Below are positions 1 through 54,885 of a DNA stretch of 54,885 bases, piece by piece. The position numbers and the translations under genes were made by a program. Within the stretch, counting starts at the first letter, position 1; each line of letters begins with the position of its first letter. Under the pieces are notes generated by a model that saw nothing but the letters and a program-made list of their open reading frames with translations, was not told the DNA's origin and did no database searches. Origin of the DNA: Desulfobacteraceae bacterium (lineage in GTDB: Bacteria > Desulfobacterota > DSM-4660 > Desulfatiglandales > Desulfatiglandaceae); assembly GCA_003599015.1 (NCBI GenBank), contig QZIK01000096.1, positions 1 to 54,885 of the forward strand, given 5' to 3'.

Positions 1-10
1 CTTCCGATCT
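1..10. other. Residual sequencing adapter at contig edge
   Basis: The first ten bases, CTTCCGATCT, are identical to the 3' end of the standard Illumina TruSeq/Nextera-type read adapters. Their position at base 1 fits an untrimmed adapter at a contig terminus better than genomic sequence. A chance 10-mer match exactly at the edge is possible but unlikely. Confidence 0.75.
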
Positions 11-80
11 CCACTTCTCGCGCCATGGCGACGAACAGGACCCCGAGTCCCATCCAGAGGAAAATCCGCCGTCTCATCAT
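1..80 (-). CDS. N-terminus of a small membrane-anchored protein (partial, unidentified)
   Basis: On the minus strand an ATG ATG start lies five bases after a strong GAGGAGGT ribosome site (complement of 86-93). The reading frame stays open to the window edge. It begins with basic residues followed by a hydrophobic stretch (IFLWMGLGVLFVAMA), as in a signal peptide or membrane anchor. Only about 23 genomic residues are visible, because the last ten bases are probably adapter. The family cannot be named. The ORF track missed it because it is short and open-ended. Confidence 0.5.
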   Translation of the reverse strand, partial: MMRRRIFLWMGLGVLFVAMAREVEIG

Positions 81-527
81 GAAGTACCTCCTCGCGGTTA
101 ATCGGGGGCTCCCCCACTCCTGCTACGGTGCACAGATTTTGCCGGTGGATGACAACCTGCACACGATAATCGCCGGCCTTTATAGGAGAATTGGCCGGGG
201 ATGTCAAACTGAAATTGCATCGCAACAGGAATAGTAAATGATAATGGATAGATGATGAACAGTACCCCCCCTGCGTGTCACCCTGGTCAACGGCGGAAAA
301 AAGGGGTATGCTCACCACCGTCCGGTACGCCGGGACATCACTTCTGCGGAGAAGGGAACAATGGTCAAGAAATGGTCGATGGCCATCGCCGCTGTCGTCG
401 TTGCCGGTTTTCTGCTGAGTATCGCCGCCAATCTTGTCTATCCGGACGTGGCGCGTCTGAAGCGGCAGCGGCCGGGTATGGCCGCTTTTGCGGACCTTCC
501 TTTTTCGGAGCAGACCCCAGAACTGAT

Positions 528-1079
528 GACTTTTATGTTGGGTTCGCCTTTTGTGCCCTGGGTTCGGGAGGCGCCATGGCGGGCCTGGACGGCAGCCCCT
601 TTATGGCTCCTATATCCAATTACGGCGGGGTGCGGACTCCCAATATTGAGTCCAATGAGGTGCAGTATCCGCATCTTACCCTGTATCATGAATTTGAACC
701 TGATACTGCCGGAGCTGGCCGGTTCCGGGGCGGTCCCGGCATCCGGTATGCCATCTGTTTTTACGACCCTGAACCCGGGATGGTCATGTTCGGGGACGGT
801 ATGAAGATTCCGCCATACGGTCTCGCCGGGGGGCATCCGGGCAGCCTGAACCGGGCTGAACTGTGCACCGGAGGCAAGACGGTGAAACTGGCCAGTAAAG
901 AAAGCCCGCGCCGGTTAAAGCCGGGTGACACTGTTACCCTGGTATCCTCAGGCGGCGGAGGCTGGGGCAACCCACTGGAAAGGGACCCGCAGAAGGTAAT
1001 TGAAGATGTCCTGGATGGCCTGATTTCCTCTGAAACAGCGCACCGGGTTTACGGTGTTGCGGTGAAAAAAAGTCTGTGA
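528..1079 (+). pseudogene. Hydantoinase B / N-methylhydantoinase B C-terminal remnant
   Basis: From about base 528 one frame reads like the C-terminal third of the HyuB/AcxB family. It shows a glycine-rich GSGGAMAGLDGSPF, an SNYGGVRTPNIESNEVQYP segment, a FRGGPGIRY motif, and the closing SGGGGWGNPLERDP typical of ATP-independent N-methylhydantoinase B. Family members are about 500-600 residues and only about 180 remain here. Upstream in this frame the translation is low-quality Arg/Cys-rich sequence. A different frame at 259-530 encodes a hydrophobic segment (AIAAVVVAGFLLSI), suggesting junction with other DNA or a frameshift near 530. No partner hyuA is present. It is most likely a non-functional leftover. 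Confidence 0.7.
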
Positions 1080-1088
1080 AAAAAAGTC

Positions 1089-1117
1089 TTGACATTGTCT
1101 TTGTCAGGTATTAATAT
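1089..1117 (+). promoter_or_regulatory. Sigma-A promoter of the bza operon
   Basis: A perfect -35 TTGACA (1089-1094) is followed after 17 bases by the -10 TAATAT (1112-1117). It lies about 60 bases upstream of the cobalamin riboswitch, with nothing between that would interrupt transcription. Confidence 0.75.
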
Positions 1118-1176
1118 TAGTAGCAACAGAACAAAAAGTTACATAAAAGAAAAGAATTTACAAATTATGTATATTG

Positions 1177-1325
1177 CTCCAGGTGCCCGCATGGGAGAAT
1201 AGGGAACCGGGTGAAAGTCCCGGACGGACCCGCCACTGTAAAGGTTAGCTGCCTGTCAGACCACTCCGCAAAGGGGGAAGGGACAGCGTCGGCGATGACC
1301 CTGAGTCAGGAGACCTGCCTGGAAC
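1177..1325 (+). promoter_or_regulatory. Cobalamin (AdoCbl) riboswitch
   Basis: The segment shows the typical order of the cobalamin aptamer. It opens with a P1 strand CCAGGTGCC, then GGGAA..CGGGTGAAAGTCCCGG, the conserved B12-box core GCCACTGTAA, a variable stem, AGTCAGGAGACCTGCC, and the P1 closing strand CCTGG. It precedes genes that build the lower ligand of B12, so feedback repression by cobalamin is expected. A nearby intrinsic terminator (1376-1410) suggests transcriptional attenuation as the output. Confidence 0.95.
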
Positions 1326-1375
1326 GATCTTGCCGCCTCGGGAATAAGGCGGTTTAGGTGAAGGATGATGGAAAA

Positions 1376-1410
1376 GTCCACACTGTTTAAGGTGTGGGCT
1401 TTTTGTTTTT
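1376..1410 (+). terminator. Riboswitch expression-platform terminator
   Basis: The stem CCACAC/GTGTGG with an 8-base loop is followed by GGCTTTTTGTTTTT. It lies about 50 bases after the aptamer. A second small hairpin (CCGCC/GGCGG, 1333-1352) sits between them and could act as antiterminator. Ligand-bound aptamer would be expected to favour the terminator. Confidence 0.8.
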
Positions 1411-1424
1411 GGGAATACACAGTA

Positions 1425-1768
1425 GGCTCTCGGAAATGACCGGGAATGAAATATGGTGAGCTATTGTACTGATTTTCCGCACTGACGCCGGAGAAATCTA
1501 ACCTTGTTCAACCGGATGACAACTCTGATATGTGGCATCACCGGTACAAGAGCAGCTAAGTCGCTGCTCCGCACCGACAAAGCCGCTCTTTGCTGTCTAG
1601 TCCGGGATCACCGCCAATTCGCCGTCCATGGCTCAGTGGCGGCGAGGGCCGTCCATGGCCCTCGTCCCGTACTTCGCTCAGCGGAACTGCGGTAATATTT
1701 CTCACGGTGTCAGTGCAAGTAAAATCTTGTACAACACCTCACCATAGTCACGGTCATTTACGAGAGCC
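1425..1768. mobile_element. MITE-like element with ~80-bp imperfect terminal inverted repeats
   Basis: Bases 1425-1503 and the reverse complement of 1768-1690 align along about 80 positions with only substitutions and short indels. Both begin GGCTCTCG(G/T)AAATGACCG and share TATGGTGAG, TTGTAC, GATTTT, GCACTGAC and GAGAAAT. The interior has further hairpins (for example GAGCAGC/GCTGCTC and GAGGGCC/GGCCCTC) and no plausible gene. No clear target-site duplication was found. It lies in the untranslated leader of the bza operon, directly after the riboswitch terminator, so the transcript should fold into one long hairpin. The parent element is unknown to me. Confidence 0.75.
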
Positions 1769-1865
1769 AAAAGTGGAGTAAAAACAAAAAGTCCATACAA
1801 AGCCATAAACATTTAAGGACATTGTATTTCCTAGGAATTAATAAAATCTAAAGGAGGGGTCAGTA

Positions 1866-3164
1866 ATGACACAATTATTAAGCGCCAGGGCGGGTGAAAT
1901 CACCCCCGAAATGCGGCAGGTGGCGGACCGGGAGAGGGTTGAACCGGAGATCATCAGACAGGGAGTGGCTGCCGGAACCATTGTTATACCCCGCAATAAA
2001 GGCCGCCGGAACATTATCCCCACCGGAATCGGAGCCGGGCTGAAAACCAAGGTCAGTGCCAGTGCAGGCATTTACGGTGAACAGGGCAGTATTGGCGCTG
2101 AAATTGAAAAGATTCGCTCTGCAGTGGGAGCGGGGACTGATGCAATTATGGATTTGAGCGTAAGCGGGGATATTGATTTCATGCGCCAAGAAGCACTATC
2201 TGCCACTTCTACGCCCGTGGGAACACTTCCCCTGTACCAGGCCATGGCCGAAGCAAGCCAAAAATATGGCTTCTCTCTAAAAATGGATGTAGAAGAACTT
2301 TTTGAAGTCATAGAGCGGCATACTGCTGATGGGGTAGACTTTTTGGCCCTGCACTGCGGCACTACCATGAGTATTGTAGAGCGTGCCAAAAAGGAAGGGC
2401 GGGTAGACCCTCTGGTAAGTTACGGGGGATCACATCTGATCGGGTGGATGCTGTATAACCAGAGAGAAAATCCTCTTTATGAACAGTATGACAGGATTCT
2501 TGCCATTGCCAAAAAGTACGATGTCACCATTAGCCTTGCTGATGGTATGAGACCCGGGTGCCTGGCCGATTCCCTGGACGGTGCCCAGGTGCAGGAACTG
2601 GTTCTTCTGGGAGAACTGGTGAGACGGGCCAGGGAAGCCGGTGTTCAGGTAATGGTCAAGGGGCCGGGCCATGTCCCCATCAACCAGCTAAAAGCAACTA
2701 TTACGCTGCAAAAAAGCCTTTGTAAAGGAGCTCCTTACTTTGTATTCGGACCTGTTGTAACTGATCTAGCTGCTGGCTACGACCATATCAGTGCAGCCAT
2801 TGGCGGTGCCATCAGTGCCTGGGCCGGTGCAGAGTTTCTTTGCTATGTAACATCTTCCGAACACCTGGGTCTTCCGGATATAGACCAGGTACGAGAGGGA
2901 GTAGTTGCAGCCCGCATCGCTGCTCATGCAGCCGATTTGGCCAAGGAGCTGCCGGGAGCTGCAGATTGGGATCTGGATCTTTCCCGGGCCAGGAAAGAAC
3001 TGGACTGGAAACAACAGATCTCCCTGGCTATCGATCCGGTGCGGGCTGAACGTTTGAGAAAAGAGAGAACCGATGATTTCGCTTCGGAATGTACCATGTG
3101 TGGAAAATATTGCGCTATGGAGATAGTATCGAAATATTTGGACGGTTCCAAAAAAGCTTGTTAA
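1866..3164 (+). CDS. bzaA: BzaA, ThiC-like 5-hydroxybenzimidazole synthase subunit
   Basis: This 432-residue ThiC paralogue starts at an ATG seven bases after AAAGGAGGGG. With BzaB it is expected to turn aminoimidazole ribotide (AIR) into 5-hydroxybenzimidazole by radical SAM chemistry in the cytoplasm. ThiC-family signatures are present along the chain: IPRNKGRRNIIPTGIG near residue 40, LHCGTTMS, and EGPGHVP-like KGPGHVPINQ near 265. A C-terminal Cys cluster CTMCGKYC should bind the radical-SAM [4Fe-4S] cluster. Its spacing is CX2CX3C, one residue shorter than the CX2CX4C I know from ThiC. It is first in a tightly packed operon with bzaB and cobT, 24 bases upstream of bzaB. The A versus B label follows gene order in the described Eubacterium limosum operon. 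Confidence 0.93.
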   Translation: MTQLLSARAGEITPEMRQVADRERVEPEIIRQGVAAGTIVIPRNKGRRNIIPTGIGAGLKTKVSASAGIYGEQGSIGAEIEKIRSAVGAGTDAIMDLSVSGDIDFMRQEALSATSTPVGTLPLYQAMAEASQKYGFSLKMDVEELFEVIERHTADGVDFLALHCGTTMSIVERAKKEGRVDPLVSYGGSHLIGWMLYNQRENPLYEQYDRILAIAKKYDVTISLADGMRPGCLADSLDGAQVQELVLLGELVRRAREAGVQVMVKGPGHVPINQLKATITLQKSLCKGAPYFVFGPVVTDLAAGYDHISAAIGGAISAWAGAEFLCYVTSSEHLGLPDIDQVREGVVAARIAAHAADLAKELPGAADWDLDLSRARKELDWKQQISLAIDPVRAERLRKERTDDFASECTMCGKYCAMEIVSKYLDGSKKAC

Positions 3165-3188
3165 GCATTAACGAAAGGGTGAAGGTAA

Positions 3189-4469
3189 ATGACCCAAGTC
3201 TTAGCGGCGCGTGCCGGTAAAATCACACCGGAGATGGAAATGGTGGCGAAAAGTGAAAATGTTGATGTCGAATTTATCAGGGCGGGAGTAGCTGCGGGTA
3301 AAATCGTTATTCCCAGGAATGTGAAACGGAAAGTAGTAAAGCCCTGCGGTATAGGAGAGGGAATTCGTATAAAAGTAAATGCTCTCTTCGGCACATCCAG
3401 CGGCCGAGACCTGATGGAAATGGAAACAAGAAAACTGGCAATTGCGGAAGCTGCAGGATGTGATGCGGTTATGGATTTAAGCACTGGTGGAGACATTGAC
3501 GGGATGAGAAAGAATACGCTGGCAGTGGCCAATGTACCTGTTGGTAGTGTGCCAATTTATCAGGCTGCCATCGAAGCTATAGAAAAAAGAGGCAGTATTG
3601 TAGCTATGACTGCAGACGATATGTTTGAAGCTGTGGAAAAACAGGCTGCCGATGGCGTGGATTTCATGGCCATTCACAGCGCCTTGAATTTTGACGTGAT
3701 CAAACGCCTGCAGATAAGTGGCAGGGTAACAGATGTGGTCAGCCGGGGTGGAGCTTTTCTCATAGGCTGGATGCTTCATAACCAAAAAGAAAACCCTCTC
3801 TATGAACAATTTGACAGGCTCCTGGCCATTCTCAAAGAATATGACGTTACCCTCAGCCTGGGGGATGCCATCCGCCCGGGATCTACGGCCGACTCGCTGG
3901 ATGGGGCACAGCTCCAGGGGATGATCATTGCAGGTGAACTGGTGGTAAGGGCCCAGGCGGCAGGAGTGCAGGTTATGGTAGAAGGCCCTGGCCATGTTCC
4001 CATGCACCATGCGGAATCCACCATCCGTTTGCAGAAGCGTTTATGCCATGGTGCGCCTTACTTTATCCTGGGATTGCTGGCTACTGACGTGGCGCCGGGC
4101 TATGACCATATCACCTCGGCTATTGGCGGAGCATTAGCGGCCACAATTGGTGCTGACTTCCTCTGCTATGTGACTCCTGCAGAACATTTGGGATTACCAA
4201 ATGAAGAGGATGTAAAAGAGGGGGTTATAGCTGCCAGGATTGCTGCCCATGCTGCAGACCTGGCCAGGGGCAACAAGAAAGCCTGGGAAAGAGATTTGCA
4301 GATGGCGCAAGCCCGGGTAGCATTGGATTTAGAGAGGCAAGTTGCCTTTTCTGTTGACCCCGAGAAATTCAGGGCGGTTTTAGGGAACGGAGAAGGTGAG
4401 CACCAGTGTGCTCTCTGCGGAAGCAGCTGTGCTATCCAGGTGGCGGCTGAGTATTTTGGCCTCGCTTAA
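3189..4469 (+). CDS. bzaB: BzaB, second ThiC-like benzimidazole synthase subunit
   Basis: This 426-residue protein is a diverged duplicate of BzaA throughout (opening MTQVLAARAGKITPEM versus MTQLLSARAGEITPEM). Known bzaA-bzaB pairs are both needed to form 5-hydroxybenzimidazole, whereas a lone BzaF does it in other anaerobes. Visible family motifs are IPRNVKRKVVKPCGIG, EGPGHVPMHH and LGLPNEEDVKEGV. The C-terminal cluster is CALCGSSC, again CX2CX3C. The ATG follows GAAAGGGTGAAGG and lies 24 bases after bzaA. The tandem arrangement indicates an ancient duplication followed by specialisation. Confidence 0.93.
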   Translation: MTQVLAARAGKITPEMEMVAKSENVDVEFIRAGVAAGKIVIPRNVKRKVVKPCGIGEGIRIKVNALFGTSSGRDLMEMETRKLAIAEAAGCDAVMDLSTGGDIDGMRKNTLAVANVPVGSVPIYQAAIEAIEKRGSIVAMTADDMFEAVEKQAADGVDFMAIHSALNFDVIKRLQISGRVTDVVSRGGAFLIGWMLHNQKENPLYEQFDRLLAILKEYDVTLSLGDAIRPGSTADSLDGAQLQGMIIAGELVVRAQAAGVQVMVEGPGHVPMHHAESTIRLQKRLCHGAPYFILGLLATDVAPGYDHITSAIGGALAATIGADFLCYVTPAEHLGLPNEEDVKEGVIAARIAAHAADLARGNKKAWERDLQMAQARVALDLERQVAFSVDPEKFRAVLGNGEGEHQCALCGSSCAIQVAAEYFGLA

Positions 4470-4531
4470 AGGACAGGGGTTTAATGAGCCGGGGGAGAGC
4501 TGGAGAATTCAATACAGGAGGCAGAACAAGG

Positions 4532-5599
4532 ATGGCATTAACACTAAAAACTGTAATCGAGGGTATCGAGCCGGTAAGCCAGGAATGGCGTTTGAAGGTC
4601 AGGGATTACCTAAACAACCTGGCTATTCCCCAGGGAAGCCTGGGGGAACTTCTCACTCTTGCGGAACAACTGGCAGCTATCAAAAGGACTTTGAAACCTT
4701 CCGTGAAGAGAAAAATAGTTGTGACCATGGCTGGAGATCACGGGGTGGTCGAAGAGGGAGTGAGCGCATTTCCCCGGGAAGTGACCTCCCAGATGGTGGC
4801 CAATTTTGCGTCCGGTGGGGCGGCGATCAATGTGCTGTCAGAGGCAGCCGGCGCCCGAGTGATTGTAGTCGATATGGGGGTTGCCGCTGATTTGAACGAA
4901 ATGGTTAGCAACGGCAAGGTCCTTTCTTACAAGGTGGACTATGGCACCCGCAACATGACAGAGGGTCCTGCCATGAGCCGGGAACAGGCGCGGAAGGCCC
5001 TGGAGGCAGGCATAGATATTGCTGGGAAACTGGTCCAGGAAGGAGCAGATCTCCTGGCTACGGGGGACATGGGCATCGGAAATACAACATCCAGCAGTGC
5101 CATTCTTGCTGCTTTATCAGGCCGCCCTGTCGGTGAGGTGACTGGCAGGGGAACGGGGATCAGCAATGAAGCATTGGAAAATAAAATCCGGGTCATTCAA
5201 AAGGCCCTGGATGTCAACAGGCCCGATGCCAGCGACCCTGTCGATGTGCTGGCCAAGGTAGGCGGGTTTGAGATTGGCGGGATTGCCGGGCTTATTCTGG
5301 GGGCGGCTTACCACCAGGTCCCCGTGATGGTGGATGGATTTATCTCCTCTGCCGGAGCCCTTCTTGCCAAACATTTAGCGCCTGACTCGGTGCAGTATAT
5401 GATTGCCGCCCACCGTTCTCAAGAGTATGGGCACGGGTTCATGCTGGAGAAGTTGGGCCTGAAGCCGCTGCTCAACCTGAACCTGTGCCTGGGAGAAGGG
5501 ACTGGAGCGGCTCTGGCCATTAATGTGGTGGAAGCAGCCGCCCAGGTGATAGGAAAGATGCTTACCTTCGAGGACGCAGGAGTATCCAGAAATTTATGA
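4532..5599 (+). CDS. cobT: CobT, nicotinate-nucleotide:benzimidazole phosphoribosyltransferase
   Basis: CobT activates the benzimidazole made by the surrounding enzymes to its alpha-ribotide using nicotinate mononucleotide. The chain is about 355 residues, typical for the family. It contains GDHGVVEEGVSAFP near residue 70, TGDMGIGNTTSSSA near 175, and a C-terminal LGEGTGAAL with the expected catalytic glutamate. The ORF track opens at 4484, but ATG 4532 is preferred: it follows AGGAGG by ten bases and gives a normal N-terminus. Its position between bzaB and bzaC matches the E. limosum operon order. Its TGA overlaps an upstream ATG of bzaC. Confidence 0.95.
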   Translation: MALTLKTVIEGIEPVSQEWRLKVRDYLNNLAIPQGSLGELLTLAEQLAAIKRTLKPSVKRKIVVTMAGDHGVVEEGVSAFPREVTSQMVANFASGGAAINVLSEAAGARVIVVDMGVAADLNEMVSNGKVLSYKVDYGTRNMTEGPAMSREQARKALEAGIDIAGKLVQEGADLLATGDMGIGNTTSSSAILAALSGRPVGEVTGRGTGISNEALENKIRVIQKALDVNRPDASDPVDVLAKVGGFEIGGIAGLILGAAYHQVPVMVDGFISSAGALLAKHLAPDSVQYMIAAHRSQEYGHGFMLEKLGLKPLLNLNLCLGEGTGAALAINVVEAAAQVIGKMLTFEDAGVSRNL

Positions 5600-5613
5600 G
5601 GAGTACAGAAGGC

Positions 5614-7167
5614 ATGAAACTCTTATCATTCTTAAACTATGATCCCCAGGAAAGCAGTCCCCAGTACCTGGAGGACCTGGCTACGGGATACTGGTTTTCG
5701 GAAGTTTTCTTTACTGCCGTTGATCTTGATATTTTTACCCTTCTTGATCCTGAGGGAATGACTGCAAGCCAAATTGCCGGCGTTCTCGATTGCCATTGCC
5801 AAGGGGTGAAGCGTTTCCTGGAGGCGCTCCGTGCCCTGGGCCTTTTGAACTGCGACGGCCATGTGTTTTACAATACCAAAATATCCGCTCAATATCTTGT
5901 TAAGGGCAAGAAAAATTACCAGGGAAATTCCATCCTCTGGCGAAAATACCTTTCCTCTTCCTGGCGCGACCTGGCCAAATGCCTCAAGGCCGGTACAAGG
6001 GTTAGTTTCCCTCCGTCCCAGGAGGAGCCCTGGGAGTTGAATATTCGTATTCGAAGATATATCAGCGCCATGGACAATGTGGCCAGGACCAAGATACAGG
6101 AGATACTTGCCATATTCCAGGATATGTGGCTGGAGGGGGAGATCCTGGATGTGGGGGCTGGCTCGGGAACCGTTGCAGCTGGTTTCTTAGAGCGTTTTTC
6201 TTCTATGAAGGCTACTCTCATGGACCTTCCCGCTGTCTTGGAGTATGCCCGGGAATTAATGGCGGAAAGGGGTCTAGGATACAGGGTAACAACATGCCCG
6301 GCCGACATCCTGAAACCCTGGCCTATCGGTAAAAGACTGTTTGGACTAGTCATTCTTTCCAATATCATTCACGCTTATGGGGAAAAAGAGGTTATCCGCA
6401 TTCTGGCCAGGGCCAGGGACTGCCTTGGACCGGATGGTTTTTTAGTTATTCACGATTTCTTCATGGAGCATCGTCCTGAGAAAGCGGCTCTTTTCGATTT
6501 GAACATGTTCATCAATACCTATAATGGTAAAGTTTTTGCAGGAAAATGGGTTGAAGAATACCTTAAAAGCCTGGGCCTTTGTGTCACAGGTCTTATACCC
6601 CTGGCGACGGATACGGCCGTGATCATTGCTTCCCAAAATGAAAATGCTTTAGCAAGGCTTAGCCTGGACTCCACAGCCCGTTTGATATCCAGGATTAAGG
6701 CTTTGGGATTTAGGAACGTATATCCCCTTTCCGTAAAGGATATTCATGTGGTTGATTGGGCCGACGTGCGCTGCCGGTTTGGGTGTAAACTGTACGGGAA
6801 ACACCATTGCCCACCCAACAGTCCTCCTCCCCAGAAGACCAGGGAACTGTTAGGGGACTATGTCAATGCCCTGCTCCTGGAAGGGGAACCCCCTGCCAGG
6901 ACCTTCCAGCAACGAGTCTTGCAGGCTGAAAGAGAAGCCTTTAAGGTCAACTTTTATAAAGCTTTTGCCTATTGGGCCGGTCCCTGCGCCATCTGTTCCA
7001 CCTGCACAACCGACGGGGTATGCCGCAATACCCGCGATACCAGGCCGTCTATGGAGGGGGCGGGCATCGATGTATTTGAGACCGCCCGGCGGGCGGGAAT
7101 TACCTTACGCACACTGGAAAAGAAGGACGATTTTATCAAGTATTTGGCCTTGTTGCTACTGGAGTGA
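5614..7167 (+). CDS. bzaC: BzaC, 5-hydroxybenzimidazole O-methyltransferase with C-terminal DUF2284-like domain
   Basis: Residues ~1-340 form a class I SAM-dependent O-methyltransferase of the Methyltransf_2 type: a winged-helix dimerisation part first, then the SAM loop ILDVGAGSGTVAAGFL near 175 and a HDFFMEHRPEKAALFDLNM segment. By analogy it methylates 5-hydroxybenzimidazole to 5-methoxybenzimidazole. Residues ~345-517 are an extra domain with a Cys cluster (CRFGC, HHCPPNSPPP, then PCAICSTCTTDGVC). It ends GAGIDVFETARRAG, which resembles stand-alone DUF2284 metal-binding proteins. The ATG at 5614 follows GAGGAG by ten bases. An earlier ATG at 5596 overlaps the cobT stop and is an alternative. 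bzaD starts seven bases downstream. Confidence 0.88.
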   Translation: MKLLSFLNYDPQESSPQYLEDLATGYWFSEVFFTAVDLDIFTLLDPEGMTASQIAGVLDCHCQGVKRFLEALRALGLLNCDGHVFYNTKISAQYLVKGKKNYQGNSILWRKYLSSSWRDLAKCLKAGTRVSFPPSQEEPWELNIRIRRYISAMDNVARTKIQEILAIFQDMWLEGEILDVGAGSGTVAAGFLERFSSMKATLMDLPAVLEYARELMAERGLGYRVTTCPADILKPWPIGKRLFGLVILSNIIHAYGEKEVIRILARARDCLGPDGFLVIHDFFMEHRPEKAALFDLNMFINTYNGKVFAGKWVEEYLKSLGLCVTGLIPLATDTAVIIASQNENALARLSLDSTARLISRIKALGFRNVYPLSVKDIHVVDWADVRCRFGCKLYGKHHCPPNSPPPQKTRELLGDYVNALLLEGEPPARTFQQRVLQAEREAFKVNFYKAFAYWAGPCAICSTCTTDGVCRNTRDTRPSMEGAGIDVFETARRAGITLRTLEKKDDFIKYLALLLLE

Positions 7168-7173
7168 TCAATC

Positions 7174-8499
7174 ATGCGTGTTTTATTGGTCCAGGTTCTT
7201 TCGGTGGAGGGGCCTTCTACGGAAAAGGTTTATCCCCTCGGGATTGTTTCACTGGCCACTTATATTCAAGCCAGAGGCCATGAAGTGGGGCTTCTGGATA
7301 TGAATATCGAGAAAGATCCCTTTGGGGCACTGAAAGAGCGCCTTTTAAGCTTCCAGCCCCAGGTAGTGGGTTTTTCACTTCGTAACATTGATCCCCTGGC
7401 CAACAGGACCAGCTCTCTTATTCCGCCTTTTATAGCTGCCGTTCGCCTGACTGCCGCTGTCCTGCCCAGGGCAATACTTATTGCAGGGGGTACCGGATTT
7501 TCCCTTTTCCCCGAACGGTTAATGCTCGAGCTGCCGGAGATCCGCTACGGGATTGTTGGTGAGGCTGAAAGATCTCTTCCAGCCCTCCTTTCGTCCCTGG
7601 AAAATCCGCCTCCTCTTAAAGGACTTTGCTGGCGGGAAGAAAACGGGGTAAGGGTGGTGCCTCCTTTCACGGACTTTGACATGAGAGCTTACGTACCCCC
7701 GTCCAGGTGCCTTTTGGATCCTTCCCTTTATATGGGAATCAATAACTACGTTCCGCCCATTGGCATTGAGACCAAACGGGGATGCCCTTTTGAATGTGCC
7801 TACTGTGTTTATCCGAAACTCCAGGGGAAAAGGTTGCGCTGCCGCCCTGCTGTGGCAGTTGTGGATGAGATGGAAGTTCTTCATAAGGAATATGATATTG
7901 AAAGTTTTCACTTTACCGACCCGGTTTTAAATATTCCCAATGGACACTTGGAAGCTATTTGTCAGGAAATACTCCGTAGGGGCTTGAAGATCCGGTGGGA
8001 TGGTTTTTTCAGAGAAGATTTTCTGACTGAAAAGAATGCGGCGCTTTTTGAGAAAGCGGGGTGTGAATGCTTTTCGTTTTCCCCTGACGGTCTTTGCCAG
8101 GAATCCCTGGATGTGCTGGACAAAAGGCTTTCCGAATCGGACATTTTAAAAGCGGCGGAGATAATTGCCCGGACTGACGCCATCGCTGTGTACCACTTTA
8201 TGGTAAATGTGCCTGGGGAAACGGAAAAGACCTGTCAAAAGGCTGAGCGTTTCTTGGAGAGGCTTTTCCAGTTGCATGGCAGGAAAAAGAACCTGGGGAC
8301 GGTTGTGTTGAATAACATTCGGATTTTGCCTGGCACGCCTGTAGAAGAAATGGCCAGGCTCTATGGGGTGATCGGGCCTGAAACAGACCTATTGTATCCG
8401 GTATATTATAATCCCAGGCCATTTGATACATTCAGGTACCGGTTGGAAACCCTGCACCATTGCAAGAATGTATTCATGTGGCAGGAGGTGAGGCAGTGA
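7174..8499 (+). CDS. bzaD: BzaD, cobalamin-binding radical SAM methylase
   Basis: This 441-residue class B radical SAM protein has an N-terminal B12-binding-like Rossmann domain (PLGIVSLATYIQARGHEVGLLD; QPQVVGFSLRNID) over about residues 1-150. The radical SAM motif KRGCPFECAYCVYP follows near residue 205, with CX3CX2C spacing. In the described pathway BzaD adds a methyl group to the benzimidazole ring (5-methoxy to 5-methoxy-6-methyl). The ATG lies six bases after bzaC and bzaE follows after one base, so the genes are translationally coupled. Confidence 0.9.
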   Translation: MRVLLVQVLSVEGPSTEKVYPLGIVSLATYIQARGHEVGLLDMNIEKDPFGALKERLLSFQPQVVGFSLRNIDPLANRTSSLIPPFIAAVRLTAAVLPRAILIAGGTGFSLFPERLMLELPEIRYGIVGEAERSLPALLSSLENPPPLKGLCWREENGVRVVPPFTDFDMRAYVPPSRCLLDPSLYMGINNYVPPIGIETKRGCPFECAYCVYPKLQGKRLRCRPAVAVVDEMEVLHKEYDIESFHFTDPVLNIPNGHLEAICQEILRRGLKIRWDGFFREDFLTEKNAALFEKAGCECFSFSPDGLCQESLDVLDKRLSESDILKAAEIIARTDAIAVYHFMVNVPGETEKTCQKAERFLERLFQLHGRKKNLGTVVLNNIRILPGTPVEEMARLYGVIGPETDLLYPVYYNPRPFDTFRYRLETLHHCKNVFMWQEVRQ

Positions 8500-8500
8500 T

Positions 8501-10003
8501 ATGAAGATACTATTATTGGAACACCCGCGGAGTGTCCATCCGGAACGGTGTAACGACATCGCCAACACTCCTCTTTCTTCGTGTCTTCTAACGGGTTATG
8601 CAGCAGGTATGCTGAAAAGCAAGGGACACCATGTGGAAATTGTGGAGGGGCATCTGGACAGGCTGTCTTATCCAGAAATTGAAAAGATTGTGAGTGCCGC
8701 AAAACCCGATTTACTTGGCGTCCACATGGTCTACCACTGGAAAAATGACATGGCATTATTCAGTTTCCTGGAAAAGGTGAAATATGAGGGGATCTCTCCT
8801 TATATAACCGCTTATGGTTTTTATCCCACTTTCGCTTTTGAGGATATCTTGACAGCCTGTCCTGCTATTGACGCGGTAATCACAGGAGAGCCGGAGGCGA
8901 CTTTTGTTGACCTGGCCGAAGCCCTGGCACAAAACGCATCTCCTGGAAATATTCCCGGCCTGACCTGGAGGGACGAAAGTGGCAAGATCGTTGCCTTAAG
9001 GCGAAAGCCGGTGGAAGACTTGGACAGTCTCCCTTTTCCTGTGAGAACGGGGGCCATGTTTCGCCTTCCTGAGGTGAACATCCAGGGAAGCAGGGGGTGT
9101 TACGGGGGATGCACCTTTTGCTATATCAACCCCTTTTATGGCCAGCGGGCGGTCTGGCGTGGACGGAGTCCCGAAAATATCGCGGCGGAGATAGATGAGA
9201 TCATTTGCCAAAGGGGAGTAACAGATTTCTACTTCACTGATCCCAACTTTTTCGGTCCAGGGCAAAGAGGCCAGGAAAGGGCGCGGCACCTGGCATCGCT
9301 CTTGAAACCAAGACATATCCGGTTTGGAATTGAGGCCCGGGTCAATGATATCCACGATGAAACCATAGAAACCCTGGTGGATGCCGGTCTTCGTCATATC
9401 CTAATCGGGCTTGAGAGCGGAAGAGACCATTCCCTGAAACGGATTAACAAGATGACCACCGTGGCTGAGAATGAAAGGGCCATTCGTATCTTGCGCAAAC
9501 ACGGCATAGGGCCCAATATCGGGTTTATTATGTTTGAACCGGACTCCTCGTTGGAGGACGTGCGGATCAACTTTGAGTTCCTGCGGAGAAACAACCTTCT
9601 TCAACATCTTCCGGTTACGGCCAATGTGCTGTACCACCACCAAATCATACTGAAGGGAACTCCAGCTTATCAAAGGCTTCACGAGGAAGGGCGGTTAGAA
9701 ATCTTGTCTTCTTCAACATATGAAGGTGTTACGGCCTTTACCGACCATAAAGTTGCAGTGCTTGCTGAAATAATGAGAAAAATTACTAACTTTATTTTCG
9801 TCCGTATGGCAGGAATCTGGAGTGGGAAGGAGCAGGAACCTGTTGATGGACCGAAAAAAAATTCCCAAATCAACGGCCTTTTGGTGCAATGGTTTGAAAC
9901 GGTTTTAAATGGGCTGGAGGCCGGGGAACTCTTCTCAGACGATAGAAAGGTTCGTTTTATTTATGAAGCTGAAAAAGCAGTAAACCAAATCTTGCAGGAA
10001 TAG
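8501..10003 (+). CDS. bzaE: BzaE, radical SAM enzyme of final benzimidazole step
   Basis: This 500-residue B12-binding-domain radical SAM protein carries SRGCYGGCTFCYINPFYG (CX3CX2C) near residue 200. It also has the radical SAM region FGIEARVNDIHDETIETLVDAGLRHILIGLESG near 270-305. In the pathway worked out for E. limosum, BzaE converts 5-methoxy-6-methylbenzimidazole to 5,6-dimethylbenzimidazole. A strong AGGAGGTG site lies within the end of bzaD and the ATG follows one base after its stop. It is the last gene of the operon. Presence of both BzaD and BzaE predicts 5,6-dimethylbenzimidazole rather than an intermediate as product. Confidence 0.9.
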   Translation: MKILLLEHPRSVHPERCNDIANTPLSSCLLTGYAAGMLKSKGHHVEIVEGHLDRLSYPEIEKIVSAAKPDLLGVHMVYHWKNDMALFSFLEKVKYEGISPYITAYGFYPTFAFEDILTACPAIDAVITGEPEATFVDLAEALAQNASPGNIPGLTWRDESGKIVALRRKPVEDLDSLPFPVRTGAMFRLPEVNIQGSRGCYGGCTFCYINPFYGQRAVWRGRSPENIAAEIDEIICQRGVTDFYFTDPNFFGPGQRGQERARHLASLLKPRHIRFGIEARVNDIHDETIETLVDAGLRHILIGLESGRDHSLKRINKMTTVAENERAIRILRKHGIGPNIGFIMFEPDSSLEDVRINFEFLRRNNLLQHLPVTANVLYHHQIILKGTPAYQRLHEEGRLEILSSSTYEGVTAFTDHKVAVLAEIMRKITNFIFVRMAGIWSGKEQEPVDGPKKNSQINGLLVQWFETVLNGLEAGELFSDDRKVRFIYEAEKAVNQILQE

Positions 10004-10037
10004 AGCCGTTAAAAGCATAAGTTGCCAGATATTTATG

Positions 10038-10054
10038 GGTATCCTTTTGATACC
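10038..10054. terminator. Hairpin between convergent bzaE and queF (weak terminator candidate)
   Basis: A perfect 6-bp stem GGTATC/GATACC with loop CTTTT sits in the short gap between the two convergent transcription units. No clear T-run follows on either strand, so a terminator role is only suggested by position. Confidence 0.3.
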
Positions 10055-10057
10055 GGA

Positions 10058-10450
10058 TTAGCTCTGTGGTTGATTTCCTGCGCTGGCTGTCGCGGTAATT
10101 TTAATGCCCCCGCGAGGCTTTTGGATAACGGTTGCCTTGCACCAGAGTGGCTTACAAGCATCATATATGTCTTGAGCAATCTGGGCTGCCAGGGCTTCAC
10201 AGAACACCCCTTCATTGCGGTAGCTCCATAGATAAAGCTTGAGACTTTTGCTTTCTAGACAGTGGTTGTCCGGGGCGTATTCGATCACAACCGTTTCCCA
10301 GTCAGGCTGCCCGGTAACAGGGCAGAGGCTAGTGACCTCATCGCTTTCCATTACTACTTTTTCTACACCTTGAGGTTTTGGAAAAACTTCTAGGTTCCGG
10401 CTGGGTTTACGAACATTCTTGCCAAGAGCTTCAAAATCAAACTGACTCAA
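10058..10450 (-). CDS. queF: QueF, NADPH-dependent 7-cyano-7-deazaguanine (preQ0) reductase
   Basis: QueF reduces preQ0 to preQ1 for queuosine modification of tRNA. The 130-residue length fits the short, unimodular type. The family motif EVTSLCPVTGQPDW carries the catalytic cysteine. ESKSLKLYLWSYRNEG matches the QueF signature and is followed by CEALAAQIAQD. The start is TTG at 10450, eight bases after GGAGG (complement of 10457-10461), which overlaps the 3' end of the upstream transporter gene. The two genes are almost touching and should be co-transcribed under the preQ1 riboswitch. Confidence 0.95.
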   Translation of the reverse strand: MSQFDFEALGKNVRKPSRNLEVFPKPQGVEKVVMESDEVTSLCPVTGQPDWETVVIEYAPDNHCLESKSLKLYLWSYRNEGVFCEALAAQIAQDIYDACKPLWCKATVIQKPRGGIKITATASAGNQPQS

Positions 10451-10452
10451 TA

Positions 10453-11142
10453 TTATGCCTCCAAGCTAAACGGATTGTATTTAATACCGTGATCAAAGGT
10501 ATCGAGGGACTCTTTACGTTTCACCCAGTTTACCAGCAAGTAAGTTAGCGGGGTTGCTGCTATCTCATAACCAACTTTCCAAACGTATTGAGCTAAAATT
10601 ATGGATACAAGCAAAGAGAGAGGAACTTTACCGGCAAAGACAATACTTATAAAAACTACAGTGTCTATGCCTTGACCGACAACAGTTGACCCTATCGTTC
10701 TGGTCCAAAGCCATCGGCCGTTGGTAAGCAACTTCATCTTTGATAACAAAGCTGAATTAGAAAATTCACCGACAAAATAGGCTGTCAAAGAAGCTATGAC
10801 GATCCTTGGGGTAATGCCTAAGACGGCAGCATAAGCCTCTTGATGAATCCAAAATTCAGGGTAAGGCAATTGCAGAACCAGCATAAATACTAATGCCATA
10901 AAAGCGTTGGCTGCAAACCCTATCCAAATTACGAGCCGGGAGCGCTTAAAGCCGTAAACCTCTGTTAATACATCTCCAAAAATATAAGTTAATGGAAAGA
11001 GAATTACTGCCGCAGGGAGTACTATTCCAAATACTTGGATTAGTTTTCCGGCTACGATGTTGGAAATTAGAAGGCAGGTTACAAAGAAACAGGACAGGAT
11101 TAAGAATACCGGGGATACTTCTCCTGGGGAATGTTTAACCAT
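10453..11142 (-). CDS. yhhQ: YhhQ-family queuosine precursor transporter
   Basis: This integral membrane protein of 229 residues has about six hydrophobic segments. Family signatures are LTYIFGDVLTEVYGFKRSR, ASLTAYFVGEFSNS and GSTVVGQGIDTVVFISIVFAGKVP, matching the VUT/COG1738 group that imports preQ0/preQ1. The ATG at 11142 is chosen because AAGGAGGT lies six bases upstream. The ORF track extends 13 codons further, through the riboswitch. It sits directly before queF and behind a preQ1 aptamer, which supports a precursor-uptake role. Confidence 0.93.
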   Translation of the reverse strand: MVKHSPGEVSPVFLILSCFFVTCLLISNIVAGKLIQVFGIVLPAAVILFPLTYIFGDVLTEVYGFKRSRLVIWIGFAANAFMALVFMLVLQLPYPEFWIHQEAYAAVLGITPRIVIASLTAYFVGEFSNSALLSKMKLLTNGRWLWTRTIGSTVVGQGIDTVVFISIVFAGKVPLSLLVSIILAQYVWKVGYEIAATPLTYLLVNWVKRKESLDTFDHGIKYNPFSLEA

Positions 11143-11149
11143 GCTTTTA

Positions 11150-11187
11150 CCTCCTTGTTTTGTTGAGGCGGGTGGCTGCAACCGCCA
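11150..11187 (-). promoter_or_regulatory. PreQ1-I riboswitch (translational type)
   Basis: On the minus strand the segment reads P1 strand GGCGG, loop TTGCAG, CCAC, P1 strand CCGCC, then TCAACAAAACAAGGAGG. This is the layout of the small preQ1 class I aptamer known from Thermoanaerobacter tengcongensis, including the A-rich AACAAAACAAGG tail. The tail merges with the Shine-Dalgarno of the transporter gene, so ligand binding should bury the ribosome site. It controls the transporter-queF pair, which fits feedback by preQ1. Confidence 0.9.
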
Positions 11188-11501
11188 AAAAGCATTGTTT
11201 AAATAGCTAGACCTAATCAGGAAAAACTATGCTTATCACCTCCGTAACTTTTATAAACTTAAACATAACTGATAATACTATTGGTGTCAATCAATTTCTC
11301 ATTATTTTCATTATTTCTGCTCCGTCTATGATATTATCAGGATCGGGGTTAAGCCTTTCCGGTGGACAGCAGCAAAGATTTGGCCAGCAAGATATTACTC
11401 AAACCAAAGGAGAAAACTACAGAAGATTGCCTATCAGGATGCTTCAGCTGATAATGTCCATGGTAAAAGGCAAAAAATATTTCCTGGAAAACTTCCAGAA
11501 A
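11188..11501. other. Intergenic stretch with an ABC-signature fragment
   Basis: Between the queuosine leader and the alcohol dehydrogenase I see no complete gene. The plus-strand frame at 11340-11390 encodes GLSLSGGQQQR, an exact ABC-transporter signature motif. The sequence on either side (FGQQDITQTKGE) does not continue like an ATPase. It may be a short relic or coincidence. Confidence 0.3.
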
Positions 11502-12530
11502 TTACTGCATGACCAGTACCTTGGCCCCGCGGATTTTACCTGCTTTCAGTTCCTGGAGCGCCGTGTTGGCCTCTTCCAGCCTGTACTCCTGTACTTCGGG
11601 TTTTATCGGTATTTCGGAGGCCAGGAGTAAAAATTCACTGATATCTTTACGGGTCACATTCGCCACGGATTTTATTTCTTTTTCCAGCCACAGATGCTGC
11701 TGGTAATTGATCTTTAACAGGTATTCTTTATCTGCATCTTCTTTGCGGATGGCATTTATAACCAGACGGCCTCCGCTTTGCAGGTTTTTTAATGCTTCCA
11801 GAACAGGTTTCCAAGCCGGTGTGGTGTCGATAATACAGTCTAACTTTTGAGGGGGTTCGTCTGTCGTATCACCGGTCCAGACAGCGCCCAGTTCCAGGGC
11901 GAATTCCCTTTCTTTCTGGCTCCTGGCAAAAACGAAAACCTTAACTTCAGGGAAATTATATTTAACCATTTTAAGTACAAGATGGCCTGATGCTCCAAAC
12001 CCGGTAAGGCCTAAAGATTGGCCATCCCTGAGGCTTGTCAGTTTTATGGAGCGGTAACCGATGCTTCCTGCGCATAAGAGGGGTGCTGCCTCCGTATCTG
12101 AAAAGATCTCGGGAATGCTGTAGGCAAAGCCTTCAGGTACGATCATGTACTCAGCATAACCGCCGTTTGCATCCCGTCCGGTAGCCCTGAAGCTTTCGCA
12201 GAGATTTTCATTTCCATTATTACAGCAAGAGCAGGTTCCACATGAGGAATAGATCCACCCCACACCGACTCTGTCACCGGTTTTAAACCTGCCGGCAAAC
12301 GGTCCCTTTTTTACAACGCGCCCTACGACCTGGTGACCAGGGACGACAGGGAAAACGGAGGGCGGAGTTCTGCCTTCAATTTCATCCAGTTCTGTATGAC
12401 AGACACCACAGGCAGAAATTTTAACCAGAATTTCATTTTGCCCCGGTTCAGGAACAGGAAGATCAAGAAGTTCCAGCGGGTTAGCCTTTTCCTTCAGAGC
12501 AAAAGTTTTCGTTAAAACCATCGCTTTCAT
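11502..12530 (-). CDS. Zinc-dependent alcohol dehydrogenase (MDR superfamily)
   Basis: This is a 342-residue medium-chain dehydrogenase oxidising an alcohol or reducing an aldehyde with NAD(P). The catalytic zinc region is ACGVCHTELDEIEGRTPPSVFPVVPGHQ. A structural-zinc lobe follows (CSSCGTCSCCNNGNENLC), and a Rossmann nucleotide loop TGFGASGHLVLKMVK near residue 170. The start at 12530 follows GGGGGAG. The ORF track's eight extra codons are unlikely. It is monocistronic, with a separate upstream region. Substrate cannot be inferred; the layout is similar to YahK/CAD-like aldehyde reductases. Confidence 0.85.
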   Translation of the reverse strand: MKAMVLTKTFALKEKANPLELLDLPVPEPGQNEILVKISACGVCHTELDEIEGRTPPSVFPVVPGHQVVGRVVKKGPFAGRFKTGDRVGVGWIYSSCGTCSCCNNGNENLCESFRATGRDANGGYAEYMIVPEGFAYSIPEIFSDTEAAPLLCAGSIGYRSIKLTSLRDGQSLGLTGFGASGHLVLKMVKYNFPEVKVFVFARSQKEREFALELGAVWTGDTTDEPPQKLDCIIDTTPAWKPVLEALKNLQSGGRLVINAIRKEDADKEYLLKINYQQHLWLEKEIKSVANVTRKDISEFLLLASEIPIKPEVQEYRLEEANTALQELKAGKIRGAKVLVMQ

Positions 12531-12797
12531 CGGGAACTCCCCCTTTTGCAGCAAGCTTACCTGCTAACCTGTTATTCGCAGCTTAAAAACCTGTACTTAG
12601 TATATATTGTTAGATAAAAAACAGCAATCATATTGTTAAATTGTTAAGGGGACAGCTGTTGTCAGGGGATGCAGTGCAAGGGCAAAAGAAGATTTGTTCC
12701 CCGGAGTGAACCGGATCCCAGCTTTTTCCGTCTAAAGTGTTAAAAGGAAAAAAAACGCTTTTATGCTAAAAAAAATGCTGCGAAAGAGGCTCTAGCC

Positions 12798-13538
12798 ATG
12801 AAAAAGATTATTTTTACAATACTACTTATTGTTTTTCCTTTATTTTTAATTACCGCCGCCTTTATCGTAATAAAAACTTATGGGGACGTGGCCCAGGATC
12901 TCTGGCTGCAGCGCGGCGATATAATTCAAAATATGGAAATAAAAATTCCACCGGGTATTGGCGAGCCCCACTCCCCGGTGGAAGAGATCCCGGAAGATGA
13001 GCTGACAGCAGCTGATTTAATCCTGCTGGGAGCCCGGCAGGAGGTAAAAAACAGGACCTTCTACGATGCCTCCTATGCAGTCTTAAGCTACCCTGGCGGA
13101 GATGTTTCTCCTGACCGGGGTGCCTGTACCGATGTTGTAATCCGTGCTTTTCGTTATGCTGGCGTAGATCTGCAGCAGCTGATTCATGAGGATATGAAGG
13201 AAAATTTCCGTCTTTATCTTCAAAAATGGGGATTGAGCGGTCCCGACCCGAATATTGATCACCGCCGTGTTCCCAACCAGGTGCGCTTTTTTGAACGCCA
13301 CGGCCTGCCGCTGACACTGGAGGTTGAAGGACACCTGGATGAGTGGCATTGGGGAGATGTGGTTTACTGGCGCTTTCCGGACGGGCGTGACCACTGCGGC
13401 ATTGTCAGCGACCGTACCGGAAAAAACGGCATTCCCCTGGTCATTCACAATGCCGGCCTGACCAGGGAAGAAGACTGCCTTTTAAGGTGGGAAATAACGG
13501 GGCACTTTCGTTATCCTGTCAGCTCTGAACAGCCGTAG
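12798..13538 (+). CDS. DUF1287 family protein, membrane anchored
   Basis: This 246-residue protein has an N-terminal hydrophobic anchor (IIFTILLIVFPLFLITAAFIVI). Residues ~75-240 match DUF1287, a group with an NlpC/P60-like fold. Visible motifs are RGACTDVVIRAFRYAGVDLQQLIHEDM, which contains the putative nucleophilic cysteine, WHWGDVVYWRFPDGRDHCGIVSD and LVIHN, which contain histidines suitable for a Cys-His catalytic site. It probably acts outside the membrane on cell-wall or peptide material; the substrate is unknown. The ribosome site is weak (AAAGAGG, 11 bases away). Confidence 0.75.
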   Translation: MKKIIFTILLIVFPLFLITAAFIVIKTYGDVAQDLWLQRGDIIQNMEIKIPPGIGEPHSPVEEIPEDELTAADLILLGARQEVKNRTFYDASYAVLSYPGGDVSPDRGACTDVVIRAFRYAGVDLQQLIHEDMKENFRLYLQKWGLSGPDPNIDHRRVPNQVRFFERHGLPLTLEVEGHLDEWHWGDVVYWRFPDGRDHCGIVSDRTGKNGIPLVIHNAGLTREEDCLLRWEITGHFRYPVSSEQP

Positions 13539-13694
13539 GTTTTTTTCTGCCTTAATCTTTCAATATTTTGTCTGTATTAGTTTACAACTTTTTCTGTTTC
13601 TTAGCACCTGATACCCCTAATTCCATAGTTTTAATAAGGATGTTATGGTATGATAATATAAAGAAAGCTGGAACGAACGAGGGAGGGAAGATTA

Positions 13695-14183
13695 TTGAAC
13701 CGCTTGTACCGATCTCAGAAAAACAGGATCATCGGTGGAGTGGCCGGGGGCCTGGCCGAATATTTTGACGTAGATGTAGTGCTCGTGCGGGTATTATGGG
13801 TGCTGGCTATATTTATCGGCGGCGGCGGGCTGATCGCCTACATTATCGCCTGGATTATTATACCGGAAGAAAAAAGGGTTTCCGGCAAAGGAAGGAAAAT
13901 TGACAGGAGTAAAACAAAGCCTGAAGGAGATGCCCCTGCAGAGGATGCTTCCGAAGACGCAGGCAGTGTTCCGGAGGCAGCAAATATAGAAGAAGAAACC
14001 GAAAAGGTACAGCAGGCCAGGGCCAGAAGGCGGCGCAATGCCGGCCTGGTACTGATAGGCCTGGGAGTTATTTTCCTGGTGCGCCAGGTTTTCGGGTTTG
14101 TTTTCCATTACTTGTGGCCGCTGCTGTTTATTGCTCTCGGTGCCTTTTTTCTTTTGCGTAACGGGAAGGAGGAGGGACGGTGA
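13695..14183 (+). CDS. PspC-domain membrane protein
   Basis: The N-terminal 60 residues are a clear PspC domain (NRIIGGVAGGLAEYFDVDVVLVRVLWVL, then a membrane segment ending WIIIPEE). A charged linker follows. A second membrane region (NAGLVLIGLGVIFLV...LWPLLFIALGAFFLL) resembles the LiaF-type DUF5668 module. PspC domains sense envelope stress, and with the next gene it forms a likely envelope-stress pair. The start is TTG at 13695 after GGGAGGGAAG. The stop overlaps the GTG start of the next gene. Confidence 0.85.
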   Translation: MNRLYRSQKNRIIGGVAGGLAEYFDVDVVLVRVLWVLAIFIGGGGLIAYIIAWIIIPEEKRVSGKGRKIDRSKTKPEGDAPAEDASEDAGSVPEAANIEEETEKVQQARARRRRNAGLVLIGLGVIFLVRQVFGFVFHYLWPLLFIALGAFFLLRNGKEEGR

Positions 14184-15118
14184 GAGTAAGTACATTTCTG
14201 GCAGGAGCTCTGTTTATCCTGGCAGGTGTTGTCCTTTTTATGGAAAAATTAGGTTACAGCTGGTGGGGGTTTTCCGGGCAGGTGCTAAGCTATTGGCCCG
14301 TAATCCTGATCATTATCGGAATCAGCCTTTTCTGGGGCGGTAAAATCCCGCGCTGGCTGGCCTTCGCTTTCATTGTTATCCTGGTGGGCGGAGTTGTGGC
14401 TTTGGCCCTGGTGGCCCCTAAATCCCGTTATCCTTTTTTAGAGGACAGGAGGACAACCCTTACAGTGGATCATACTCAATATGCTGAACTCTCTGCCGGG
14501 GAGCTGTCTGTCAGGTTTGGCGGGGGCAGAATAAATCTTGGTTCTTCGGCCGGGAATTGGTTTGAGGGAGACTTCCGGGGACATGCGGGGGCAGCTTCTT
14601 CTGTGGAAGAACAAAAGGGAAGGCTTAAAATAGCGCTCCGCCAGCCGCAAAGAACATGGCGGCCCGGCAGGGATTATATAAACAACTGGGAAATGTTCTT
14701 ATCGCCGGATTTACCGTGGGATATTTCCCTGCATGCCGGGGCTGTGGAAGGAAATTTAAACCTTGTGGGGATACCTCTGCGTAATCTTAAAATAGAACTG
14801 GGCGCAGGAGCTTTGGAGGTTAAACTGGGGGATAACGGCAGTCATACTGCCGTCAAAATAAGTTCCGGGGCTTCCGATATAAGAATCAAGGTCCCCGAGG
14901 ATACGGGGGTTAGTGTCACGCATAAAGGAGCCCTTACGGACACCAACCTGAAAGAGCTGGGTTGGGCCCAGGTCAGTGATCGTTATATTTCTCCCGGTTA
15001 TGAAGAAGCTGCTGCGAGAATTGACCTTAATATCGAGACAGCGGTTGGCCACTTTCAGCTGGAGGTGCTCCCGGCCTCCCGGCTGATGCCGGGATCAGGC
15101 CCTGCCAACCAGGTATAA
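14180..15118 (+). CDS. LiaF-like membrane protein with C-terminal beta domain
   Basis: This 312-residue protein has about four N-terminal membrane segments (FLAGALFILAGVVLFMEKLG; LSYWPVILIIIGISLFWGG; FAFIVILVGGVVALALV). The C-terminal ~200 residues are rich in repeating beta-type G/L patterns (LGAGALEVKLGDNGS, KISSGASDIRIKVPEDTGV), as in LiaF/DUF4097 toast-rack domains. It starts at GTG 14180, overlapping the PspC gene stop by four bases behind GGAGGGAC, so the two are coupled. The likely role is sensing or damping envelope stress; no two-component partner is adjacent. Confidence 0.8.
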   Translation: MRVSTFLAGALFILAGVVLFMEKLGYSWWGFSGQVLSYWPVILIIIGISLFWGGKIPRWLAFAFIVILVGGVVALALVAPKSRYPFLEDRRTTLTVDHTQYAELSAGELSVRFGGGRINLGSSAGNWFEGDFRGHAGAASSVEEQKGRLKIALRQPQRTWRPGRDYINNWEMFLSPDLPWDISLHAGAVEGNLNLVGIPLRNLKIELGAGALEVKLGDNGSHTAVKISSGASDIRIKVPEDTGVSVTHKGALTDTNLKELGWAQVSDRYISPGYEEAAARIDLNIETAVGHFQLEVLPASRLMPGSGPANQV

Positions 15119-15178
15119 ACAATAACCTGACGGGTGCAAAATATTCTCAGGAAAGTAATAAGAGCAATTTAAAGCGAA

Positions 15179-15216
15179 TGGGGCTGATCCTAAATCATTA
15201 TTGGGAACAACCCCAT
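15179..15216. terminator. Hairpin between convergent LiaF-like and ZIP genes
   Basis: ATGGGGCTG and CAACCCCAT form a near-perfect 9-bp stem around a 20-base loop in the gap between convergent genes. No strong T-run follows, so its terminator role is tentative. Confidence 0.3.
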
Positions 15217-15234
15217 CAATTTATAGCCGTATCA

Positions 15235-15969
15235 TTATAAATAATAAACCATGACCATACCCGTTAAAATGCCTGCTGTTATGCCCAGGATAGCGATATG
15301 GGCGCTGGTGAGCCTGTATACATCGGGAATTAGTTCGTCGCACACAATATAAAGCATGGCCCCGGCAGCAAAACCCAGTGACAGGCTTAGGAAGGAAAGG
15401 GAAATATGGCCCGACAGTGCTCCTAAAAAGGCGCCTATGCCCATAGGCAGACCTGCCATCAGCGTAATGGCAAAGGACTTTACCCGGCCCATACCCCCAA
15501 TATACAGGGGGAAGGCCACAGCGATGCCTTCGGGAATGTTATGTACGGCAATTAAAAGCGCCAGGGTAATTCCCATACCGATAGAGGAAGCAAATCCCGC
15601 ACCGATTGCTATGCCTTCGGGAAAATTATGCAGGGCGATTCCCGTAGCGATCAGGACGCCTTTTTTAACGTAGACCCCTCCTGCTACTTCTTCGCTCACA
15701 TAATGACTGTGGGGGAAATAGTTGTCCAGAAAAACGAACGCCAGGATGCCCAGCAACAGGCCTGCAACGGTGTGCAGAAAGCTGTTGCCTGCTGCTTTTT
15801 GCAGTAACTCCATGAAAACGATGGAAAGCATAATGCCGGCAGAAATCCCCAGCATTATGCCCAGCACCTTATGGGAGGGCTTTGCGAACAAAAAGGCTAA
15901 AATGCCTCCAATACCTGTTCCCATAGTTCCGGCAACTAAACCTATAAGCGTTATTTCAAACCAGCTCAT
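15235..15969 (-). CDS. zupT: ZIP family divalent metal transporter (ZupT-like)
   Basis: This 244-residue protein has about eight hydrophobic segments. It carries both ZIP-family metal-binding signatures: ALHNFPEGIAIGAGFASS in segment IV and AVHNIPEGIAVAFPLY in segment V. It should import zinc, iron or manganese across the cytoplasmic membrane. The ATG follows AAAAAGGA. A long inverted repeat just upstream (16020-16054) may be the operator of a metal-responsive regulator. The gene is single. Confidence 0.9.
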   Translation of the reverse strand: MSWFEITLIGLVAGTMGTGIGGILAFLFAKPSHKVLGIMLGISAGIMLSIVFMELLQKAAGNSFLHTVAGLLLGILAFVFLDNYFPHSHYVSEEVAGGVYVKKGVLIATGIALHNFPEGIAIGAGFASSIGMGITLALLIAVHNIPEGIAVAFPLYIGGMGRVKSFAITLMAGLPMGIGAFLGALSGHISLSFLSLSLGFAAGAMLYIVCDELIPDVYRLTSAHIAILGITAGILTGMVMVYYL

Positions 15970-16019
15970 TTTGCACTGTTTGTCCTTTTTATTATAAAGA
16001 ATTCTTTTGAGGGGTATTA

Positions 16020-16054
16020 TTCATTTTAAAATAATGCTAACATTATTTTAAATG
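16020..16054. promoter_or_regulatory. 35-bp AT-rich inverted repeat upstream of the ZIP gene
   Basis: TCATTTTAAAATAATG and CATTATTTTAAATGA are inverted copies (one extra base in the left arm) around a CTAA centre. The repeat lies about 50 bases before the ZIP transporter start. Its near-perfect dyad over 35 bases suits a dimeric repressor of the Fur/Zur type or a tetrameric binder. A terminator role is less likely because no T-run follows. Confidence 0.45.
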
Positions 16055-16062
16055 AGGCGCAA

Positions 16063-16310
16063 GTAAAAAATGGTTTGCCACCTTCGGTGATCTATTTTTA
16101 ATTGCCTGTTCCACATTTTTTGCTCTTTATTTTTATCTGCAGTTTGTACCCACTAAAATGCTTACCAGAGGTATTAATGGAGCAACGGCCTTTGAAATCT
16201 TTATGAGTATAATTTTTATACTTATCGTGTTGGAAGCAACCCGTCGTTTTATTGGTCTGCCGCTGGTTTTTGTAGGTGGAACGCCCGGGCATATCCGGGT
16301 TAAATGTTGA
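16063..16310 (+). pseudogene. TRAP transporter fused 4TM/12TM permease remnant
   Basis: One plus-strand frame reads KWFATFGDLFLIACSTFF, then YLQFVPTKMLTRG, then EIFMSIIFILIVLEATRRFIGLPLVFVGG before a stop. The LEATRRxxGLPL signature is characteristic of the N-terminal part of TRAP-family DctQM-fusion permeases. About 80 of about 650 residues remain and no start codon or partner genes are present, so this is a decayed fragment. Confidence 0.65.
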
Positions 16311-16386
16311 AGAGTTAAATCAATTCCTGGAAGAGGGGGACTATAGAAAATAAGAAAAGGAAGTAACAGATAGCGGATATTGCTTT

Positions 16387-16980
16387 TTAATGTTTAGGCC
16401 TGGTTTTTTTAGGAGCAGTAAAGTTAACGCCTTCCTGAAAAGCTTTCTCCAGGTTCGCGGGATCTTCAGTGATGCTTCCCTTATGGTCAAATCCCCGGAA
16501 GAAAAGGCTCCCCCTGTGTTTCAGGTTGATAACATGAAAAAATACTTTTGCTGCTTTTTCAGCGCTCTGGCAGTACTCCACGGTTTTTAGAGCGCCAACG
16601 CAGATAAAAAAAGCAGGCCTTTCTTCTTCAGGAGAAATAAAGGGTTTTTTAAGGCTGTATTTGGCATGCCACCAGCACTGGAAGCGATCCATAAACATCT
16701 TTAGCTGGGCGGACAGGGTTCCGAAATAAATGGGCGTGGCCATAACCAGGCCCTGGCAGGAGGCCACTTTTTTGTAAAGCAACTGCATGTCGTCGTTAAT
16801 GACACACTTCCCCGTTGTCGCGCAGCGATCACAGGCCTGGCAGGAACGGAAGTTAAGACTGTTTAAAGGGATCATTTCTGTCTGCCACCCTTCCCTGGCG
16901 GCTCCGTTGAGAAAAGCCTCTAACAATTGCTCACTATTGCCTCCCCGGCGAGGGCTGGCTGAAATACCTACCAGCAGCAA
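16387..16980 (-). CDS. NADPH-dependent FMN reductase / iron-sulfur flavoprotein family
   Basis: This is a 197-residue flavodoxin-fold protein. The phosphate loop SASPRRGGNSEQLL lies at residues 8-21. A Cys motif CQACDRCATTGKCVINDD, near residue 50, typically binds a [4Fe-4S] cluster in iron-sulfur flavoproteins. The FMN-contact ATPIYFGTLSAQLKMFMDR lies near 85. It starts at TTG 16980, seven bases after GGGGGATT. It probably handles electron transfer in an anaerobe; the partner is unknown. The gene is alone on its strand between a TRAP relic and a phosphatase. Confidence 0.85.
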   Translation of the reverse strand: MLLVGISASPRRGGNSEQLLEAFLNGAAREGWQTEMIPLNSLNFRSCQACDRCATTGKCVINDDMQLLYKKVASCQGLVMATPIYFGTLSAQLKMFMDRFQCWWHAKYSLKKPFISPEEERPAFFICVGALKTVEYCQSAEKAAKVFFHVINLKHRGSLFFRGFDHKGSITEDPANLEKAFQEGVNFTAPKKTRPKH

Positions 16981-17179
16981 GATAATCCCCCTTGGCTAAT
17001 CCTTATTAAGTTCTACAGATCAACTATACCACATACAGTAAAAGAAAAACCCCCCTCCTTGTGTTGGGCAGTTTATTTTTTTCGGGCCCCTAAATTCCTT
17101 AAAACCGGGAGCCTTAAGATTAATTATTTGCAGTGGTACGATAATCCAGCCAATGCCGCCGTTAATTTCATCTGAAAAT

Positions 17180-17926
17180 TTACCTGCAGAGCCTGTCCCT
17201 GTCCCTGTCCAGGTTCTGAGGCCATTGTTCAATAAACCGGTACACGTCTGCTAAATACCCCTCGTAATCGGGAGTAAAGGGTCCTTCTTTATTGTCGTTA
17301 AGAATGTGATCCCTGACCAAAAAAGTTTTAATTCCTACCGCTGCAGCGGCAAGATCCTCTCTGGCATCATTGCCGATCATCAGGCATTCCCCCGGTTTTC
17401 GCCCCGCCACAGAGAGAACTTCTTCGTAGTATTCCCGGTGCGGTTTGCAGAAGTGCATATTTTCATAGGTAGTAACCAGGCGGTAGGGTAAATCCTCAAG
17501 GCCCGACCAGCGCAGGCGATGCTCGATAGCCAAGCGGGGAAACACCGGGTTGGTTGCGATGATCAATTCCAGGCCCTTTTTATAGGATAGATTCATGATT
17601 GTCCTGGCCAGCGGTTTCCGGCGGGTATACTTTCCCAGGTGGCCGAAATCATTTGTATATATATCCGTCAGAATAGGCTGGAGTTCCTCCCGGGGCAAAC
17701 CGAGGCGGGGAATAAAATCCTCCATGAATACTTCTTCGTTGGTTTTTTGCGGATCTTTGTTCATGATCATCAGCCGGGTGCTGTGCAGGAGATGCCTGAC
17801 AAACTCTTCCGGTGATATCAGGTAGGAGAATCTTCGTGTGAGAACCTGGAAATACCTGGGGAGGAATATATCCATATCTATATCCAGCAGTGTGCCATCG
17901 AGATCAAACAGCAGGGTGTTATACAT
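17180..17926 (-). CDS. HAD-superfamily hydrolase
   Basis: This 248-residue phosphatase-type HAD protein has motif I DLDGTLLDIDMD at the N-terminus, motif II ATNP near residue 120, a lysine region (CKPHREYYEEVL) and motif III GNDAREDLAAAAVGIKTFLV. The alpha-helical cap after motif I places it in subfamily I. Substrate is unknown. The start follows AAAGGA. The last codons contain a simple hexamer repeat giving DRDRDR, which may be a recent slippage addition to the C-terminus. Confidence 0.85.
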   Translation of the reverse strand: MYNTLLFDLDGTLLDIDMDIFLPRYFQVLTRRFSYLISPEEFVRHLLHSTRLMIMNKDPQKTNEEVFMEDFIPRLGLPREELQPILTDIYTNDFGHLGKYTRRKPLARTIMNLSYKKGLELIIATNPVFPRLAIEHRLRWSGLEDLPYRLVTTYENMHFCKPHREYYEEVLSVAGRKPGECLMIGNDAREDLAAAAVGIKTFLVRDHILNDNKEGPFTPDYEGYLADVYRFIEQWPQNLDRDRDRLCR

Positions 17927-18357
17927 GTAATCATTCCTTTACAGGAGTCTGGACCATAATAACCGGTATTAAGAAGCTTTTTTCTTTATATTTAGACTGC
18001 ACAGCTAAACACGTAGATTTAAGGCAGGAGAAAAGTGGTTGCGTGGTAAATGCTTCACTCCTAACTTATTATAACACAGGAACGATGAAGGGGCACTTCT
18101 CCTTCACAAAGGAATTTACTATTCCACGGCGAATTTGCTTATTCAACTGATGTGAAGCTAAAGCTTCATGGTTGTTTCAGTATGAAAATAGCCGAAAGTT
18201 ACCGCTGCTGCAGCCAAGTTCAACTTACACTAAGTCGTACCAGTTTAAAAAAGCCTGAAATTTTTTTCTTTATTTTTTTCTCCCCGTATATTTTGTTTGT
18301 CCCGGGAAAAATTAATAAGGGTGAAAGCGAGGGAAGTAAAACTTTAGGAGGTAGACA
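17927..18357. other. Intergenic region, no gene seen
   Basis: This 431-base gap is between the divergent HAD and Hsp20-like genes. I see no credible coding frame, RNA gene or strong promoter match. It ends in a very good AGGAGG ribosome site for the Hsp20-like gene. Confidence 0.5.
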
Positions 18358-19023
18358 ATGTATACAACAATAGCTAATCCCTGGCAAAGCAGTGGTTTTG
18401 CTCCCCAACAATACTTTGCTGCTCAATCGTTCTTACCTTTCCAGACCATTCCACAGGTTCAGGGGTATAACCTGCCTCTGCAAACAGGTGCGGTAGCTGC
18501 TTCCCCCTGGGGTCTGCCCTACAGCAATATGATGTTTTCTCCCGTAGGAAACATTCAGGGCAGCTTCATTCCTCAGGGAGCTATTAGTTATGGTTTTAAC
18601 CCCAACTGGGGTTGGCAGGCATTAAACCCCATGGCTAGTGGCCAGTTTGCTCACATTAATCCCCAGATGCAGCAGCATATGTTCAATATGGGCAACCTGA
18701 CTACCGGTATTAGAGCAACTGCCGGTTTTGCACAACCCAGGGTTGAGTTGGCGGAAACCAACAATGACGTAATCGTAACAGCAGATCTGCCGAATGTCGA
18801 TCCGAACAATATTTATATCACAGTAACAGACGATTCCTTAAGCATTTCTGCTCTGGCCTATATGGGCGGTATTGCCAGCAGCCTGCACAGGACTGTCGCT
18901 TTACCGACCAATATTAGATCCGAGCATCTTGATGTCAGCTATACCAACGGTACACTGGAATGCCGCCTGCCCAAATCTGATCTTGCTGCCAGACGTAGGG
19001 TTAGAGTAAACGCTACCGGTTAA
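18358..19023 (+). CDS. Hsp20/alpha-crystallin-like protein with low-complexity N-terminus
   Basis: This is a 221-residue protein. Residues ~1-125 are a low-complexity segment rich in Q, N, F, P, G and M with no charged residues (for example FAPQQYFAAQSFLPFQ). Residues ~130-221 are an alpha-crystallin domain: PRVELAETNNDVIVTADLPNV, then VTDDSLSISA and the terminal YTNGTLECRLPK. Family function is ATP-independent binding of unfolding proteins. In spore formers similar proteins also occur in coats, which is an alternative. The ATG lies six bases after AGGAGG. A second Hsp20-like gene follows after 56 bases. The N-terminal composition is prion-like. Confidence 0.8.
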   Translation: MYTTIANPWQSSGFAPQQYFAAQSFLPFQTIPQVQGYNLPLQTGAVAASPWGLPYSNMMFSPVGNIQGSFIPQGAISYGFNPNWGWQALNPMASGQFAHINPQMQQHMFNMGNLTTGIRATAGFAQPRVELAETNNDVIVTADLPNVDPNNIYITVTDDSLSISALAYMGGIASSLHRTVALPTNIRSEHLDVSYTNGTLECRLPKSDLAARRRVRVNATG

Positions 19024-19079
19024 TCCCGTTTAAAAATTTCCTTGCTTTCACCCTATTTTTTAAGTTAAGAGGTGATTAT

Positions 19080-19574
19080 ATGTATCAACATATGCAGGCT
19101 GCTTTTTCTCCTGGTTTTCAAATGGGCAGTCCTTTTGAGGGGATACAGCAGGTTCCTAAACTGGATGTTGTGGAAACTACGGGAGAAGTAATATACATAT
19201 TAGAAGTTCCAGGGGCAGAGCTTAATACTGTTAATGTTGAAGTTGGAGACGGCACACTGCAAATTGACGCCAAGATTGAAATGGGGCTGGAAACGGAGGA
19301 GCTGAATTACCTGTACCGGGAACGCCCGTTTTACAAGAGATACACCCGTTTGCTTTCCGTTCCCCTGGAAGTCGATCGTGAAAATGCTGCAGCCAGTGTC
19401 AAAAACGGAATGTTAATGATCCGTTTCCCCAAGAAGGTTACAGGCAGGCGCCTGCAGGTAAACCAGCAGCAACAGCAGCAACAGCAGCAGCAGCAACAGC
19501 AGCAGCAGCAACAGCAGCAGCAGCAAAATTATAATATCCCGCCGCAGCAATATAATCCTCCCCCGGGGCATTAG
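19080..19574 (+). CDS. Hsp20-like protein with C-terminal polyglutamine tail
   Basis: This 164-residue protein has an alpha-crystallin domain over residues ~25-125 (KLDVVETTGEVIYILEVPGAELNTVNVEVGDGTLQI; VKNGMLMIRFPKK). The C-terminus is an uninterrupted run of 21 glutamines followed by NYNIPPQQYNPPPGH. The run is made of CAG and CAA codons (19464-19526) and is likely to vary in length by slippage. The start follows AAGAGGTGATT. It forms an operon-like pair with the preceding Hsp20-like gene and ends at a clear terminator. Low-complexity tails on both proteins suggest a shared assembly or phase-separation property (inference). Confidence 0.82.
   Translation: MYQHMQAAFSPGFQMGSPFEGIQQVPKLDVVETTGEVIYILEVPGAELNTVNVEVGDGTLQIDAKIEMGLETEELNYLYRERPFYKRYTRLLSVPLEVDRENAAASVKNGMLMIRFPKKVTGRRLQVNQQQQQQQQQQQQQQQQQQQQQNYNIPPQQYNPPPGH
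19464..19526 (+). repeat. CAG/CAA microsatellite encoding 21 glutamines
   Basis: These are twenty-one consecutive glutamine codons, arranged as CAGCAGCAA twice and then (CAG)4CAA three times. The higher-order 15-base unit shows the tract grew by duplicating a mixed block, not by single-codon slippage alone. Confidence 0.95.
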
Positions 19575-19595
19575 AAAGGTTTAAAAAAATATTAA

Positions 19596-19637
19596 AAACC
19601 AGGTATCACGTACAGTTTTCACGATAACCTGGTTTTT
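19596..19637 (+). terminator. Intrinsic terminator after the Hsp20 pair
   Basis: AAACCAGGT-ATC and GAT-AACCTGGTTT form a long stem around a 15-base loop, followed directly by TTTTTTT. It ends the Hsp20-like operon. Confidence 0.85.
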
Positions 19638-19649
19638 TTATGGGTTTTT

Positions 19650-19832
19650 TTATTCTCCGCTGCTGTTTTCTTCCTGTTCATCCAAAATTATTAAATTATG
19701 TTTATGCACCGGGGAAGCCGTTTGATGATAAATATAGGGAAGATAGGAGGAAGAGTTGTTGATATTACGGTACCTGGAAATTTTTTTCGGTAAAGAAGGA
19801 GTGAGGTAAAGTTTCTTTTTTTTAACGGTCAT
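19650..19832 (-). CDS. Small basic protein downstream of SDH-type protease (hypothetical)
   Basis: This is a 60-residue ORF starting MTVKKKKLYLTPSLPKK, with no known family. It begins six bases after GAGGTGA, almost the same ribosome-site context (GGTGAAAAAATG) as the protease gene 20 bases upstream. That suggests a real second gene in the operon. It contains a Ser/Tyr-rich middle and an acidic end (DEQEENSSGE). It could equally be a chance ORF. Confidence 0.4.
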   Translation of the reverse strand: MTVKKKKLYLTPSLPKKISRYRNINNSSSYLPYIYHQTASPVHKHNLIILDEQEENSSGE

Positions 19833-19852
19833 TTTTTCACCTCTTATCGTGG

Positions 19853-20851
19853 TTATTTAATAACTTTCCATTTTTGACGAATGATCTCTACATTAACCGG
19901 GGGAATTTCCGGGGTTGGTCTCAGCTGGCGGGTAATGCGGCCTTCGAATACGAAAGCATCTATTTTTCCCAAACTTTCGATTATCCCGCCGGTAGCTTCA
20001 AAATCAACCTGCTGTTCCTGATCTTTAAGTAAAAGGCCGGGATTAAAGGGGTCGTTTAATTGCAAATCGGCTTCATAGTTTTCATAAAGATCCCACATTA
20101 GTTTCTCTACATCCGGGGAAGGTTCTGTAATTTTGAGATTAATATTTTTCTTGGCTTCATAACGGGAAATCATATGATTATGTGCGTAAAGTTCTTCTGT
20201 TAAATGTCTTATCACTTGTTCAATATGTTCCGGAGGGGAATTGCTGGAATGCAGCTCCAGCAATTTTTTCCCCATGGAGCGGATCAGTAAATAATTTCTG
20301 TGCACGTTGCCCAGGGATAGAGGATGGACTGTCCGGGAAAGACGCTGGAAAACGCTGACAAGGTGCTCTTCTTGTTTTAAGCCGGCTATTTCCCGGGCCA
20401 GGGTAAAAAAAGAGGTTACATCTTCTACGCTGACCGGTATTCTTGCTGTTTTATGATGGGGATCCTTGGGGTTAAAAGCGTTGGCGACGCTGGGGTCAAT
20501 GGGGCTCAATTCACCCATTTTCCCCATCATGATCTCGTCAGCTCCCAGGCAGATCAAGGTTCCGGCACTGTAAGCACGAAAAGGGATCAGGGCGCTAAAA
20601 TGGGTGCAGTATTCGCGAATAAGATTTACCAGTCTCCAGGGGGTAAGCACATCGCCTCCCCTGGTATAGAGAAACAGGCTGATTTTTTCCCTCTGGCCAA
20701 TGGACTCCAGGTGACGGTAAAATACGCGAATAATATCGGGAGCGATTCTTGTATTGAGGTTTTCCCTGTCGCCGGTTATATAGCATATTAAAGCCGTGTT
20801 CAATTTTTCTTCAATCTGGGATAGTAACTGTAATCTTTTAGTGCGTCCCAT
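19853..20851 (-). CDS. SDH family Clp-fold serine proteinase
   Basis: This 332-residue protein is related to the serine dehydrogenase proteinase (SDH_sah, ClpP/SppA fold) group. Visible core elements are RGGDVLTPWRLVNLIREY (oxyanion region) and AYSAGTLICLGADEIMMGKMGELSPIDPS, with Ser in AYSAGT as the probable nucleophile. There is no signal peptide. The ATG at 20851 (MGRTKR) follows GGGTGA; the ORF track uses a GTG ten codons upstream that overlaps a TATAAT-like box. A small basic ORF follows. Its proteolytic target is unknown. Confidence 0.75.
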   Translation of the reverse strand: MGRTKRLQLLSQIEEKLNTALICYITGDRENLNTRIAPDIIRVFYRHLESIGQREKISLFLYTRGGDVLTPWRLVNLIREYCTHFSALIPFRAYSAGTLICLGADEIMMGKMGELSPIDPSVANAFNPKDPHHKTARIPVSVEDVTSFFTLAREIAGLKQEEHLVSVFQRLSRTVHPLSLGNVHRNYLLIRSMGKKLLELHSSNSPPEHIEQVIRHLTEELYAHNHMISRYEAKKNINLKITEPSPDVEKLMWDLYENYEADLQLNDPFNPGLLLKDQEQQVDFEATGGIIESLGKIDAFVFEGRITRQLRPTPEIPPVNVEIIRQKWKVIK

Positions 20852-20950
20852 TTTTTCACCCGCCACATTTATTATACCCACAGGTAAAAATTATAGACGC
20901 AACTTTAATTTGATATAATGTAATTAATCCAGAGATAAAGGAGCTTGTCT

Positions 20951-21361
20951 ATGTATCTGCTTAAACCTCTTATGGCATGGTTTATAGCCCAGGTATTAAA
21001 AATTATCATCGAGGCCTTTAAAAACAAAAAGATCAATTTTAAGCGGATTACAGGGGCTGGAGGAATGCCCAGTTCCCATGCAGCCTTAACGGTGGCTTTA
21101 ACCACGGCCTTATGGAAAGATTTTGGTATAAGTAATCCCCTGGTAGCTGTTGCCATTGTTTTTACCCTGGTTGTCCTGTATGATGCCACAGGTGTACGCA
21201 GGGCGTCAGGAAAACAGGCTGCTGTTTTAAATCTTATCATTGATGAATTGATGCAGCATAAATCGCTTACAGACAAAAGATTGAAGGAACTGTTGGGGCA
21301 TACGCCTCTGCAGGTACTGGCCGGAATTTTACTGGGATTCCTGGTAGGATTTTATTTCTAG
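20951..21361 (+). CDS. DUF212 / divergent PAP2 family membrane protein
   Basis: This is a 136-residue membrane protein matching the YuiD/DUF212 group. It has GAGGMPSSHAALTVALTTALW, which resembles the PAP2 phosphatase SxxxH motif, then VVLYDATGVRRASGKQA and a closing hydrophobic helix. A lipid phosphatase role is inferred from the fold only. The ATG at 20951 lies seven bases after AAAGGA; TTG 20945 is an alternative. It ends 12 bases from the convergent acetyltransferase gene. Confidence 0.85.
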   Translation: MYLLKPLMAWFIAQVLKIIIEAFKNKKINFKRITGAGGMPSSHAALTVALTTALWKDFGISNPLVAVAIVFTLVVLYDATGVRRASGKQAAVLNLIIDELMQHKSLTDKRLKELLGHTPLQVLAGILLGFLVGFYF

Positions 21362-21372
21362 ACAGCCTTTTA

Positions 21373-21984
21373 TTAACTGTTGAGCTGCATAATAAGCCAG
21401 GGTCCCTGGGCATCCCTGGTTTCTCCGATCTTGACAAACCCCAGGCTTTCATACAGGCGGCGGGCGGGGATATTATGGGGCCGGACTTCCAGGGTAATGA
21501 CCGGACATCCCTTCTTGTGACGGAGGTACTCAATTCCGGCCTTAAGCAGGCGGCGGCCATACCCCTGTCCCCGGACACAGGTGGATACACCCATGGAAAG
21601 GATCCTGGCCGGGCTTCCATGCTGGCGGTTGGTTCTCCAAAACCACATTTTGTTGGAAAGGAGAGCCCGTAAGGTTGAAAGCGGGAGCCGCAGGTTGGAA
21701 CGTATAAGAGTTTTAACGGAATGGGACAGAAAACTGCCTGACAGTGCCGTTCGCCATAAACCTGAAGTTTCAGAAGGGCTGAAAACGTATCCCCTGATGA
21801 ACTGGTCTTCTTCGGCAACCTGTAAAGCTTCAGGTTCTGCCAATTGTGCCAGGAGCAGCCAGAGGGAGATAACCTGGGTCGGCAGTTTTCCTGAAAAATA
21901 GAAATGAATACTATCATTAAATACTTCGGCGAAGATCTCAGCTACCTGTTCGAGTTCCTCTTTACGGACCTGTCGTATTAACAT
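21373..21984 (-). CDS. GNAT family N-acetyltransferase
   Basis: This 203-residue protein has a GNAT fold. The acetyl-CoA binding motif A appears as SMGVSTCVRGQGYGRRLLKAGIEYLR near residues 130-155, followed by PVITLEVRPHNIPARRLYESLGF (motif B). Its 5' end overlaps the PIG-L deacetylase gene by 23 bases, indicating a common transcript with that gene and asnB. The acceptor is unknown; the neighbourhood of a PIG-L deacetylase hints at a sugar amine. Confidence 0.88.
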   Translation of the reverse strand: MLIRQVRKEELEQVAEIFAEVFNDSIHFYFSGKLPTQVISLWLLLAQLAEPEALQVAEEDQFIRGYVFSPSETSGLWRTALSGSFLSHSVKTLIRSNLRLPLSTLRALLSNKMWFWRTNRQHGSPARILSMGVSTCVRGQGYGRRLLKAGIEYLRHKKGCPVITLEVRPHNIPARRLYESLGFVKIGETRDAQGPWLIMQLNS

Positions 21985-23350
21985 TATTTTCCCCCCTGGC
22001 TTCCAGTATTACTAGTATTGGCGGTGTACTGTCGATATTCCACCATCCCAAACGGGTTCTGCACAACAGGAGAATCGAATTTAAGTCTTCCGGAAATATG
22101 GCCTTTATATTGACAGCCCCTTTGTGCTGGACTTTTTCTCCTTCTTTTTTGATCCTTTCCATTTTTATGGTTTGTGGATGGGACTCATCGCTGCCGGGTA
22201 TAGCCAGCACGATCTCACCTTCGGAGGGGCCTGCCTGTTTTCCAAAAGTATGCACCAGAACATGCAGTTCTAAACCATCCCATTTGAGTTGAACTCCGGA
22301 AATGTCGGCAAACGGCAGAAAACGGCGGGCCAGGGTATCAGAACCGGGGTCCTGCCAGATCCACACCGGCCGGGAAACATCAAATAGAACTGCCGCTTTT
22401 ACCTCGGAAAAAAGTTCGTTTTTCCTGGCAAAACTGTCGAGGTGGCCCATCATTATCAGTCGTTGTGTGCGATGCGCCCTGATAGCCCGGGCTTTTAACA
22501 GTGTTGCCTCCGGTGAAAGGTCCAGTGAAATCCATTCTATTCCCAGATTATTTAAAGAACGTGGCGGATTCAGGCCGAGTCTGGGGCGGTAACCTCTGGG
22601 GTGCGGCCAGGTCCCCCGGTGGACCAGGTAACCCATAATGTGCCCGGGTTTATAGCCCTTTGCTTTGGCCAATTCACCGGCATACAGTGTGAAGCAGGTC
22701 AGGGCCCAGTGATCAGGATGCGAATCCAGGGGATGAGGGACAACAAGAACAGTTGGACGGAACTCCAGGAGCAGTTCCTCTAAAATTGTCACCAGGTGAT
22801 GGCCGGAGTACACGAATTCCATATTGTTGTATAATCCGGTGTAAGGGGTCTGGGAGCGTCTCGTATAACGGCTGGTAAAAGGTTGATCCCAGAACTTCAG
22901 CCATATCGGCATCAGCCCCTGGTCGGGATAACCGAGAAAAATGAGCTGCTCTTCAGGAACACCCAGTATTTTCATACCCGATCTGGATTCTTCCATGCGT
23001 AATTTGCCCAGGGCGATAAGGTCCTTGCTGGATACGGCGAATTTGTACATGCAAAAACGGGCCGCCCAGGGATACCCATCACCGGTAGTGGCAATCACTA
23101 CCATCGTTTCTGCGCCTTTTTCCCTGGCTTCGAGCAAGAGTCCCCCGGCGCCCAGCACCTCATCATCTGGGTGGGGTGCCAATACAAGAATGCGATCATG
23201 GGGTCCGAGAGGGGGAAAGGGGGGCAAATCCAGATGGGGGGCATAAATAAAATAGGGGTAAATCATTATACCTGCCAGGATCAGGGCCAGGGCCAGGTAT
23301 AGGGCCCTCCTGTCTACAGTACTAAAATCAGGCTTTACCATGCTTCTCAT
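21962..23350 (-). CDS. Membrane-anchored PIG-L (LmbE-like) deacetylase
   Basis: This 462-residue protein has an N-terminal membrane helix (ALYLALALILAGIMIYPYFI). A PIG-L domain follows with zinc motif LAPHPDDEVLGAGG near residue 55 and the matching VPHPLDSHPDHWALT near 215. The catalytic type removes acetyl groups from N-acetylglucosamine-like substrates. The last ~120 residues form a separate, probably beta-rich extracytoplasmic part of unknown function. It lies downstream of asnB and overlaps the acetyltransferase gene. The layout suggests modification of an envelope or spore glycan or glycolipid (inference). Confidence 0.88.
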   Translation of the reverse strand: MRSMVKPDFSTVDRRALYLALALILAGIMIYPYFIYAPHLDLPPFPPLGPHDRILVLAPHPDDEVLGAGGLLLEAREKGAETMVVIATTGDGYPWAARFCMYKFAVSSKDLIALGKLRMEESRSGMKILGVPEEQLIFLGYPDQGLMPIWLKFWDQPFTSRYTRRSQTPYTGLYNNMEFVYSGHHLVTILEELLLEFRPTVLVVPHPLDSHPDHWALTCFTLYAGELAKAKGYKPGHIMGYLVHRGTWPHPRGYRPRLGLNPPRSLNNLGIEWISLDLSPEATLLKARAIRAHRTQRLIMMGHLDSFARKNELFSEVKAAVLFDVSRPVWIWQDPGSDTLARRFLPFADISGVQLKWDGLELHVLVHTFGKQAGPSEGEIVLAIPGSDESHPQTIKMERIKKEGEKVQHKGAVNIKAIFPEDLNSILLLCRTRLGWWNIDSTPPILVILEARGENNVNTTGP

Positions 23351-23434
23351 TGAAATGAGCGTACCTCCGGCCGGTTTACTTAAATAGGTTTTTCACCCTT
23401 TTATTTTTACCCGCACCATGCTTTCCTCCCGGAG

Positions 23435-25309
23435 CTATCGTGAGGAAGTGCCTGTCAGGTAAGCAGGCTCCAGATCCTCCACGAAAAAGTTATACCACTG
23501 CGCCAGGACATAGATACTCCATATCTTGCGGGAATAATCCGCTGCTCCGGACTGGTGCTGGCGTAGGAGCCCGGTTATATAATCCTTATTGAGAAATTGG
23601 CAAAGACCGCTGGATTGTATTAACGACAGGCAGGCATCACCCCGTTTTCCCCGCAGCCAATCCCTTATAGGTACGGGGAAGCCCAGCTTGGGGCGATTAA
23701 TCACGTGAGACGGCACGATGCCCTGCATCGCTTCCCTTAAAGCACGCTTGGTGGTGGTTCTGTCTACAAGATACCTGGCCGGAATCGAACCGGCTACGGC
23801 AAAAACCTCCCTGTCCAGGAAAGGGACGCGCAGTTCCAGGGAATGTGCCATTGTCATTTTATCTGCTTTGGCCAGGATATTTCCGGGCATCCATAAATTG
23901 ATGTCAATGTACTGCATTTTAGTGATATCATCCAGTCCCTGCACCTGGTCGTAATACTGCCTGGCCCATTGGAAAGCGTTGCGGAGGTCTGAGCGGTTTA
24001 GCAGTCTTTTCCTGTCTATTACGTCATAGACCTCATCTGTAAAAAGCTTGGCGTTACCGATAAAACGGTCTTCCAGGGGTGTTGTGGCCCGGAGCAGGTA
24101 ATTTTTACCCTGAAAACCAGGCATTTTGCCGACAAGCTTGTGCAGGGTTTTCTTGAACGGCTGGGGCATCCACTGCAGCGGGCTTAAAGCAATAGGCTCC
24201 TGGTAGATCCGGTAGCCGCCGAACAGTTCATCAGCCCCTTCGCCCGATAAAACAACCTTTACGTGCTGGGCGGCCATTTTCGCTACTATGTAAAGAGCGA
24301 TGGCAGAGGGATCTGCCACCGGGTCATCCTGAAACCAGATACAGCCGTTAACCACATTAAAATACTCTTCCTCGCTGATTAACCACTCATAATGCTCCGT
24401 TTGGAGTTCGGTGGCGGTAAGCCTGGCAATGCTGCACTCGTTATTACCCTCAAAACCCACAGAAAATGTTTTGATGGGCTGCAGCTTCCGCATCAGCGCC
24501 GCAATGGCAGTGGAATCTATGCCGCTGGAGAGAAAACATCCTACGGGCACATCGCTCTGCATATGCAGGCGAACCGATTCCTGCAGAACCTCCCTGATAT
24601 CCTCCCTGATCTTGCTAACAGGTTGTTCCACCGGTTTAAATTCCGGTAACCAGTAACGCTCGGCCTGAACGCTGCCGTTTTGTGCAATCAAGCGGTGAGC
24701 GGGAGGAAGTTTCCAGACCCCCTCCAGCATCGTTCTGGGGTCAGGGACATACTGAAATGTCAGGTAGTAAACTAAGCTTTGCATATCTAAACGCGGCGAA
24801 AAATTGCTCGCTAAAAGAAGGCTTTTTAGTTCGGAAGAACACACCAGCTTTTCCTGGTCGTATGTGTAATAAAGGGGCTTAATGCCAAAATGATCACGGG
24901 CGGCAAAAAAGGTTTCTGTCCGGTTATCCCAGAGGATAAAGGCGAACATGCCTCTTAAGTGATGAACACAATCTTTGCCATATTCCTCATAAAGGTGAAT
25001 GATGGTTTCGGTATCTCCTGCCGTGCGGAATGAATGGCCCCTGGCCTGAAGCTCTTTTCTTAACGACTGGTAGTTATATATTTCACCATTGCAGATCATC
25101 TGGATGCTTTTATCTTCACTGGCAATGGGCTGACGTGCTCCTTCCAGGTCTATAATGGAAAGGCGCCTGAAGCTCAGCCCTACTCCCTGGTCCGTAAAAA
25201 AACCGTCATCGTCCGGGCCGCGGTGAAACATCTGTTTGCACATTGATTGAAGAGAAGCGGGGTCAAAAGCCCTTCCATCAAAGTAGAAAATACCATTAAT
25301 TCCACACAT
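23435..25309 (-). CDS. asnB: Glutamine-hydrolysing asparagine synthetase
   Basis: This 624-residue enzyme opens with the class II amidotransferase nucleophile (MCGINGIFYF) and HRGPDDDG. The glutamine-site motifs ICNGEIYNY and AGDTETIIHLYEEYG follow. The C-terminal synthetase domain has the ATP pyrophosphate loop FLSSGIDSTAIAALM near residue 265 and SGEGADELFGGY near 355. Full length for AsnB. It may make asparagine or amidate another carboxylate; AsnB paralogues often sit in glycan and envelope clusters, as with the downstream PIG-L and acetyltransferase genes. Confidence 0.93.
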   Translation of the reverse strand: MCGINGIFYFDGRAFDPASLQSMCKQMFHRGPDDDGFFTDQGVGLSFRRLSIIDLEGARQPIASEDKSIQMICNGEIYNYQSLRKELQARGHSFRTAGDTETIIHLYEEYGKDCVHHLRGMFAFILWDNRTETFFAARDHFGIKPLYYTYDQEKLVCSSELKSLLLASNFSPRLDMQSLVYYLTFQYVPDPRTMLEGVWKLPPAHRLIAQNGSVQAERYWLPEFKPVEQPVSKIREDIREVLQESVRLHMQSDVPVGCFLSSGIDSTAIAALMRKLQPIKTFSVGFEGNNECSIARLTATELQTEHYEWLISEEEYFNVVNGCIWFQDDPVADPSAIALYIVAKMAAQHVKVVLSGEGADELFGGYRIYQEPIALSPLQWMPQPFKKTLHKLVGKMPGFQGKNYLLRATTPLEDRFIGNAKLFTDEVYDVIDRKRLLNRSDLRNAFQWARQYYDQVQGLDDITKMQYIDINLWMPGNILAKADKMTMAHSLELRVPFLDREVFAVAGSIPARYLVDRTTTKRALREAMQGIVPSHVINRPKLGFPVPIRDWLRGKRGDACLSLIQSSGLCQFLNKDYITGLLRQHQSGAADYSRKIWSIYVLAQWYNFFVEDLEPAYLTGTSSR

Positions 25310-25543
25310 TATTTTTACACCGCCTAAGTATCTTTTTGCTTTTCCAAACTCTATAACGCTGTTTCCGGTTCCCCTTTTATAAAAATTTCACTACTCTAAT
25401 GTAACATAATACTTTAATTAAAAAAAGGGGAAGTACAGGAAATCCAAAAAAATACGACAGAAACGATAACAGCCTTTTTTTGCTGACTTCTCGGAATGCC
25501 CGAAATTTAGAGTGTGGTTTGTTAACCCATTATTTTATGGTCG

Positions 25544-25552
25544 CATATAATA
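25544..25552 (+). promoter_or_regulatory. Possible late-sporulation (sigma-K-like) -10 element
   Basis: CATATAATA matches the sigma-K -10 consensus CATANNNTA, with an AC dinucleotide about 16 bases upstream, about 90 bases before the LysM-repeat gene. The element also resembles a sigma-A TATAAT, so the assignment is weak. The rest of 25310-25638, between divergent asnB and the LysM gene, holds no gene. Confidence 0.3.
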
Positions 25553-25638
25553 TACAGAATGAGCAGGAAAAACTCCGTATACCGGGGAAATTCCCTTTCC
25601 TGTCTTCTTCGTACTGGTAAAGAAAGGAGGTGCTGCAT

Positions 25639-26379
25639 ATGCAACCGCGCATCCCGTCCACTTGTCCCCCTGGTTTTCAGGCTCGTTATACTATTGTTTC
25701 CGGGGATACGATGTTTTTCATTGCCCGGCGTTTTGGTGTCAGCCTGGAGTCCCTTATTGCCGCCAACCCGCATATTACTAACCCCAACCTTATTTTCCCG
25801 GGAGATGTTTTATGTGTGCCGGGGGTAGCTGATGGCCGTATACCTGCTACCTGTCCCCCGGGATTTCAGGGTCTCTATACGGTGCAGCCGGGTGATACCA
25901 TGTTTTTCATTGCCCGGCGTTTTGGTGTCAGCTTGGAGTCCCTTATTGCCGCAAATCCGCATATTACTGACCCTGATGTACTATTCCCGGGCGATATGCT
26001 CTGTGTGCCGAGCCGTGTGCCTGTGACCTGTCCCCCGGGATTTCAGGGTCGTTACACGGTGCAGCCCGGTGATACCATGTTCTCTATTGCCCAGATGTTT
26101 GGTGTCAGCTTGGAGTCCCTTATTGCCGCCAATCCGCATATTACTGACCCTGATGTACTATTCCCGGGCGATGTGCTCTGTGTGCCGAGCCGTGAGCCTG
26201 TGACCTGTCCCCCGGGATTTAAGGGTCGTTACACGGTGCAGCCCGGTGATACCATGTTCTCTATTGCCCAGATGTTTGGCGTCAGCCTGGAGGCGCTTAT
26301 TGCCGCCAATCCGCAGATTACAGATCCAAACATACTATTCCCCGGGGATGTTTTATGTGTACCTTTTTTGGCAGGGTAA
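25639..26379 (+). CDS. Four-LysM repeat protein, possible spore-surface component
   Basis: This 246-residue protein is made almost entirely of four tandem ~59-residue units. Each carries a LysM domain (YTVQPGDTMFSIAQMFGVS, then LIAANPHITDP and LFPGDVLCVP) preceded by a TCPPGFQGR linker. LysM domains bind peptidoglycan or chitin-type glycans. No signal peptide is visible, which fits spore coat/cortex proteins such as the SafA type better than secreted hydrolases; no catalytic domain is present. The ATG is seven bases after AAAGGAGGT. The repeats are nearly identical in DNA. Confidence 0.85.
   Translation: MQPRIPSTCPPGFQARYTIVSGDTMFFIARRFGVSLESLIAANPHITNPNLIFPGDVLCVPGVADGRIPATCPPGFQGLYTVQPGDTMFFIARRFGVSLESLIAANPHITDPDVLFPGDMLCVPSRVPVTCPPGFQGRYTVQPGDTMFSIAQMFGVSLESLIAANPHITDPDVLFPGDVLCVPSREPVTCPPGFKGRYTVQPGDTMFSIAQMFGVSLEALIAANPQITDPNILFPGDVLCVPFLAG
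25660..26379 (+). repeat. Tandem ~177-bp repeats within the LysM gene
   Basis: Four copies begin at about 25660, 25849, 26026 and 26203; the first is 12 bases longer. Copies 2-4 share long identical stretches (for example GATACCATGTTCTCTATTGC in copies 3 and 4), including synonymous positions. Recent duplication or gene conversion is implied. Confidence 0.9.
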
Positions 26380-26510
26380 AGAAGAAACCCCGGAGAAAAA
26401 TACTTTTAGAGCGGTTGCCTCTGCTGGTGCCGCTCTCATGTTTTTTTGCCGGAGAAGAGGATTATTCCTCGTGCTACTGACATGCCGGGCCTCTTTATGG
26501 GTTAAAAAAA

Positions 26511-26538
26511 GGGTGCCTCTTACAGAAGAGAGGCACCC
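26511..26538 (-). terminator. Strong hairpin with T-run on the minus strand
   Basis: GGGTGCCTCT and AGAGGCACCC form a perfect 10-bp stem. The run of seven A's lies on its left side, so the T-run follows the hairpin on the minus strand, although both neighbouring genes are on plus. On the plus strand only GTTATAATTA follows. The remaining 26380-26779 gap shows no gene. Confidence 0.55.
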
Positions 26539-26779
26539 GTTATAATTAACCGCTTACTTTTGGTTTAAATATTGTTTAATGGTTTCTTGATCATTAAGAC
26601 GAGGAAACTAAAAAAAAGTTATTTGCCAATTATTTCATCTTTCACCTGATTACCTTAATTTTCAACTTGAATTAACAGACAAATTTATAATATCTTAATA
26701 TAGAAGTATAAATTATGTAATGGGTTTATCCATAATTTTTAAAGCAGTGGAACTATTACATATTAAGGGGTACTTATTT

Positions 26780-29101
26780 ATGAAAAAAACCCGTGGGCGG
26801 GACAAGCCTCTCCCAAGATTCAAAGCTCTTAAAGCTTCAATGTCTCTGGTAATAATTATGGCCATTCTCGCCAGTGCCGGTACCCTTACCATTGTTTATT
26901 CCTACGTTAGTGATGCTCCTGATTCCAACCCCTGGCTGCTGCATTCTTCTTTCTCGTCCCGTGTCTATGACCGTTACGGCAATGAAATAGCTGCACTCTA
27001 CGGCGAACAAAAACGCCTGGAAATCCCCCTGGAGGATGTCCCCCTGCACGTGCAAAATGCTTTTATCGCCGTGGAAGATGAAAGGTTTTATGAACATATC
27101 GGCATTGACTTCCTGGCCATAGCCAGGGCTTTCCTTGCTAACTTTCGCCAGCGCTCCTGGACAGAGCAGGGGGGAAGTACCATAACACAGCAATTAATCA
27201 AGAACGCTTATCTTACCCGGGAAAAAACTCTGAACCGTAAGGTTAAGGAAGTATGGCTGGCTCTCAAGATGGAGCGGGAGTTTTCCAAAAGTGAAATTCT
27301 GGAGATGTATCTTAACCAGATCTACTTTGCTCATGGGGCTTATGGCGTCGAGGTGGCAGCAAACAGTTATTTTCAAAAAAAAGCCGGCGAACTGACTATT
27401 GCCGAAGCTGCTTTACTGGCGGGAATTCCCCGGTCACCCAACTTTTATTCACCTTTTGTAAACTTTGAGGCTGCTCTGCAGAGACAGGCCCTGGTCCTAA
27501 AAAAGATGAACGAGCTTGGCTTCATCAGCCAGGAGCAATTAAAGGAAGCCATGGAGCAGGAAATAATCCTCGCCGATCCACCGACGCGCGAGTATCCCTT
27601 TCCTTATTTTATAGATTACGCCCTTCATAATGAACTGGTCGGTATCCTCAGCGGGTTGCCCCAGTTTGGCAGCCGCAAAGAGGTCTATGAGGCCATCTAT
27701 AATATGGGCTTAAAAATTTACACTACCATGGATGCCGGCATCCAGTCCGTCATGGAAAACACTCTGAGCGACGAAAGCCTTTATCCCCAAAATCAGCGGG
27801 TGGATATGGCTCTGTTGAAGCAGCTGCTGGATAGTGGAAATTATGATCATTATCCTGAGGAAGCCCTTGCGGAGGATGGAATTCCCCAGCCGCAGGTTGC
27901 TGCTGTAGCGGCTGATCCGGCTACAGGTGAAGTTCTGGCCCTGGTGGGGGGAAGGGAATACGGTAAAGACAACCAGGATCTGCGCTACCTGAGCCCCAGG
28001 CAGCCGGGTTCTGCCATCAAGCCCATCGTTACCTACGCTCCGGCCCTGGAAGAAAACCTTGTTACACCTGGCTATATTGTCGATGACGCCCCTTTTCACA
28101 GGGGAGACTGGGCCCCGGAAAATTTCGGCAGGCGTTTTTTGGGCCTGGTTACAGTAAGGGAATCACTGGCAAAGTCCTTAAATGTCCCCGCCGTAAAGGT
28201 ATTTGCACAGCTAGGGCCGCGCCTTGGTCTGGAGTATGCTAAAAGAATGGGCCTTACAACTATTCACCCCGACGACTATAACCTGGCTGCAACCCTGGGA
28301 GGCTTAACCAGGGGGGTAACGGCCTGGGATATGGCCCAGAGTTATGCCGTCCTGGCCAACGAAGGCATAAAAGTAAACCTGCATACGATAAAAAGAATTG
28401 AGGATCGCAACGGAAAGGTTCTTTATGAACATCGCCGTAAACCTGAGGCTGTTCTCAGCCCCCAGACAGCTTACCTGGTCTCGGATATGCTGAAGGATGT
28501 GGTCCTGCGGGGAACAGCATCAGGTTTGAAGGCAGGGCGACCCCTGGCGGCCAAGACAGGCACTACCAGCGATAACCGGGATGCATATTTAATTACCTAC
28601 ACACCGGAAATTGTGGTTTCCTTCTGGATGGGGCACGATATTCAAAGGATGGGAAGGATTCCCGGTGGGAGCAGGGACACCATACCATTTATGAATATCA
28701 TACTGCCGCAAATCCTGGAAGCCTTTCCGCCTTCTGATTTTACCATGCCCACAGGTCTGATCGGCCCGGTTAATATTTGCCGCAAATCAGGCTTAAGGCC
28801 GGGACCTTCCTGTCCCGAGGAGGATATAGTCGCTGAGATCTTTCCCGCGGAGCAGGTTCCCCAGGATACCTGTAATTTACACGTATCTCTGAGAATCTGC
28901 CGGTCCAGCGGTCTTCTGGTTGGTAACTACTGCCCGCCCGGCGAGGTGGAAAGAAGAATCTTCCTGTACCGGCCTCCTTTCGAACGGACCGATGAGCGCT
29001 GGAGGGGAGAACCGGGCAGAGGCCCGGAAGATGCCGCTCTTTTACCGCCGTGGGAGTACTGCTGGCAGCATACCTGGTGGCGGAGATATAGATTTTGGTA
29101 A
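26780..29101 (+). CDS. Class A penicillin-binding protein (PBP1A-type)
   Basis: This is a bifunctional peptidoglycan synthase of about 773 residues. A cytoplasmic basic stretch and one membrane helix (SLVIIMAILASAGTLTIVYS) come first. The GT51 glycosyltransferase follows: EDERFYEHIGID, GGSTITQQLIKN, KVKEVWLALKMER and LEMYLNQIYFAHGAYG. The transpeptidase then shows the active-site SAIK (QPGSAIKPIVTY), SLN in AKSLNVPAV, and the KTGT box. The C-terminus has two Cys-containing PBP-tail segments (CRKSGLRPGPSCPEE; CRSSGLLVGNYCPP). ATG 26780 is chosen after AAGGGG; an upstream in-frame start at 26720 lacks a ribosome site. Confidence 0.95.
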   Translation: MKKTRGRDKPLPRFKALKASMSLVIIMAILASAGTLTIVYSYVSDAPDSNPWLLHSSFSSRVYDRYGNEIAALYGEQKRLEIPLEDVPLHVQNAFIAVEDERFYEHIGIDFLAIARAFLANFRQRSWTEQGGSTITQQLIKNAYLTREKTLNRKVKEVWLALKMEREFSKSEILEMYLNQIYFAHGAYGVEVAANSYFQKKAGELTIAEAALLAGIPRSPNFYSPFVNFEAALQRQALVLKKMNELGFISQEQLKEAMEQEIILADPPTREYPFPYFIDYALHNELVGILSGLPQFGSRKEVYEAIYNMGLKIYTTMDAGIQSVMENTLSDESLYPQNQRVDMALLKQLLDSGNYDHYPEEALAEDGIPQPQVAAVAADPATGEVLALVGGREYGKDNQDLRYLSPRQPGSAIKPIVTYAPALEENLVTPGYIVDDAPFHRGDWAPENFGRRFLGLVTVRESLAKSLNVPAVKVFAQLGPRLGLEYAKRMGLTTIHPDDYNLAATLGGLTRGVTAWDMAQSYAVLANEGIKVNLHTIKRIEDRNGKVLYEHRRKPEAVLSPQTAYLVSDMLKDVVLRGTASGLKAGRPLAAKTGTTSDNRDAYLITYTPEIVVSFWMGHDIQRMGRIPGGSRDTIPFMNIILPQILEAFPPSDFTMPTGLIGPVNICRKSGLRPGPSCPEEDIVAEIFPAEQVPQDTCNLHVSLRICRSSGLLVGNYCPPGEVERRIFLYRPPFERTDERWRGEPGRGPEDAALLPPWEYCWQHTWWRRYRFW

Positions 29102-29123
29102 TCACAAGACATCATGGTATAAT
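29095..29123 (+). promoter_or_regulatory. Promoter of the HI0933-type flavoprotein gene
   Basis: A TTGGTA -35 box (29095-29100) is followed after 17 bases by a perfect TATAAT -10 (29118-29123). It overlaps the end of the penicillin-binding protein gene, so the next gene has its own promoter. Confidence 0.6.
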
Positions 29124-30438
29124 ATGGGGAGGTAAAAACTTAGACAAGAAGAAGTTAAGTACACATAAACTGGTGCCTGGCGCCTTGCAGAAGGTGAACT
29201 TTTTGCCGGATACTAAAAGGGTTATTGTCATCGGCGGCGGTGCTGCCGGGATGCTTGCCGCAGGAACTGCCGGGTCCCGGGGCCTTGACGTTCTTTTAAT
29301 CGAAAAAAACAACATCCTCGGCAGAAAGCTTTTGATAACAGGAAAGGGCAGGTGTAATATCACCAACAGTGTCGGCGAGATCGGTGATCTTATCGCCAAT
29401 ATTCCTGTAAACGGCAAATTTTTATACAGCGCTTTCCATACTTTTTCCAATTATGACCTTATTAAATTATTTAACGAACTGGGCCTGGAGACCAAAGTGG
29501 AACGCGGTGGAAGGGTATTTCCCGCTTCAGATCGGTCTGTGGATGTGGTCAATGCTTTAAAGAAGTACCTGAACAAAAACAATGTCCAAATAATAAAAGG
29601 TGAAGTGCAAAAAATTGTCGCCCAAAATAACATTGTTAGCAAAGTTGTTCTTCAGGATGGAAGAATTTTTTTATGCCAAAGCGTAATTGTGGCCACGGGA
29701 GGCATGTCTTATCCCCAGACGGGTTCAACAGGTGATGGTTACCGTTTTGCCCGGGAAAGCGGGCATACGGTCACACCTTTAACACCGTCGTTAGTCCCCC
29801 TTGAGGTTAAAGAGAGGTGGGCAGCGGAACTGCAGGGATTATCGCTGAAAAACGTGGCCATTTCCCTTCTGGACGAAAACAATAAAGAATTATACAGGGA
29901 TTTTGGTGAAATGCTCTTCACCCATTTCGGTGTTTCCGGCCCCATCATTTTATCGGCAAGCTCATACCTTGGAAATATTAATAAAAAAAAATACCGGCTT
30001 GTTCTTGATTTAAAACCGGCACTTTCCGAAGAACAGCTGGATCTAAGGATACAGAGAGATTTCCACAAGTATGCCAACAGGTTTTTTGTCAATTCATTAC
30101 CGGACTTACTTCCCAAAAAGATGATTCCTGTGATTATAAAGCTGTCTAAAATTTCTCCGGAAAAGCCTGTTAATCAAATTTCCAGAAGTGAAAGGAAAAA
30201 GCTTGTGGAGTTACTTAAAAACCTTACCCTGGAAATTAAAAAGTACCGGCCCTTAAAAGAAGCGATCATAACCTCCGGCGGAGTGGCCGTTGAAGAGATA
30301 AATCCCTATACAATGGAATCCAAACTGGTTAAAGGGCTTTTTTTTGCAGGTGAAGTTATCGATGTCAATGCCTATACCGGGGGCTTTAACCTGCAGATTG
30401 CTTTTTCTACGGGATACCTGGCGGGATTGAACTGCTGA
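29095..30438 (+). CDS. HI0933/BaiN-like NAD(P)/FAD-dependent oxidoreductase
   Basis: This is an FAD enzyme of the HI0933 family, about 410-420 residues when functional. The dinucleotide fold is VIVIGGGAAGMLAAGTAGSRGLDVLLIEKN. Family motifs GRKLLITGKGRCNITN, VATGGMSYPQTGSTGDGY and a C-terminal FFAGEVIDVNAYTGGFNLQIAFSTGY follow. Substrate is unknown. The start is uncertain: the track's GTG 29095 lies inside the promoter. The good ribosome site GGGGAGG (29126-29132) is followed at ideal spacing only by an in-frame TTA. Downstream GTG codons at 29173 and 29194 lack ribosome sites but fit family length. Confidence 0.88.
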   Translation: MVITRHHGIIWGGKNLDKKKLSTHKLVPGALQKVNFLPDTKRVIVIGGGAAGMLAAGTAGSRGLDVLLIEKNNILGRKLLITGKGRCNITNSVGEIGDLIANIPVNGKFLYSAFHTFSNYDLIKLFNELGLETKVERGGRVFPASDRSVDVVNALKKYLNKNNVQIIKGEVQKIVAQNNIVSKVVLQDGRIFLCQSVIVATGGMSYPQTGSTGDGYRFARESGHTVTPLTPSLVPLEVKERWAAELQGLSLKNVAISLLDENNKELYRDFGEMLFTHFGVSGPIILSASSYLGNINKKKYRLVLDLKPALSEEQLDLRIQRDFHKYANRFFVNSLPDLLPKKMIPVIIKLSKISPEKPVNQISRSERKKLVELLKNLTLEIKKYRPLKEAIITSGGVAVEEINPYTMESKLVKGLFFAGEVIDVNAYTGGFNLQIAFSTGYLAGLNC

Positions 30439-30609
30439 CAGCAGTGTTATGTTTACATAACTCCTGCGGTCCCCGGTAGGACTGCTGCCGGCGGCCATAC
30501 GCTCCTTTTTGTTATAGATTTTTGCCCCTGGCAGCAGGAAGCGGCCCTGCCGGGAGAGAATAGTTAAAAACGTTTTAAAAATAGTTAAAGGGAACGAGGG
30601 TCCGGGACA

Positions 30610-32106
30610 ATGTATATCAGCACCAGGGGAAATTTTGAAGAAGTTACTGCTTCAGAAGCAATCAGGCTGGGTATGGTCCCGACGGGAGGCTTATTTGTGC
30701 CCGCGGAGCTGCCCTCTCTTTCCAGGGAAGAGATCCTGGAGATGCAGGGAAAACCTTACCAGGAAACCGCCCGGCGGGTAATGTCCCTTTTCCTGCCTGA
30801 CTTTTTACCGGAAGAGATAAATGATTGCGTGGAGAAGGCCTACAACGAAAATAATTTTGACCATGCCTCCATAGCTCCCCTGTTCAGGCTGGACAGCCAT
30901 ACATATTTCCTGGAACTCTGGCACGGGCCTACGGCAGCTTTCAAGGACATAGCCCTGCAGCTGATGCCTCATCTTTTATCCCTGGCTCTCCAAAAAGCAG
31001 GGGTTAAAAGGAAGATCGCCATTTTGGTGGCCACTTCAGGAGATACGGGAAAGGCGGCCCTGGAAGGTTTTAAAAATGTCCCCGGTATTAAAATAATCGT
31101 CTTTTACCCCTACGGGGGGGTCAGCAGGGTGCAGGAACTGCAGATGACTGCCACTGATGGCTTCAATACTTACGCGGTGGCAGTCAGGGGAAACTTTGAC
31201 GACTGTCAGAACTCCGTTAAAGAAATTTTTGCTGACGAAGAATTTAAAAAAATCCTGGCCGGGAAAAGTTACGAGCTGTCGTCAGCCAATTCCATAAACT
31301 GGGGCCGGCTCCTGCCGCAGGTTGTCTATTATTTCCGGGCTTACCTTAATCTCCTGGAGAAAAAGGAAATCATTCCCGGCGAACGTATAAATTTTGTGGT
31401 TCCTACGGGAAATTTCGGCAATATCCTGGCGGGATGGTATGCCGGCAGGATGGGGCTCCCCATTAATAAGCTGATCTGTGCCTCCAACGAGAACAAAGTG
31501 CTGACGGATTTTTTCCAATCCGGTATTTATGACCGCAACAGGGAATTCAAGCAGACCAGCAGTCCCTCCATGGACATCCTGATCTCCAGCAACCTGGAAA
31601 GGTTTCTTTTTGAAATCAGCAACCACTGCGCGGGGAAAATTAACCGCTGGATGACAGCTTTAAAAGAAACGGGGCGTTTCGACGTGGATACCGGAACCAG
31701 GCAGGCCATGGAGCAAATCATAGCGGCCGGTTTTGCGGTAGAAGAAGAAACCCTGTCAGCCATAGAGGAAGTCTTTGAAACGGGCGGGTATCTCCTGGAT
31801 ACACATACCGCCGTCGGTTTTAAGGTTTACCAGAAGTACCTGGCCGCAACGGGGGACAAGTCCAAAACAGTAATTTGTGCCACCGCCAGCCCTTTTAAGT
31901 TCAGCAGCAGTGTTCTCCAGGCCATCAAAGGTAAGGATTACCTGAGCGGTAAGGATGAGTTTGGCATACTGCAGGAACTGAGCAGGCTCAGCAAAATTCC
32001 TGTTCACCCCGGGCTCCGAAACCTGGAGGCTAAACCTGTGCTGCATCGCACCGTTTGCGAGAGAAAAGAAATAAAAGCCCAAGTGGAAAAAATCCTGGGC
32101 ATCTAG
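30610..32106 (+). CDS. thrC: Threonine synthase
   Basis: This is a 498-residue pyridoxal-phosphate enzyme converting O-phosphohomoserine to threonine. The cofactor lysine lies in ELWHGPTAAFKDIALQLMP near residue 115. A VATSGDTGKAALEGF phosphate loop and PTGNFGNILAGWYAGRMGLP follow, typical of the longer class of threonine synthases. The start MYISTRGN is the usual N-terminus for this class. It is monocistronic; no other thr genes are adjacent. The 170 bases upstream contain no obvious T-box or leader peptide that I can recognise. Confidence 0.95.
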   Translation: MYISTRGNFEEVTASEAIRLGMVPTGGLFVPAELPSLSREEILEMQGKPYQETARRVMSLFLPDFLPEEINDCVEKAYNENNFDHASIAPLFRLDSHTYFLELWHGPTAAFKDIALQLMPHLLSLALQKAGVKRKIAILVATSGDTGKAALEGFKNVPGIKIIVFYPYGGVSRVQELQMTATDGFNTYAVAVRGNFDDCQNSVKEIFADEEFKKILAGKSYELSSANSINWGRLLPQVVYYFRAYLNLLEKKEIIPGERINFVVPTGNFGNILAGWYAGRMGLPINKLICASNENKVLTDFFQSGIYDRNREFKQTSSPSMDILISSNLERFLFEISNHCAGKINRWMTALKETGRFDVDTGTRQAMEQIIAAGFAVEEETLSAIEEVFETGGYLLDTHTAVGFKVYQKYLAATGDKSKTVICATASPFKFSSSVLQAIKGKDYLSGKDEFGILQELSRLSKIPVHPGLRNLEAKPVLHRTVCERKEIKAQVEKILGI

Positions 32107-32232
32107 CCGTCCACAAGAAAAGGGCCTACCTTTCATATCCGCAAAGGTTGGTAGCTTTCTCAACACTTCGGCGAACTTCCTGTTTTTTTATCCTTCCATT
32201 GACTGTAGTACGTTTTTGCTCCTGGCGTAGAA

Positions 32233-33156
32233 CTACCGCTCGATCATTTCCTCGTTGCGCCCCACGGGTTCTTCCAGGAAAGCATGTTCAATAAGCATGG
32301 GCTCTCCCTCTACAGTCATTTTAACACGCTCGATGTAAACGAATTCCGTCAGGGTATTGACAATGGAATTTATGGTCATGGCCTCTCCTGCAGCTCCCCC
32401 GGGGTGTTTGGTATGCATTTCCCGGGAAAAGTCAACATGGGCTATCCCGTTCCCGATTTCTACCGAGAGAACCCCTACTTCCCTGGGGATGGTAGGGCTG
32501 AGATCCCTGCGCTCCGGGCCTTTGATTAATTCCTCCAGGACTATCTTAACAAATTTTTCCCGGTTGGTGTCGGGGGATATTGTTATGGCCCTGGTTTCTC
32601 CAACTACGGCAGTGGCATCCTTTTTGCCAAAATACAGTGTAACTTCGGCTGTTACCTGGGGAGGTTCCACGGCAGTGGGGAAAGGCTCCATAAAGCCAAA
32701 GGGCTGACCGCTGGGGCCAATATACTCGTTTCCTTCCACCAGTATTTTAACCCTGTTGATCTCTTCAAACTGGGTCATAGTGTTGACCACCGAACCCCTG
32801 GCCACAATTTCTGCAATACTCCCGCCCAAATTATTAAATTCCCTGCTAAAATTAACAATTAAATCGCTGCCCTGTTTTATGGTGCCGTATACTTTGGTCT
32901 CGGGGGAGATATTGGCCCTGTGGCTTTCATCCAAGGGGCCTTTAATCAATTCTTCAAGGGTAGCCTTGTATTTATCCTCTCCCCTGCGGTAAGAGACCTG
33001 GCGTTCTTCGGTTACAAGTCTTTCATTATTGTTATCACCATAATAAAGCTTAACGTTTTTGGCGATTATATCTTTTTGGGGCCGCTGCAGAACACACCCC
33101 GCAAGCATGGTGGCAATTAGCACCATGAAGAGCAGTATCATAAAGCGTTTTGACAA
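32233..33156 (-). CDS. Lipoprotein with two GerMN domains
   Basis: This protein of about 307 residues has a lipobox signal (MVLIATMLAGC). Two GerMN domains follow (residues ~40-165 and ~175-300): each has VKLYYGD or VTLYFGKK openings, LEELIKGP in the middle, and DLIVNFSREF or IAHVDFSREM before the INRVKILVEG-type ending. GerM-type proteins act outside the membrane in sporulation and germination in Bacillus. TTG 33156 is chosen as start (TAGGAG eight bases upstream); the ORF track runs 37 codons further without a ribosome site. A single-GerMN protein is encoded at the far end of the window. Confidence 0.82.
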   Translation of the reverse strand: MSKRFMILLFMVLIATMLAGCVLQRPQKDIIAKNVKLYYGDNNNERLVTEERQVSYRRGEDKYKATLEELIKGPLDESHRANISPETKVYGTIKQGSDLIVNFSREFNNLGGSIAEIVARGSVVNTMTQFEEINRVKILVEGNEYIGPSGQPFGFMEPFPTAVEPPQVTAEVTLYFGKKDATAVVGETRAITISPDTNREKFVKIVLEELIKGPERRDLSPTIPREVGVLSVEIGNGIAHVDFSREMHTKHPGGAAGEAMTINSIVNTLTEFVYIERVKMTVEGEPMLIEHAFLEEPVGRNEEMIER

Positions 33157-33513
33157 TTTGCTCACTCCTACCTGTTCAGGTACGTTTATTATACTCTTTA
33201 TTAACGGAAAAACAACATCCTGGCGGAACAATTGCCCTGCGAATTTCATTAACGATATCTTCGTCATCGATATTTTTTATAAAGCCGGCCTCACCGGTTT
33301 CTGTTTACTTTTACCAGAAAAAAATAAAAAAAATTTTTTAAGCAGGCAGGAAAAAAAGAAGCTTGCATAGAATAGGATAAATAAGATATAATTAGTCCAC
33401 TATCCCCAATGGTATTAAAACATTTCCTGCCGCTGATTTAACGCAGGAAAGTAAAAGCAGCAGGCTCTGTCAGGCCCAATCATCATACACTTTGTAAAGC
33501 CATGGAGGTTAAA

Positions 33514-33945
33514 ATGCAGATAACCCGTCAGACCGAATATGCTATCCGTACTTTGCTGGAACTTTCCAGGGTCCCTTTTGGAAAACTGCTCCAAACCAGG
33601 GTTATATCAGAGCGCCAGGGCATTCCGGAAGTTTTCCTGACGAAAACAGTTCAGGTCCTGGCCCTGGCCGGGTTGGTACAAACCCAGAGAGGGACGCAGG
33701 GTGGGGTTAAACTGGCTGTTCCGGGCGATCAGATCACGCTTGCCGATATAATCACGGCAATTGAAGGGACACTCGCCATAAATATCTGCCTGGCCGAGAA
33801 CTACTCTTGTCCCAATATGGCTACCTGCAAGGTTCACCAGGTTTTCCGGCGCGCCCAGGAAGCCATGCTGTCTGAATTAAACAGTGTAACCCTGTCCGAT
33901 CTTGTTGAAACGGAAAAAATGCAGGTCAGCCTGGAGAATGAATAA
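33514..33945 (+). CDS. Rrf2 family transcriptional regulator
   Basis: This is a 143-residue winged-helix regulator: MQITRQTEYAIRTLLEL at the N-terminus and the recognition region IPEVFLTKTVQVLALAGLVQTQRGTQGGVKLA. A cysteine set CX6CX5C (ICLAENYSCPNMATC) could bind an iron-sulfur cluster, as in IscR and NsrR. That would make it a nitric-oxide or redox sensor. It lies 260 bases before hydroxylamine reductase on the same strand, the usual NsrR-like target, so control of hcp is likely (inference). The start follows GGAGG. Confidence 0.88.
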   Translation: MQITRQTEYAIRTLLELSRVPFGKLLQTRVISERQGIPEVFLTKTVQVLALAGLVQTQRGTQGGVKLAVPGDQITLADIITAIEGTLAINICLAENYSCPNMATCKVHQVFRRAQEAMLSELNSVTLSDLVETEKMQVSLENE

Positions 33946-33951
33946 GTGATA

Positions 33952-33974
33952 TCCTCTCCCCACTGAAGTGAGGA
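33952..33974 (+). terminator. Hairpin after the Rrf2 gene
   Basis: CTCC-C-CAC TGAA GTG-A-GGAG forms a stem with one mismatch just after the Rrf2 stop. The hairpin with GCTTCCC following resembles right-end hairpins of IS200/IS605-type elements, but no transposase or TnpB is nearby. No T-run is present. Confidence 0.3.
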
Positions 33975-34204
33975 GCTTCCCATCACGGGAAACATGCGGA
34001 ACCCCCGAGGCAAGAACATCTTGCGTATAAACCTGAGTCAAACTATAAAACCTGCCTGCTCTTGGGTGACCCTCGGGTAACTGTATTTTTAGAAAACGGA
34101 TCTTTAAAAGGGGGGATGTTAAACTAAAAAAATAAGCGGTACGTATCTATAAAAAGAAATGTCGGGCCTTTAACGAGACCAAAAAATAATTGGGAGGAGA
34201 AAAA

Positions 34205-35848
34205 ATGAGCATGTTCTGTAATCAATGTGAACAAACAGCTAAAGGGAAGGGGTGTACAGTTTCAGGGGTTTGCGGAAAGAAACCCGAAGTTGCGGCCCTG
34301 CAGGATCTTTTAATTCATGTTATTAAGGAAATGTCCCTTTATGCTCATGAAGGCCGCCAAAAAGGAGTAGTGGATGATGAAGTAAACCGTTTTACATGTG
34401 AAGGACTGTTTGCCACGCTTACAAACGTAAACTTTGATCCGGAAAGCCTGAAGAAACTGATTTATCGCGGAGTTGAATTAACTTCGAAGCTTAAGGAAAA
34501 AGTAGCCGGTGCCGGTGGCAATGTGCAATTTTCCTATCCCGGGGCCAATTTCCAGGCTGCTGCTGACCTGAAAGGCCTGGTTAAACAGGGAGAAGAAACA
34601 GGCTTTTTCACGGATTCCGCTGCCGGTGAAGATATTCAATCTCTCCAGCAGGTAATGTTTTTTGGCATCAAGGGAGTAGCAGCCTATACTCACCATGCCG
34701 CTGTTCTTGGTCAGGAAGACGATGCCATTTATGCCTATATCCACGAGGCCCTGGCGGCACTCTCCAGTAAAACCCTCAGCTTAAATGAATGGGTAAACCT
34801 TGTGCTCAGGTGCGGTGAGATTAACCTGCGTGCCATGGAGCTGCTGGATACCGGAAACACCGGGAGATTTGGCCATCCCGTACCCACAGAGGTTCCCCTG
34901 GGGCACAAGAAGGGCAAGTGTATCCTCGTCTCGGGCCACGATCTTTACGACCTGGAGGAACTGCTTAAAGAAACAACCGGTAAGGGTATTTACGTTTATA
35001 CCCATGGCGAGATGCTGCCATCCCATGGCTATCCCGAACTAAAGAAATACACTCATTTTTATGGGCATTTCGGAACGGCCTGGCACAACCAGAAAAAGGA
35101 ATTCCCCGAGTTTCCCGGTGCCATACTGATGACCACCAACTGCATCCAGGAGCCCAAAAGCTCCTACCTGGAAAACATCTTTACTGCCGGCCCTGTGGGC
35201 TGGCCCGGTGTTGAGTATGTACATGGCGGCAATTTTATGCCCGTCATCGAAAAAGCATTGTCCATGCCCGGTTTTGCCGGAGATGTAGATAAAGGGAGCG
35301 TGATGGTGGGCTTTGCCCGCAATGCCGTGCTGGGTGTTGCTGATAAGGTTATCGCCGGGGTAAAAAGCGGCGCCATCAGGCGTTTCCTGCTGGTAGCCGG
35401 CTGTGACGGCGTCAAGCCGGGCCGGAACTATTACACAGAGTTAGTGGAGAAGGCGCCTGAAGATACAGTGATACTCACGCTGGCCTGCGGGAAATTTCGC
35501 TTTTTTGATAGGAAGCTGGGCAAAATTGGAGAAATTCCCAGGCTGCTTGATATGGGGCAGTGTAACGACGCTTACTCGGCCATCCAGGTTGCCGTCGCCC
35601 TGGCCAAAGCTTTTGACTGTGACGTGAACGACCTGCCGCTTTCCCTGGTTCTTTCCTGGTATGAACAGAAAGCGGTGGCGATTCTGCTGACACTTTTTTA
35701 CCTTAATATCAAAAATATCCGCTTGGGGCCCAGCCTTCCCGCTTTTATCACTCCGAACGTTCTGGATGTCCTGGTGAAAACCTTCAATGTCAGGCCCATT
35801 ACCACTGCCGAAGAGGACCTGGCAGACATTCTCGGCAGCTCTGTTTAA
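34205..35848 (+). CDS. hcp: Hydroxylamine reductase (hybrid-cluster protein)
   Basis: Hcp is a 547-residue prismane protein that reduces hydroxylamine and nitric oxide and protects anaerobes from nitrosative stress. N-terminal cysteines CNQCEQTAKGKGCTVSGVC hold the cubane cluster. Further hybrid-cluster ligands are seen in HGEMLPSHGYPE, TTNCIQ, LVAGCDG and LACGKFRFF, with LGPSLPAFITPNV near the end. The start at 34205 follows GGGAGGAG. A clear terminator lies downstream. The preceding Rrf2 regulator probably controls it. Confidence 0.96.
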   Translation: MSMFCNQCEQTAKGKGCTVSGVCGKKPEVAALQDLLIHVIKEMSLYAHEGRQKGVVDDEVNRFTCEGLFATLTNVNFDPESLKKLIYRGVELTSKLKEKVAGAGGNVQFSYPGANFQAAADLKGLVKQGEETGFFTDSAAGEDIQSLQQVMFFGIKGVAAYTHHAAVLGQEDDAIYAYIHEALAALSSKTLSLNEWVNLVLRCGEINLRAMELLDTGNTGRFGHPVPTEVPLGHKKGKCILVSGHDLYDLEELLKETTGKGIYVYTHGEMLPSHGYPELKKYTHFYGHFGTAWHNQKKEFPEFPGAILMTTNCIQEPKSSYLENIFTAGPVGWPGVEYVHGGNFMPVIEKALSMPGFAGDVDKGSVMVGFARNAVLGVADKVIAGVKSGAIRRFLLVAGCDGVKPGRNYYTELVEKAPEDTVILTLACGKFRFFDRKLGKIGEIPRLLDMGQCNDAYSAIQVAVALAKAFDCDVNDLPLSLVLSWYEQKAVAILLTLFYLNIKNIRLGPSLPAFITPNVLDVLVKTFNVRPITTAEEDLADILGSSV

Positions 35849-35909
35849 ATGAAATGTTTCGTATCCGGGGTTATCCTGGAAAAGACGCTTTTATCATATT
35901 TAAAGAAGG

Positions 35910-35938
35910 CGGGGGAACTTTCCCCGCTATTTTTTTTA
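35910..35938 (+). terminator. Intrinsic terminator after hcp
   Basis: GCGGGG GAACTTT CCCCGC is a perfect 6-bp GC stem followed by TATTTTTTTT, 62 bases after the hcp stop. Confidence 0.9.
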
Positions 35939-36052
35939 AAAATAGATTGCCCGAGGCAGCCCCTTGATGAAGGAAATTTGAAATAGTGGAGAAATATATA
36001 CTGTAAGCATTTTTTCCACACAGGGAAAACACTGTTAAAGGAAGTATTTTAT

Positions 36053-36829
36053 ATGGCTGACGATTCCTGCTGTAAGTTGATTGAATCATCCTGGAACCCG
36101 GTTACCGGCTGCACCAAAATCAGCCCGGCTTGCAAAAACTGTTATGCCGAGAGATTTGCTTTGCGGCTGCAAAATATAGGCAGCCCGGCCTATAAAAACG
36201 GTTTTCAAGTCACTTTACATCCAGAACGCCTGAATTTACCGCTCAAGTGGAAAAAGCCCAGAATAGTTTTTGTTAACTCCATGGGCGATTTGTTTCATGA
36301 AGAGGTACCCGTGCCGTTCATTAAGCAGGTATTTGAAACAATGAAAACCGCTTCCCGGCATACCTTTCAACTTTTAACCAAACGTGCCGAACGCCTTGCA
36401 GAAATCTCCCCCTATTTTTGCTGGCCTGATAATATTTGGATTGGGGTAACTGTAGAAAACCAAAATTATACATGGCGTATTAACCACCTTAACCTTGTTC
36501 CTGCTATGGTGAAGTTTATTTGCATGGAGCCCCTGTTAGGTCCGGTTGCAAATTTACCCCTGGAGGGCATTGATTGGGTTATCGTGGGGGGAGAGTCCGG
36601 CCCGAAAGCCCGTGTGATGCTTATTGACTGGGTACGCCAGATCCGCGATCAATGTTTAAAAAGAAACGTGCCCTTTTACTTTAAACAGTGGGGCGGAATT
36701 TACAGGGCGGAAAAAGGCCGTTTTTTGGATGGGCGGACGTGGGATGGCATGCCCTTATGCCTAGAACCTGTACAAAGTGAAAGCGGTAATTTAACTAATG
36801 ATGATCCTGCTATTGACAACAATCCATGA
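36053..36829 (+). CDS. DUF5131 (phage Gp37/Gp68) family protein
   Basis: This 258-residue protein starts with KLIESSWNPVTGCTKISPACKNCYAERFA, the Cys-containing signature of the Gp37/Gp68 (DUF5131) family. FVNSMGDLFHEEVP, IWIGVTVENQ, FICMEPLLGPV, WVIVGGESGPKARVM and FYFKQWGG follow, in family order. The fold resembles radical SAM proteins, and three cysteines (TGC, PAC, NC) might bind a cluster. Function is unknown. The usual neighbour in phages and islands, a three-Cys-motif partner (TcmP), is not seen here. Confidence 0.85.
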   Translation: MADDSCCKLIESSWNPVTGCTKISPACKNCYAERFALRLQNIGSPAYKNGFQVTLHPERLNLPLKWKKPRIVFVNSMGDLFHEEVPVPFIKQVFETMKTASRHTFQLLTKRAERLAEISPYFCWPDNIWIGVTVENQNYTWRINHLNLVPAMVKFICMEPLLGPVANLPLEGIDWVIVGGESGPKARVMLIDWVRQIRDQCLKRNVPFYFKQWGGIYRAEKGRFLDGRTWDGMPLCLEPVQSESGNLTNDDPAIDNNP

Positions 36830-36979
36830 AAAAAGCGAGTTCCTTATACTATGTCCTGCTGTTATAATAATTAGGGGCGTTATTCTTTCTTTTGATTAAT
36901 GTGCAGTGTTGTATAAGCTGTAGTATTGGAATACTGATGCCGGAAAAAAAGAAATAGTTTAAGCTGGGAGGCACGGCCT

Positions 36980-37444
36980 TTGCCAAAAATTTTAAGGGCC
37001 ATAGCGATGGAGCGATGTATAGGCTGTTATTCATGCATGCTGGGCTGCGCCCGCCTTGTTCACAACTCCCTTTCCCTGATTCGTTCCGGCATCCATGTCC
37101 GCTCGCTGGGCGGACTTACCGCAGGATTTGAAGCCCGCTACTGCCTGGCCTGCCGCCCTGCTTTCTGCGCCCTGGCGTGCCCCACGGGAGCTTTTGTCCA
37201 GAGGGAAGGCGGGGGAGTCTGCTACCGGGAAAGATTGTGCATCCGGTGCGGGCATTGTGCCAGGGCATGCCCCGTCAATGTTATCCTCGTGGATGAAGAA
37301 ACAGGATTTCCTGTGGTCTGCCTCCAGTGCGGCAGCTGCGTCAACTTCTGCCCCCACGGCTGCCTCGCCATGGTGGATGCACCTTCTAAGGAACAGCCCG
37401 GCACAGCAGGAACGGCAGGAGAGCCGGACATTAAGCAGCGTTAA
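36980..37444 (+). CDS. Multi-cluster ferredoxin, partner of aldehyde oxidoreductase
   Basis: This 154-residue iron-sulfur protein has four Cys-rich motifs: CIGCYSCMLGC, CLACRPAFCALACP, CIRCGHCARACP and CLQCGSCVNFCP. These are enough for about four [4Fe-4S] clusters. It most likely shuttles electrons for the AOR encoded 61 bases downstream; similar ferredoxins pair with AOR in anaerobes. It starts at TTG 36980, eight bases after GGGAGG. Confidence 0.9.
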   Translation: MPKILRAIAMERCIGCYSCMLGCARLVHNSLSLIRSGIHVRSLGGLTAGFEARYCLACRPAFCALACPTGAFVQREGGGVCYRERLCIRCGHCARACPVNVILVDEETGFPVVCLQCGSCVNFCPHGCLAMVDAPSKEQPGTAGTAGEPDIKQR

Positions 37445-37505
37445 TCATCCCCTTAAGCACGCCCTGTACAAGTGCATCAGTCGGAAAAGAAGAGGTGATA
37501 ATTCC

Positions 37506-39239
37506 ATGTTTTCCCAGGGTTATGTCCGGGTTATGGAAATAGACCTGCATGAGGGCAGGTGCCGCATCCACAAAAGAGAAGATCTTCTGGAAAATATTGG
37601 TGGAAGCGGGCTTGCCGCCGCCCTTTACGGAGAATACGGCCAGCCGGGGGAAGATGCTTTCGCCCCGGAGCAGCCCCTCATTATTGCCATTGGCCCGCTT
37701 ACCGGGCTCTTCCCCCTGATGAGCAAAGCGGTGCTGGGATTCAAGTCCCCTTACAGCGGCCATTACGCCGAAACCCACGCGGGGGGTCGCCTGGCACTGG
37801 CCATGCGCTACGCTAACCTGGACGCCCTGGTAATCAAAGGAGAGGCCTCTCATCCTGTTTGCCTGCTCTTGGGAGAAAGGGAATTTGCCGTGAGAGAGGG
37901 GCGTCACCTCTGGGGAATGGATACCACAATGACAGCGAGAATTATCAGGAGCAGCGAGGAGCGGGGCAGGGGGCGGCGCAGCATACTGCGCATCGGGCCT
38001 GCAGGCGAGAACCTGGTAAAGTATGCCTGCATCAACGTAGATACATTTCGCCACTTCGGCCGCCTGGGAGCCGGCGCAGTTATGGGCAAGAAAAAACTGA
38101 AAGCGATAACGATCCTTGGAGAAGGCTCCTTTTCTCTTCCCCATGGTGATTACAAGAAGGTTTACAAGAAGATTTACCGGAAAATCACCACCTCGGGTGC
38201 CATGAAAAAATATCACGACCTGGGCACCCCGGTAAACATACTTATTTTAAACGGGCTCAAGGCCCTTCCCACCCGCAACCTGAGCTCCACTTCTTTCACG
38301 GGAGCCGACAGTATCAGTGGCGAATACTTCGCAGAGAAACTGCTGCTGCGTCAAATCGCCTGCAGCAGCTGTCCCGTTGGCTGTATCCATATCGGCCTGC
38401 TGCGGGAAAAGTTCGCCCCCGAGCATGAATATTATTACAGGCAGGTCAGTTATGACCATGAGCCCATCTTTGCCATGGGCAGCATGCTGGGAGTATCCCT
38501 GGGGGAAAAAGTAATCTCCCTGATAGATGAGGCGGAAAAACACGGCCTGGACGTGATCAGTGCGGGAGTGGCACTGGCCTGGGCAACGGAAGCTTACCAG
38601 AAGGGCCTCATTGGGGAGAAAGAAACCCTCGTTCCCCTGGCTTTCGGTGAAGCAGGCAGTTACCGCCAGGCTCTCGCCTGCCTCTCCGGAAGGGTCAACG
38701 ACTTTTACCGTCTCCTGGGCGAGGGAACCCTTGCTGCCGCCGCCCGTTACGGGGGCAGCGAATTTGCCTGCACTCTGGGGCAGGAAATGGCCGGTTATGC
38801 CACCGGGCCTGCCTTTTTTGTTTCCCAGGCCATGGGATTCCGCTGTTCCCACCTGGATACGGCAGGCTACCAGCTGGACCAGGAGTTCGACCCCTGCAGC
38901 GTGGAGAGGGCTCTTTCTTACCTGCTCAAGGAAGAAAAGCAGAGATTTATACTCACATCCATGGTAGCCTGCCTCTTCGCCCGCAATATTTACACCACAG
39001 AAATGCTATCGGAAGCGCTGGAAGCAGCAGGGCTCCCACACCTGGCCCTGGAGCTGGAAACAAGAGCTGCAGCCCTTGTGAAAAGGAGGTGGCAGGTAAA
39101 GAAATCTACAGGATTCGATCCCTTAAAGGTTACCATTCCCCCGCGCTTCTACCAGGTAGAAACCATCAGGGGGAAGGTCAACGGCGAGTTTATTGACGCC
39201 CTGCTAAAGGCTTATGCCGGGGCAATTGCAGCACTTTAA
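37506..39239 (+). CDS. aor: Aldehyde ferredoxin oxidoreductase
   Basis: This is a 577-residue AOR-family enzyme that interconverts aldehydes and carboxylates using a tungstopterin (or molybdopterin) and one [4Fe-4S] cluster. Evidence: N-terminal GYVRVMEIDLHEGRCRI and ENIGGSGLAAALY; AETHAGGRLALAMRYANLDALVIKGEA for cofactor binding; the cluster motif CSSCPVGC near residue 295 with a fourth Cys in VACLFARNIY. ATG 37506 follows AGAGGTG; the ORF track start at 37095 lies within the ferredoxin in another frame. The substrate is unknown. It forms an operon with the preceding ferredoxin. Confidence 0.93.
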   Translation: MFSQGYVRVMEIDLHEGRCRIHKREDLLENIGGSGLAAALYGEYGQPGEDAFAPEQPLIIAIGPLTGLFPLMSKAVLGFKSPYSGHYAETHAGGRLALAMRYANLDALVIKGEASHPVCLLLGEREFAVREGRHLWGMDTTMTARIIRSSEERGRGRRSILRIGPAGENLVKYACINVDTFRHFGRLGAGAVMGKKKLKAITILGEGSFSLPHGDYKKVYKKIYRKITTSGAMKKYHDLGTPVNILILNGLKALPTRNLSSTSFTGADSISGEYFAEKLLLRQIACSSCPVGCIHIGLLREKFAPEHEYYYRQVSYDHEPIFAMGSMLGVSLGEKVISLIDEAEKHGLDVISAGVALAWATEAYQKGLIGEKETLVPLAFGEAGSYRQALACLSGRVNDFYRLLGEGTLAAAARYGGSEFACTLGQEMAGYATGPAFFVSQAMGFRCSHLDTAGYQLDQEFDPCSVERALSYLLKEEKQRFILTSMVACLFARNIYTTEMLSEALEAAGLPHLALELETRAAALVKRRWQVKKSTGFDPLKVTIPPRFYQVETIRGKVNGEFIDALLKAYAGAIAAL

Positions 39240-39475
39240 TTTTACCCCTTCCACAAGCCATGCAGGTTGCAGTATATATTTCACGCTCCGTAAGCCGATT
39301 CCTTTAGGAATATTATCTAAATATTTCACATTCGACAAAACATGACAAAATTCTGCAAGGATTCCAGGCGCAGGAAAGAGAATAATTTCATTACCCGAAA
39401 AAACATTAAGGTGTAATTTATGGTAGATCTCCCTAATAAATACTTCATCAAAGGGCCACAACCGGATAACGCCGT
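39204..39475 (-). pseudogene. Possible remnant of an unidentified gene
   Basis: A minus-strand frame reads PEFNGVIRLWPFDEVFIREIY, then LHLNVFSGNEIILFPAPGILAEFCHVL and NIPKGIGLRSVKYI. It has amino-acid composition typical of a real protein. It has no ATG or ribosome site, is blocked by a TGA upstream, and overlaps the AOR stop. I do not recognise the family. A degraded gene is more likely than chance, but only moderately. Confidence 0.3.
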
Positions 39476-39563
39476 TGAACTCTGGTCATCTAAACGCCTG
39501 TCCTTTGAACCGCCCGTCTGGTCTTAGGTAAGGAAAAATTCAGCCTTTTTTCAGTTTATACTA

Positions 39564-40107
39564 ATGGACAGTAACAGTATCAATACTGGATGGAACGCGG
39601 GAAGCTTAGGAAACTCGGCTTGGATTTCTCGGAAAAGTATAGGGAATGAGTCCAAAGTGAACTTGGGGCAAAATTTTGAGCAGCGTCAATGGGAACAGGG
39701 ATGGCTGGCTGGAAAGTTTGTACGACTGCTTCCAGATAGGGTAGAGATTTTTAAAAAGCTTGAAACTAAAAATGCGAAACGGTCTTTACTTGCACCAGGC
39801 GAAATGCATTGAACAGGCTTTAAATAGAAAGAGTGTTGCATTATGTACTTCTACCGCCTCAGGAAAATCCCTCGCTTTCACGGTCCCTCCAATAAATGAT
39901 CTAATAAAAGATAAGGATTCTTTTTCTTTTTTTATCTATCCAACCAAAGCTTTGGCGAATGACCAGATTAATAAATTAAAGCAACTGGCGAATAACCTTG
40001 GTTTGGGCGATATTATTAGAAAATATGATGGTGACGTAAGAGCTAAAGCGAGAAAAGAAGCAATTAAAAACGGCCGCATTATAGTTTGTACCCTGCATTC
40101 AACAACC
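39564..40107 (+). pseudogene. Truncated DEAD/DEAH-box helicase (N-terminal remnant)
   Basis: The frame from 39760 encodes LYLHQAKCIEQALN, CTSTASGKSLAFTVPP (Walker A region) and FFIYPTKALANDQINKLKQL (motif Ia). This is the start of a YprA/MrfA-like or DUF1998-type superfamily 2 helicase. The upstream part continues in another frame (39564-39775, ending LLPDRVEIFKKLETKN), implying a frameshift near 39775. The sequence stops at IIVCTLHSTT before motif II, next to the IS element. All later helicase motifs are missing. It is probably the left edge of a deletion in a defence-type locus. Confidence 0.7.
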
Positions 40108-42133
40108 TAAATATTGCCAAATGCAATAATTTATACTAGAAACTTGAATCTACGATAAATATTTTCAGAAATAGCGGTATTTACCATATTTTACCTTGTA
40201 CTTTTCTCCCACCTGTTGTATGATAGTGGTGGGAGGGATGACGCATGATCGAATTGTTCAACCAGGGGCCGGGCGTTAATCTCAGCTTTGTACGACCAGT
40301 TAGGCATAGGCAAGACTATCGACGAGATGGTACACTGGGATCCTGTACAGTGTCGGCTCTCACCGGGAACCCGCATCAAGGCACTGGTTATCAATATCTT
40401 CGGCCGGCAAAAGCCTTTGTACCGGCTGGATGAGTTCTTTGAGAATATGGATATTGAAAACCTTTTCGGCAAAGGTATCCACCGGGAAGACCTGACCGAT
40501 TACAACATGGCCAGAGCACTGGATAAACTGGGTGAAAGAGGGCCTTGGGAAGTCTTCTCCAGCATATGTCTTCGGGCCATCTGCCATGAGCAGATTAAGC
40601 CAAAGTACCTGCACAGCGATACCACCTCCATCTCCCTTTATGGCATGTATGAAGACCAGGACGGTAGAGAATTCATCATTACCCACGGTCACAGTAAGGA
40701 TAAGCGACCCGATTTAAAACAGTTCCTTTATGGCTTAAGTGTAACTCCCGATAAAGTGCCAGTCTGCGCCGATGTTAAAAGCGGCAACACTAGCGATAAG
40801 ACCTGGAATTTCGATTTTATTGAAAAACTGTCTGAAGCTTTGAATCCGCAAGTATTGCAAAAGGTTATCTACATCGCCGATTCGGCTTTAGTCACTGAGG
40901 ATAACCTGAAACGGATAGCAGGACACCGCCTTCAGTTCATCTCCCGTCTGCCGGGTAATTTCGGCCTGGAAAAAGAGCTCAAGGAGCAGGCCTGGCAAAA
41001 AGAAAGTGATTTTCAAGAGCCGGGGCGTTTCTCAGATAAAAAAGATGCTGCATCTTACCGTCTCCAGGAATTCAGGGAAGAGCTTTACGGGAAATGCTAC
41101 CGTTTCCTGGTAGTACACTCTACGAAGCTGGACGGCCGCAAAACCAAGACCCTGCAAAAAGAGCTATCACGCCGGGAAAAGGAGCTGCAAAAAGCCATCC
41201 AGCAGCTTGAAAAGCAGCTTTTCGCCTGTGAGCCTGATGCCAAAGCGGCCTTGGCCCTGTTCCAGAAACAGCATAAAGATAATTACTTCACCCTCAGTGG
41301 TCAGGTGGTCTGCCAGGAGAAAAGGAAACCGGGACGGCCCGGCAATAATAACCTACCGGAGGATATCTACTGCCTGAAATTGCAGTACACTGCCGACGAA
41401 GCTGCTATACAAGAGGCCAAGGAGCGCCTTAGCTGTTTTGTACTCATTACCAACCTGGATGAGGAGTACACAGCAGGTCATATCTTAAAAGAATACAAGG
41501 CGCAAAACACGGTGGAGACTTCGTTTAAGTTTCTTAAAGATCCGCTTTTTGTGGGTCCTATCTACCTGAAAAAACCTGGCCGCGTGGAGGCTTTGGCCTA
41601 TGTTTTGCTGATTGCCTTACTCATCTTCGGTATCCTGGAACGCCGGGTCCGGGAAGCGATGAAACATGAGACGGAGCCGCTGATTATCCCGGGCAAGGTG
41701 AAGACGTTCAGCCCCACCAGGAAAAAGATTTTGGAAGCTGTGGAGACGGTGCTGGTCATGACGACCGATGACCCTTACCGCCGGGCTTTTTCTAAAAGAT
41801 ACAAGGTGCCCCGGGTTCTGAAACTGGCCGGGTTTGGGCCGGATATTTATCTTGATATCCGCGACGGGCCGTAATATTACCAAATATTAACTACAATGAT
41901 TTTGGGCGGTAGGGTGTTGAATGCCCGTTTTATTGTAATATCTAGATAATCGGACTTTTTGGCGGTAATTGCAGGATTTTTTATACAAATAACGAAATAT
42001 TTCTCATATCAATAGTTGTCACTTTATTTGAAATTCGCAATTTCATAGGGTTTTTCAATAACGATTTCAGCTTGACCAATTTGAGTTACTTGTTTCCTAA
42101 ATTCTATTGAGCAGTGTTAAGTGTATACCTTGA
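40108..42133 (+). mobile_element. IS1634/IS4-type insertion element (ends unresolved)
   Basis: The interval between the broken helicase and the broken McrB-like gene holds one transposase gene and about 370 bases of non-coding DNA. I could not find convincing terminal inverted repeats. AATATT(G/A)CCAAAT occurs in direct orientation at 40112 and 41876. An IS promoter (TTGTAC, 17 bases, TATGAT at 40196-40224) precedes the transposase. The coordinates are the outer bounds of the gap, not proven ends. Confidence 0.6.
40245..41874 (+). pseudogene. IS1634-family DDE transposase, N-terminal frameshift
   Basis: The main frame gives about 528 residues of an IS4-superfamily (IS1634 group) transposase. 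It has the first catalytic Asp in KYLHSDTTSISLYG, the second in VIYIADSALVTEDN, and the Glu region TVETSFKFLKDPLFVGPIYL before a hydrophobic tail. The true start is probably ATG 40245, seven bases after GGGAGGG. That frame (MIELFNQGPGVNLS) must shift by one base near 40275-40287 to join LISALYDQLGIGKTIDEM. Either the element is inactive, or a sequencing error or programmed shift is present. Confidence 0.85.
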
Positions 42134-42697
42134 AAACCTTCCGTTCTTTATGTAATTGGCACGGTGAATATGGATGAAACCACCCATGCCTTTAGTAGAA
42201 AAGTATTGGACCGGGCCAATACTATTGAATTTTCGGAGGTATATTTGGACCGGTTCCCCTCTGTAGAGGAATCCGTTACAGTCGAGTCCAAGGAAACGCC
42301 TTTACTGGAAAACCACCTATTGCGAAGTGATTATCTCACATTGAAAGATTGTATCCATAGGAACGAGGCATATTTGCATGAAAAAGTAAAGATCTTGCAG
42401 GCGTTAAACGAGATTCTGCAACCCTGCGGTTTGCATGTGGGTTACCGGGTGCGTGATGAGTTCTGCTTTTATTTGTTATACAACAAAATATGGGAATTAT
42501 TAAGCGAAGATGAAGCCATTGATTTCCAAATCATGCAGAAGATATTGCCACGTATACAGGGAAACTCTACTGAAATTGAAAAGATGCTGGAAAAACTGAT
42601 AAAGTTTTGTGAAATTCAGTACCCGCGCAGCAGGGCAAAATGTGAATTTATGCTGGGGAGGTTCCGTGATGATGGTTTTACCTCTTTCTGGCTTTAA
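42134..42697 (+). pseudogene. McrB-like AAA+ ATPase, C-terminal stump
   Basis: After an in-frame TGA at 42131 the frame reads LYVIGTVNMDETTHAFSRKVLDRANTIEF. This is the sensor/N-loop segment of McrB-type AAA+ GTPases (TVNMDE motif), followed by about 170 C-terminal residues. Walker A and B are missing, presumably removed by the event that left the IS element. No ribosome site precedes it. Its 3' end overlaps the intact DUF2357 nuclease gene by 29 bases, the close coupling expected of McrB-McrC pairs. The system cannot be functional in its usual form. Confidence 0.85.
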
Positions 42698-45218
42698 ACC
42701 AAGGGAACTGCTGGTTGTTACTACGGAGTATTTTGAGCTATTTATCAAAGGGGTTCCGGAGAATAAAACTGTGGAGGCCTTTCGTTTACACCAGGATCAA
42801 GAGGGCAGGCCGCTGCAAGCATCCCTCGATATCAAGCCTGATGTTTATCCGGTGTATGTTTATGATCCGATTGCCCCGGAAGGGCTTAAGTTATACCATG
42901 GCGACGGTATCTACCCTTGCTTTTTTGAACAAAAGAACTATGAGCTGGTAATTGAAAAAAAAGAGGGATGTCCAGACGATCTTACGCTGGTCCATCCAAA
43001 CCGAAAACTGCGGGAGTCGGTCACACCTACAGGCAGGCAAGGTCGTGTCCTTTCAGGGATCATTAATTTTGGTGATGAAGTTGGTTTTTCCCGTTTCGAA
43101 GTGCAAGGAAATGGTAAATGCTTACTGTCTTTTGAGCTTGAAGTCTTTCCTGGGAAGATGGATTATCAGAAGGATTTCCATCGCCTGTTACAGGATGTTA
43201 ACGAAGAGGTTTATAACCTGGCTTTTGACTTTTTAATGAAGACATATCTAACTGCCGGATTAAAAAGTGAAAAGGACCCTTCTCCGGCAGAATTTTATGC
43301 AATTCTGCAAATAATTTATCGTATGCTTTTGAAAGCACTAGATCAGGTAGCCCACCACCCCCATCAAAAAATAACACCGCTAAACCAAATTGTCCGGCCG
43401 GAAAAAGTGAAAAAAGCAGATGCGGCAACAGCAAAGTGGCTTAACTCCAGGGCTTATCTGCTAGAGCGGGGGGAAGTAGGGATATCTATTGCTGCTAATA
43501 AATATGTGCCACGGAAGCTCCTGGACCGTAAAAAAGAGCGAAGCTTCGATACTTACGAAAACCGCTTTCTGAAATGGGTTATTACCCGGGTAGTCCGGAA
43601 ATTACGTGATTTTTTGCAGCGGTACCGGGATTGTTACGAGGACAATGCAGACCCTCTGCTTATAGATAATCTAGACAAGATGCGTCGGACAATGGAACGT
43701 TACTGCGCTTCTCCTTTCTTACGGGAAGTGGGATCCCTGGAACGTGTGGAAGCTTCCTCCCTGGTCATGCAGATGGCCCCCGGTTACCGGGATGTTTTTA
43801 AGTATCATCTGATGCTACTAAAAGGCCTCAATGTGCAATCAGATTTGTTTAATATCTCTCTAAAAAATACAGCAGAGTTGTATGAATACTGGTGTTTCTT
43901 AAAGCTGAATGCGTTATTGCGGAAAAAATACTACTTGGAGTGCAATGACATAATTACTGTGGAACGGCAGGGAATCGCTGTTCATTTAAGGAAGGGCAAG
44001 GAGTCTGAACTACGCTATATGAACCGTCACAACGGTGAACGATTTTCTCTGATTTACAACCGTGTTTTTACTGGCTTACCTACGACAGCGCAGAAACCGG
44101 ACAACATGTTGATCCTGGAAAAACAAGGCTCCAGTGTACGCTATCATTTTATCTTTGATGCAAAATATCGCTTAGCAGTAAATGAGGAGTATGTGCGTAA
44201 CTTTCGTCAGCCCGGACCACCGGAGGATACTATCAATACCATGCATCGCTACCGGGATGCTATTCTTGCTGGTGTTGGCATGGATGGTGATTATCAGCGA
44301 AATATTTTCGGGGCATTCGTGCTTTTTCCCCATAACGATGAGATGGCCTTCGCGGGAAAAAGGGGTTCTCTGCCCAGCCGTTTTTATGAAAGTATTGAAG
44401 TTACAGGAATTGGTGCTTTGCCATTTTTGCCATCACAAACAGTTTTGGTGGAAAACCTGCTGGATGATCTTTTCCGGGAAACACCGGAGACTGCTTTTGA
44501 ACGAACGGTTATCCAGGAAGGCACTGTAGAATATCTTGATAGTACAGCAGCAAAGAATGACGTTCTCATTGGCCCACTGGGGCGAAAAGAGCAGTTAATG
44601 GTGTGCCTTGAAAACAATATGTATTATACGTACCTAAACCGGGTGCAGTCGTTCCTGGGTGAACTCAGATACGTAGCTATATACCAATCAAAACGAAAGT
44701 TTAAGGACGTTACTGAGCAAGGTATTTTTTATTTTGGGGAGATTAATGGGTTTTCCATATGCAGACGCAAAGAGATTAAGGAAATGCCGCCGAGCAGGGA
44801 AGAAGATAAGGAAAAATTGGTAGTGAAGTTTTTTGTAGAGCAATGGTCCAGGCGAGACCCTGGCATTCTTGCCGAAGGGTATGGTCCAGCATCCCCACAG
44901 AGGACAGGCTGGCGTCTCTTTAAGGATGCAACGATTTATCCGGAATTGCACCTGGATCCCATAGAAGTTCGCCTCTGGCGAGAACTTCGCCGTTTAGATG
45001 AATGTGTAGAAGTCCATTTTCCCAAAGATACAATTAGCAGTGACGACAAAATGGAATGGCTCCTTTTCCCTGGACTCAAGGTTTGGAGAACAGGATCTGA
45101 CAGTTTTAACGTTCAAACCAATGGCCATGAAAAACATTTTCAATTTAGTGGGCTGCGTCAAAGGCCTGGAAAAACATTACGAGAGATTCTTCGCTTTTGG
45201 CAGGAGAATATTGGGTAG
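42669..45218 (+). CDS. DUF2357-domain McrC-like PD-(D/E)XK nuclease
   Basis: This protein of 849 residues is the likely nuclease partner of the McrB-like AAA+ stump. A large N-terminal part (SGFKPRELLVVTTEYFELFIKGVPEN) leads into DUF2357 features (SIAANKYVPRKLLDRKKERSFDTYENRFLKWVITRVVRKL) near residue 280. A PD-(D/E)XK-type core then appears as PDNMLILE..HFIFDAKYRL near 480-505. The C-terminal ~200 residues are of unknown function. Expanded McrBC families with DUF2357 are known as modification-dependent or RNA-linked defence. ATG 42669 follows GGGGAGG by seven bases. Without its ATPase it is probably orphaned. Confidence 0.85.
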   Translation: MMVLPLSGFKPRELLVVTTEYFELFIKGVPENKTVEAFRLHQDQEGRPLQASLDIKPDVYPVYVYDPIAPEGLKLYHGDGIYPCFFEQKNYELVIEKKEGCPDDLTLVHPNRKLRESVTPTGRQGRVLSGIINFGDEVGFSRFEVQGNGKCLLSFELEVFPGKMDYQKDFHRLLQDVNEEVYNLAFDFLMKTYLTAGLKSEKDPSPAEFYAILQIIYRMLLKALDQVAHHPHQKITPLNQIVRPEKVKKADAATAKWLNSRAYLLERGEVGISIAANKYVPRKLLDRKKERSFDTYENRFLKWVITRVVRKLRDFLQRYRDCYEDNADPLLIDNLDKMRRTMERYCASPFLREVGSLERVEASSLVMQMAPGYRDVFKYHLMLLKGLNVQSDLFNISLKNTAELYEYWCFLKLNALLRKKYYLECNDIITVERQGIAVHLRKGKESELRYMNRHNGERFSLIYNRVFTGLPTTAQKPDNMLILEKQGSSVRYHFIFDAKYRLAVNEEYVRNFRQPGPPEDTINTMHRYRDAILAGVGMDGDYQRNIFGAFVLFPHNDEMAFAGKRGSLPSRFYESIEVTGIGALPFLPSQTVLVENLLDDLFRETPETAFERTVIQEGTVEYLDSTAAKNDVLIGPLGRKEQLMVCLENNMYYTYLNRVQSFLGELRYVAIYQSKRKFKDVTEQGIFYFGEINGFSICRRKEIKEMPPSREEDKEKLVVKFFVEQWSRRDPGILAEGYGPASPQRTGWRLFKDATIYPELHLDPIEVRLWRELRRLDECVEVHFPKDTISSDDKMEWLLFPGLKVWRTGSDSFNVQTNGHEKHFQFSGLRQRPGKTLREILRFWQENIG

Positions 45219-45363
45219 TTAGTTATTATGACCTGCTCAGGATTTCGGTTGCGGTTATGGCCAGGAGCGTAATTCGGAATGGTGTCCTCTTTCATTGTGC
45301 AGGTATTTGTTACTTTGTGTAGAATTTTGTAAGCAATACTAATCCTGCCTGGAGAGGAACTTG

Positions 45364-45594
45364 ATGACGCTGAAGAAGACTTTGCCAGTTTTGTTTTTAG
45401 TTCTGGGAGTGTTTGTGTTGGGATTTTATGTCCTTGCGGGCTTTTCCCGGGAGTGTAATTTGACCGGAGAAGAACAGGGGGAGAGCGCTCCCGCAATACA
45501 AAGGGCAAGTGCAAGCCCAAGCGTTCCTGATGAACTGAATCCCCATCTTATCTGGGCGGTAATGAATTTTCTGGAGAAGATGTTAGTCGTCTAA
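45364..45594 (+). CDS. Small secreted or membrane-anchored protein (hypothetical)
   Basis: This 76-residue ORF has a basic start and a strong hydrophobic helix (LPVLFLVLGVFVLGFYVLAGF), then a polar, Ser/Pro-rich stretch. The ATG is six bases after GGAGAGG. No family is recognised. Codon use is like neighbouring accessory genes. It lies between the nuclease gene and a hypothetical gene; the 327 bases after it (45595-45921) show only a weak 64-codon ORF at 45720. Confidence 0.45.
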   Translation: MTLKKTLPVLFLVLGVFVLGFYVLAGFSRECNLTGEEQGESAPAIQRASASPSVPDELNPHLIWAVMNFLEKMLVV

Positions 45595-45921
45595 CCTTTT
45601 GGGATGAGGTTAAACATCTCTAAACCGGGGAACTACAGGGCCTTGAGTCATTGGGGACGCAAAAATGGGTTGATGAGGAAGAGACTTCACATCGGGATGA
45701 CGATGAGTAGGGCAGTGAAGTGATGGGATATGCGAACTTAAAGTCCTGCTCATCCAGACCCAAAAACCACCTTTGGCGACTTCGGATAAACACAGAACGG
45801 TACGAAATTATTTTCTGCCACCTGCGGTGCTATGAGACCGATGAAATAGTATCTGCAATAATCTGTAGAAGTGTTAGCGTAGAAACAGAACCATTAATTG
45901 GCCAGGAAAGGTAGTTTTTCT

Positions 45922-46326
45922 GTGAGCAATATTACTATACGCTTCTATATAATCACTGAAAACAAGATTATTAGAGTTGGAGTAGATTCTGATAATAAAC
46001 GACCATTTCCTGAGTTTTCCGGTAAAACTGCCGTAATGCTTGAGCTTTTCTATTTTAAAACCAAACCGCCATCTCTTTTAAGATCAAGTCTTGCTTTGAT
46101 CGAATTCGACACGGATGGCAGGTGGAGCATTTCGTCAGTAGAAGAACAAAGAGCAATACATAAGATTGGCCAGGTTATGAACCGTTCACCCGAAAAAGTA
46201 TCTTTTATTCCTGCTCCAAGAATTAACAAAAATCAAAAGGGCCTTCTTAAAGAACGGATCGTCAAAGATTTTGGTATACATTTTTGGAACAGCCTAAAGA
46301 ATAATATCCTGGTGTATCACTGGTAA
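45922..46326 (+). CDS. Hypothetical protein, 134 residues
   Basis: GTG 45922 lies eight bases after AAAGGTAG and opens a frame starting VSNITIRFYIITENKIIRVG. The composition is that of a normal soluble protein, with a repeating beta-like N-terminal half and a basic C-terminus. No family recognised. The ORF track starts eight codons earlier without a ribosome site. Confidence 0.5.
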   Translation: MSNITIRFYIITENKIIRVGVDSDNKRPFPEFSGKTAVMLELFYFKTKPPSLLRSSLALIEFDTDGRWSISSVEEQRAIHKIGQVMNRSPEKVSFIPAPRINKNQKGLLKERIVKDFGIHFWNSLKNNILVYHW

Positions 46327-46330
46327 AACG

Positions 46331-46500
46331 GAACACCCCCATCTCTTAGCTTCAGCAGCTTTACCTTTTGGTCCAGCTGCAGATCCTGCAGGAAGGGGAG
46401 CATCAAGAAAAGGCCGCTGTAGTTGGTCTGAATACCTTGGCGAAGCCTTCTTTTAAGCCGGTCCCTGATGCTTTTGGTACTAACCAGCTCCTTGCTTCTG
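46331..46500 (-). pseudogene. Degraded fragment, possibly transposase
   Basis: A minus-strand frame reads SIRDRLKRRLRQGIQTNYSGLFL and, after a one-base shift, MLPFLQDLQLDQKVKLLKLRDGG. This looks like a frameshifted coding relic, somewhat like the N-terminus of a transposase. The rest of 46327-46763 contains no convincing gene. Confidence 0.3.
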
Positions 46501-46763
46501 TCCCGGGTGGAGCGGGTAACTGACGCGGCACAGGGGCTCTTTTGTTGCCCGTTTCATCTGCAGGTTGACCCCATGGAGCGGCTGCTGTTGGTGAATTATG
46601 AGGGAGATCCTCCTGACAGCGGAGCCTTACTCTTGGCGTGCTGCCTCCGGCATAGGTCAACTCTTCCGGCTTTAAGAACAAGGGTCATCTTGACCCGGAG
46701 GAGCAGGAGTAGTAAAATAAGCATATCATAAGCATTTAATATTACTACAAAGGGGAGGTCACA

Positions 46764-47048
46764 ATGAATATAAAACCATCTGCGGCAATACGAAAAAATT
46801 ACAATGAAATTTCTACCCTGTGCAAGACCACCGGTGAACCTGTTTATCTAACGAAAAACGGTGAGGGCGACTTAGTGGTTATGGATATTGCCACGTTTTC
46901 CCGGCGTGAAAGCATGTTGAGGCTGCGGGAACAGCTTGTTGCAGTCGAGGAGGACAGACTGGCGGGTAAAAATGGCTTTTCCATCGACGAAACGGACGAG
47001 ATGATGAAAAAAGCAATTAAAGAGGCTGCCGATGAGCAGCGCAGTTAA
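46764..47048 (+). CDS. Type II antitoxin, Phd/YefM family
   Basis: This is a 94-residue antitoxin: residues ~1-55 form the DNA-binding Phd/YefM domain (MNIKPSAAIRKNYNEISTLCKTTGEPVYLTKNGEGDLVVMDIATF). The tail is acidic and likely flexible, wrapping the toxin. The ATG follows GGGGAGG. It overlaps the toxin gene by 17 bases, typical for co-translated antitoxin-toxin pairs. The complex should repress its own promoter. Confidence 0.9.
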   Translation: MNIKPSAAIRKNYNEISTLCKTTGEPVYLTKNGEGDLVVMDIATFSRRESMLRLREQLVAVEEDRLAGKNGFSIDETDEMMKKAIKEAADEQRS

Positions 47049-47349
47049 ACGATATCATGTGATTATCTCGGAAAGAGCGGGAGAAATGCTCGTACAGCAT
47101 ACTCGCTTTTTAGCGCAGGTAAGCACCCGGGCTGCTGATAAAATGAGAAGAGATGTGGTCGAGACTGCAAAGTCCCTGCAGGAGTTCCCGGAGCGTGGTT
47201 CCTGGCTCGCCGATCCCCTGTTACCCGCAAATAAATACAGAAAACTGCTCGTTGATAAGAAGTATCTCCTCATCTATCAAATCAGGGAAAACACAGTATA
47301 CATAGACTACATAGTTGATTGCCGCCAGAATTATCTCTGGCTGATATAA
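47032..47349 (+). CDS. Type II toxin, RelE/ParE superfamily
   Basis: This 105-residue toxin has the RelE/ParE layout: an initial strand (KRYHVIISERAGEMLVQHTRFLAQVS), two helices, PERGSWLADPLLPANKYRKLLVDKKYLLIYQI, and a final VYIDYIVDCRQNY strand. Members either cleave mRNA on the ribosome or poison gyrase; which applies here is not visible. It overlaps the Phd-type antitoxin. After it, to 47681, lie only a possible coding relic (LKPRLVFPNRDEVEYIVPVKK at 47350-47510) and the next module's control region. Confidence 0.9.
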   Translation: MSSAVKRYHVIISERAGEMLVQHTRFLAQVSTRAADKMRRDVVETAKSLQEFPERGSWLADPLLPANKYRKLLVDKKYLLIYQIRENTVYIDYIVDCRQNYLWLI

Positions 47350-47472
47350 CTGAAACCAAGACTGGTATTCCCCAACAGGGATGAAGTCGAATACATAGTT
47401 CCGGTAAAGAAAAACTGGGAATACAGCCGCAAAGATCTGCAAAAAATAACCCCGCTGCGCAAACCGCCCCTG

Positions 47473-47500
47473 CCGGTCTTTTCTCATTGTGGAAGACCGG
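47473..47500. other. Perfect 8-bp inverted repeat
   Basis: CCGGTCTT and AAGACCGG are perfectly complementary around a 12-base loop. No T-run follows, so it could be a structured end for the RelE-type operon or a relic. Confidence 0.35.
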
Positions 47501-47592
47501 GAGCGCAGTGATATGGTTATCGGGGCGTCTCACCATGCTCCTGCGGGGGTTGGGAATCTGCCTGACGGCCGTCCGACCGATGAAAATACGGG

Positions 47593-47626
47593 GTATCTTG
47601 CCCGGGGTAGTATCTTGCCCGGGGTA
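47593..47626. promoter_or_regulatory. Tandem 17-bp operator-like repeats
   Basis: GTATCTTGCCCGGGGTA occurs twice, back to back and identical, ending two bases before the -35 box of the RHH-PIN operon. Ribbon-helix-helix antitoxins commonly bind such tandem sites to repress their own operon. Each copy contains the palindrome CCCGGG. Confidence 0.6.
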
Positions 47627-47628
47627 GC

Positions 47629-47657
47629 TTGACATAGAAGTGTTTGCGTAATACAAT
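47629..47657 (+). promoter_or_regulatory. Sigma-A promoter of the RHH-PIN toxin-antitoxin operon
   Basis: TTGACA (47629-47634), a 17-base spacer, and TACAAT (47652-47657) lie 25 bases before the antitoxin start, just after the tandem repeats. Confidence 0.75.
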
Positions 47658-47681
47658 GTAAGACAAGAGGAGGTGGTGTTG

Positions 47682-47924
47682 ATGTTAACAGTGAGAATAT
47701 CTAAAAAAATGGAACGTGAACTTGACATTTTGTCACAACAGCTTCACGTGACAAAATCAGAAATAGTAAAAAAGGCAATATCTGAATATATCAAGAATGT
47801 TAGCAATAGCCCTTACGAAACAGGAAAAGACCTGTTTGGATGTGATGACAGCAATATTGTCGACGGTTCCACAAGTTATAAGCAAAATGTCAGGAGACGT
47901 GTTCATGAAAAGCATTCTCATTGA
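47682..47924 (+). CDS. Ribbon-helix-helix antitoxin (CopG/RHH type)
   Basis: This 80-residue protein has an N-terminal RHH DNA-binding domain (MLTVRISKKMERELDILSQQLHVTKSEIVKKAISEYI) and a charged C-terminal tail for toxin binding. The ATG at 47682 is seven bases after GAGGAGGTG; the ORF track adds three upstream codons. It overlaps the PIN toxin gene by 20 bases and sits behind its own promoter and repeat operator. Confidence 0.88.
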   Translation: MLTVRISKKMERELDILSQQLHVTKSEIVKKAISEYIKNVSNSPYETGKDLFGCDDSNIVDGSTSYKQNVRRRVHEKHSH

Positions 47925-48312
47925 TGCAGGACCCATTATTGCACTTTATCGAAAAAACGATTCATACCATGAAAAAGCGTTGGAATTTATAAAAAAATTT
48001 CAGGGACGCCTGATTACCACATGGCCTGTAGTTACAGAGGTTATGCACGAATTATATAGGCCGGATGTTCAGGAAAAATTTTTATTATGGATAGAAAGAG
48101 GCGGTCTTGAAATTGCCTATATGGACCAGGATTCAGTTTCCGGTTTGCTTAAACTTATCAAAAAATATTCTGATATTCCTATGGACTTTGCTGATGCCAC
48201 ATTAATGCTCTATGCAGAAAAGACGGGAATAACTGAAATAGCAACTGTAGATTCTGATTTCCATATATATCGAACGGCAAAAAAAGACTATTTAAAAAAC
48301 ATATTCCTATGA
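47905..48312 (+). CDS. PIN-domain toxin (VapC-like ribonuclease)
   Basis: This 135-residue PIN nuclease has acidic active-site residues in the usual order: ILIDAGPIIALYRKND (first Asp), TWPVVTEVMHEL (Glu), PMDFADATLMLYAEKTG (Asp) and TVDSDF (Asp). VapC-type toxins cleave tRNA or rRNA. The ATG at 47905 follows AGGAG by eight bases, within the antitoxin gene. The ORF track's longer start at 47797 would lie in the antitoxin and lacks a ribosome site. Confidence 0.9.
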   Translation: MKSILIDAGPIIALYRKNDSYHEKALEFIKKFQGRLITTWPVVTEVMHELYRPDVQEKFLLWIERGGLEIAYMDQDSVSGLLKLIKKYSDIPMDFADATLMLYAEKTGITEIATVDSDFHIYRTAKKDYLKNIFL

Positions 48313-48403
48313 CCTTGAAGAAAGGTTTGGCATGGATTTCAGGCCACGCAAGCGAGGCCCAAAAGGACCCTTGAAACACAAAAAAGATCTTGCTGAGGTA
48401 GCG

Positions 48404-49195
48404 GTTGGGCGCTGTTGGAGGATGCTTCAGATGAAGCCCTCGCGGCGGCGGAAAAGGCGTTGGATGCTGCTGTCCTGGAAAGGAATCAGGTTGAAAATGA
48501 ACTGAAGCAATTGGAGGCCCGGTTTAATGAGGCAAAAGAGGTGTGGCAGCTCGTCCAGAGCCTTGAGGAAATCGACAAAAAAGAGCAGCAGCACCTTTTT
48601 TATAAAGAAGAGGTAAATGAAAAACGAAGCCGGCTTGAAAAAGCGGTGAAGGCAGCCGGATTATTGGAGATGATCACGAAGACAAGGCAATTGTCAAGAG
48701 AAGCTTTCAGAGACGGTACGGCGGCTGGATGAAGTATTCGCCAAGCTGCCGCTTGTTGCTGCCGGCTTAGCTGAGACCCGTAATCTGTATGATGGACTGA
48801 AGGAAGAAGCTGAATTGGAGAAACCAAAGCTTATGGCCTTAAAGACAAGGCTGTCTGACGCTCTGGAGATAAAAATGGAGATTAAAAATCTGGAGCTGAA
48901 AATCGGCGAACTTTCTGCAGCAGGGGCGAAGCTGGGAGAGAGTATTGCGGCCAGGAATGAAGCTGTATTCCGGGAAAGCAGTGAGGTTGAAGCCGCAGAA
49001 CAAAAAATAAAGATGCTGAAAGGGGAAATGGAACCCTTAAAAACAGATCCGGAGCACAGGCACAGGGTTCAGGAAGGGGTAAAGCTTGAAAATGAGGTAG
49101 AAACCAAAAGCAGGAATGTGAGCGAGCTTAACAAAAAAATAGAGTCATTGCATAAAGCTGGAAGCACCGCCAGGACGATATCGTGGCCCGTTATA
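48404..49195 (+). pseudogene. SbcC-like coiled-coil ATPase fragment
   Basis: Two frames joined by a shift near 48700 give a long heptad-rich coiled coil. The first (48415-48730) includes ALDAAVLERNQVENELKQLE and ARFNEAKEVWQLVQSLEEID, and the second includes KLSETVRRLDEVFAKLP. This resembles the middle of the DNA-repair nuclease subunit SbcC. No nucleotide-binding ends or hook are present. The second frame runs without a stop into the downstream dehydrogenase, so automatic annotation may fuse them. It is a relic. Confidence 0.7.
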
Positions 49196-49219
49196 AAAAT
49201 TACTGAAAGAGGTGAAAAA

Positions 49220-50185
49220 ATGATCTACCTGACCAGGAAAATTCCCGAACCTGCCCTGCAGTACCTGCAGGAGCGCTTTGCCTGCCGCTTTTGGGAGGAA
49301 GAGAACATCCCCGTTCCCCGTGAAGTATTGCGGCGTGAAGTGGGGGAGGCGGAAGGCCTGTACTGCATGCTTTCGGACCGCATCGACCGTGAAGTAATAG
49401 ATGCAGCTCCCCGGCTAAAGGTGATCAGCACCATGGCCGTGGGCTTTGATAACATTGATGTGGAATATGCCCGGCAGAGGGGTATTATTGTAACCCATAC
49501 TCCCGGAGTTCTGACAGAGGCCACCGCTGACCTGGCCTTTGCCCTGCTTATGGCTGCCGGCCGCAGGTTGATTGAAGCCAACCGGGCTATTTACCGGGGA
49601 GAATGGAAAACGTGGGGACCCCTGTTCATGGCCGGGCGGGATATATACGGCGCCTCCCTGGGGATTATCGGCCTGGGCCGTATTGGCCAGGCCATGGCCC
49701 GCCGGGCGCGGGGCTTTGCCATGAAGGTTTATTACTTCTCCCGCCGCCGCAACATGGAGCTTGAAGAAAAAGAAGGCATTACCTATTTGCCGCTTGAGGA
49801 ATTGCTTAAGAGCTGTGATTTTGTTTCCCTGCACGTGCCAGCTATTCCAGAAACCACCGGTATGATCGGCCCCAAAGAACTGGCTGTGATGAAGCCTACT
49901 GCAATACTGATTAATACCGCCCGCGGCACGGTGGTAGATGAGAATGCCCTGTACCAGGCCTTAAAATCCGGGACAATCTATGCCGCCGGCCTGGACGTCT
50001 TTGCCGTCGAACCGGTAGACCCGAATCATCCCCTGTTGCAGCTTCCCAATGTAGTGGCCCTCCCCCATATTGGCAGCGCCAGTATCGAAACCCGCTACAA
50101 AATGGCCCGGCTGGCCGCCGAGGACCTGTTGCGTGTCTTAAACGGGGAGCAGCCACGCTTCCCGGTACCGGGAGGTTTGACCTGA
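49220..50185 (+). CDS. D-2-hydroxyacid dehydrogenase (glyoxylate/hydroxypyruvate reductase)
   Basis: This is a 321-residue NAD(P) enzyme with the D-isomer-specific layout. It has a substrate domain (MIYLTRKIPEPALQYLQERF), the Rossmann loop GIIGLGRIGQAMARRARGF near 150, catalytic Arg in INTARGTVVDE, Glu in AVEPVDPNHPL, and His in VVALPHIGSAS. It likely reduces hydroxypyruvate or glyoxylate to D-glycerate or glycolate. The ATG lies seven bases after AGAGGTG. The ORF track extends upstream into the SbcC-like relic. A glycerate kinase gene follows after two bases, so the pair should feed glycerate into glycolysis. Confidence 0.92.
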   Translation: MIYLTRKIPEPALQYLQERFACRFWEEENIPVPREVLRREVGEAEGLYCMLSDRIDREVIDAAPRLKVISTMAVGFDNIDVEYARQRGIIVTHTPGVLTEATADLAFALLMAAGRRLIEANRAIYRGEWKTWGPLFMAGRDIYGASLGIIGLGRIGQAMARRARGFAMKVYYFSRRRNMELEEKEGITYLPLEELLKSCDFVSLHVPAIPETTGMIGPKELAVMKPTAILINTARGTVVDENALYQALKSGTIYAAGLDVFAVEPVDPNHPLLQLPNVVALPHIGSASIETRYKMARLAAEDLLRVLNGEQPRFPVPGGLT

Positions 50186-50187
50186 AA

Positions 50188-51333
50188 ATGGGAAGAGTTG
50201 TGCTCGCTCCGGACAGTTTCAAGGGGAGCCTGTCCTCCCTGCAGATATGCCGTATTGTATCCTCCGAATGGCAGAAATTTTTTCCGGATGACGAAATCTT
50301 TTCTTTTCCTATGGCCGATGGGGGTGAGGGAACGGTAGAGGCTCTGGTTAATGCTACCGGAGGGAAATTAAAGACTACCCCCGTTCTGGGGCCGCTGGGT
50401 GATAAGGTGGAAGCATCCTGGGGGATTCTGGGTGACGGAGAAACTGCTGTTATAGAGATGGCTGCCGCTTCAGGGCTTTATCTGCTTGAGCAGGAAAGGA
50501 GAAACCCTTTTTTTACCTCCACCTTCGGTACCGGACAGCTGATCCGGGTGGCTCTGGAGGAGTGCTGCACTAAGGTAATCATCGGTATCGGCGGTAGCGC
50601 CACCAATGACGGGGGAGCGGGAATGGCTAAAGCCCTGGGGATAAGATTCCTAGATAAAGAAGGCGTGGACTTGCCGGAAGGCGGCAGGTTTCTGGCAGGG
50701 TTGGAGAGGATTGATTTTGCACGATTGGACCTCCGGGTCAGAAAAACCACATTCGTGGCGGCCTGTGATGTGGATAACCTTTTATGCGGCCCGCAGGGAG
50801 CCTCGGCTGTTTACGGCCCGCAAAAAGGGGCCTCGCCTGAGATGGTCCGGGAGCTGGATAGTGCTCTCTACCACTATGCCCGTATAATTAAAAAGGAACT
50901 GGACATTGATGTGACGGATATTCCCGGTGCAGGGGCGGCCGGAGGGCTGGGGGCCGGGCTGCAGGCTTTTCTGGGAGCAACCCTGGAACCCGGTGTTTCC
51001 CTGGTAATTAGTTACAGCGGGATGGAAAAGGTTCTCCAGTCCGGTAAAATAGACCTTGTTGTTACCGGTGAAGGAGAAATAAACGCACAGACCATCAGGG
51101 GGAAAGTCCCCTGGGGTGTAGCCGGGCTGGCTAAAAAATATGGTATTCCTGTTGTGGCTATTGTCGGTTCCAGGGCTGAAGATGCCGGTGTGGTCTTTGA
51201 ACACGGGATCGACGCTGTTCTGGATATTATCCCCTGTCCCATGACCCTGGCAAAGGCCATGGAACAGGCCGAAGAACTTGTACGTCATGCTGCGGCCACC
51301 CTAGCCAGGCTGTACAGGTTGAAAAACTTTTAG
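50188..51333 (+). CDS. Glycerate kinase (GarK/GlxK family)
   Basis: This 381-residue class I glycerate kinase opens VVLAPDSFKGSLSSLQ, with PMADGGEGTVEALVNATGG, IGIGGSATNDGGAGMAKALG and AAGGLGAGLQAFLG in order. It phosphorylates glycerate (to 2-phosphoglycerate in most members) with ATP. The gene starts two bases after the reductase and is clearly co-transcribed with it. Confidence 0.93.
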   Translation: MGRVVLAPDSFKGSLSSLQICRIVSSEWQKFFPDDEIFSFPMADGGEGTVEALVNATGGKLKTTPVLGPLGDKVEASWGILGDGETAVIEMAAASGLYLLEQERRNPFFTSTFGTGQLIRVALEECCTKVIIGIGGSATNDGGAGMAKALGIRFLDKEGVDLPEGGRFLAGLERIDFARLDLRVRKTTFVAACDVDNLLCGPQGASAVYGPQKGASPEMVRELDSALYHYARIIKKELDIDVTDIPGAGAAGGLGAGLQAFLGATLEPGVSLVISYSGMEKVLQSGKIDLVVTGEGEINAQTIRGKVPWGVAGLAKKYGIPVVAIVGSRAEDAGVVFEHGIDAVLDIIPCPMTLAKAMEQAEELVRHAAATLARLYRLKNF

Positions 51334-51427
51334 GAAAAGCTCTGTTTGCTAGCATAAAATAATTGACAGCAGGAAGCAGGCTGGGCAAGGAGGTGAAAAA
51401 GCCTGGTAATAGGCCAGGTACAATACT

Positions 51428-52072
51428 ATGGGATTAATTTACCTGATCCGGCACGGGCAGACAATGTGGAACAAGGAGGAGGTTTTTCGCGGTCAGAGCG
51501 ATATTCCTCTCAACGATTTTGGCCGCCAGCAGGCCAGTGCTATAGCCAAGGAGCTGCAGGAAAAGAAGCTACAAAATCCCGTATTTTTTTCCAGCCCGCT
51601 TAAGCGTGCCCGGGAAACTGCGGAGATTGCCAGCAGCTTCTTGCCTGGCATTTCCGTAATCGATATAGAAGCATTAATCGATATTCACTTCGGCGAGTGG
51701 CAGGGTCAAGCCAAGGAGAAAATAGAAAAGCTTTACCCGGAACTTTACAGAATGTGGCTGGAAAGCCCTGCCGAGGTTGTATTCCCGGGGGGAGAAGATC
51801 TAAAGAAAGTAGCGGACAGAGCCGAGAAAGCATTTATTGCCATTGCTCGAGAACATATGGAAAACGATGTGATAATCGTTACACACCGGGTTATTAACAA
51901 AGTCTTGCTTTGCCGCCTGCTAGGTGCTGGTTTTGATTCATTCTGGAAGATACGCCAGGACACCGCCTGTATCAATATCCTTACATGGGAGCACTTCTTA
52001 TTTAACATGCTGGTTATCAATGATACCTGCCATCTTAGACCATTGGGAAAAGGGGATTTACGCGATTTCTAA
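51428..52072 (+). CDS. Histidine phosphatase family protein
   Basis: This 214-residue protein has the phosphohistidine motif LIRHGQTMWN near the start, GQSDIPLNDFGRQQA, the second region FGEWQGQAKEKIEKLYPE, and VTHRVINKVLLC. The family includes phosphoglycerate mutases and alpha-ribazole phosphatase (CobC); neither can be chosen from sequence alone. Following the glycerate module, a mutase-like role is conceivable. A strong AAGGAGGTGA is unusually far (about 30 bases) upstream, and CCTGG/CCAGG between them could fold to bring it closer. Confidence 0.85.
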   Translation: MGLIYLIRHGQTMWNKEEVFRGQSDIPLNDFGRQQASAIAKELQEKKLQNPVFFSSPLKRARETAEIASSFLPGISVIDIEALIDIHFGEWQGQAKEKIEKLYPELYRMWLESPAEVVFPGGEDLKKVADRAEKAFIAIAREHMENDVIIVTHRVINKVLLCRLLGAGFDSFWKIRQDTACINILTWEHFLFNMLVINDTCHLRPLGKGDLRDF

Positions 52073-52249
52073 CAGGACGTAAGAGGTCTTTTTTTACAGT
52101 ATTCTCTGGAGGAACATATTTTTCACTTTATTATTGAACCGGATTTCCCGTCGGGTGTATGGCTTATATCCCCTCAAGACCATTTCCTGGAAAGAGCTTA
52201 AGAACAATAAACTCATTATCGGGACTGTTTGCCATGTCTTTTTTAAAAT

Positions 52250-52927
52250 TTACATGATTTCACTGAGTAGGTCTTCAATATGCCTGTACTTTTCCAGATA
52301 ATCTTCGTGAGCATATTTTATCACTTGATAGGCATCGTCCCTGCCGTAAACGTCCACAATTTCACAGTAATTGCTTTTGCTCCCGGGAGCGTGTTTATAG
52401 GTTAAAAAGAAGTGCCGGAGCCTTTCTATGACCCCTTGCGGGCAGTCTCTTACGTCCTGCCACTCTCTGTAAAGAGCATCATCCTGTAAAACGGCAATGA
52501 TTTTATCATCAGCTTCCCCGTTATCGATCATGCGAAAACCTCCGATGGGGTGCGCCTTTAACAGGATATCGCCGTGGGGAACCAGTTTTTCTGTCAGGAC
52601 GCAGATGTCCAGGGGGTCCCCGTCCCCGACAATATTCTCATAACTGCTCCTCTTTGTACAAAACCCCGCTACTTTGCTGCCGCAGTATGTTTGGGGCAGC
52701 ATACCGTATAAAGTGGGATAAATGTTGGAGTAAATCTGCGGCCGGTCCACCTTGAGGAGGCCGCTGTCCTTATCCAGCTCGTATTTCACCGTATCGCTGG
52801 GCACGACTTCAATATAAACGGTTACTGTTTCAGGCTGCCCATCGCCGAGTGTTACTCCATGCCAGGGATGGGCTCTGAAAAGCTGTCTTTCCAATAGCAG
52901 AGACCTTTTTCTTTTATCCTCTAACAT
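52250..52927 (-). CDS. ppa: Inorganic pyrophosphatase (soluble, family I)
   Basis: This 225-residue enzyme hydrolyses pyrophosphate. The family I signature with metal-binding aspartates appears as GDGDPLDICVL, with VYIEVVPSDTVKYELDKDSGLLKVDRPQ before it and NGEADDKIIAVLQDD after it. It is longer than the 175-residue bacterial type because of N-terminal and C-terminal extensions, as in a subset of anaerobic bacteria. It is encoded alone on the minus strand. Confidence 0.92.
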   Translation of the reverse strand: MLEDKRKRSLLLERQLFRAHPWHGVTLGDGQPETVTVYIEVVPSDTVKYELDKDSGLLKVDRPQIYSNIYPTLYGMLPQTYCGSKVAGFCTKRSSYENIVGDGDPLDICVLTEKLVPHGDILLKAHPIGGFRMIDNGEADDKIIAVLQDDALYREWQDVRDCPQGVIERLRHFFLTYKHAPGSKSNYCEIVDVYGRDDAYQVIKYAHEDYLEKYRHIEDLLSEIM

Positions 52928-53019
52928 AAACCATCAATCCTTTGTAACTTTCTTAAGCATTAAGTACCTTTCCAAAAATCATTACTTTTTAACCAAGCCC
53001 GTGCAATTGCAAGTGGGTT

Positions 53020-53044
53020 GCAAGTGGGGACGGTTCTTGCTTGC
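53020..53044 (+). repeat. Left inverted repeat of the RAYT element
   Basis: A 25-base arm starting GCAAGTGGGGACGG is an exact inverted match to 53908-53932 and 53953-53977. It also carries the transposase promoter -35 (TTGCTT 53037), 16 bases before TATAAT at 53059. Confidence 0.9.
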
Positions 53045-53082
53045 CAGGCAAAATATGGTATAATAGTAAAGAGGTGAAAAAT

Positions 53083-53904
53083 ATGCCCAGGCAAGCAAGG
53101 ATAAAGGGAGAATTTTCTATTTACCACATAATCCAGAGGGGAAATGAGAGAAAAAGCCTGTTTCTTTCTGACGACGACAGGTTAAGGTTTATTGATACTC
53201 TTTGGAGGATGAAGAAAAAGTATAACTTTCTGCTTTATGCCTACTGCTTGATGGATAATCACGTGCATTTATTAATTGACGATAACGGAAATGACATATC
53301 CAGGCTGGTAAAAAGTATCAACATAAGCTATGCATACTATTTCAATCAGACATATAAGAGGTGTGGGCACCTGTTTCAGGACCGGTTCAGGAGTGAGTTG
53401 GTAGATAATGACGAGTATCTACTTGGGGTGAGCCGGTACATCCATAATAATCCGGTTAAAGCAGGGATCGTGAAAAAGCCTCCCGAATATCGTTGGAGCA
53501 GTTATAATATTTATACCGGTATGGCAAGAGACATAGATGGGTTAATTGATAAAGGCAGGATTCTAAGCAGCTTTTCAAGCAGCCTGGTAAAGGCTGTTAA
53601 AGAGTATGTAGATTATGTATATAAAGAAGAGGGAAAACAGATAAATTTCATGGATGTTGAGGAACCGGTTTCAGATGATTATAATAGTGACTATATCTGT
53701 ACAATGGAGCAGGCCCGGATAAAAATACAAGAAGCTGCGGAAAGCAAAAAATTAAAATATGAAGAATTAATAAACCAGATTGAGATTCGTAATGAGTTAA
53801 TGAGACAAATAAGAAAGAATTCTTCCCTAACATTAAAACAGATTGGAGAGTTGTTTGGGGGGATAAGTGAATCCAGGGTGAGCAGGATTGTGACCAAAGG
53901 CTAA
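53083..53904 (+). CDS. REP-associated tyrosine transposase (RAYT, Y1 HUH family)
   Basis: This 273-residue protein has the full single-strand transposase layout. MPRQARIKGEFSIYHIIQRGNERK opens it; the metal-binding HUH pair is in YCLMDNHVHLLID; and the catalytic tyrosine region is GVSRYIHNNPVKAGIV. A C-terminal helix-turn-helix (SLTLKQIGELFGGISESRVSRIV) resembles DnaA/Rrp-type ends of this class. ATG 53083 follows AAAGAGGTG; the ORF track's start at 53041 lies in the repeat. Inverted repeats flank it, so the gene probably belongs to a small mobile unit acting on these palindromes. Confidence 0.93.
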   Translation: MPRQARIKGEFSIYHIIQRGNERKSLFLSDDDRLRFIDTLWRMKKKYNFLLYAYCLMDNHVHLLIDDNGNDISRLVKSINISYAYYFNQTYKRCGHLFQDRFRSELVDNDEYLLGVSRYIHNNPVKAGIVKKPPEYRWSSYNIYTGMARDIDGLIDKGRILSSFSSSLVKAVKEYVDYVYKEEGKQINFMDVEEPVSDDYNSDYICTMEQARIKIQEAAESKKLKYEELINQIEIRNELMRQIRKNSSLTLKQIGELFGGISESRVSRIVTKG

Positions 53905-53980
53905 CTAGCAAGCAAGAACCGTCCCCACTTGCTCCTGACCAAAGGCTAACTAGCAAGCAAGAACCGTCCCCACTTGCTCC
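53891..53980 (+). repeat. Two perfect 45-bp tandem copies across the RAYT stop codon
   Basis: Bases 53891-53935 are repeated exactly at 53936-53980. Each copy includes the last four codons and stop of the transposase (TGACCAAAGGCTAA) and a full right inverted repeat arm. A further run of CACTTGCTCC units (to about 54008) follows, indicating more slippage or partial duplication. Confidence 0.93.
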
Positions 53981-54101
53981 CCACTTGCTCCCACTTGCTC
54001 CCCACTTGCCGTCGGAACAACCGGACAAAAAGAAAACGAGCTTTACCCATAATAAAGAAGGGGGAACCCATGGGGTTCTCCCCTTTGGAATGAGTTCTAA
54101 T

Positions 54102-54885
54102 TTACCTGCGCAGGGGTTTGCTGACGGAGTAATGGCCGCCCACGGTATCCACCACTTTGCCTTCAACGAGGATCTGCACGGCCTCGACTTCTTCCAGCTG
54201 GGTAAGGGTCCAGACGATGGAGTTGATGAGGACTCCTTCCGTTTCTGCCCCGTAGCCGGCTGCTACTATTTCGCCGGAAAAATCCACGTAGGCGATCCCG
54301 TTTTCCACCCGGAGATCCAGCAGCCTGGTACCTTCAGGGATAATCCTGTTCAATCCCTGATCCTGCGGACCTTTAAGCAGTTCTTCCACCAGTTCCCGGG
54401 CTCCGGGTTGACCGGCAAAAGTTCTTGTTTCCGGGCCCATCCTAAAGCTCGTGTCTGTTACTTCCATGAAGTAGAGTTCCACGGCACCTTCTTGGGGAGC
54501 TGCTCTGCGGACGATTTTTTCTCCGGACAACTGTTCCAGGATATGCTGCAGTTGAGAGATCTCCCTGCTGCTTACGATTAAAACCGCGGCCTCATCCGTT
54601 ACCCACCTGGCTGTCCTGCTTTCCCCGATATAATTTTCGAAAACGTTCCAGGCTTTGGCATTGAGATAGACCGAACCACCGGCCAGCCTGCCGTATTCCG
54701 CACCCGGCAAGGAGGCGGATTCTACCGGCTTTGTCGTATAGAAAACGTCGATATAATCTTTTTCCCCTGCTCCCTGGAAGCGCAGCACATATTCGTATAA
54801 ATCGTTATCCAGGATGCCGGCCTTTTTCAGCTTCATCTCCGGCGGGAGGATCTCCGGCAGCCTGGATGCTTCCGGCCAGATTCTT
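54102..54885 (-). CDS. GerMN-domain protein, 5' truncated by window edge
   Basis: The reading frame is open past the ORF track's ATG (54836) to the window end, adding RIWPEASRLPEILPPE, so the gene continues outside. The visible C-terminal ~120 residues form a GerMN domain (VELYFMEVTD, LVEELLKGPQDQG, GIAYVDFSGEI, LEEVEAVQILVEG). The preceding ~130 residues are an unidentified domain (GRLAGGSVYLNAKAWNVFENY). The role is probably at the cell or spore surface. It is related to the two-domain lipoprotein encoded at 32.2-33.2 kb. Confidence 0.85.
   Translation of the reverse strand, partial: RIWPEASRLPEILPPEMKLKKAGILDNDLYEYVLRFQGAGEKDYIDVFYTTKPVESASLPGAEYGRLAGGSVYLNAKAWNVFENYIGESRTARWVTDEAAVLIVSSREISQLQHILEQLSGEKIVRRAAPQEGAVELYFMEVTDTSFRMGPETRTFAGQPGARELVEELLKGPQDQGLNRIIPEGTRLLDLRVENGIAYVDFSGEIVAAGYGAETEGVLINSIVWTLTQLEEVEAVQILVEGKVVDTVGGHYSVSKPLRR

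Follow-up and report, generated by a model that had tools for sequence, protein, structure and literature searches.

The question raised by this locus is whether two broken genes, an insertion sequence (IS) lying between them and an intact nuclease gene are what remains of one defence system, or of genes that came to lie together without being partners. An earlier note had favoured the former, with a superfamily 2 (SF2) helicase gene losing its C-terminus and a McrB-like AAA+ gene losing its N-terminus at the IS in one deletion. The window, that is the whole stretch of DNA analysed, comprises bases 1-54885 of contig C3, which is one of the 149 contigs of a 3.0-Mb MAG with a completeness of 66%. 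Between 39564 and 45218 a helicase fragment, the IS, a non-coding spacer, an AAA+ stump and the nuclease gene follow each other in this order, all on the + strand. Upstream of these, an intact gene encoding a DUF5131 (phage Gp37/Gp68-like) protein (window 36053-36829) precedes an aldehyde ferredoxin oxidoreductase gene. Downstream of the nuclease gene, two small toxin-antitoxin-like pairs were found (window 46764-47349 and 47673-48312), one consisting of Phd/YefM and ParE, the other of a ribbon-helix-helix protein and a PIN-like ORF that had no Pfam match. Further downstream (window 48415-50185), coiled-coil-like segments without a Pfam match precede a D-2-hydroxyacid dehydrogenase and are fused to it in frame over ~130 residues; this is possibly another gene remnant of the decaying region.

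What remains of the left gene (39564-40091, + strand) encodes the N-terminal part of an SF2 helicase of the YprA/MrfA family. An ORF at 39760-40110 (+ strand) carries the Q motif, Walker A, Ia and Ib, and its RecA1 region (39760-40107) matched PF00270 with an E of 1.5e-17. The best solved relative of the fragment was MrfA/YprA (6znp, E 2.2e-14), which bears out the assignment as an SF2 helicase stump, and the closest genomic relatives were YprA-family proteins of ~760-1100 aa with 34-44% identity. In tblastn searches, full-length YprA proteins matched the window only from ~39730-39784 rightward, up to the IS, and with the same type of query neither RecA2 nor DUF1998 nor any other C-terminal part of YprA was found elsewhere in the window. 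The helicase homology ends exactly at the left end of the IS (40092), as set by its terminal inverted repeat, ahead of the NPDMLH segment and motif II, and ~110 residues of the core remain; the left gene has indeed lost its C-terminus at the IS. An LH...ILP match at 40095-40140, by which the helicase would extend into the IS, was rejected because the invariant NPDM is absent and because the inverted repeat sets the boundary of the IS at 40092. A second ORF (39564-39812, + strand) gave no match of its own; in size and position it would correspond to the ~70 N-terminal residues that the helicase lacks, which it may encode. Since this ORF and the RecA1 core (from ~39760) are in different frames, the helicase gene likely also suffered a frameshift near 39770-39810 that is independent of the IS.

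The IS spans 1836 bp (40092-41927, + strand) and its presence was confirmed: a transposase of 528 aa is encoded in an open frame at 40288-41874 (+ strand) and belongs to the IS1634 family (NF033559, E 3.6e-96), with additional matches to DUF4277 and DDE_Tnp_1. The ends of the element at 40092 and 41927 are given by the terminal inverted repeats CCTGCATTCAACAACCTA / CGGGCATTCAACACCCTA, which are 18 bp long with 3 mismatches. Their core (40095-40109/41910-41924) agrees at 14 of 15 positions, a match reached in none of 40 shuffles. A second copy of the IS was found neither in this genome assembly, in which it is single-copy, nor in the class. Since further copies were absent, the boundaries were cross-checked with a relative from Halococcus (locus L119), whose transposase is 40% identical and whose terminal inverted repeats match the ends of the IS. 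Members of the IS1634 family are 1.5-2.0 kb in size, carry inverted repeats with C as the first base and usually generate AT-rich duplications of 5-6 bp, and IS1634 and IS1549 are able to make long, variable target duplications (PMC2266710). The IS in the window agrees with this family in transposase, size and a terminal inverted repeat beginning with C but, unlike what is usual there, is not flanked by a target duplication. No target-site duplication, short (5-6 bp) or long, was seen at the IS; the flanks read TTGTAC on the left and TTTTAT on the right. Therefore, at least one flank appears to have been rearranged or replaced after insertion.

The right end of the IS is followed by a non-coding spacer of ~190 bp (41928 to ~42120) with a GC content of ~30% and stops in all three frames, for which no homologue was found by blastn or blastx among the loci compared. 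Homology to McrB is firm from 42137, possibly from ~42100-42120, and extends to 42691; one search stretched it weakly to 42101, thereby crossing a stop. The stump itself (42137-42697, + strand) is the C-terminal end of a McrB-like AAA+ GTPase: it is 61% identical to residues 544-724 of the 725-aa McrB of locus L006, retaining the last ~185 residues, and matched the PADLOC profile PDC-M26A (E 1.3e-9). It starts at the NxD signature (GTVNMDE; GTVNMDETTH), the Walker A and Walker B region is absent and everything before sensor 1 is missing. Thus, the identity of the McrB-like stump was confirmed, but the AAA+ gene was not cut at the IS as had been supposed, because the spacer with its stops separates the end of the IS from the McrB homology. 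For one IS-linked deletion to account for both breaks, its end would have to lie within the spacer, ~190 bp from the IS; therefore, the idea that one such deletion fused both genes is not supported, and at least two events would have produced the two stumps.

The nuclease gene overlaps the stump. Its longest ORF (42609-45218) has 869 aa, and the frame read from the ATG at 42669 is open over 849 codons (42669-45218, + strand), with a GGGGAGG ribosome-binding site inside the McrB stump. The 849-aa product is a McrC-type protein that matched PF09823 (DUF2357) with an E of 8.4e-72 and PF04411 (PDDEXK_7) with an E of 3e-44, and has an N-terminal beta-rich region followed by DUF2357, a PD-(D/E)xK nuclease domain and a predicted C-terminal EVE/YTH-like domain. 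The catalytic residues P477 D478 / D497-A-K499 are invariant in 15 homologues. Among 89 positions invariant in nine other close relatives, the nuclease departs at two, the closest intact relatives at one to three. These values agree with the earlier description as an intact DUF2357 nuclease, and judged by its sequence the gene is not yet measurably decayed. The AlphaFold2 (AF2) model of the protein had a mean pLDDT of 78.7, and its top fold in Foldseek was McrC of E. coli McrBC (6hz4, E 1.8e-6). PDC-M26B was matched weakly (E 1.6e-5) over ~100 residues. The last 238 residues (44502-45215, + strand), comprising the EVE/YTH-like domain and a C-terminal extension, gave no Pfam match above threshold. 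Modelled alone with AF2 they reached a pLDDT of 88.9 and a pTM of 0.83, and the nearest folds in Foldseek were of EVE type (2p5d, 1wmm/2hd9), followed by many YTH domains, with probabilities of 0.8-1.0 but modest scores otherwise (E 0.004-0.05, TM 0.3-0.5). This part is a probable EVE/YTH-like (PUA-like) reader of modified bases; the occurrence of EVE-superfamily domains on McrC is already on record (PMC11090510).

Among 84,980 species genomes scanned, ten loci with close relatives of the nuclease (31-55% identity, L006-L015) and seven with distant ones were found; scans of IMG/VR with the nuclease and the helicase revealed no relatives. Wherever the flanking DNA suffices, the close nucleases are paired with a McrB whose gene overlaps or directly precedes theirs. 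The stump and the nuclease of the window are co-linear with the adjacent, overlapping genes of L006 (61% and 55%, respectively) and with eight further intact pairs, which bears out that the intact nuclease adjoins its own dead ATPase. The McrBs of these pairs carry GISGTGK[ST], DEMNL and GTVNMDE, and much of each protein matches PDC-M26A (1.8e-48 to 1e-59), whereas the stump keeps the NxD alone; N-M-D or N-V/I-D was present in all relatives in which the motif was located. The N-termini of McrB vary among the intact relatives, with MrcB_N in L008 and EVE plus MrcB_N in L010. Together, L006 and L008-L015 form a small intact family of NxD McrB/DUF2357 pairs, with a nuclease seemingly tipped by a modified-base reader, that lends itself to testing. 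In Paenibacillus dauci (L008:4-7338) the intact pair lies directly beside the phosphorothioation genes DndFGH, and in Cellulosilyticum (L013:2108-8136) directly beside DndA-E. The idea that Dnd generally partners the pair was considered and rejected, since DndC and DndH occur in only two of the ten genomes with the pair (L008 and L013; neither is found in the other eight) and DndC was not found in the genome of the window; Dnd remains a lead.

Was the YprA-type helicase then part of the same system? With six full-length YprA proteins as queries, no YprA helicase was detected (E<=1e-3) in any of 26 distinct DUF2357 loci and, conversely, the stump, the nuclease and the L006 McrB detected no McrB/nuclease pair in 32 distinct YprA loci, most of them covered with ~9 kb on each side. 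The flanks compared were mostly 2-10 kb long (less than 4 kb in L005 and L007), and a rarer or more distant association of YprA could escape at this scale. YprA loci on plasmids were surrounded by host or replicon genes, and McrBC was absent from those parts that were annotated or tested. In three of the eight close loci with upstream sequence, another helicase immediately precedes the intact pair: a NERD-UvrD (SF1) protein in L006, a ResIII/SNF2-type SF2 protein in L011 and a DpdF/C3a193-like SF2 protein in L012. In two-sequence comparison the helicase of the window was 24% identical to that of L012 (E 2e-4) and showed no significant similarity to that of L011, as against 39% (E 5e-24) to a true YprA protein. 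The expected co-occurrence of helicases with the pair was thus found with respect to other families, but gene order is not conserved and the YprA helicase never recurs; these neighbours are best read as mixed defence-island company and not as a conserved operon. The features of a YprA-family defence cassette (DISARM-like/ARMADA) with McrBC were also lacking: within the window no PglX, SNF2/BrxHII-like helicase or DrmB gene was found near the stump. Because no YprA helicase was found in the 26 DUF2357 loci and the neighbouring helicases are unrelated and of three families, the proposed ancestral SF2 helicase/McrB/DUF2357 system is not supported. Most likely, helicase and pair were separate genes of one island or were joined by rearrangement.

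These data allow the possible histories of the locus to be weighed. That an SF2 helicase, a McrB-like motor and a DUF2357 nuclease once formed a single system, which collapsed in one IS-linked deletion, would account for the common strand and the order of the parts, and the missing target duplication, from which the loss of a flank follows, fits it as well; yet the break in McrB lies ~190 bp from the end of the IS. The helicases upstream of the pairs in L006, L011 and L012 count in its favour and suggest that loci of this type tend to attract helicases, but they come from three other families, and YprA and the pair were never found together in the 26 and 32 loci searched. Similarly, YprA cassettes have been associated with canonical McrBC operons (PMC11090510, PMC12458937), but the published census assigns these DISARM-like cassettes to NxxD branches of McrBC, the stump has NxD and not NxxD, and the same census treats NxD systems as a branch of their own, in which McrC bears additional domains (PMC11090510). 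We consider this history unlikely. It is very unlikely that NxD McrB, EVE/YTH-tipped McrC and a YprA/MrfA helicase formed one three-part system in this lineage; if they did, the combination would differ from the NxxD/DISARM-like associations described so far, with this locus as the only trace of it sampled. A chimaeric assembly, which alone would have brought the helicase stump next to the McrB/nuclease relic at the IS, is conceivable for a MAG in which the IS flanks share no target duplication, but the IS is single-copy in the assembly and hence provides no evident repeat over which a misjoin could have occurred, and the window is a single contig among 149; this is highly improbable.

The probable explanation, which we hold with fair confidence, is that the locus preserves the remains of an NxD-branch McrBC-type (Type IV-like) module and that the YprA-family helicase gene beside it, likewise broken, is unrelated. 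By analogy with characterised McrBC (PMC11090510), a hexamer of the McrB-like AAA+ GTPase would have engaged nucleic acid through an N-terminal target-recognition domain, and McrC would have docked through DUF2357, stimulated GTP hydrolysis and been carried along or placed for cleavage by its PD-(D/E)xK domain; through the predicted EVE/YTH-like domain the nuclease may also have recognised a modified base, which would suggest such a base as the trigger. Modified nucleic acid was thus the probable substrate of the ancestral module. Since McrB lost everything before sensor 1, the motor would be unable to bind nucleotide and the module would be inactive; its restriction function is very probably lost. 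The IS would have inserted into the helicase gene or rearranged it, and the 5' part of mcrB would have been lost in one or more additional events; the order of these events we infer. Loss of the motor looks recent because the frame of the nuclease is still undecayed. The open frame of 849 codons, the conserved catalytic residues and the good ribosome-binding site could also mean that the orphan nuclease is still in use, alone via its EVE/YTH-like domain or in trans with another McrB, for example the intact NxD McrB-like gene at G000:C37. Recent loss accounts for the open frame equally well, however, and rescue by the C37 motor is unlikely because that McrB is only 31% identical and has a McrC-like neighbour of its own. 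McrC nucleases act through McrB, as established for E. coli McrBC, which also speaks against action alone, and we regard continued use as quite unlikely. With the remains of an NxD-branch module beside an unrelated helicase gene as the preferred reading, the tempting three-gene system would be an accident of decay, and the effort of its reconstruction is saved.

One of the closest known systems is the PADLOC candidate system PDC-M26, with which the window shares the two-gene order of a McrB-like protein (PDC-M26A) and a nuclease (PDC-M26B). In contrast to PDC-M26, McrB of the window is the C-terminal end alone and the match to PDC-M26B spans only ~100 residues; a literature search for the name PDC-M26 gave no match. 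In E. coli K-12 McrBC (Type IV) an AAA+ GTPase gene likewise overlaps a gene for a DUF2357 plus PD-(D/E)xK protein, and the model of the nuclease matches the fold of McrC in 6hz4, but the window differs in having NxD instead of NxxD, extra N- and C-terminal domains on McrC and a destroyed motor gene. With the NxD branch of Bell et al. 2024 (PMC11090510), which includes the CoCoNuTs, the locus agrees in NxD followed by E and in a McrC with added domains, among them beta-sandwich-like and EVE-superfamily ones. Unlike many CoCoNuTs, the nuclease keeps its active-site residues, and for the L006 McrB Pfam showed neither a coiled-coil nor a cold-shock match. Elsewhere in the genome of the window there is a separate CoCoNuT-like operon that appears intact (G000:C37:15646-22766, corresponding to L110:3647-10767, - strand); it encodes a coiled-coil-rich McrB of 827 aa with the NxD motif GTMNEDES, a McrC-like protein of 575 aa (weak DUF2357, E 0.013) and a protein of 969 aa without a Pfam match. 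Within the MrfA/YprA family, to which the helicases of DISARM, Dpd, Druantia and ARMADA also belong (PMC12458937), the RecA1 of the window is closest to stand-alone/MrfA-type YprA proteins (6znp; 35-44% identity), but the stump lacks DUF1998 and RecA2. Of what makes up a McrBC-type module, a McrC with DUF2357 and PD-(D/E)xK is present and an adjacent McrB with Walker A, Walker B and Nx(x)D is not. As far as its sequence can tell, the locus is a relic and not a working member of McrBC-type restriction, a decayed representative of an already known, PDC-M26-like kind.

Follow-up and report, generated by a model that had tools for sequence, protein, structure and literature searches.

What is the element formed by a transposase gene with the same sequence inverted at both flanks, and does the duplicated end beside it record a recent jump? 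The question was addressed at one locus of a 54,885-nucleotide stretch of DNA (the window), where a sequence-only reading had described a RAYT-type gene bounded by exact inverted repeats, a duplicated 3' end and a ladder of short repeats. The protein, the repeats, the host of the contig and related loci in other genomes were analysed.

The transposase gene and its ends

The gene (53083–53904, plus strand) encodes a RAYT/TIRYT transposase of 273 aa with a Y1_Tnp HUH domain (H60-V-H62; catalytic Tyr119) followed by a C-terminal helix-turn-helix. Its product, P0001, matched Pfam Y1_Tnp at 1.9e-17 and scored 76.9 bits with the NCBIfam model REP_Tyr_transpos, just under the cutoff of 80. H60, H62 and Y119 are invariant across 24 homologues. 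Among PDB entries the AlphaFold model (pLDDT 85) matches 4er8 best, a complex of TnpA_REP with a REP hairpin (E 1.9e-7, TM 0.77 on the target). The helix-turn-helix codons (LTLKQIGELFGGISESRVSRI, 53824–53895, plus strand) are assigned from weak, below-cutoff Pfam matches to Sigma70_r4, HTH_3 and HTH_31 and from predicted helices at residues 251–257 and 263–271 of the model; one homologue matched Bac_DnaA_C at 0.0028. Comparison with the closest relative (BRH_c4b, 82% amino acid identity) gave dN 0.09, dS 0.55 and dN/dS of about 0.17, and the gene is therefore kept by purifying selection.

An exact 25-bp inverted repeat, GCAAGTGGGGACGGTTCTTGCTTGC, bounds the gene at 53020–53044 (plus strand) and 53908–53932 (minus strand), or 28 nt at 96%. 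No exact inverted repeat in the region is longer, and its length is far beyond chance, since first-order Markov controls averaged 10.6 and reached at most 18. A scan of the whole window revealed no further exact 18-bp inverted pair within 2.5 kb. The Y1_Tnp domain, the invariant HUH and Tyr residues, the 4er8-like model and the flanking pair confirm that the gene is of RAYT type and framed by terminal inverted repeats. In the left repeat, a 5' arm GCAAG (53020–53024) and a 3' arm CTTGC (53040–53044) enclose the core GGGGACGGTTCT (53026–53037).

The right end is present twice. A 45-bp unit, TGACCAAAGGCTAACTAGCAAGCAAGAACCGTCCCCACTTGCTCC, spanning the last codons, the TAA stop and the right repeat (53891–53935), is followed in tandem by a copy of 100% identity (53936–53980) that contains a second right repeat (53953–53977, minus strand). 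Outside the right end lies a CCCACTTGCTCC ladder of three extra partial copies of the 5' arm and its G-run (53978–54009, minus strand). A shorter ladder, GCAAGTGGGTT, is found outside the left repeat at 53009, where it consists of a single partial copy, GCAAGTGGG (53009–53017, plus strand). A 45-bp tandem duplication followed by a ladder had been noted at first reading, and both are present, the duplication being perfect and the GCAAGTGGG ladder reaching 54009.

Host of the contig

The window makes up the entire contig C3, from an assembly of 149 contigs that is 66% complete. Its PBP1A is 65–66% identical to those of two Bacillota MAGs (G070 and G071) and at most 46% identical to those of relatives in the assigned genus, family and order (44% for the same-genus genome). 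The threonine synthase gave 73% with G071 against 33% with the same-genus genome, and the pyrophosphatase 79% with G070. Because these housekeeping proteins match Bacillota MAGs (65–79%) far above the assigned genus (33–44%), C3 is most likely a mis-binned Bacillota contig and a contaminant of the assigned bin. Its size, about 1.8% of the assembly, is compatible with the reported contamination of 2.3%.

A genome-wide search for the palindrome, the check proposed with the first reading, had a divided outcome. No further copies were found on the contigs of the assigned bin, an outcome that the first reading had named as refuting it, and many were found in genomes carrying relatives of the RAYT. 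The absence carries no weight against the finding, because C3 is probably a Bacillota contaminant. A one-mismatch match in contig C109 was rejected as a chance match inside a coding stretch.

Other features of the window were also recorded. A probable bzaAB-cobT operon for the lower ligand of vitamin B12 (1866–5599) encodes two ThiC-like proteins, of which the second exceeds the BzaB cutoff, and then CobT. The window further contains an IS1634-family transposase (40288–41874; NCBIfam 323 bits), a weak, below-cutoff match to radical SAM mobile pair protein A (36053–36829) and an 869-aa protein without an NCBIfam match (42609–45218).

Core, arms and promoter overlap

Compared across loci, each terminal repeat has GGGGACGGTTCT as its constant core; the short arms on either side are complementary to each other and differ from locus to locus. 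A stem of at least 5 bp was found at 28 of 36 RAYT left ends (mean 6.2 and maximum 13 in 2000 permutations). Over 219 sites the mean stem was 5.23, against 3.18 when permuted (maximum 3.43 in 200). The arms pair and covary in the relatives: in 12 ends set in a fixed register 98.6% of cells were paired, all six pairs had double changes, and the 27 double-change cells were matched by 0 of 500 shuffles. Slid registers of the same set paired at 11–42%. The window's own stem is just 5 bp with modest folding (-3.2 kcal/mol, z -1.5), and there was no Rfam match in 52700–54400. No paper describing GGGGACGGTTCT in this context was found in the open-licence literature.

Arm distance was related to helix-turn-helix distance given the catalytic domain (partial r 0.30, p 0.0005) and to the catalytic domain given the helix-turn-helix (partial r 0.12, p 0.03), in a Mantel-type test that removes shared ancestry in part only. 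The helix SESRVSR occurs with the arm GCAAG, NRGIVQK with TGTCA or TGACA, KSIVEKV with GGCAA and SKDIIFRA with GCGACA. The arm sequence appears to track the C-terminal helix-turn-helix more than the catalytic domain, which is a lead rather than proof because shared ancestry can inflate such tests.

The left repeat also overlaps a putative promoter (53037–53064, plus strand). The -10 is a perfect extended TGGTATAAT (53056–53064), and the -35-like TTGCTT (53037–53042; 3/6) lies 16 nt upstream, inside the repeat; a consensus promoter scan returned no score for this box. In 17 of 36 loci the inner arm is the -35 box, often a perfect TTGACA, and in 16 of those 17 it is separated from the -10 box by exactly 17 nt. 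The mean promoter score exceeded all 1000 shuffles. The view that the left repeat supplies the -35 box therefore stands as to the overlap and is strong in many relatives; the box of the window itself is weak. A repeat that is transposase site and promoter at once would suggest negative feedback.

The same overlap would be expected if the arms, instead of forming hairpin stems, were the two half-sites of a duplex operator bound by a dimer of the C-terminal helix-turn-helix, and the element were moved or silenced as duplex. A dyad operator would also predict the association of arm with helix-turn-helix, and arm symmetry and covariation. However, the arm spacing among RAYT left ends varies between 13 and 19 nt, a range that is hard to reconcile with a rigid duplex dyad, and the catalytic fold is that of enzymes acting on single-strand hairpins. 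We consider the operator explanation unlikely, and stem-loop ends are retained in the reading developed below.

Repeat populations in relatives and mobility of the unit

Copies were counted with the 14-mer GGGGACGGTTCTTG, allowing at most one mismatch and with the reversed pattern as control, in the two genomes that carry the closest RAYT relatives. BRH_c4b (G061) held 116 sites and Soudan_19 (G062) 42; the control gave 1–2. Some of these sites form inverted pairs of about 60 bp, that is, REPINs, which fold at -39 kcal/mol. Both genomes also contain units with the same ends or fragments of them and large internal deletions (L239 near 108–304 and 5069–5291; L243 378–609; L238). The earlier suggestion that RAYT-linked palindromes multiply is borne out in these relatives. 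The repeat core lies on both sides of the RAYT gene in 44 of 80 related loci, and the repeats are conserved from one clostridial genus to another. Relatives thus contain, side by side, single ends, end-pairs in inverted orientation, copies with internal deletions and intact genes. These may be arranged as a natural series that runs from the full unit through the gutted unit and the end pair to the single end, with a presumed order of events along it. In Soudan_19, three single ends in the same direction lie within 1.5 kb (L242 252–277, 1253–1278 and 1705–1730); two of them (L182 and L184) have similar flanks, which suggests a duplicated cassette.

The window RAYT is 82 and 71% identical to those of G061 and G062, and 54 and 51% identical to those of G070 and G071. 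Threonine synthase shows the opposite trend (54 and 55% to G061 and G062, 73% to G071). Horizontal transfer is indicated, because RAYT relatedness conflicts with the host genes. No vehicle of transfer was found, since viral contigs (no exact end, one homologue at 35%) and plasmids (distant homologues) gave only distant matches. The orthologous interval between PBP1A and the next flavoprotein gene was compared at L236, L237 and 29095–29260 of the window: G070 has an intact related RAYT unit with ladders, G071 has a repeat cluster with a decayed RAYT gene, and the window has no repeat. The interval is a presence/absence difference for a related unit, which may reflect gain or loss. Comparison of the ppa neighbours among relatives yielded no empty site for the window's own unit; G070 was rejected for this purpose, its ppa neighbourhood being different.

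These observations bear on whether the gene is a domesticated one or a relic, with repeats that are passed on together with it and have lost their mobility. Domestication of a transposase has been described for TnpA_REP (PMC8266576), and the window contig holds one copy only. Discordance between the RAYT and host-gene phylogenies, the presence or absence of a related unit at an orthologous place, and relatives with multiple and internally deleted copies all argue against such a loss of movement, and we find it improbable.

Duplications and ladders at the ends

Of 148 sites, 48 carry a further copy of an arm immediately beyond the end (control mean 6.6, maximum 16); such copies lie 5' in 40 cases and 3' in 11. 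Partial copies of arm and G-run accumulate mostly at the outer 5' side of the ends. At L108, in a different lineage, a duplicated 3' gene tail and end are accompanied by a CCCCTTGCC ladder, as in the window, and the RAYT unit of G070 has ladders at both ends. Because these loci show the same features, the window duplication is one case of a recurrent process at such ends. The L108 joint has TTA common to both sides; no microhomology was seen by eye at the joint of the 45-bp duplication.

If the unit had transposed very recently and the 45-bp duplication were the scar of that event, the identity of both 45-bp units and of both 25-bp ends would be accounted for. Stretches of 25–45 bp are, however, too short for dating, near-identical ends persist in many relatives, the ladder and the end duplication recur elsewhere, and no empty-site relative was found for the exact place; such an event has little probability. 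The claim of very recent activity made at first reading is not sustained, given the conservation of the repeats across clostridial genera, the purifying selection on the gene and the recurrence of ladders and end duplications, of which L108 is a near-exact parallel. The duplication and ladder would thus be no proof of a recent jump. An assembly artefact at the right end is very improbable because other, independent assemblies show the same architecture and assemblers rarely invent perfect 45-bp tandems, for all that a contig end is about 0.9 kb away and the MAG is 66% complete.

Proposed mechanism

The window unit is probably a complete autonomous unit of the TIRYT/TIRtron type, with a transposase like that of TnpA_REP subclass 2.1 RAYTs (a class set by description) and a Bacillota (clostridial) host, operating as follows. 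The transposase would act on single-stranded DNA with the arms folded into a stem, by analogy with TnpA_REP and REP hairpins. The HUH domain would recognise or cut at the constant GGGGACGGTTCT core, and the C-terminal helix-turn-helix would read the arm sequence. Binding of the transposase is predicted to damp its expression, because the left end overlaps its promoter. The short repeats would come from units that kept both ends and lost the gene, and would be mobilised in trans. The 45-bp duplication and ladder may be local copying errors at the hairpin and G-run, through slippage or a template switch and perhaps with the help of cleavage at the outer border of the end.

More tentatively, clostridial TIRYT ends in general could be stem-loops carrying a two-part code, in which the HUH domain uses the GGGGACGGTTCT core, the helix-turn-helix reads a fast-changing stem and the inner arm is the -35. 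A change in the helix would then give each lineage a private, self-regulated repeat population. We regard this generalisation as possible.

Comparison with known systems

TIRYT/TIRtron elements (Di Nocera et al. 2013, PMC3733652) have in common with the window unit a RAYT-like gene with HUH and catalytic Tyr and terminal inverted repeats tagged with GGGG. In those elements, the repeats are also dispersed as singles, dimers and groups, some are partly self-complementary, and the motif GGGGWSAS occurs in some terminal repeats, not all. The window encodes a Y1 transposase with HUH, Tyr and RAYT signatures (76.9 against 80 bits with the NCBIfam model), and terminal inverted repeats, in place of GTAG REPs, flank the gene. 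Dispersed repeats are lacking in the assigned bin, which is probably not the host, and abundant in relatives. The window core GGGGACGG fits 7 of the 8 positions of GGGGWSAS and departs at position 7; the relative at L091 carries GGGGACAG. Arm covariation, ladders, promoter overlap and the association of helix-turn-helix with arm are absent from the available part of the TIRYT description (PMC3733652).

TnpA_REP subclass 2.1, equated with TIRYT by Quentin et al. 2018 (PMC6006769), has a C-terminal HTH/DnaA-like domain after the Y1 core. The window protein has this extension, with weak individual HMM scores. In that study, neither automatic nor manual searching detected REP-like sequences in the vicinity of subclass 2.1 genes (PMC6006769), whereas the ends of the window and its relatives appear to be REP-like stem-loops with a constant core. 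If the terminal repeats of this large subclass prove to be stem-loops, with a core that stays constant and arms specific to each lineage, the missing REP-like partner is identified, its REPIN populations become traceable in Clostridia, and transposase-repeat specificity becomes directly testable through helix or arm swaps. The deletion series, running within one genome from the full unit to the single end, is relevant to how REPINs arise.

IS200/IS605 elements (IS608, ISDra2) share the Y1 fold and terminal hairpins, a likeness that would be one of fold only. Their ends are not known to be inverted repeats of this type, nor their transposases to have the C-terminal helix-turn-helix. Gamma-proteobacterial RAYT/REPIN systems (Bertels and Rainey 2011, PMC3116915; Corneloup et al. 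2021, PMC8266576) share dispersed palindromes, inverted pairs, tandem clusters near the gene and a Y1 transposase. Their REPs have a constant tetranucleotide, GTAG, outside the hairpin, whereas the constant core of the window lies between the arms. The GTAG-tagged REP hairpins that flank group 2/3 RAYTs are replaced here by matched inverted GGGGAC repeats. Thus, the window element is of a known but little-studied kind, closest to TIRYT/TIRtron and TnpA_REP subclass 2.1. Beyond what is known of these, the comparisons suggest a constant core between covarying arms, arms that track the helix-turn-helix and, in many relatives, an inner arm serving as the -35.
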